DNA from: a virus
DNA: 20,061 nt
IMG/VR virus record: IMGVR_UViG_3300037232_000055
Location: 1-20,061 of that record
Reading direction: 5' to 3' (one strand)
The position numbers were made by a program, and so were the translations under genes. This document shows, piece after piece, positions 1 to 20,061 of the stretch. The notes beneath the pieces were generated by a model. The model did not search any database. It worked only from the letters and a program-made list of their open reading frames with translations, and had not been told where the DNA came from. Each line of letters opens with the position of its first letter. Positions within the stretch are counted from its first letter, which is position 1.

Positions 1-2
1 GG

Positions 3-164
3 GCGCTTTTGATGATCGCCCTGATATTCTTTCTGCCCACTGGGAACCCCCACCTATCTACACAGCAAGTCGAAGCGGCAACCTGGATTTCGATTTGGCA
101 TTACGGCTTCGGGCTGAGTGCGTTGCTCGCCGCTGAAGTCGTCCGGTTGTTGAAACGGGAGTAG
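3..164 (+). CDS. small membrane protein, 5' end outside window
   Basis: An open frame enters from the left edge and runs to a TAG at 162-164, giving 53 visible residues. It shows two hydrophobic stretches, one at the visible start (LLMIALIFFLPTG) and one later (WISIWHYGFGLSALLAAEVV), followed by a basic tail (RLLKRE). This is the pattern of a small double-spanning membrane protein. Two-pass proteins of this size occur among phage lysis genes (holins) and among many unrelated small phage genes, so no function is assigned. A hairpin with the shape of a terminator follows 43 bases downstream, which suggests this is the last gene of its transcript. The start codon is not visible; the ATG at 12 is internal to the hydrophobic segment. 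Confidence 0.5.
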   Translation, partial: ALLMIALIFFLPTGNPHLSTQQVEAATWISIWHYGFGLSALLAAEVVRLLKRE

Positions 165-206
165 GGTTTGCCTGCCGCTTGACTGTCGTTTGATTCTCGG
201 TGGGCG

Positions 207-240
207 GGGGCGGCGGTAGATTCTCGTCGCCCCTATTTTG
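207..240 (+). terminator. candidate intrinsic terminator
   Basis: Bases 207-215 (GGGGCGGCG) pair with 225-233 (CGTCGCCCC) across a 9-base loop, with one G-U pair in RNA, and a short T-rich run (TATTTTG) follows. It lies between the end of the membrane-protein gene at 164 and the next start at 253. The T run is short, so termination may be incomplete. Apart from this hairpin, nothing is recognised between 165 and 252. Confidence 0.45.
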
Positions 241-252
241 AGAAAGGGAAGC

Positions 253-510
253 ATGACCGAACAATTCATCCAGATTCTCGGGCGTCGCAAGGACGGCTCG
301 ATTCAGTTCATGGAGCGCGACGATATAGGGCTGGGCCACGCTTTCGCGCGGACTGAGTGCGTGGACATTGCGGAGGGCGTGCGGCGCATGGGGTGCGTGG
401 AGGAAGCGGAGGAAGTGGCTCAGCCGCTACCTAAGAAGTTATGGATTCTAGTGTTAATCTGCGCCTTAATGCTCCTCTCCGGGTTTGTGGCTGGATGGTG
501 GGCACGATGA
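253..510 (+). CDS. small C-terminally anchored membrane protein, unknown function
   Basis: This 85-residue protein has a polar, charged N-terminal two thirds (TEQFIQILGRRKDGSIQF...) and one hydrophobic segment near the C terminus (about residues 62-82, LWILVLICALMLLSGFVAGW) ending in WAR. That is the layout of a tail-anchored protein with its soluble part in the cytoplasm. The ATG at 253 was preferred over the in-frame TTG at 238 because a GAAAGGGA purine block sits just before it. Its stop overlaps the next start (ATGA at 507-510), so the two genes are probably translationally coupled. No family was recognised. Confidence 0.6.
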   Translation: MTEQFIQILGRRKDGSIQFMERDDIGLGHAFARTECVDIAEGVRRMGCVEEAEEVAQPLPKKLWILVLICALMLLSGFVAGWWAR

Positions 511-1127
511 CCACGCTGGAAACACGCCTTGCGGACTACCGGGCGCAAATCGAGCGGCTGGAGAACGCGGTCGCGCGCAAGAACCGGCAGATCGACGAGC
601 TATTGAAGCGGCTGGAACTGGGGCCAAAGTCGGAGTCAGAGGAGCGGGTGAGGATCTGGGACGAACCCAATCATCGCTGGTGGGCCAACGATAAGTCTCG
701 CACCTATACGCGAAAATACGCTGAATCACTGATTAAGGATCTTAAGCATCTTGGCTACGAGATCCGCCCCGTCGAGAAGCCGCCAGAGGAGCCCGAGATG
801 GTGCGGGTGCTGGACCGTAGAAGTAAAGTCTGGTGGACTGGAGGGGTCTATAAGCCGGGAGGCATTACCAGCAACATTGCGGAGGCTTCGCTTTATAGCA
901 GGGAAGCGCTACGGGGATTGCGCCTGGACCCTGAGTTGTACGAGTTTCAGCCCGTCGAGGAGCCGCTGGTGCCAAAGCCCGTCGAGCCGAAGCGGACGCG
1001 GGTGGTGGTGGAACTGGCGAAAGGCGATCAACCATGCAAGCCGGAAGGAGGCGAATCTGTGACACTCTATGCGAATCAGGACTGCTGGGTGGGCACCGTG
1101 GTCGAGATCGAGGGAGAGAAGCCATGA
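507..1127 (+). CDS. coiled-coil protein with a duplicated WW-containing domain
   Basis: The 206-residue protein starts at the ATG that overlaps the previous stop. Residues 1-46 are strongly heptad-like and charged (ETRLADYRAQIERLENAVARK), consistent with a coiled coil. Two similar units follow: residues 47-92 (RVRIWDEPNHRWWAN ... LGYEIRPVEKP) and 98-153 (MVRVLDRRSKVWWTG ... LYEFQPVEEP). Each has a VR(I/V) strand, a WW pair, a Y(A/S)xxAL-type helix and a closing E(I/F)xPVE(K/E)P linker, so this looks like an internal duplication. The C-terminal 45 residues are basic then acidic. No known family was recognised. A scaffold or binding role is possible but not shown. The gene ends in GGGAGAGAAGCCATGA, a junction sequence found again at 3862-3877. 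Confidence 0.65.
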   Translation: MTTLETRLADYRAQIERLENAVARKNRQIDELLKRLELGPKSESEERVRIWDEPNHRWWANDKSRTYTRKYAESLIKDLKHLGYEIRPVEKPPEEPEMVRVLDRRSKVWWTGGVYKPGGITSNIAEASLYSREALRGLRLDPELYEFQPVEEPLVPKPVEPKRTRVVVELAKGDQPCKPEGGESVTLYANQDCWVGTVVEIEGEKP

Positions 1128-1348
1128 CGCGCTACGTGCGAGTGCCCATCGAGGCCGAGGAGCGGGAGTGCGGGGACTGCCAATACAGGACGACATATAA
1201 CGGAGCGCGTTACTACTGTCGGGCCTTCCGACTTGATGACGATAACTGTAGCATGACCAAACTTGAGACGGTAGATGGTCGCTTGCAGCGCTGCACCACG
1301 TGCCTAGCGGCAGAAGTGAAGGCGGAGGTGAAGGAAGATGGCAAGTGA
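1124..1348 (+). CDS. small cysteine-rich protein, possible zinc binder
   Basis: This 74-residue protein starts at the ATG overlapping the previous stop, with a GGGAGAG ribosome site upstream. It has six cysteines: a CGDC pair at residues 16-19, a cysteine in YYC, one in DNC, and a CTTC pair near residue 57. Two CxxC pairs about 40 residues apart fit a zinc-binding fold, but the family was not recognised. The C terminus is lysine- and glutamate-rich (AEVKAEVKEDGK). It overlaps the next gene by 11 bases. Confidence 0.6.
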   Translation: MTRYVRVPIEAEERECGDCQYRTTYNGARYYCRAFRLDDDNCSMTKLETVDGRLQRCTTCLAAEVKAEVKEDGK

Positions 1349-1574
1349 TCCAGGACCGCAGATCAGTATGGCGGAGATAGTTCGCATTGCAAGGCGGAAG
1401 CGCCGGATAGCTCACGGCTTAGTGCTGTGTGACAACTGTGACAACCCGGCGTCGCTGTATTACTCTCAACGAATAGGCTGGACCGCTTGTGCTCTGTGCG
1501 TTACCGGAGAGAGTGATGCGTTCGACCCGAAGGACTTAATTGCAGTGCCGCAGGGAGGTTCTCGTGCCGCTTGA
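1338..1574 (+). CDS. small zinc-ribbon-like protein
   Basis: The 78-residue protein has a basic N-terminal stretch (IVRIARRKRRIAHG) followed by CDNC, 17 residues and CALC, which is the spacing expected for a four-cysteine zinc ribbon. The fold could bind DNA, RNA or another protein; nothing further can be said. A GGAGGTGAAGGAAG purine block precedes the ATG. The gene overlaps both neighbours (11 bases each), so it is part of the same translationally coupled string. Confidence 0.6.
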   Translation: MASDPGPQISMAEIVRIARRKRRIAHGLVLCDNCDNPASLYYSQRIGWTACALCVTGESDAFDPKDLIAVPQGGSRAA

Positions 1575-1896
1575 CCTCGCCGAGTTGGAACTGCTGCACG
1601 GGGCAGAGCGCGCATTTAATGCAGACCCTAAAATATGTGGGGCGGAATGGCGCAAGGCGAGAAATGAGTTACTAGCGTATCTTGAGGGGCACATCCCTGC
1701 CATCCTTGCGATGGGTGCCGAGTGCGAGCGGCTGCGGGGAGAGCTTGGCGCCCTAGCGGCGAGGCAGGCGAGAATCCAAGCTATAGCGGAAGAACCGGAT
1801 ACGCTGCTAGTGAACCCCGCAGCCGATGACAGCCAATCTCGGAAACGGATGATGAAGATTAGGGGAATTACATACTTAACTCCCCACAGATATTGA
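1564..1896 (+). CDS. small helical protein whose 3' end lies in a mobile element end
   Basis: A GTG at 1564, preceded at the right distance by GGGAGG, gives a 110-residue protein. It is mostly helical and charged (DLAELELLHGAERAFNA..., ERLRGELGALAARQARIQ), with possible coiled-coil character. An upstream TTG at 1540 has no comparable ribosome site. The last 10 or so residues (RGITYLTPHRY) are encoded by the left-end hairpin of the tnpB element, so the original C terminus was probably replaced when that element inserted. No family recognised. Confidence 0.55.
   Translation: MPLDLAELELLHGAERAFNADPKICGAEWRKARNELLAYLEGHIPAILAMGAECERLRGELGALAARQARIQAIAEEPDTLLVNPAADDSQSRKRMMKIRGITYLTPHRY
1862..1885 (+). 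repeat. left-end imperfect palindrome of tnpB element 1
   Basis: GGGGA pairs with TCCCC and TTA with TAA around a CATACT loop, with one A-C mismatch. The same 5' GGGGA and 3' TCCC pattern occurs at the right end (3183-3204) and in its second copy (3269-3290). Confidence 0.5.
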
Positions 1897-1921
1897 CATC
1901 GCGATAGCGTTGTTGTAGGAT
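1893..1921 (+). promoter_or_regulatory. strong promoter with 8-bp palindrome in the spacer
   Basis: TTGACA at 1893-1898 is separated by exactly 17 bases from TAGGAT at 1916-1921. Transcription would begin near 1928, which is the A of the RHH start codon, so the transcript may be leaderless. A perfect 8-bp palindrome (ATCGCGAT, 1898-1905) lies between the two boxes. This is a natural place for a dimeric RHH protein to bind and repress its own operon; that role is inference. Confidence 0.55.
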
Positions 1922-1927
1922 TGTCGT

Positions 1928-2077
1928 ATGGCCAAGAAGAAAACACCGAAAGAAAAAATGATCCTGGTCTCTGTTCGGATGACTCGGGAGCAATACGACA
2001 AGATCGTGCGTGCTGCCAAGGCCGGTAAGGAATCGTTCAGCGCCTACGTGCGGCGCGTTTGCGGAGTAAACCCGTAA
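1928..2077 (+). CDS. small ribbon-helix-helix (CopG/Arc-like) protein
   Basis: This 49-residue ORF starts at ATG 1928 and ends at TAA 2075-2077, directly abutting the tnpB start. After a lysine-rich N terminus (AKKKTPKEK) it has a short strand (ILVSVRMT), a helix (REQYDKIVRAAKA), a turn (GKE) and a second helix (SFSAYVRRVCG). This is the order of the RHH DNA-binding fold, which acts as a dimer. No Shine-Dalgarno site is seen and the predicted transcription start coincides with the ATG, so leaderless translation is likely. It most plausibly autoregulates itself and tnpB. It could instead be an element-specific end-binding protein. Its inclusion in the element is inferred from its place inside the left end. 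Confidence 0.65.
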   Translation: MAKKKTPKEKMILVSVRMTREQYDKIVRAAKAGKESFSAYVRRVCGVNP

Positions 2078-3199
2078 ATGATGAGAGCGTTCCAGTTCCG
2101 GCTGCGTCCCAACGCCACACAGGCGAAGGTGCTGGAACGCATTCTTGCCGACAACTGCGAGACGTACAACGCGGCGCTCAGCGAGCGGCGTGAGGCGTGG
2201 AAGCTTCAACGGAAGTCGATCACCTATCGCAACCAGCAGGATGAGTTGACGGAGCTTCGTAAGGATACCGCGTTCCAGTGGATCGCCTGCGACATACAGC
2301 GCGACCCTCTACGCCGAGTGGACCGCGCGTTTAAGGCATTCTTTCGACGCTGCAAGGCTGGGCAGAAGCCAGGATTCCCCAGGTTCCGATCTCGGAGTAG
2401 GTACGACTCGTTCACGTTCAACTTGCCGACTTGCCGTGAGCGCAGCATTAAGATCCCGAACGTAGGAGACATCAGGGCGCGAGGAGGACGGCCCATTGCA
2501 GGGAACGCGAAGATCTGCACGATCAAGCGAGACGGAAAGCGTTGGACCGCCTCGGTAGTCTGCGACATTGGCCCCGCGCCAGAGAAGCGTACTGTCGAGC
2601 GGGCCGTGGGTATTGACGTGGGGCTGACGACGTTGGCAACGCTGAGCGACGGTACGGAGATTGAGAATCCGCGCTGGACAAAGGAATACGAGGAGCGTAT
2701 CGCGGCGGCAGGACGAAGCCTAGCAACCAAAAAGCGCGGATCAAAGAACCGCCTGAAAGCGAAGGAGCGTCTACGCCGAACACACCAAAGCGCGGCAAAC
2801 TGCCGGACGAACTATCTGCACCACGCCTCCAAGTGGCTGGTGCAGAACTACGACCTGATCGCGTACGAGGGTCTGAAGATCTCGAACATGGTCAAGTCTA
2901 ACTTCGCAAAATTTATTCTGGATGCGGCGTGGGGACAGCTGATATACATGGTGGGCTACAAGGCTGCGAGTGCTGGTGCTTACTGTATTGCAGTCAACCC
3001 GCGTGGCACGAGTCAAAGATGTTCCGGTTGCGGAGCCATCGTAAAGAAGACGCTGAAGCAGCGGGAGCATCAGTGTGCGTGCGGAACGATCTTGGGGCGC
3101 GATCATAACGCAGCCCTGAACGTCCTAGCGCTCGGGATGAGCGCGGCTGGGTTTATGCCAGCAGAATCTATACAGAGACTCGGGGAGTCATGCATATAA
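2078..3199 (+). CDS. tnpB: RNA-guided nuclease TnpB (IS200/IS605 family)
   Basis: The 373-residue protein has the standard TnpB length and layout. An N-terminal wedge/helical part begins MRAFQFRLRPNATQ, and the RuvC-like nuclease has all three acidic residues: D180 in GIDVGL, E264 in AYEGL and D342 in GRDHNAALN. A zinc finger sits between the last two, with CSGC (C315, C318) and CAC (C333, C335). The protein should therefore be catalytically intact. In the family, TnpB binds a right-end-derived omega RNA and cuts DNA matching the guide next to a short target-adjacent motif, which helps the element persist. The gene starts immediately after the RHH stop, so the two are co-expressed. Its last codons form part of the right end, and an altered copy of them lies just downstream. 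Confidence 0.93.
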   Translation: MMRAFQFRLRPNATQAKVLERILADNCETYNAALSERREAWKLQRKSITYRNQQDELTELRKDTAFQWIACDIQRDPLRRVDRAFKAFFRRCKAGQKPGFPRFRSRSRYDSFTFNLPTCRERSIKIPNVGDIRARGGRPIAGNAKICTIKRDGKRWTASVVCDIGPAPEKRTVERAVGIDVGLTTLATLSDGTEIENPRWTKEYEERIAAAGRSLATKKRGSKNRLKAKERLRRTHQSAANCRTNYLHHASKWLVQNYDLIAYEGLKISNMVKSNFAKFILDAAWGQLIYMVGYKAASAGAYCIAVNPRGTSQRCSGCGAIVKKTLKQREHQCACGTILGRDHNAALNVLALGMSAAGFMPAESIQRLGESCI

Positions 3200-3204
3200 A
3201 TCCC
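3130..3204 (+). ncRNA. predicted omega RNA 3' scaffold of tnpB element 1
   Basis: TnpB guide RNAs come from the 3' end of tnpB plus the element right end, with the guide read from the flanking DNA. Here the segment covers the last tnpB codons and the terminal palindrome (GGGGA...TCCC, to 3204). The guide would begin at about 3205. The 5' boundary cannot be set by eye and may lie upstream inside tnpB. Confidence 0.4.
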
Positions 3205-3213
3205 AACATTAGA

Positions 3214-3285
3214 CGGCTCGGGATGAGCCTTGCGGGGTTTACGCCCCCAGAATCTATACAGAGGCTCGGGGAGTCATGTATATAA
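3214..3285 (+). pseudogene. remnant of a second tnpB C terminus
   Basis: Read from 3214, the second right-end copy encodes RRLGMSLAGFTPPESIQRL and then GESCI, followed by TAA. The active gene ends in LGMSAAGFMPAESIQRL and then GESCI, also followed by TAA. Differences include both silent changes (AGA/AGG, TGC/TGT) and replacements, so this is the tail of a related but diverged tnpB rather than a fresh duplication. No other part of that gene is visible. Confidence 0.6.
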
Positions 3286-3641
3286 GTCCCAGCGAGTATC
3301 GAGAATTCAGGGATGCCGCAGACGTATTCGCGGCGTGCTGCCCTAAGGCAAAACACTTTGACGGAGATTGTGCAGCGGCGAATCGACTGTATCCAATCCT
3401 GGAGAAGATCAGGGAACGCGCCGTATCCGCCGCCGACGATCCGCGCGACGCCACCATCCACGAACTGCTGGCGCTGTGCGGGGAGGCATATCGGTTTATT
3501 TGTAGAACGTCCTCAGCTCCCTACAGTGTATGTGGACATCCAAGAAGCGATGAGTATGCAGAGATCGAATTAAAGCTCAAGGCCGCAGCCCAGGCGCTTG
3601 AGGAGACGGCGCAGAGAATAAGGAAGGAGATCAAGGGATGA
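3276..3641 (+). CDS. hypothetical helical protein starting inside the element end
   Basis: This 121-residue protein is predicted largely helical, with a central segment (LYPILEKIRERAV) and a C-terminal one (YAEIELKLKAAAQALEETAQRIRKEI). The only good start, ATG 3276, lies inside right-end copy B, with CGGGGAG before it. The element end therefore supplies both the ribosome site and the first five codons (MYISP). The genuine N terminus may have been lost. Residues around 60 contain DDPRDATIHEL, matching DPRDAEIAKL in the next gene, where 15 bases are identical. The stop overlaps the next start (ATGA). No family recognised. Confidence 0.55.
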   Translation: MYISPSEYREFRDAADVFAACCPKAKHFDGDCAAANRLYPILEKIRERAVSAADDPRDATIHELLALCGEAYRFICRTSSAPYSVCGHPRSDEYAEIELKLKAAAQALEETAQRIRKEIKG

Positions 3642-3877
3642 GCAATACCAGCAAATCACAAGAGATGTCTGGGATGCCAGCCAACATGAAGTTTGTACCA
3701 GCGGGAAACATATTTGCGCCTAGCCCCGATCCGCGCGACGCAGAGATCGCCAAACTGCGGGAGGCGCTGGTTGCCGCTCGGGATGCATTAAACCAGAGCG
3801 GGCTATACAACGAGAGGGTTGATAAGGCCGCATGTATTATCGCCCAGGCGCTCGCCGAGCCGGGAGAGAAGCCATGA
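3638..3877 (+). CDS. small coiled-coil phage protein, unknown function
   Basis: The 79-residue protein has a low-complexity polar N terminus and then a helical segment, DPRDAEIAKLREALVAARDAL, followed by VDKAACIIAQALAE. It resembles the many short helical proteins of unknown role in phage accessory operons. A GGAAGGAG purine block precedes the ATG and the start overlaps the previous stop. It ends in GEKP with the same 16-base junction (GGGAGAGAAGCCATGA) used at 1112-1127, and the next gene starts within it. Confidence 0.6.
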   Translation: MSNTSKSQEMSGMPANMKFVPAGNIFAPSPDPRDAEIAKLREALVAARDALNQSGLYNERVDKAACIIAQALAEPGEKP

Positions 3878-4158
3878 AGCCGTACTCTTACTCGGGCTGG
3901 GCCATAGAACATCGGAGCAGGGGACCGCTCGGCGAGACTCCCCGACTCCTTGGCCCACTCACGTGGCATCAGGAAACAATTCCTGTACAAACGGCGGGGC
4001 ACCGTATTGCCCTTTTCAATACGCGCGCCCAGGCCCGGCAAGCGTTGCCGCCGAGATGGTCGGCGAACGGCAACGATCACTGGTACGTCCCGGTCAGGGT
4101 GCTCGTCACCATCGCCGCCGAACTCCGCGCGACGAAGGAAAGGATTGAGAAGCTATGA
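3874..4158 (+). CDS. small phage protein, unknown function
   Basis: The 94-residue protein starts at the ATG overlapping the preceding stop, with GGGAGAG at good spacing; an earlier in-frame ATG at 3832 would overlap the upstream gene by 46 bases and is less likely. It has an aromatic N terminus (KPYSYSGWAIEH), a middle part with FNTRAQARQAL, then WYVPVRVLVTIAAEL and a basic end. No catalytic motif or membrane segment is seen, and the family was not recognised. Its stop overlaps the next start (ATGA). Confidence 0.55.
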   Translation: MKPYSYSGWAIEHRSRGPLGETPRLLGPLTWHQETIPVQTAGHRIALFNTRAQARQALPPRWSANGNDHWYVPVRVLVTIAAELRATKERIEKL

Positions 4159-4364
4159 TTGAATCCCTGCTGATTGCATACCTGCTGGCTCAGCCGCCAG
4201 CGACCGCCTGCGACCGCGCCACGGCGCTCACCATCCGCATCGTGCGCGACAACACGGCGCTGCTCACCGGCGGGCGGGCGATGGGGAAGAGCGAGCGGAA
4301 GGCCGTGGAGCGAGAGTTGGAGAAGGCGAGTAAGGCGTGTAAGGAGCGCGGCAATGGGAAGTAA
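4155..4364 (+). CDS. small protein with hydrophobic N terminus
   Basis: This 69-residue protein begins with a hydrophobic stretch (MIESLLIAYLLAQPPATAC) that could be a signal peptide. The cysteine at residue 19 sits where a lipobox cysteine would be, but the preceding residues (ATA) match that motif only weakly. The rest is polar, with a basic helix at the end (GKSERKAVERELEKASKACK). If exported, it would be a small periplasmic or envelope protein. It overlaps the previous gene by 4 bases and the next by 11, so it is expressed with them. Confidence 0.5.
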   Translation: MIESLLIAYLLAQPPATACDRATALTIRIVRDNTALLTGGRAMGKSERKAVERELEKASKACKERGNGK

Positions 4365-5130
4365 CTCGAAGATTGAATGGACGAGGCACACATTTAACGC
4401 TTGGGTTGGCTGTTCCAAGGTAAGCGCGGGTTGTACCCGATGTTATGCCGAATCGCTGGCAAAGCGCACCGGATTGGCGATTTGGGGTGATTCCGGTACG
4501 CGGCATGTCACCTCAGACGCCTATTGGCAGGAGCCATATAAATGGGCAACCGCTGCGAGCATGTTTGGCGAGAGGCATCGCGTATTCTGCAATTCGCTAG
4601 CGGATGTGTTCGAGGATCGACCGGACCTTTCCGCGCCCCGTCATCGACTCTGGCGATTGATTCTCGACACACGTCATTCGCTTGATTGGTTGCTGCTGAC
4701 GAAGCGGCCCGAGAACTTCAACATGATACCGCTCTCATTGGCGGATTCAGTCTGGCTCGGCGTCTCCGTGGAGGACCGCAAGAACAAGCACCGTATCGAC
4801 ATACTACGGCAGACCCCCGCCGCGCTGCGCTTCCTGAGTTTGGAACCATTGCTCGAAGACCTCGGGGAGTTGGATCTAACGGGGATTTCGTGGTGCATTA
4901 TTGGCGGCGAATCCGGGCCGGGAGCCCGGCGCTGCGACGTGGACTGGATTCGTAAGATTGTGTGGCAATGCCAAGTGGCGTCCATTCCAGTGTTTGTGAA
5001 GCAACTCGGAGCCCACGTTATCGAGAACGGCGAGCGCAGAATCAAGCGCGATAAGAAGGGCGGCGACATGGATGAGTGGGCGCACGACATCCGCTTGCGT
5101 GAATGGCCGGAGGCACCCAATGCCAAGTAA
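4354..5130 (+). CDS. phage Gp37/Gp68-type protein (DUF5131)
   Basis: The 258-residue protein carries the hallmarks of the Gp37/Gp68 (DUF5131) family. These are an N-terminal KIEWTRHTFNAWVGC and a cysteine cluster C20-x6-C27-x2-C30 followed by YAE, then WLLLTKRPEN, VWLGVSVED, FLSLEPLLE, WCIIGGESGPGAR and VFVKQLG. The family resembles radical SAM enzymes in its TIM-barrel-like repeats and triple-cysteine cluster. Iron-sulfur chemistry is therefore plausible, but a substrate is not established. The ATG at 4354 fits the family N terminus; upstream codons in this frame belong to the preceding gene in another frame. It sits in the middle of the accessory operon, 11 bases overlapping upstream. Confidence 0.88.
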   Translation: MGSNSKIEWTRHTFNAWVGCSKVSAGCTRCYAESLAKRTGLAIWGDSGTRHVTSDAYWQEPYKWATAASMFGERHRVFCNSLADVFEDRPDLSAPRHRLWRLILDTRHSLDWLLLTKRPENFNMIPLSLADSVWLGVSVEDRKNKHRIDILRQTPAALRFLSLEPLLEDLGELDLTGISWCIIGGESGPGARRCDVDWIRKIVWQCQVASIPVFVKQLGAHVIENGERRIKRDKKGGDMDEWAHDIRLREWPEAPNAK

Positions 5131-5335
5131 CGCCGCAGGCGAGTGGCGCAAGTTCGACGCCGAGGACAAGGCGACGTGGCCGAGGCGGGGAGAGTACCTG
5201 ATCTGGGACATGCATGGCTATGGGGCAATGGACTCATTCGACGAGGACGATGGATGGATGATGTATAACCCCACACACTACGCGGAGATCCTTCCGCCGG
5301 AATCGAGCGCGACGCAAAAACGGGAGGGGCGATGA
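5120..5335 (+). CDS. DUF551-like small phage protein
   Basis: A GGAGG before ATG 5120 selects a 71-residue protein rather than the longer frame from 5072. It contains GEWRKFDAEDK, WPRRGEYLIWD, a WMMY segment and THYAEILPPE. This order (W near the start, a strand like xxYLIWD, then W and THW/Y-xxLPxP) resembles DUF551 proteins, which are common small phage proteins of unknown function. The match is weak and was judged by eye. It overlaps the Gp37/Gp68 gene by 11 bases and the next gene by 4. Confidence 0.55.
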   Translation: MPSNAAGEWRKFDAEDKATWPRRGEYLIWDMHGYGAMDSFDEDDGWMMYNPTHYAEILPPESSATQKREGR

Positions 5336-5646
5336 CCTACGAAATTGATCGCGACGTATTGAACGCCGTTCACGATGAACGTGTGTTTCAGAACCGCAAA
5401 TGGGGGACCATCGCAGAGCATCCGCACGAAGTCGGCGGCTACCTGACGATCATGCGTAAACTACTGGCGGAGGCTGATGTTGCTTGGTCGTCAAATCGCG
5501 GTGATGTGGGAGCGCTAGAAGAGATCCGCAAGGTTGTGGCTGTAGGAATCGCCTGCATGGAACAGTACGGCCCAATCGCACGATCTCCGCTTTCTTTCGT
5601 TGCATTACAGATGGGCCACGTACCGCATAGCGTGAGCGGCGAATGA
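5332..5646 (+). CDS. conserved small phage protein, helical
   Basis: The 104-residue protein contains a run of highly patterned residues: DERVFQNRKWGTIAEHPHEVGGYL, then IMRKLLAEADVAW, GDVGALEEIRKVVAVGIACMEQYG. I recall this pattern in short proteins of phages and prophages, and the KWG...HEVG core faintly resembles helical nucleotide pyrophosphohydrolases of the MazG group. The metal-binding ExxE/ExxD motifs of that group are not clear, so no enzyme activity is assigned. The start overlaps the previous stop (ATGA), with GGGAGGGGCG upstream. The end overlaps the DQSAVRR leader at 5643. Confidence 0.65.
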   Translation: MTYEIDRDVLNAVHDERVFQNRKWGTIAEHPHEVGGYLTIMRKLLAEADVAWSSNRGDVGALEEIRKVVAVGIACMEQYGPIARSPLSFVALQMGHVPHSVSGE

Positions 5647-5664
5647 ACCCCGCGACCCTGCTCT

Positions 5665-5686
5665 CTGACCAGTCCGCCGTGCGCCG
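5665..5686 (+). repeat. 22-bp exact repeat, copy 1 (other copy 6321-6342)
   Basis: Bases 5665-5686 are identical to 6321-6342. Both encode the peptide DQSAVRR in the same frame, each starting from an ATG that overlaps the previous gene's stop. Copy 1 is in frame with the ASCH-like gene, copy 2 is a free mini-ORF. Confidence 0.85.
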
Positions 5687-5696
5687 GGGAGGGAAG

Positions 5697-6302
5697 ATGA
5701 GCGAGAAGCCTATTCTATTTTCAGGTGCGAACGTACGCGCCATTCTGGAGGGGAGAAAATCGCAGACTCGCCGGGTCGTGAAGAATGCGCGCGGCGCGAA
5801 CTCGCTGTATGCCGGCGAGCATGATGGCTTGTGGGTCGTGGAGCGTTTTGGGGACGCGGCCTCAACAATGATCAAATGCCCCTACGGCAAGCCCGGCGAT
5901 ATTCTCTATGTTCGGGAAGCTGTCCGGCTTTGCGGCGCAGATGACGTAGGAGCGCCGCTCGCCCAGCCACCAGTCTGGTACAAGGCTGATGGTGAATGCG
6001 ACGTGCGCCTATATCCGCATCCACGCTCTTCGATGTTCATGCCGCGCTGGGCGTCGCGGATTACGCTGGAAATCGTCGAAGTGCGCGTGCAGCGCCTCCA
6101 GGACATTAGCGAAGAGGATGCGCGGGCGGAGGGGATCTCTGCCGAAAGCGCCTCTCAATTCGTGGGACATGGGCATCCCATTGACGATACAGCTTGGATC
6201 ATTGCATACGCAGATCTCTGGAACCACATCAACGGCAAGAAGTACCCGTGGTCAAGCAACGTTTGGGTATGGGCGATCACGTTCAAACGAGTAACGCCAT
6301 GA
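5697..6302 (+). CDS. ASCH-domain-like phage protein
   Basis: The 201-residue protein begins SEKPILFSGANVRAILEGRKSQTRRVVK and continues with CPYGKPGDILYVREAV, MFMPRWASRITLEIVEVRVQRLQDISEEDARAEGI and a late YADLWNHINGKKYPW...VWAITFKRV. This is the pattern of the phage proteins annotated as ASCH-like or morphogenetic. ASCH domains are beta-barrels related to PUA domains and are thought to bind RNA or nucleotides; the phage role is unknown. ATG 5697 with GGGAGGGAAG upstream was chosen because it gives the usual family N terminus. The frame stays open to ATG 5643, which would add 18 residues carrying the DQSAVRR motif. Confidence 0.82.
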   Translation: MSEKPILFSGANVRAILEGRKSQTRRVVKNARGANSLYAGEHDGLWVVERFGDAASTMIKCPYGKPGDILYVREAVRLCGADDVGAPLAQPPVWYKADGECDVRLYPHPRSSMFMPRWASRITLEIVEVRVQRLQDISEEDARAEGISAESASQFVGHGHPIDDTAWIIAYADLWNHINGKKYPWSSNVWVWAITFKRVTP

Positions 6303-6364
6303 CGCGCCCAGACCTCACCGCTGACCAGTCCGCCGTGCGCCGCGCCTGCGTGGGGGGACGATGA
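6299..6364 (+). CDS. 21-residue mini-ORF with DQSAVRRACVG motif
   Basis: The ORF begins at the ATG overlapping the ASCH-like stop (ATGA) and ends at a TGA overlapping the helicase ATG (ATGA at 6361-6364), so all three are coupled. Its peptide is MTRPDLTADQSAVRRACVGG plus R. Related peptides occur at 5643 and 8838. It may act only to keep ribosomes moving between genes, or it may be the remnant of a longer gene. Confidence 0.45.
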   Translation: MTRPDLTADQSAVRRACVGGR

Positions 6365-7746
6365 ACTACGCTGAGTTCCTAGCATCGAAACGTATCTTGT
6401 CTGAGCCGTGCGGATTTGAGGTAGCAGAATCAGACATTAACCCGATGCTGTTCCCGTTTCAACGGGATATCTGCCGATGGGCGCTACGCGGCGGCAAGCG
6501 GGCCGTCTTTGCGCACACGGGGCTTGGCAAGGGGCCGATCCAGTTGGAGTGGTGCAGGCACGTCTGTCTGCACACGGGTGGCAACACGCTCATCCTGGCC
6601 CCACTGGCGGTATCGCAGCAGTTCAAACGGGAAGCCGCAAAGTTCCACATCGCGGTGACGCTTTGTCGCGATCAGTCCGACGTGCGGCCCGGGATCAACG
6701 TCACCAACTACGAGCGCATGGGGCTCTTTGACCTCCGTTCATTTGCCGGCGTGGCCATGGATGAGAGTTCGTGCATAAAAGACTGGACCTCAAAGACAAC
6801 CAAAGACCTGATAGAGCAACTAGCCGAAACGCCGTTCAAGCTCTGCTCCACGGCGACCCCGAGCCCGAACGACCACGCCGAACTGGGAACCCACGCCGAA
6901 CTATTGGACGTGATGCGGCGCTCGGCCATGCTGGCGATGTTCTTTGAGCACGATGGCGGCGAGACGGCCAAGTGGTCGCTCAAGGGACACGGTCGGCGTC
7001 CATTCTGGAAGTTCGTGGCATCGTGGGCCGTCTGCCTACTTAAGCCGTCCGACCTTGGATACGACGACGAAGGATTCAATCTACCGCCCATGCACCTCCA
7101 AGAGCACATCGTGGAGGTAGACCAAAGCATCAGCACGGATGGGATGCTTTTCAGATGCCCGGACATGAGCGCGACGGGCCTCCACAAAGAGATGCGTCTG
7201 ACTTGCGACGACCGGGCGCGTAAGGTTGCAGAACTTGTACGAGAGAAGCCCGACGAACAGTGGATCATCTGGTGCAACACGAACTACGAAGCCGACGCCA
7301 TGCGGGCGGCGCTCCCTGAAGTCGTCGAAGTGCGCGGGTCTGATTCGCAGGAAAAGAAAGAGTCCGGAGTAGTCCAATTCTTAGATGGAGACATCCACTG
7401 GCTGCTCAGTAAGCCTGAAATCTTCGGCTACGGCTTAAACCTTCAGTGCTGCTGTAATATGGCTTTCGTCGGCCTCTCGTATTCGTTTGAATCTATGTTC
7501 CAAGCGATCCGCCGATGTTGGCGCTTCGGGCAGGCGCATCCCGTCAACGCCCATATCATAGTGGCCGAAACAGAGGGCGGCGTACTCTCGACCATCCGGC
7601 GCAAGGAAGCGCAGTACGAAGAACTACAGCAAGAGATGAATGTCGCCATGCGCGAGGAGCAGCTTGCCGCGCGGCATAAGGCAACGAGATACGACCACGA
7701 AACAGAAATGGAGATTCCGGAATGGCTGATATCGCAAACGGCGTGA
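6361..7746 (+). CDS. SNF2/DEAD-type phage helicase with altered Walker A
   Basis: The 461-residue protein is a compact superfamily 2 helicase of the SNF2-like phage type. It has a Q-like FPFQRDICRWA (residues 31-41), motif I TGLGKGP (53-59), motif Ia LILAPLAVSQQF, motif II DESS (134-137), motif III STATPSPND (163-171), a second lobe with WIIWCNTN, and motifs V/VI in GYGLNLQ and FQAIRRCWRFGQ (380-391). The family moves on or remodels DNA using ATP. Motif I normally ends GKT or GKS; here G58 takes the place of the Mg-binding Thr/Ser. It overlaps the methyltransferase gene by 25 bases; this pair is common in phages and suggests a joint DNA-modification role. Confidence 0.88.
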   Translation: MNYAEFLASKRILSEPCGFEVAESDINPMLFPFQRDICRWALRGGKRAVFAHTGLGKGPIQLEWCRHVCLHTGGNTLILAPLAVSQQFKREAAKFHIAVTLCRDQSDVRPGINVTNYERMGLFDLRSFAGVAMDESSCIKDWTSKTTKDLIEQLAETPFKLCSTATPSPNDHAELGTHAELLDVMRRSAMLAMFFEHDGGETAKWSLKGHGRRPFWKFVASWAVCLLKPSDLGYDDEGFNLPPMHLQEHIVEVDQSISTDGMLFRCPDMSATGLHKEMRLTCDDRARKVAELVREKPDEQWIIWCNTNYEADAMRAALPEVVEVRGSDSQEKKESGVVQFLDGDIHWLLSKPEIFGYGLNLQCCCNMAFVGLSYSFESMFQAIRRCWRFGQAHPVNAHIIVAETEGGVLSTIRRKEAQYEELQQEMNVAMREEQLAARHKATRYDHETEMEIPEWLISQTA

Positions 7747-8699
7747 AGGTAATAAACCAAGTGATTACGGAAGAGTACGCCATTTACCATGGCGACTGCG
7801 TTGAAGTAATGCGCGGGATGCCCAACGACAGTGTTCATATGAGCGTGTTTTCCCCGCCGTTTGGTTCCTTGTACTCATACACGGACGCGCAGCAGGACAT
7901 GAGCAATGTCCGCGACTACAAGGAGTTCTTTGCCGGATTCGATTTCATGGTGCGCGAACTTCACCGGATTATGATGCCCGGTCGGCTGGTCGCATTCCAC
8001 TGCATGCAGATCCCAGCCATGAAGGAGCGCGACGGATACATTGGGCTGAAGGACTTTCGTGGCGATCTGATCCGGGCGTTTAAGAAGTACGATTTCATCC
8101 ACCATTCCGAGGTGGTGATTTGGAAAGATCCACTGATCGAGGCCACGCGGACCAAGGCGCTCGGGTTGATGCACAAACAACTTGTGAAGGATTCGGCCAT
8201 CTGCCGAGTCGGAAGCCCCGATTATCTCGTAGTGATGCGCAAGGATGGCGACAATCCCGAGCCAATACCGCATGCCCCTTCGGGCTTCAACCGCTGGATT
8301 GGACGGCCCGAAGACGAACCCAAGGCCGAAAAAAAGATCGGTTCGGCAGTGAACAAGTATTCGCACTATGTCTGGCAGCGCTACGCTTCGCCGGTTTGGT
8401 TCGACATCAATCCGAGCGACACGCTACAGCGCACCAGCGCTCGCGAAGACGACGATTCCCGGCACATCTGCCCGCTTCAACTGACAGTGATCCGGCGTGC
8501 GATTGAACTATGGAGCAACCCCGGAGACATCTTATTTTCGCCGTTTGCCGGGATCGGATCGGAGGGCTATGTGGCACTGGAGGACCGACGTCGGTTTGTA
8601 GGGGCCGAATTGAAAGAATCTTACTACAACCAAGCTTGCCGGAATCTTGAAGCCGCGTTGAAATTGCGAGACCAAGGAACGCTCTATGGCGGAGATTGA
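7722..8699 (+). CDS. DNA amino-methyltransferase, beta class (N6-adenine or N4-cytosine)
   Basis: The 325-residue protein has motif IV SPPF at residues 44-47 near the N terminus and the SAM-binding FAGIGS (275-280) with VGAELKESYY near the C terminus. This motif order marks beta-class amino methyltransferases. Between them lie MMPGRLVAFHCMQ and a central target-recognition region. It would methylate the phage DNA, either for protection from host restriction or for regulation; the site cannot be read from sequence. SPPF rather than DPPY suggests N4-cytosine but does not prove it. ATG 7722 has GGAG upstream; GTG 7743 overlapping the helicase stop is a possible alternative. No restriction nuclease gene is adjacent. 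Confidence 0.9.
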   Translation: MADIANGVKVINQVITEEYAIYHGDCVEVMRGMPNDSVHMSVFSPPFGSLYSYTDAQQDMSNVRDYKEFFAGFDFMVRELHRIMMPGRLVAFHCMQIPAMKERDGYIGLKDFRGDLIRAFKKYDFIHHSEVVIWKDPLIEATRTKALGLMHKQLVKDSAICRVGSPDYLVVMRKDGDNPEPIPHAPSGFNRWIGRPEDEPKAEKKIGSAVNKYSHYVWQRYASPVWFDINPSDTLQRTSAREDDDSRHICPLQLTVIRRAIELWSNPGDILFSPFAGIGSEGYVALEDRRRFVGAELKESYYNQACRNLEAALKLRDQGTLYGGD

Positions 8700-8841
8700 G
8701 GATGAACTCGCCCGCTGCGTCCGCGAACAGGAAGCAGTGAAAGTATACCTGGACAGCGACGGACCAGACAAGGACGGGGCGTGGAAGGGATTGACGGATT
8801 GGCTCATGGAAGAGGCGCTGATTCGATTGGGGGCTCTATGA
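8686..8841 (+). CDS. small acidic protein, unknown function
   Basis: This 51-residue ORF starts at ATG 8686 inside the end of the methyltransferase gene and ends at the TGA that overlaps the next mini-ORF (ATGA). It is acidic and helical: AEIEDELARCVREQEAVKVYL, then DGAWKGLTDWLMEEALIRLG. The tight overlap at both ends and the normal composition support it as a real coupled gene. No family was recognised. Confidence 0.5.
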   Translation: MAEIEDELARCVREQEAVKVYLDSDGPDKDGAWKGLTDWLMEEALIRLGAL

Positions 8842-8927
8842 CCCCCTCTCAGCTCCAGGCCGATCAGAATATGGTTTGCCGCGCCTGCGTGGGCTCCTGG
8901 ACGCGCGAGACGGGAAGGGGGTTCTAA
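8838..8927 (+). CDS. 29-residue mini-ORF with DQNMVCRACVG motif
   Basis: The ORF starts within the previous stop (ATGA) and its TAA is followed directly by the GTG of the next gene. The peptide MTPSQLQADQNMVCRACVGS continues with WTRETGRGF. It shares the DQxxVxRACVG core with the ORF at 6299 and partly with the leader at 5643. Its last codons overlap a GGAAGGGGG block that serves as the ribosome site for the gene at 8928. Confidence 0.45.
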   Translation: MTPSQLQADQNMVCRACVGSWTRETGRGF

Positions 8928-9161
8928 GTGAAGGCGCTGACAGTCTATTCAGGCGACCCCATTTATCATGGCGGGCCATCACCGCATAGGGTTAAGGCTA
9001 TCGATGCGCTTACCCTAAAAGATTACGACGACGACCGGCTGTACTACCGCGAGAAGTTGTTCGCGCACTGGAAGCCGCTTGTGACGGAGGAGGACTATCG
9101 GAAACTGAACGCGGCGGTTGACGTTCTGGCACACGTTCTGGAGCAGGAGGTTAAATTTTGA
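8928..9161 (+). CDS. small hypothetical phage protein
   Basis: The GTG start follows immediately after the mini-ORF stop and has GGAAGGGGG upstream. The 77-residue product opens with KALTVYSGDPIYHGGPSPHRV and then has an acidic, aromatic helical part (LKDYDDDRLYYREKLFAHW, EEDYRKLNAAVDVLAHVLEQEV). No motif of a known family was seen. Its stop overlaps the TTG start of the next gene (TTGA), so translation is probably coupled. Confidence 0.55.
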   Translation: MKALTVYSGDPIYHGGPSPHRVKAIDALTLKDYDDDRLYYREKLFAHWKPLVTEEDYRKLNAAVDVLAHVLEQEVKF

Positions 9162-9472
9162 CACGACGTGGATTCTTCGGCCTTCTCTTCGGCGCATTTG
9201 CGGCGGTGGCTACGCGGGCTCTCAGGGGAGTTCAACCCGAACCCCTACGCCTGAAGGACCTTGAGGCGGTGTATGGGGAGGCGTCTAGGGGGTTAAATCA
9301 GCCTGACTTCATGGTGTGCTCACAGGAGGTCTATCTGTACTTGCAGCATCGGTTTAATTGCCCCATCATGGCCGAGATTGGGAACTACTGCCGCTGTGCC
9401 TGCAATAAAGGATGGCACAGAGAGAAGCGTGAGATCGGGACTAAATTCGACCCGACAAGGCTTCCGGCGTAG
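9158..9472 (+). CDS. small protein with twin-arginine signal peptide
   Basis: The TTG start is supported by AGGAGG at good spacing and by overlap with the previous stop. The 104-residue product begins TRRGFFGLLFGAFAAVATRA, a good twin-arginine signal (RR, then FF-L, hydrophobic core, AxA), so it may be exported folded by the Tat pathway. Next comes LKDLEAVYGEASRGLNQPDFMVCSQEVYLYL, which has the feel of a segment found in some phage capsid-type proteins; this is only an impression. A cysteine cluster (YCRCAC) lies near the C terminus. The codons for KDLEAVYGE form one copy of the 28-bp repeat. Confidence 0.6.
   Translation: MTRRGFFGLLFGAFAAVATRALRGVQPEPLRLKDLEAVYGEASRGLNQPDFMVCSQEVYLYLQHRFNCPIMAEIGNYCRCACNKGWHREKREIGTKFDPTRLPA
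9254..9281 (+). repeat. 28-bp direct repeat, left copy (right copy 10433-10460)
   Basis: Bases 9254-9281 are identical to 10433-10460. Both copies encode KDLEAVYGE in frame, in two different genes, and they flank the serine recombinase. They are 1179 bases apart, a multiple of three. Flanking bases diverge at once on both sides. Confidence 0.88.
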
Positions 9473-9547
9473 CCCCTACATAATAATAATGATACGGCAC
9501 TGGATTTTTGTGGTACACTTTGTCTGTGTCTGGACTAGGGGGTGGCA

Positions 9548-10231
9548 ATGAAAGCAGCGGCATACTGTAGGGTTTCGACTAAAGATCAGGCAGAAAACGG
9601 CGTCTCCCTGAAGGACCAAAGGGCCAAGATCGAGGCTATGTGTGTGGTTCGAGGAGACGAGCTTGTAGCGCTGGTAACGGACGAGGAATCCGGCAAGGAT
9701 CTCAACCGTCCCGGTTTCCAACAGATTCAGCGGATGGTGGAGGACCACGAAGTCGATGTCGTCATCATCGCGAAGTTGGACCGGCTGACCAGAAGCGTGG
9801 GGGATCTGGCGCACCTTCTGGCCCTATTCGATAAACATGGAGTGGCGCTCGTATCCCTAGCTGAGTCTCTTGACACACAGAGTGCAGCGGGCCGTCTTGT
9901 GATTAACGTCATGGGTGCCGTGGCCCAATGGGAGCGGGAAGTGATCTCCGAGCGGACGAAGGCGGCACTGGCGTATAAGAAATCGAAGGGGCAGCGGGTG
10001 GGGAATATCCCGTTCGGGTACAAGATGGGCGAGGGGAAGCAATTGGTTGAAAGCGAGTATGAGCAAATAATCATCAAGGTCATCGCATACCACAGGAACG
10101 AGGGGATGAGCTACCGGGAGATTGCCCGTTGGCTAAATGGATCTGTTTACACAACCCGCACGGGCGGCAAGTGGCGGCACGAGTCGGTCGAAGACGTTTA
10201 CAAGGCGAAGCCGGTAGTACTGTCGGCGTAG
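9548..10231 (+). CDS. serine recombinase, short form
   Basis: ATG 9548 has AGGGGG before it. The 227-residue protein has an N-terminal resolvase/invertase catalytic domain: R8 and S10 in YCRVSTKDQ, the KLDRLTR motif (D78, R79, R82), and the long helix with GAVAQWEREVISERTKAAL. After about residue 150 comes NIPFGYKMGEGKQLVESEY and a helical segment with GMSYREIARWLN, like the start of the Recombinase domain of large serine integrases. It lacks their zinc ribbon and coiled coil, and is about half their length. It may resolve, invert or integrate DNA. A TACACT box at 9514-9519 could be a -10, but no good -35 was found. The flanking 28-bp repeats are candidate substrates. Confidence 0.9.
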   Translation: MKAAAYCRVSTKDQAENGVSLKDQRAKIEAMCVVRGDELVALVTDEESGKDLNRPGFQQIQRMVEDHEVDVVIIAKLDRLTRSVGDLAHLLALFDKHGVALVSLAESLDTQSAAGRLVINVMGAVAQWEREVISERTKAALAYKKSKGQRVGNIPFGYKMGEGKQLVESEYEQIIIKVIAYHRNEGMSYREIARWLNGSVYTTRTGGKWRHESVEDVYKAKPVVLSA

Positions 10232-10240
10232 GAGGGGACA

Positions 10241-10474
10241 ATGCAGAATTTTACTTGCTCACCGTATGGCGGATGGGTTTACTTCACTGGCGGTACGCGG
10301 ATGTGGGTCATACCAGACAGGGAATTCATGCTGTCTCGGGCTCCAGAGGAAATGGCAAAGGACCTGGATCGGTGGATCAAAGACCAGAACCACCTCTTAG
10401 AACTCCATCCCAACTTCACCATCATAACCACTAAGGACCTTGAGGCGGTGTATGGGGAGGACAAGACACTGTGA
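10241..10474 (+). CDS. small hypothetical protein ending in repeated KDLEAVYGE motif
   Basis: An excellent GGAGGGG site precedes ATG 10241. The 77-residue product starts QNFTCSPYGGWVYFTGGTRMW and has a helical middle (APEEMAKDLDRWIKDQNHLLE) before HPNFTIITTKDLEAVYGE and DKTL. The final part uses the same 28 bases as the Tat-signal gene upstream, so its 3' end may have been created by recombination. Its stop overlaps the GTG of the methyltransferase gene (GTGA). The repeat also supplies the GGGGAGG that serves as that gene's ribosome site. No family recognised. Confidence 0.55.
   Translation: MQNFTCSPYGGWVYFTGGTRMWVIPDREFMLSRAPEEMAKDLDRWIKDQNHLLELHPNFTIITTKDLEAVYGEDKTL
10433..10460 (+). repeat. 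28-bp direct repeat, right copy (left copy 9254-9281)
   Basis: Exact match to 9254-9281 in the same orientation. It lies just before the FkbM-type methyltransferase start and includes that gene's ribosome-binding purines. Confidence 0.88.
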
Positions 10475-11304
10475 CGAAAACCAAACAGACCTACAACGGC
10501 CTTCTGACTTTCCGCACAACCAGCCTCTACATCGGCGACGTGCTAGATCTGTATGAAGAATACTCGCCAGACGAAGTGGATCTTCTTAAGGTGCTGGCGA
10601 AGGATCGAAATGTGATACTGGCCGGGGCGAACATCGGGGCCATCGCGGTGCCGGTCGGGAAGGCTGCTAAGGAGCTTAGCGCGTTTGAGCCAAACCCGAT
10701 TGAGTACGAACTGCTATGGGAAAATATACAGAACTGCGGCTCATGCTTACCGTGCTGCAAAGCGCTTGGAGAGAAGATTGGAAATATGTATTGCCCCGTC
10801 CTCAACCCGGAACAGCCGGGGAACGTAGGAGGCGCTTCCCTCTTGGGCTGGACAAGCCAGGACAACACAACCCCAGTTCAAGTCATACCCCTAGATTATC
10901 TAAAGCAAAAAGACGTTGGCCTCATCATCGCCGACACCGAAGGCATGGAGATCCATGTTGTCAAAGGGGCGCTGGAAACAATCAAACGGGATCAGCCGTA
11001 CCTCTACCTGGAGAATAACTTCGAGGCCATCCCCCCAGACGCGAACAATCCCTATGGACGGCCCTGCCGCGCCGCCGAACTGATGAAACTGGTGGAGTCT
11101 TTGGGCTACACAATGTACTACCACTTCCCCAGGTTGACGAACAAAGCTAAGGAAGGGGAGTTGGCCTACGGCGTTGTTTCCTTCAATATGCTGTGCGTCC
11201 ACCAATACAAGGGATACGAGTTTGCGAAACTCGAACAAGCATCGTGGCATCTAAGCCCCGTAGTCAAGAATGCTGACGGGCAGTATGTGGTGGTACAGCG
11301 TTGA
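10471..11304 (+). CDS. FkbM-type SAM-dependent methyltransferase
   Basis: The 277-residue protein starts at a GTG overlapping the previous stop. The SAM-binding region VILAGANIGAIAVPVGKAA (residues 48-66) is followed by an acidic loop FEPNPIEYELLWENI, and later by LIIADTEGMEIHVVKGAL and YLYLENNF. This order is typical of FkbM-family O-methyltransferases, which act on sugars, polyketides and other small substrates; phage versions may modify glycans or capsular sugars. The family usually has an acidic residue before GANIG; here it is LAGANIG. An extra cysteine group (CGSCLPCC, residues 89-96) is unusual. The stop codon TGA lies in the right end of the second tnpB element, so the last residues may not be original. 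Confidence 0.8.
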   Translation: MTKTKQTYNGLLTFRTTSLYIGDVLDLYEEYSPDEVDLLKVLAKDRNVILAGANIGAIAVPVGKAAKELSAFEPNPIEYELLWENIQNCGSCLPCCKALGEKIGNMYCPVLNPEQPGNVGGASLLGWTSQDNTTPVQVIPLDYLKQKDVGLIIADTEGMEIHVVKGALETIKRDQPYLYLENNFEAIPPDANNPYGRPCRAAELMKLVESLGYTMYYHFPRLTNKAKEGELAYGVVSFNMLCVHQYKGYEFAKLEQASWHLSPVVKNADGQYVVVQR

Positions 11305-11430
11305 CATCCTCCGCCACCTAAAAGGAGGCGGATTCCTGAAGGACATGCTACACACATCCAACAGAACGGTTCCTGCTTCGCAGACAGTTGCCCTTGCGCC
11401 CTTGCGGACGCTTGGGTCTTACGCCGTCTC
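11301..11430 (-). ncRNA. predicted omega RNA of tnpB element 2
   Basis: The RNA would cover the 3' part of tnpB, the short tail after it, and the right-end hairpin. Near 11301 the minus strand ends in GGAGGATGTCAA, a form recalled from other IS605 right ends. The guide would be read into the flank from about 11300 downwards, into the end of the FkbM-type gene. The 5' limit given is approximate. Confidence 0.4.
11310..11332 (-). repeat. right-end hairpin of tnpB element 2
   Basis: On the plus strand TCCGCC-A-CC-TAAAA-GG-A-GGCGGA forms a stem of 6 + 2 base pairs with one A-A mismatch and a 5-base loop. Confidence 0.7.
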
Positions 11431-12520
11431 CACAGGCTTTCAGGGCCAGCCCGGCCCCAGAGATGTTGGCCGCTGCGTTCACGTCCCGATCATGTTCCGC
11501 CCCACATTGCGGGCATATCCACTGTCGCACGTTAAGCGGCATCGAAGTGGCAACGTGCCCACACTTGGAGCATCGTTTGCTCGACGGGAACCAGCGGTCA
11601 ATCTTAATCAATTCTCGACCGTACCACGCGCATTTGTAGGCCAGTTGTCGCGTGAACTCACTCCAGCCGGAATCACTAATCGACCCGGCAAGGCAGTGGT
11701 TGGACAGCATCCCACGGACGTTAAGGTCTTCTATCACAATCGTTTGGTTTTCACAGACGAGCTTGGTGCTCAACTTGTGAAGGAAGTCCTGCCTGATGTC
11801 GGAGATTTTCTGGTGGATCTTTGCCACTCGGATGCGGGCTTTATTCCTGTTCTTCGATCCTTTCTTTTTTCTGGACAAGGCTTTTTGAGCCCTCTTCAAT
11901 TGTGCCATCTTGCGCCGCAACGGGCGAGGGGATTGGTACTTGGAGCCGTTGGAAGTGACGGCGAAGTCCGTCAGTCCAAGATCAACCCCGATAGCCCCCT
12001 CCGCTGGCGGCATGGTCTTCGGCGGTTCGTCTACGCGGAACGAGACGTAGTATCGCCCAGAGGGAGTCTTGCTCACATTGACGGTGCTAGGCTTCCCGAA
12101 GAAGCGGCGAGACCACTTGATCTTCAAAGGGCCGATCTTCGCCAGGGAGAGAACTTCCCCGTCCCATTTGAAGGCGGAAGTTGTGTACTCAGCCGATTGC
12201 TTCCCGCCCTTCTTCTTGAACGATGGGTGTCCAGCCCGCTTCTCCCAGAAGTTCACGAACGCAACCTGAAGACTTCTAAGGGATTGTTGAGTTGGTACGC
12301 TGCTTATTTCGTTCAGCCAAGCCGTATCCGTTTGCTTCTTGAGTTTAGTCAGTTCGGCAGAGGTCCGGGGGTAGTTGACTCTCTCTTTACGCTCGTACCA
12401 CGCTTGGGTTCTCAATGCGAGGGCGAAATTGTAGACAAATCGGCAAGCTCCGAAGGTTCTGGAAAGCGCGGCTCCCTGCTCTGGAGTGGGGTAGAACCGG
12501 AATTTGAACCCTCTAACCAT
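11348..12520 (-). CDS. tnpB: RNA-guided nuclease TnpB (IS200/IS605 family), second copy
   Basis: The 390-residue protein is a full-length TnpB: N-terminal VRGFKFRFYPTPEQ, RACRFVYN-like wedge sequence (ACRFVYNFALALR), GHPSFKKKGGK, and the RuvC residues D180 (GVDLGL), E264 (VIEDLNV) and D346 (DRDVNAAANI). The zinc finger is complete with CSKC and CPQC (C317, C320, C336, C339). All catalytic residues are present. It is clearly different in sequence from the tnpB at 2078 and its end hairpins differ too, so it belongs to another IS605 subgroup and arrived separately. It lies antisense to the phage operon. A TATAAC/TACAAT-rich stretch at 12531-12541 may be its promoter, but no clear -35 was found. 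Confidence 0.93.
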   Translation of the reverse strand: MVRGFKFRFYPTPEQGAALSRTFGACRFVYNFALALRTQAWYERKERVNYPRTSAELTKLKKQTDTAWLNEISSVPTQQSLRSLQVAFVNFWEKRAGHPSFKKKGGKQSAEYTTSAFKWDGEVLSLAKIGPLKIKWSRRFFGKPSTVNVSKTPSGRYYVSFRVDEPPKTMPPAEGAIGVDLGLTDFAVTSNGSKYQSPRPLRRKMAQLKRAQKALSRKKKGSKNRNKARIRVAKIHQKISDIRQDFLHKLSTKLVCENQTIVIEDLNVRGMLSNHCLAGSISDSGWSEFTRQLAYKCAWYGRELIKIDRWFPSSKRCSKCGHVATSMPLNVRQWICPQCGAEHDRDVNAAANISGAGLALKACGDGVRPKRPQGRKGNCLRSRNRSVGCV

Positions 12521-12581
12521 GCTTCACTGGTTATAATTGTATCATGCAAAGTTGGAAATAAAAGAGAAAACTCGATTCCTT

Positions 12582-12599
12582 CGTCACCTAAAGGCGACG
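12582..12599 (-). repeat. left-end hairpin of tnpB element 2
   Basis: On the plus strand CGTC-A-CC-TAAA-GG-C-GACG forms a 4 + 2 base-pair stem with an A-C mismatch, matching the right-end hairpin in design. No gene is seen between 12521 and 12618; the stretch is the tnpB 5' flank and left end. Confidence 0.6.
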
Positions 12600-12618
12600 G
12601 TCTCCTTGAGGAAATCTC

Positions 12619-12756
12619 ATGATCGGGCCTTTCTCAGCCGGATACCTCCCAATCGTATTTATGGTTGGACTCTCGATTGGCTTCTTTCTTGGCAGGTCGT
12701 CGGGGAGAAAACAAATCCTGTCGATGATCGAAAAGCAGATACACCGGGTTAAGTAG
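12619..12756 (+). CDS. small single-pass membrane protein
   Basis: ATG 12619, preceded by GAGGAAA, opens a 45-residue protein. Residues 7-25 (AGYLPIVFMVGLSIGFFLG) form one hydrophobic segment, followed by a basic tail (RSSGRKQ, IEKQIHRVK). It would sit in the membrane with its charged end in the cytoplasm. The ribosome site lies at the outer edge of the left end of tnpB element 2, so the element inserted directly upstream of this gene or supplies its ribosome site. Function unknown; small membrane proteins next to lysis or accessory genes are common in phages. Confidence 0.55.
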   Translation: MIGPFSAGYLPIVFMVGLSIGFFLGRSSGRKQILSMIEKQIHRVK

Positions 12757-12764
12757 CTTTAGTC

Positions 12765-12793
12765 TTGACATTTCTTAATTGACAAGCGAGGAT
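12765..12793 (+). promoter_or_regulatory. candidate promoter
   Basis: TTGACA at 12765-12770 is followed after exactly 17 bases by GAGGAT at 12788-12793. The RHH promoter at 1893 has the same layout (TTGACA, 17 bases, TAGGAT). A second TTGACA lies at 12779-12784 but has no matching -10. It would drive the genes from 12820. Confidence 0.4.
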
Positions 12794-12805
12794 GGAATTA
12801 AGAAA
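12771..12805 (+). promoter_or_regulatory. 10-bp inverted repeat, candidate operator
   Basis: TTTCTTAATT (12771-12780) and its perfect complement AATTAAGAAA (12796-12805) are separated by 15 bases and cover the spacer, -10 and likely start of the candidate promoter. A dimeric repressor could bind here; the RHH protein at 14299 is one possible partner, by inference only. No T run follows, so it does not look like a terminator. Confidence 0.45.
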
Positions 12806-12819
12806 GTCTGGATGCAGAC

Positions 12820-13068
12820 ATGGAAACTCTGGAATTTAACCCGACCCTCTACCACGGCTACTGTGATGAGCCGCGACGAGTGCTGTGTACGCGCTGTGGA
12901 TACTGGCTGAACTTGAGCGCAGAGGACGGCGGGGTTGGCGACGACTACGCTACGGTTCTAACGAGGAAGCACCTGGAGATCTGTCAAGGGAATGCCGCAC
13001 AAACCACGGAAGCACTTGGGGAGTGGTTCCAGAGACATGCCAGCCAAAGACGACCCCAGCCTGTTTGA
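12820..13068 (+). CDS. small C2HC zinc-finger-like protein
   Basis: The 82-residue product contains CTRCGYW (cysteines at residues 23 and 26) and, 24 residues later, RKHLEIC (H and C). This makes a plausible C2HC zinc site. Preceding it is LEFNPTLYHGYCDEPRRV. The C-terminal part is helical and basic. DNA or protein binding is possible. It is the first gene after the candidate promoter at 12765, and it overlaps the following gene by 32 bases. No ribosome site is strong here: a weak AAGAAAG lies 13 bases upstream. Confidence 0.55.
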   Translation: METLEFNPTLYHGYCDEPRRVLCTRCGYWLNLSAEDGGVGDDYATVLTRKHLEICQGNAAQTTEALGEWFQRHASQRRPQPV

Positions 13069-13339
13069 AGACCATCCCGCAGGTAAAGTCCGTTTTCTTC
13101 GGCCCACCGGGGATACTGCCGTACCTATCGGCAAATGGCTGATTCGCGTCTCGCAACCTTATTATAAGGCGCTGAAACTGGACGCGATGGACGAGTACAT
13201 CTTGAACGAATACCTTGCCAGCGCTGACAGCGTGACTGGGGGCCGGTGGTTCCATTACCACCCCGAGACGCTGCGTATTCTGAAGTGCCAGACGTGGGAC
13301 GCTTATATGGATGAAGCTGAGGGGGTGCTTTCGCTTTGA
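13037..13339 (+). CDS. hypothetical phage protein
   Basis: ATG 13037 gives a 100-residue protein (PAKDDPSLFEDHPAGKVRFL...) with a mixed alpha/beta look and several aromatic residues (WLIRVSQPYYKALKL, GGRWFHYHPETLRIL). A start at 12992 would add 15 residues but overlaps the previous gene more and has no better ribosome site. No membrane segment or known motif was seen. The stop overlaps the TTG of the next gene (TTGA). Confidence 0.5.
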   Translation: MPAKDDPSLFEDHPAGKVRFLRPTGDTAVPIGKWLIRVSQPYYKALKLDAMDEYILNEYLASADSVTGGRWFHYHPETLRILKCQTWDAYMDEAEGVLSL

Positions 13340-13548
13340 GATGGACTGACGAGGGCTGGGACGCTCCTGCCGATGAAAGGGCAGTCCCTTATGAGAAGTG
13401 GCGGCATGATGCGGCTATGGCTACAATAACCGAAGCAGCGCGGGCGCGGTCGCAGCCTACCCTTAGTGTGCAACAAGAAAGCAGCGGCCCTCCGGCGAAG
13501 GCCAAGAAAAAACCACAGATGGGGCTTTTGTTCAAGGATAAGACTTGA
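13336..13548 (+). CDS. small hypothetical protein, TTG start
   Basis: The TTG at 13336 overlaps the preceding stop and has GGGGGTG about 7 bases upstream. The 70-residue product starts RWTDEGWDAPADERAVPYEKW and ends in a basic, proline-rich tail (GPPAKAKKKPQMGLLFKDK). It is probably a flexible nucleic-acid- or protein-binding peptide, but nothing identifies it. It is the last gene before the sigma-like factor. Confidence 0.5.
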   Translation: MRWTDEGWDAPADERAVPYEKWRHDAAMATITEAARARSQPTLSVQQESSGPPAKAKKKPQMGLLFKDKT

Positions 13549-13576
13549 ATAGGAATTATAGTTCGATGTATGCTTA

Positions 13577-14386
13577 ATGTTGGTGGAGCCCCAAACACTC
13601 TTTGATAAGCACATGGCTCAAGCTGACAGGGTAGCCGAAAGGCTCTGTTGGAGCTATCGCGTATCAGGGGCGTTGACCTATCAGGAAGAAGCCAGATCTG
13701 AGGCTAGACTGGCATTGTGGCGCTGCTGCCTATCCTACAATCCTGACCTTCAAGCCTTCCAAAAGAAACTTAATCGGGTGGCTGACCTCGTAATTTTCTG
13801 GTCGCCAGTGTTGGGGGTTGTGGCCAACGAAACACGAAAAGACCCCTATGCTTCCTTCTGGATCTGGGCTGTCCAGCGCGTAGGTGGCCGGGTGTTAGAC
13901 TTCTTCCGATCCCAACACTTAATAACGCGCCTAGCCCCAGGCGAAACCCATACGATGCTCTACCGAGAGCGCTTCGTTTCAATGGGGACGCCGAAGGGGC
14001 AGACAGCGAGAGGAAGCTCGAACCCCAGCCTCCGCGACGAATACTTGAGTCAGGACTACACTGACTCTTTTTTTTCGTCTGATCGGGCCGACACGTATAA
14101 CGAGTTAGAATCCATACAGTTAGAAATCTACACCATCATGTCAGACGCTCATCTCACACAGACGGAGAGGCAGTCGATTGATCTGGCGTATGGGAATGAG
14201 GAGATGGAGCCTGCGGAGATTGCGGAGATGATGGGGATTGGTACGGCCACAGCCAAGCTGCTATTGAAAACAGCCTTGGGCAAGTTGCAAGACGCGGCTC
14301 ACTCGCTTTGTAACGGCTGTGGGCGCTCAGCCTTGAGCCACGCTTCCGCCACAAAATCAATAACCTTACCCATGCTGCAACCTTGA
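13577..14386 (+). CDS. phage-encoded sigma-70-like factor
   Basis: The 269-residue protein has a region 2-like first half: EEARSEARLALWRCCLSYNP (residues 37-56) and YASFWIWAVQRVGGRVLDFFRS (91-112). A region 4-like helix-turn-helix follows at about 193-240 (LTQTERQSIDLAYGNEEMEPAEIAEMMGIGTATAKLLLKTALGKLQDA). This is the layout of group 3/FliA-like sigma factors. About 30 extra residues (57-90) split region 2, and the linker contains an 8-T run (14068-14075). It could direct host RNA polymerase to phage late promoters; it sits just before the packaging genes. TATAGT at 13557 may be its own -10. No good ribosome site is seen, so leaderless or weak translation is possible. Its last 29 codons overlap the opposite RHH gene. 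Confidence 0.65.
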   Translation: MLVEPQTLFDKHMAQADRVAERLCWSYRVSGALTYQEEARSEARLALWRCCLSYNPDLQAFQKKLNRVADLVIFWSPVLGVVANETRKDPYASFWIWAVQRVGGRVLDFFRSQHLITRLAPGETHTMLYRERFVSMGTPKGQTARGSSNPSLRDEYLSQDYTDSFFSSDRADTYNELESIQLEIYTIMSDAHLTQTERQSIDLAYGNEEMEPAEIAEMMGIGTATAKLLLKTALGKLQDAAHSLCNGCGRSALSHASATKSITLPMLQP

Positions 14387-14514
14387 ACGGCGGTCTTTTC
14401 TAATAGGAAAGACATAGTTTGGGGAGAAACCCTGCATCCAATCCTCACTCGTTTCTTTTCTTCTGGCAGGGCTTTACGGCCTAATTTCTTGGGAGTGGGG
14501 ATTGTGCTATCCAT
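14299..14514 (-). CDS. ribbon-helix-helix regulator, minus strand
   Basis: The 71-residue product starts at ATG 14514 (DSTIPTPKKLGRKALPEEKK) and has the RHH order: strand RVRIGCRVSP, helix QTMSFLLEKTAVQG, turn CSMG, helix KVIDFVAEAWLKAE. RHH proteins bind operators as dimers. It is convergent with, and overlaps by 88 bases, the sigma-like gene, and divergent from the membrane protein gene at 14545. A repressor role at this switch point is plausible. The frame extends to ATG 14550, which would overlap the divergent start; no strong ribosome site marks either start. It is the only minus-strand gene in the window outside the second tnpB element. Confidence 0.6.
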   Translation of the reverse strand: MDSTIPTPKKLGRKALPEEKKRVRIGCRVSPQTMSFLLEKTAVQGCSMGKVIDFVAEAWLKAERPQPLQSE

Positions 14515-14530
14515 AAATCCACAGTACACT
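14502..14530 (+). promoter_or_regulatory. candidate divergent-region promoter
   Basis: TTGTGC (14502-14507), a 17-base spacer and TACACT (14525-14530) precede the gene at 14545. The -10 overlaps a small palindrome CAGT-NN-ACTG (14522-14531), where the RHH protein might act. The -35 is a poor match (3 of 6). Confidence 0.3.
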
Positions 14531-14544
14531 GATGTTGGGCGAAA

Positions 14545-14997
14545 ATGCAAACAATTCTGTTGGCCATCTTTGGTACGTTCTGCTTCTGCCTTTTCCTAGT
14601 GGCATTGGCCGTTGGCGGCTATTGGATGTACCGCAGCCGAAAGAAGCAGATCGAAGTCCAGGAGCAGTTCTGTAAGGCCGTCGAGACCCTTTCCTCTGTC
14701 GCTAAGGATCTGAGCGACATCCCCAAACTTATCGCAGGGCATGGCAACGCAGCCGGGGCCATCGCTATCGAAGTGGCGAAACTCCGAGACTCGATTGATC
14801 GCTTCGTTGGCGTCGTAGTGAAGCCGAGAGAGACGGAAGCGGGCGTGGACTACACCAAAGAAGAGGACGCCAGCCTGCATTGGGAAGTGGCGCAGGTCCT
14901 AGCCGAAGATCCCTCTGTTGGTATCGAGAGGGCTAAGGAGATTGCCGAAGGGCGGATAGCGGAGCAGGTGGCGCTGCCGCACTTGGGAATGGAGTAA
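14545..14997 (+). CDS. membrane-anchored coiled-coil protein
   Basis: The 150-residue protein starts with a single membrane segment (residues 3-28, TILLAIFGTFCFCLFLVALA then VGGYWM) and a basic stop (YRSRKKQ), so the rest should face the cytoplasm. Residues 34-90 are helical with heptad character (QEQFCKAVETLSSVAKDLSDI, AIEVAKLRDSIDRFV). The C terminus contains EDPSVGIERAKEIAEGRIAEQ. It follows the divergent regulator and precedes the packaging genes. No family recognised; a lysis, DNA-packaging or membrane-docking role would be guesswork. Confidence 0.6.
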   Translation: MQTILLAIFGTFCFCLFLVALAVGGYWMYRSRKKQIEVQEQFCKAVETLSSVAKDLSDIPKLIAGHGNAAGAIAIEVAKLRDSIDRFVGVVVKPRETEAGVDYTKEEDASLHWEVAQVLAEDPSVGIERAKEIAEGRIAEQVALPHLGME

Positions 14998-15029
14998 ACA
15001 CGCTTGGTCCAGGAATTTCTGGAGTTGAA

Positions 15030-15812
15030 ATGACCCCTAAGCAATTCAAACCCATCATCCTTAGAACCCTGAAAGCAGGGCAGAAGTTCTCGACAGTCGA
15101 AGCCTTTGCGGACCATCTCATAGCGAAGATGGAGGACTTTGCAGATATGTTTGCGATGGCGCTGGAGGTGGCGGGAACTACGACCAGCCCGGCAATCGAG
15201 TCTGTATCCAGACAAGAGCTTCCTCCCGCAGACCCAGCCATCATCCTCCCCACGGCGAGGGACGCTGCCGACGTCTCGGAGAGATTCAAGCCCAAACAGC
15301 CTACGGTGGGATTCCTAGAGAATTTCACTAAAGAGGAGATGTTTGAGCACTACAGCAAGAACCTCCCGGCTACCCTGCAAGTCCATCCTCTTGGGTGTAA
15401 AGCCCCAATCACATTGGCCCGAAGCATTCAGAGAGGGCCTGGGGAGAGCTTTGCCGATATGCGAAATGGCGGCATCTACATGCCGACCGTAAAGATCAGT
15501 TACGCACAGCCGGGGGTGTCTGATCCAGCAGAATGCGTTAGTGTGGTAGTGTCCACGTCCGATGCGGACATGAACCCGAAGCGAGTGCTGGACGAGATTA
15601 CAGCGCAAGCCAATGCCCGCTACACCTCTGAGCGCCGGAAGATAGAACCGAAGTTCGCCATCCCCCCACCGCAATCCCTAGACGAGACAATCCGAGGGAC
15701 ACAGGAGGAGCGCGCCCCATGGAACACAACCGACGAGCAGGCTTCAGGCAACGACTTGAGCCAGTGGGGAGCGCCGGTCGCGGGAGTGGCGGCGTCGAAG
15801 TTTAGTAAGTAA
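15030..15812 (+). CDS. hypothetical phage protein upstream of packaging genes
   Basis: ATG 15030 has TGGAG upstream and gives 260 residues. The N-terminal 45 residues are helical (KQFKPIILRTLKAGQKFSTVEAF, ADHLIAKMEDFADMF); a proline-rich linker follows. The central part (residues 108-180) has mixed strands (LQVHPLGCKAPITLARSIQRG, YMPTVKISYAQPGVS, CVSVVVSTSDADMN). The C-terminal third is proline- and charge-rich and likely disordered. Its position suggests a packaging or virion-related role but the sequence gives no family. Confidence 0.6.
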   Translation: MTPKQFKPIILRTLKAGQKFSTVEAFADHLIAKMEDFADMFAMALEVAGTTTSPAIESVSRQELPPADPAIILPTARDAADVSERFKPKQPTVGFLENFTKEEMFEHYSKNLPATLQVHPLGCKAPITLARSIQRGPGESFADMRNGGIYMPTVKISYAQPGVSDPAECVSVVVSTSDADMNPKRVLDEITAQANARYTSERRKIEPKFAIPPPQSLDETIRGTQEERAPWNTTDEQASGNDLSQWGAPVAGVAASKFSK

Positions 15813-15832
15813 TAGGCGATTTCTAACAGTGT

Positions 15833-16240
15833 ATGGCGGACCAGTCCACAAACCCCAGTTTCCTGGGGATAACGAACCAGGGCGGCGCAACTGGGGGGAC
15901 TACCCCCTCCATCAGCCGCTCCGCCATCAAGGTTACGCGCAAGAACATCGCCAAGATCCCAGAGCGCCATCTTATAGAGAACATTGATCCTATGCTCACA
16001 GAGGCGTTCATAGGCTTGCGCCAGAAGATCAAAGACGGCAACGTGCGCTGTATCGAGTTGGCCCTGCAAATTGTGAACCTAATCAAGCCGCCAGGGGGCG
16101 TCACTGTCACCAACAACCTACTCCAGCAGAACAGCAACAAGACCGATAACACCTCCGTCAGCTTCGAGTCCCTTGTTCGCAAGTTGGAGAAAAGGAACCT
16201 GTCCGCTTCCCAAAACGTGATCGACGTAACCCCAGAATAA
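15833..16240 (+). CDS. candidate terminase small subunit
   Basis: The 135-residue protein lies 10 bases upstream of the large terminase start, the usual position of the small subunit. It has a disordered N terminus, a basic helical part (SAIKVTRKNIAKIPERHLIEN), IDPMLTEAFIGLRQKIKDGNVRCIELALQIVNLI, then a linker and SFESLVRKLEKRN. The GDVRAIELALK-like stretch (here DGNVRCIELALQ) is a pattern I associate with small terminase oligomerisation helices. A clear helix-turn-helix is not visible, so the call rests mostly on position. TerS recognises the packaging site and hands DNA to TerL. Confidence 0.45.
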   Translation: MADQSTNPSFLGITNQGGATGGTTPSISRSAIKVTRKNIAKIPERHLIENIDPMLTEAFIGLRQKIKDGNVRCIELALQIVNLIKPPGGVTVTNNLLQQNSNKTDNTSVSFESLVRKLEKRNLSASQNVIDVTPE

Positions 16241-16250
16241 GGGCGTGTGT

Positions 16251-19200
16251 ATGGCCGACTCCCGTTGGCACCAAGACCTTGAGGTTGCTCAGCTTATCGA
16301 GCACCTAAATCAAGAAGATAAATTCAATCAACCCGATAACCTCACCCCATCCGAGGTCAGGGTCATCCTCCGCGAACTCGAACACTGCCGGAACGACTTC
16401 GTGTATGCGGCCAGAAACTACTTCTGGATCACTACCAAAAAGCTAAGAAATCAATTACTTACTCTGTTACCGGCCCAGGAACTTATATTGGAAAAAGTTC
16501 TTGAAATGAAGGCTAAGAAACAGCCACAAAAGATTATAATCATAAAAGCGCGCCAATTGGGGGCACTTGATCCTAAATCAAGGCTGCTAACTGTTGATTA
16601 CAGGTGGGTTGCGATAGAAGATATCGTCATCGGGCAAGAGCTAGTCGCCATGGACGAGCACGCCAAAGGGAACGGGAAGAAGCTCCGGCTGGCTACCGTC
16701 CTCAAAAAATGGGAAGTCAAAAAGCCAGCGTTTGAGATCAGCTTCGACAACGGAGAGAAGATCATCGCTACCGAAGATCATCCATTTCTTTCCAAAATCA
16801 GGGGGGGCGTCGGAACTAAGTGGGTGGAGGTAAAGGATCTTCGGGTGGGAGACCCGATCAGGCAGATTGCCAAACCATGGGAGGACGGCGACAAGGAAGA
16901 CTACTGGTATGGCGGGCTCCTAGACGGGGAAGGCTGCATCCGCAATAAATGGCGGGGTGGCGCTGAGGTCGGGCCATCTCAAGTATTCAACGAGGTCTTC
17001 GACAGGGCTCACCGATACCTGACGGACAAAGGCTACACCTTCCACGTTGAAGTTGACAACAGGAAGAGCGGGACGTCCAGTAAGATTGGCAATCAACCAG
17101 TGGCTAAGCTGTTGGTCAACAGAACAGACCAAATCATGAAGATTCTTGGCCAATGTAGGCCCGTCAGACTCATGGGGAAGAAGTGGTGGGAGGGGATGGG
17201 GCTTCCCGGTAAGCGAGAAACCGGGCACGCCTGGGTGCATATAACCTCCATTCAGCCACTTGGCGTCCGTCGTATGATTGACATCCAGACGTCCACTGGA
17301 ACCTTCGTAGCCGAAGGCGTTGCAACCCACAACTGCTCGACACTAATAGAGGCGCTTATAGCTTGGCGCACGATGTTCTTTACAAACATAAATGCCCTCG
17401 TAGTCTCTTACGACAAGGCCCATACTTCGGATGTTCTGTTCCCCATCATGTGCTTCATTTACGATAATATGCCCTGGTGGATGAAGCCGATGTGCGCCCA
17501 GAGGAAGGCCGACGAGCTTCTATACTTCGACAATCCCAAGCCAGACTTAAGGAGCATTGATCCTGGATTAAACAGTAAGGTGTTCGTCAGAGGAGCAAAT
17601 TCTTCTGGCGTCGGGCAGGGAATAAGGTTAAGCGCCGTACACGTTTCTGAGTTTACGGAATATGCGGAGGACGTAGCTCGCGGGATTATTGATGAAGACA
17701 TGGTGAATGCTCTTGTGGAAGACGAGAACACCTTTGCTATTTTGGAATCAACGGCTAAGGGGGCCAACCGTTACGGGCATAAACTCTGGAAGCGCTGTAT
17801 GGAATTGCTGGGGAGCGATGAGGCTGAGTGGTATCCACTATTCCTTCCGTTCTTTTTTGAGGCAACTAGAGTCCGCCCGGTGCCTGTCAACTGGAGGGTT
17901 GAGACGCCGGAGTTTAGAATGAGGGAGAAAGTAGAGTCGGAGTGGCTTCGCTGCCAGCGAAGTGAATGTTTACAGTATCACTACCGCTACGTTCAAAAGG
18001 TAGACAGATCTGGTTTAATTTGCCCAACCTGCGAGATTGGGATACTTAACCCATACGTGTTGGCCGACGAGCAACTGGCATGGTATGAGCATCGTAGAAA
18101 GAATTCGGACAGAGACGAAGAGAGTTCTAAGTTACTGAAACAGGAAATGGCCAGCACAGGCGAAGAGGCATTCCAGTTGCAGGGTTATCAGATATTCGGG
18201 CAGAAGGCGCAGGACTTCGCCAATATAAACGTGCGGAACCCGATAGCAGAGGGAGACTTCGATCTGGCTGGAAGATTCCACGGATGTAATACTACCAATC
18301 CAAAGAACGAAGCTGGGTTTTATTCCTGCTACCAGGAGGATTGCAACCTCGATCACACTTACGACGATGCTCCGCTGAAGATCTGGGAGTGGCCCATGCC
18401 GGAGGCTGAATACTGCATAGGTGCTGATCTCTCGGAGGGGTTGGGAGGCAAGTCGGCCTACAGCGTAGGGGTCGCTATCCGGTTTAGCACGACAGGCGGC
18501 GGAGATTATCAGGTAGCAACGTGGAGGGCAAACACGATTGATCCTATTGGGTTTGCCTATAAACTGAACCATCTTGGTTTGCTTTACAACAGCGGACTGA
18601 TGTCTGTCGAATGCAACCGATATGACATTTGCTTAGGCACGCTGCGCTACCAGTTGGGGTATCCCAATCTATACCGCTGGAAGCACCTGGATTCGATGAA
18701 CATCATGTCGAACAAACTAGGATGGTGGACAAATATGTCTTCCCGTCCCCGGTTATGGCAGACGTTCAAGCGGTGGCTACAGCAGGAATTGTTCTTTGTC
18801 CGATCTCGCAATCTGGCGGAAGAAATGAAAAACTTCGTTAAGAACGAAGAAGATTCCTACAGCGCTGGTGGCGACCAAGATGAGTTTGATGACGAGAATA
18901 TGGCGGCGATGATTGCCCTTTATACCGCCCACGAAGGAGATTGGAACGACAGCCTGGGGATGATCGCGCCGAAGGCGAAGTTGGCAAAAGAAGATGCCGT
19001 CTATGTGATAAAGTGCCAGAACTGTCAGAACGAATGGTGGGCCAACACAGTCGAGGATAAGAACATAGACCCGACAGAGTTTCAGCCGCAGATGGACCCC
19101 AATCACAAAGTAGTCCAGTCTGGAGGGATGCGGTGTGCGGTATGTGGGAGCCGTAGGCTTGAGATTACGCGGAACAATAATAGTGGCACGCCGGTGTCGC

Positions 19201-19292
19201 AACAAGGAGAAGATGATCTTATCGACGAAGCGAACCAGTATTGGGACCCATCGCAGGAGTGGAATAATCCGAACGACATGGAAGTTTTCTAG
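16251..19292 (+). CDS. terL: terminase large subunit interrupted by an intein
   Basis: The 1013-residue precursor is a phage DNA-packaging motor with a 257-residue intein; the spliced protein would be 756 residues. ATPase: Walker A-like KARQLG plus CST (split by the intein), Walker B-like AVHVSEF, and coupling motif ILESTAKG. A zinc site is likely in the insertion with CQRSEC and CPTC. Nuclease: D in IGADLSEG, E in LMSVECN and D residues in DEFDDENM, the RNase H-like triad. A further CQNC...CAVC zinc ribbon lies near the C terminus, making it longer than most TerLs. AAGGG before ATG 16251 selects this start over GTG 16245. The protein translocates DNA into the prohead and cuts it. Confidence 0.93.
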   Translation: MADSRWHQDLEVAQLIEHLNQEDKFNQPDNLTPSEVRVILRELEHCRNDFVYAARNYFWITTKKLRNQLLTLLPAQELILEKVLEMKAKKQPQKIIIIKARQLGALDPKSRLLTVDYRWVAIEDIVIGQELVAMDEHAKGNGKKLRLATVLKKWEVKKPAFEISFDNGEKIIATEDHPFLSKIRGGVGTKWVEVKDLRVGDPIRQIAKPWEDGDKEDYWYGGLLDGEGCIRNKWRGGAEVGPSQVFNEVFDRAHRYLTDKGYTFHVEVDNRKSGTSSKIGNQPVAKLLVNRTDQIMKILGQCRPVRLMGKKWWEGMGLPGKRETGHAWVHITSIQPLGVRRMIDIQTSTGTFVAEGVATHNCSTLIEALIAWRTMFFTNINALVVSYDKAHTSDVLFPIMCFIYDNMPWWMKPMCAQRKADELLYFDNPKPDLRSIDPGLNSKVFVRGANSSGVGQGIRLSAVHVSEFTEYAEDVARGIIDEDMVNALVEDENTFAILESTAKGANRYGHKLWKRCMELLGSDEAEWYPLFLPFFFEATRVRPVPVNWRVETPEFRMREKVESEWLRCQRSECLQYHYRYVQKVDRSGLICPTCEIGILNPYVLADEQLAWYEHRRKNSDRDEESSKLLKQEMASTGEEAFQLQGYQIFGQKAQDFANINVRNPIAEGDFDLAGRFHGCNTTNPKNEAGFYSCYQEDCNLDHTYDDAPLKIWEWPMPEAEYCIGADLSEGLGGKSAYSVGVAIRFSTTGGGDYQVATWRANTIDPIGFAYKLNHLGLLYNSGLMSVECNRYDICLGTLRYQLGYPNLYRWKHLDSMNIMSNKLGWWTNMSSRPRLWQTFKRWLQQELFFVRSRNLAEEMKNFVKNEEDSYSAGGDQDEFDDENMAAMIALYTAHEGDWNDSLGMIAPKAKLAKEDAVYVIKCQNCQNEWWANTVEDKNIDPTEFQPQMDPNHKVVQSGGMRCAVCGSRRLEITRNNNSGTPVSQQGEDDLIDEANQYWDPSQEWNNPNDMEVF
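16563..17333 (+). other. Ala1 intein with single-motif LAGLIDADG-type endonuclease
   Basis: The intein occupies residues 105-361 of the TerL precursor, between G104 and C362. Block A is ALDPKSRLLTVDYRWVAIED, block B contains IATEDHPF (the T-x-x-H motif), and the C-terminal blocks read MIDIQTSTGTFVAEG and VATHN followed by Cys+1. The first residue is Ala instead of Cys or Ser, so the first acyl shift cannot occur in the usual way and Cys+1 would have to attack directly, as in KlbA-type inteins. An endonuclease-like segment starts at YGGLLDGEG; a second LAGLIDADG motif was not seen. The intein splits the Walker A motif, so an unspliced TerL should be inactive. Confidence 0.88.
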
Positions 19293-19387
19293 GTGGACGA
19301 AAATACGATTTCATAGTATCGTAGGGGCGTAAGACGGCGCTGGCATAGCCCGACCCCCTAAAAGGAATAGGGAAGGAGAAAAATCCC

Positions 19388-19927
19388 GTGTCCTCCTGCA
19401 ATACAGCGACGACATACACTTCGACTTTGAATTACCGCCAGGACACTGGTGGGACGGACATCGTATATCAAGGCAAGGGGATCTGTGCGATTCACAGCCA
19501 GATGCCAAGCCAGATGACGTTGACTACCGATGCGGGTAGCGCTGCCGGTACTTATGTCCTGTATTTCCCTTCAACCGCTGGGCTTTATACTGGCGTTTGG
19601 GCCAATGCTGATGGTATCCCAGCCGACACGCATGTCCACACAATCCAATCAACCTTTGTCCAGCTTGACACAACGCTAGCCACGACCATCACGACTGGCA
19701 CGCCGATCATATTTACTCCAGGCCCCATTGGTGTTCCAACGATCTGGGGGACAAGCCCCGCCAACACCTATGCCATACCAGCCCCAAACAGCGACGGGAC
19801 TTACGGGCCGCAACACGCTACCGATCCCTATACCTATACTGTGCAGATGGCCGCTGCTAGTTTGGGGTTCGGACAAAGTTTTAAGTTTGTTTACAATGGT
19901 CAGGTTATCTACGGCGAGGTAGTGTAG
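19388..19927 (+). CDS. probable virion protein, beta-rich
   Basis: GTG 19388 with AAGGAGAA upstream starts a 179-residue product. It is rich in Thr, Gly, Ser, Pro and aromatic residues with short strands (TYVLYFPSTAGLYTG, DTHVHTIQSTFVQLD, TGTPIIFTPGPIGVPTIWG), a composition typical of exposed virion or decoration proteins. It lacks a signal peptide or membrane segment. Its place after TerL fits a structural role but no family was recognised. In the 95-base gap after terL there is a small hairpin, TACGAT...ATCGTA (about 19301-19321), without a T run, so termination there is doubtful. Confidence 0.6.
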   Translation: MSSCNTATTYTSTLNYRQDTGGTDIVYQGKGICAIHSQMPSQMTLTTDAGSAAGTYVLYFPSTAGLYTGVWANADGIPADTHVHTIQSTFVQLDTTLATTITTGTPIIFTPGPIGVPTIWGTSPANTYAIPAPNSDGTYGPQHATDPYTYTVQMAAASLGFGQSFKFVYNGQVIYGEVV

Positions 19928-19951
19928 ACGGATTCGCTGTTAGGAAGCACT

Positions 19952-20061
19952 ATGAACAACCCGTCGTTTGATGTCGCACCAGTAACGCGAGTACAGGTGA
20001 ACAACCTACTCGCCCAACTCACAGCCAATGGCTCAACCGTTAAACCGGGCAGCACGCCTGA
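19952..20061 (+). CDS. start of next virion-region gene, cut by window edge
   Basis: ATG 19952 follows AGGA at suitable spacing and the frame stays open to the window end, giving 36 residues (NNPSFDVAPVTRVQVNNLLA... ending in a Gly/Ser/Pro stretch). The fragment is too short for a functional call. It probably belongs to the structural operon. Confidence 0.5.
   Translation, partial: MNNPSFDVAPVTRVQVNNLLAQLTANGSTVKPGSTP

What the first reader, a model, noticed from the sequence alone, without database searches (positions are those of the whole stretch)
3130..3290. Tandem right ends behind tnpB: possible two-guide omega RNA locus
The tnpB right end is followed 86 bases later by a second copy at 65/75 identity that keeps both the coding tail and the terminal palindrome. 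If both act as RNA scaffolds, one locus would yield two guides, from about 3205 and about 3291. The conserved block is the palindrome core and AGAATCTATACAGAG, so the second copy may be under selection. The simpler reading is insertion of one element beside the remnant of a relative.
Basis: partly seen in the sequence, partly recalled or inferred. Interest (0 to 1): 0.72.

Follow-up and report, generated by a model that had tools for sequence, protein, structure and literature searches.

The report
TnpB element nested in relative's tail
A phage carries an RNA-guided DNA-cutting gene (tnpB) inside a small mobile element, and the "second right end" behind it is the leftover tail of a related element into which the first probably jumped; the leftover keeps a full guide-RNA fold and would aim at a real site in a sister phage, but nothing yet shows that it is used.

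Summary
The repeat is real: 3130-3205 and 3216-3291, 66/76 identical, 86 apart. Both copies end in a 22-bp terminal repeat, GGGAMTTATATANNTRACTCCC (0 expected by chance). A third copy at 1863-1884, facing inward, is the element's left end. The same repeat bounds >100 phage elements, mostly with perfect 8-bp target duplications. Many encode an IS1595-family transposase. So this tnpB is a passenger of an IS1595-type element. Left end and copy A carry 7/8 matching 8-mers (AAGATTAG/AACATTAG). The right 8-mer is tnpB-tail codons of copy B. Sister phage L204 has the empty site for copy B, exactly at 3290/3291. Copy B is therefore the relic of a second element, probably with element A inserted in it; a comparable relic (L148) and a solo extra end (L019) occur in other phages. 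Stems 1-2 covary across 17 relatives, copy B keeps every stem, and its flank matches the empty site in L204/L205 20/20. Two working guides remain possible but unshown. Unforeseen: tnpB insertions show G-A at the duplication edge, 10/10 versus 10/50 for other passengers (p=2.5e-6), a candidate TAM.

The parts
1855..1862 (.). 8-bp left flank of element A, AAGATTAG (target-duplication candidate); G at 1854 and A at 1855 = candidate TAM edge
   Evidence: 7/8 match to 3205-3212; GA at this edge in 10/10 tnpB-bearing insertions
1863..1884 (+). left terminal repeat GGGAATTACATACTTAACTCCC (1 mismatch to family pattern)
1928..2077 (+). small ORF between left end and tnpB; NikA-like/ribbon-helix-helix, 49 aa
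   Evidence: Pfam PF21983 E 2e-6
2078..3199 (+). tnpB, 373 aa, D180/E264/D342 intact
   Evidence: Pfam PF01385, PF07282, PF12323; residues invariant in 15 relatives
3127..3204 (+). predicted omega-RNA scaffold A (stems 1, 2, 3 and outer stem with one mismatch, A3172/C3193); 3' end inside the terminal repeat
3183..3204 (-). right terminal repeat A (2 mismatches)
3205..3212 (.). 8-bp right flank of element A, AACATTAG; start of proposed guide A (AACATTAGACGGCTCGGGAT), which is tnpB-tail sequence of copy B
3205..3285 (+). relic of a second tnpB: in-frame C-terminal codons NIRRLGMSLAGFTPPESIQRLGESCI*
3213..3290 (+). predicted omega-RNA scaffold B, all stems intact
3269..3290 (-). right terminal repeat B (0 mismatches)
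3291..3310 (+). proposed guide B, AGCGAGTATCGAGAATTCAG; 20/20 match to empty site in L204/L205 next to ...GATG
3276..3641 (+). phage gene whose start codon (ATG 3276) is now supplied by right end B (MYISP + SEYREF...); in L204 it starts MSEYREF

Best explanation
The tnpB gene lies in a non-autonomous element with IS1595-family ends (22-bp terminal repeats, 8-bp A/T-rich target duplications) that an IS1595-type transposase moves in trans. An earlier element of the same kind (B) had inserted right after the start codon of a phage gene. A deletion removed B's left end, most of its tnpB and neighbouring phage DNA, leaving an 86-bp tail with B's right end. Element A then inserted into this tail at AACATTAG, or A inserted first and the deletion came later. 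The 'tandem right ends' are thus a nested insertion over a relic, not a duplication of A. Shown by sequence: the ends, the duplications in sister elements, B's empty site, the tnpB reading frame through the 'spacer', and comparable relics elsewhere. Inferred: the order of events, transposition in trans, and that TnpB works with an RNA whose 3' end is the terminal repeat plus the fixed flanking A, giving a guide copied from the right flank. Whether copy B is used as a second scaffold is open.
For: Terminal repeats at 1863, 3183 and 3269. The same repeat bounds >100 phage elements, 53 of 73 listed non-tnpB pairs with perfect 8-bp duplications; one cluster of interior ORFs spans 31 elements, and a member (L029) is PF12762/PF12760. 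tnpB element L143 has a perfect duplication AATTAAAT. Left end/copy A 8-mers match 7/8, against 54 of 6,719 mismatched pairs reaching 7 or 8. L204/L205 carry B's empty site AAGGGATG|AGCGAGTATCGAG. L148 is a sister of L143 with a ~1.27-kb deletion that leaves a ~245-bp tnpB tail plus right end, the same kind of relic. L019/L020 carry a solo terminal repeat with perfect duplication AATCTATA inside the tnpB tail that their sister L013/L018 has uninterrupted. Copy B is 91% identical to L013's tail, only 85% to copy A.
Against: The A duplication is 7/8, not perfect. The deletion breakpoint must fall within a few bases of A's left flank. No genome with an intact B was found. Only 2 of 10 tnpB-bearing elements show a matching duplication, against 53 of 73 for other passengers, which is unexplained. 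No transposase is in this 20-kb record.
Confidence: 0.8

Rival explanations
1. Working two-guide locus: transcripts through tnpB give two omega-RNAs, one with a guide from 3205 (aimed at tnpB tails of the B type), one with a guide from 3291 (aimed at the empty site in sister phages). TnpB A loads both. (This concerns use, and can be true together with the relic origin.)
For: Copy B keeps all stems including the outer stem in which copy A has a mismatch; stems 1-2 covary over 17 relatives. Guide B matches L204/L205 20/20 next to ...GATG, while both sites in the window itself are preceded by CCC, so they would be protected. TnpB catalytic residues intact.
Against: No independent double tail among 12 other terminal-repeat-bearing tnpB loci; the only sister (L014) is 99.9% identical, so no selection can be measured; scaffold B would have to be cut from a transcript that also holds scaffold A; no RNA data.
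Confidence: 0.15
2. Tandem duplication of A's own right end (slippage or unequal recombination), later diverged.
For: Direct repeat, same orientation, short spacing.
Against: B is closer to L013 than to A; differences in stem 2 are paired changes matching other lineages; B's right junction coincides with an empty site in L204; the spacer is extra tnpB coding sequence of the B kind.
Confidence: 0.06
3. A inserted in phage DNA at the left site; a deletion then joined A's right flank to B's tail, with no insertion of A into B.
For: Phage DNA corresponding to L204 1250-2988 is missing between the two sites.
Against: Then the 5-base match ATTAG beyond the shared AA between left flank and B's codons would be chance.
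Confidence: 0.15
4. IS200/IS605-type element moved by a Y1 TnpA without target duplication; resemblance to IS1595 ends is chance or convergence.
For: Most tnpB-bearing members show no matching duplication; TnpB usually travels with IS200/IS605 or IS607.
Against: Both ends match the IS1595-type repeat over 22 bp with 0 expected; L143 has a perfect 8-bp duplication; all ten left flanks fit the A/T positions of the IS1595-type target.
Confidence: 0.07

Closest known systems
ISDra2 TnpB and its omega-RNA/reRNA (IS200/IS605)
   Same: RuvC-type nuclease with RNA read from the tnpB 3' end plus right end plus ~16 nt of flank; stem 1 whose loop pairs with the scaffold's 3' end (PMC8612924, PMC10097598). 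Here stem 1 has loop GGGAU and the scaffold would end ...UCCC.
   Different: ISDra2 insertion does not duplicate the target and its TAM is TTGAT; here ends are IS1595-like with 8-bp duplications, and only G-A is fixed at the edge.
IS607 TnpB of ISXfa1
   Same: An invariant nucleotide flanking the right end is part of the RNA scaffold, so the guide starts one base further out (PMC10711439); here the base after the right end is A in 12 of 13 ends.
   Different: IS607 recombines at GG dinucleotides (PMC10711439) and does not show the terminal repeats and 8-bp duplications seen here.
IS1595 family (ISXO2-like, relative of eukaryotic Merlin)
   Same: GG(G) termini, inverted repeats, 8-bp A/T-rich duplications (PMC8101967, PMC12561309); passenger genes are known in insertion sequences (PMC3129680, citing Siguier 2009 on IS1595).
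   Different: This element codes for no transposase and carries tnpB with its scaffold reaching into the terminal repeat.
Fanzor2/Fanzor1 captured by eukaryotic DDE transposons
   Same: An RNA-guided nuclease of the TnpB lineage carried by cut-and-paste elements with terminal repeats and duplications (PMC10711439, PMC3627910).
   Different: Eukaryotic; here a prokaryotic phage TnpB.
IscB/TnpB with stand-alone RNAs, CRISPR arrays
   Same: One protein with more than one guide (recalled, not tested).
   Different: Only two copies; the 'spacer' is coding relic, not an acquired spacer.

Membership tests
TnpB (OMEGA nuclease) | OrfB_IS605 + Cas12f1-like TNB domains, RuvC D-E-D | tested here: met
   D180, E264, D342 invariant in 15 relatives
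TnpB (OMEGA nuclease) | structured RNA overlapping tnpB 3' end and right end | tested here: met
   stems 1-2: 91% of cells paired vs 80% shuffled, covariation 0.336 vs 0.114, 0/500 shuffles; common fold; outer stem with terminal repeat, p=8e-6 vs other elements but rows not independent
TnpB (OMEGA nuclease) | RNA-guided cutting next to a TAM | not testable with these tools
   only a candidate G-A edge: 10/10 vs 10/50, p=2.5e-6
IS200/IS605 element | insertion without target duplication, Y1 TnpA | tested here: not met
   L143 has a perfect 8-bp duplication, window A 7/8; no TnpA recognised by eye among the window ORFs; most other members show no matching duplication
IS1595 family element | inverted terminal repeats with GGG ends and 8-bp A/T-rich duplications | tested here: met
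   window duplication 7/8
IS1595 family element | DDE_Tnp_IS1595 transposase in the element | tested here: not met
   absent from the window element; present in other elements with the same ends, PF12762 E 1e-38 in L029: non-autonomous passenger element
TldR (nuclease-dead TnpB repressor) | degraded RuvC triad | tested here: not met
   triad intact
CRISPR array | short repeats with unique acquired spacers | tested here: not met
   two 76-nt copies; spacer is tnpB coding sequence
Multi-guide TnpB locus | two mature RNAs from one locus | not testable with these tools
   no RNA data

The most novel reading that the evidence does not exclude
Nested insertion has built a small natural two-guide array: TnpB A uses its own scaffold to cut B-type tnpB tails (rival elements) and the relic scaffold B to cut sister phages that still have the empty site, driving its phage type. 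More broadly, a TnpB lineage has moved to IS1595-type ends, with the transposon's terminal repeat as the 3' end of its guide RNA and its TAM read across the target-duplication edge.
Probability: 0.15. Interest if true: 0.8.

Novelty: new variant of a known kind. Interest (0 to 1): 0.5.

Why it matters
The double end itself is ordinary transposon history, but tracing it shows a phage TnpB lineage carried by IS1595-type (DDE) ends rather than IS200/IS605 or IS607, a prokaryotic parallel to Fanzor capture by cut-and-paste transposons. It gives directly testable claims: a G-A TAM at the duplication edge, a fixed flanking A as the last scaffold base, and a guide that matches a known sister phage perfectly. 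If the relic scaffold works, it is a natural example of one TnpB gaining a second guide by nested insertion.

Tried and rejected
(1) Guide starting right after AGAATC (inside the tail), because stems 1-2 and CARAATC are shared with relatives that lack the terminal repeat: dropped because the block after AGAATC pairs with the terminal repeat (outer stem) in nearly all members and the fold continues to the repeat. (2) CRISPR-like repeat array: rejected, spacer is coding. (3) Tandem duplication of A: rejected by identities and junctions. (4) Rfam: no family in the window at gathering score. (5) genome contigs: one relative only (L025); a search of 297 genomes of its phylum gave otherwise only relatives at 36-44% identity; the two inspected whose ends could be read (L152, L154) end in ...AGTAGTCAC, without the terminal repeat. 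(6) Phage database: nothing above 41% identity listed. (7) A sister with the left flank of A uninterrupted: no hit. (8) Any second genome with the double tail at another site: none in two tail or core scans. (9) Thermodynamic folding z-scores alone are weak (-1.1 to -2.3); the case rests on covariation. (10) Papers naming IS1595 together with TnpB as one element: none apparent among five open-access hits.

Full report
Observation. Both include the last codons of tnpB (2078-3199, 373 aa, domains OrfB_IS605 and Cas12f1-like TNB) and the terminal palindrome. The ten bases between the copies are not a neutral spacer: AACATTAGACGG continues the tnpB reading frame of copy B (NIRRLGMSLAGFTPPESIQRLGESCI*) and lines up with NIKRLGMS in L001. 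Copy B is therefore the tail of a second tnpB that begins immediately after the end of A.

What the ends are. Aligning relatives showed that left and right ends share one 22-bp terminal inverted repeat, GGGAMTTATATANNTRACTCCC. In the window it occurs at 1863-1884 (+), 3183-3204 (-) and 3269-3290 (-); 100 shuffles gave none. Most form inward-facing pairs, and 53 of the 73 listed non-tnpB pairs are flanked by identical A/T-rich 8-mers. One cluster of interior ORFs spans 31 of the paired elements; the member tested (L029) carries the IS1595-family transposase domains PF12762 and PF12760. Several others carry passengers such as DNA methyltransferases. Ends, duplication length and base preference fit the IS1595 family as described (PMC8101967, PMC12561309). 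The window element codes for no transposase, so it is a non-autonomous passenger element of that family. tnpB member L143 has a perfect duplication AATTAAAT.

Who pairs with whom. The 8 bases left of the left end are AAGATTAG; those right of right end A are AACATTAG (7/8); those right of right end B are AGCGAGTA (no match). Only 54 of 6,719 mismatched left-right pairs from other elements reach 7 or 8 matches. So the left end belongs with copy A, and A's right flank is B's tnpB codons. Sister phages L204/L205 lack B and read AAGGGATG|AGCGAGTATCGAGAATTC, identical to the window from 3291 on; this fixes B's right junction independently and shows that B had inserted just after the start codon of a phage gene (MSEYREF...), whose start is now supplied by right end B (MYISP-SEYREF). 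On the left, homology to L204 stops near 1744, and about 1.7 kb of L204 genes are absent from the window, so a deletion took B's left end and body.

The same accidents occur elsewhere. L148 is a sister of L143 (99.7-100% identical flanks) with ~1.27 kb deleted, leaving ~245 bp of tnpB tail plus the right end. L019/L020 are sisters of L013/L018 with one extra 22-nt terminal repeat and a perfect 8-bp duplication AATCTATA inside the tnpB tail. Extra right ends thus arise by ordinary insertion and deletion. Copy B resembles L013's tail (91%) more than copy A (85%), which argues against duplication of A. The near-identical fragment L014 has both copies unchanged but is only 4 substitutions away in 5,818 bases, so it says nothing about selection.

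Could both ends make guides? Stems 1 and 2 of the tail covary in 17 relatives: 91% of cells paired against 80% in shuffles, covariation score 0.336 against 0.114, 0 of 500 shuffles as high; slid controls far lower. Single-sequence folds agree on stem 1 with a GGGAU loop, stem 2, and an outer stem in which the block TATACA pairs with TGTATA of the terminal repeat. In 13 tnpB ends this outer pairing is longer than beside the repeat in other elements (p=8e-6, rows not independent). The last bases UCCC could pair with the GGGA loop of stem 1, as in the ISDra2 pseudoknot, where scaffold bases -5 to -3 pair with the stem-1 loop (PMC10097598); the loop is invariant here, so covariation cannot test this. 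Copy B holds the whole scaffold with all stems intact; copy A has a mismatch in the outer stem (A3172/C3193). So copy B is not visibly decayed, though 86 bp is too little to prove constraint.

Candidate TAM. In ten independent tnpB insertions with a recognisable left end, the base before the left 8-mer is always G and its first base always A; among 50 other passengers with perfect duplications the pair GA occurs 10 times (Fisher p=2.5e-6). The base after the right end is A in 12 of 13 tnpB ends. B's empty site in L204, not among the ten, also reads G|A. In the IS607 element ISXfa1 an invariant flanking base is part of the scaffold (PMC10711439); the same is proposed here, with the A doing double duty as TAM edge on the left and last scaffold base on the right. 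Limits: ten sites, two positions, and the rule was found in the data it is tested on. A special target preference of the transposase that moves tnpB elements is an alternative.

What the guides would aim at. Guide A (AACATTAGACGGCTCGGGAT) matches tnpB tails of the B kind; among fetched loci the best targets outside this phage have 3 mismatches. Guide B (AGCGAGTATCGAGAATTCAG) matches L204 and L205 20/20 next to GATG. Both places in the window itself follow CCC and would be spared. If scaffold B works, the phage would cut sister phages without the insertion, the gene-drive logic shown for IS200/IS605 elements in plasmids (PMC11870625). This is an inference with no RNA evidence.

Verdict. Observation confirmed; the simpler reading (element beside the relic of a relative) is the best-supported one and is now explained in detail; the two-guide reading stays open at about 15%. 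New beyond the finding is a TnpB lineage carried by IS1595-type ends in phages. Among five open-access papers holding both words none appears to describe this pairing (titles and abstracts only), and subscription journals are not covered. Unexplained: only 2 of 10 tnpB-bearing elements show matching duplications, against 53 of 73 for other passengers.

Noticed in passing
window 16245-19292 (+): Large ORF that looks like a terminase large subunit interrupted by an intein-like stretch (GALDPKSRLLTVDYRWV ... VAEGVATHNC); judged by eye only.
   Followed up: no
window 11348-12520 (-): A second, unrelated TnpB (390 aa, same Pfam domains); no terminal repeat of the family nearby.
   Followed up: partly
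window 9542-10231 (+): Resolvase/serine-recombinase-like ORF, judged by eye.
   Followed up: no
window 1928-2077; L017 2789-3000; L143; L021 2750-3000: Some tnpB-bearing elements hold a small ORF between left end and tnpB (NikA/RHH-like in the window, small Cys-rich proteins in L017, L143, L021); most relatives have none.
   Followed up: partly
L026-L142: Large family of phage elements with one 22-bp terminal repeat and 8-bp duplications, with many different passengers (C5 and N6/N4 methyltransferases, PAPS-reductase-like by eye, and others): a passenger-carrying IS1595-type system in phages.
   Followed up: partly
L019 2069-2130 and L020 4102 onwards versus L013/L018: Solo 22-nt terminal repeat with perfect 8-bp duplication inserted in frame inside the tnpB tail.
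   Followed up: yes
L148/L178 versus L143: Deletion of ~1.27 kb removes left end and most of tnpB and leaves a right-end relic; 6-bp overlap at the junction.
   Followed up: yes
window 3276; L016 downstream of 4103: The right end carries GGGGAGTCATG, a possible ribosome site plus start codon, that reads in frame into the phage gene behind it (MYISP...).
   Followed up: partly
L001, L010, L013, L016, L017, L021, L022, L024: tnpB-bearing elements with left and right 8-mers that do not match, although both follow the G|A and A rules; origin unexplained (recombination between copies, age, or homing).
   Followed up: partly
L082, L127, L142: Terminal repeats 30 nt apart (22 + 8) in several phages: looks like adjacent insertions sharing one duplication, seen from spacings only.
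   Followed up: no
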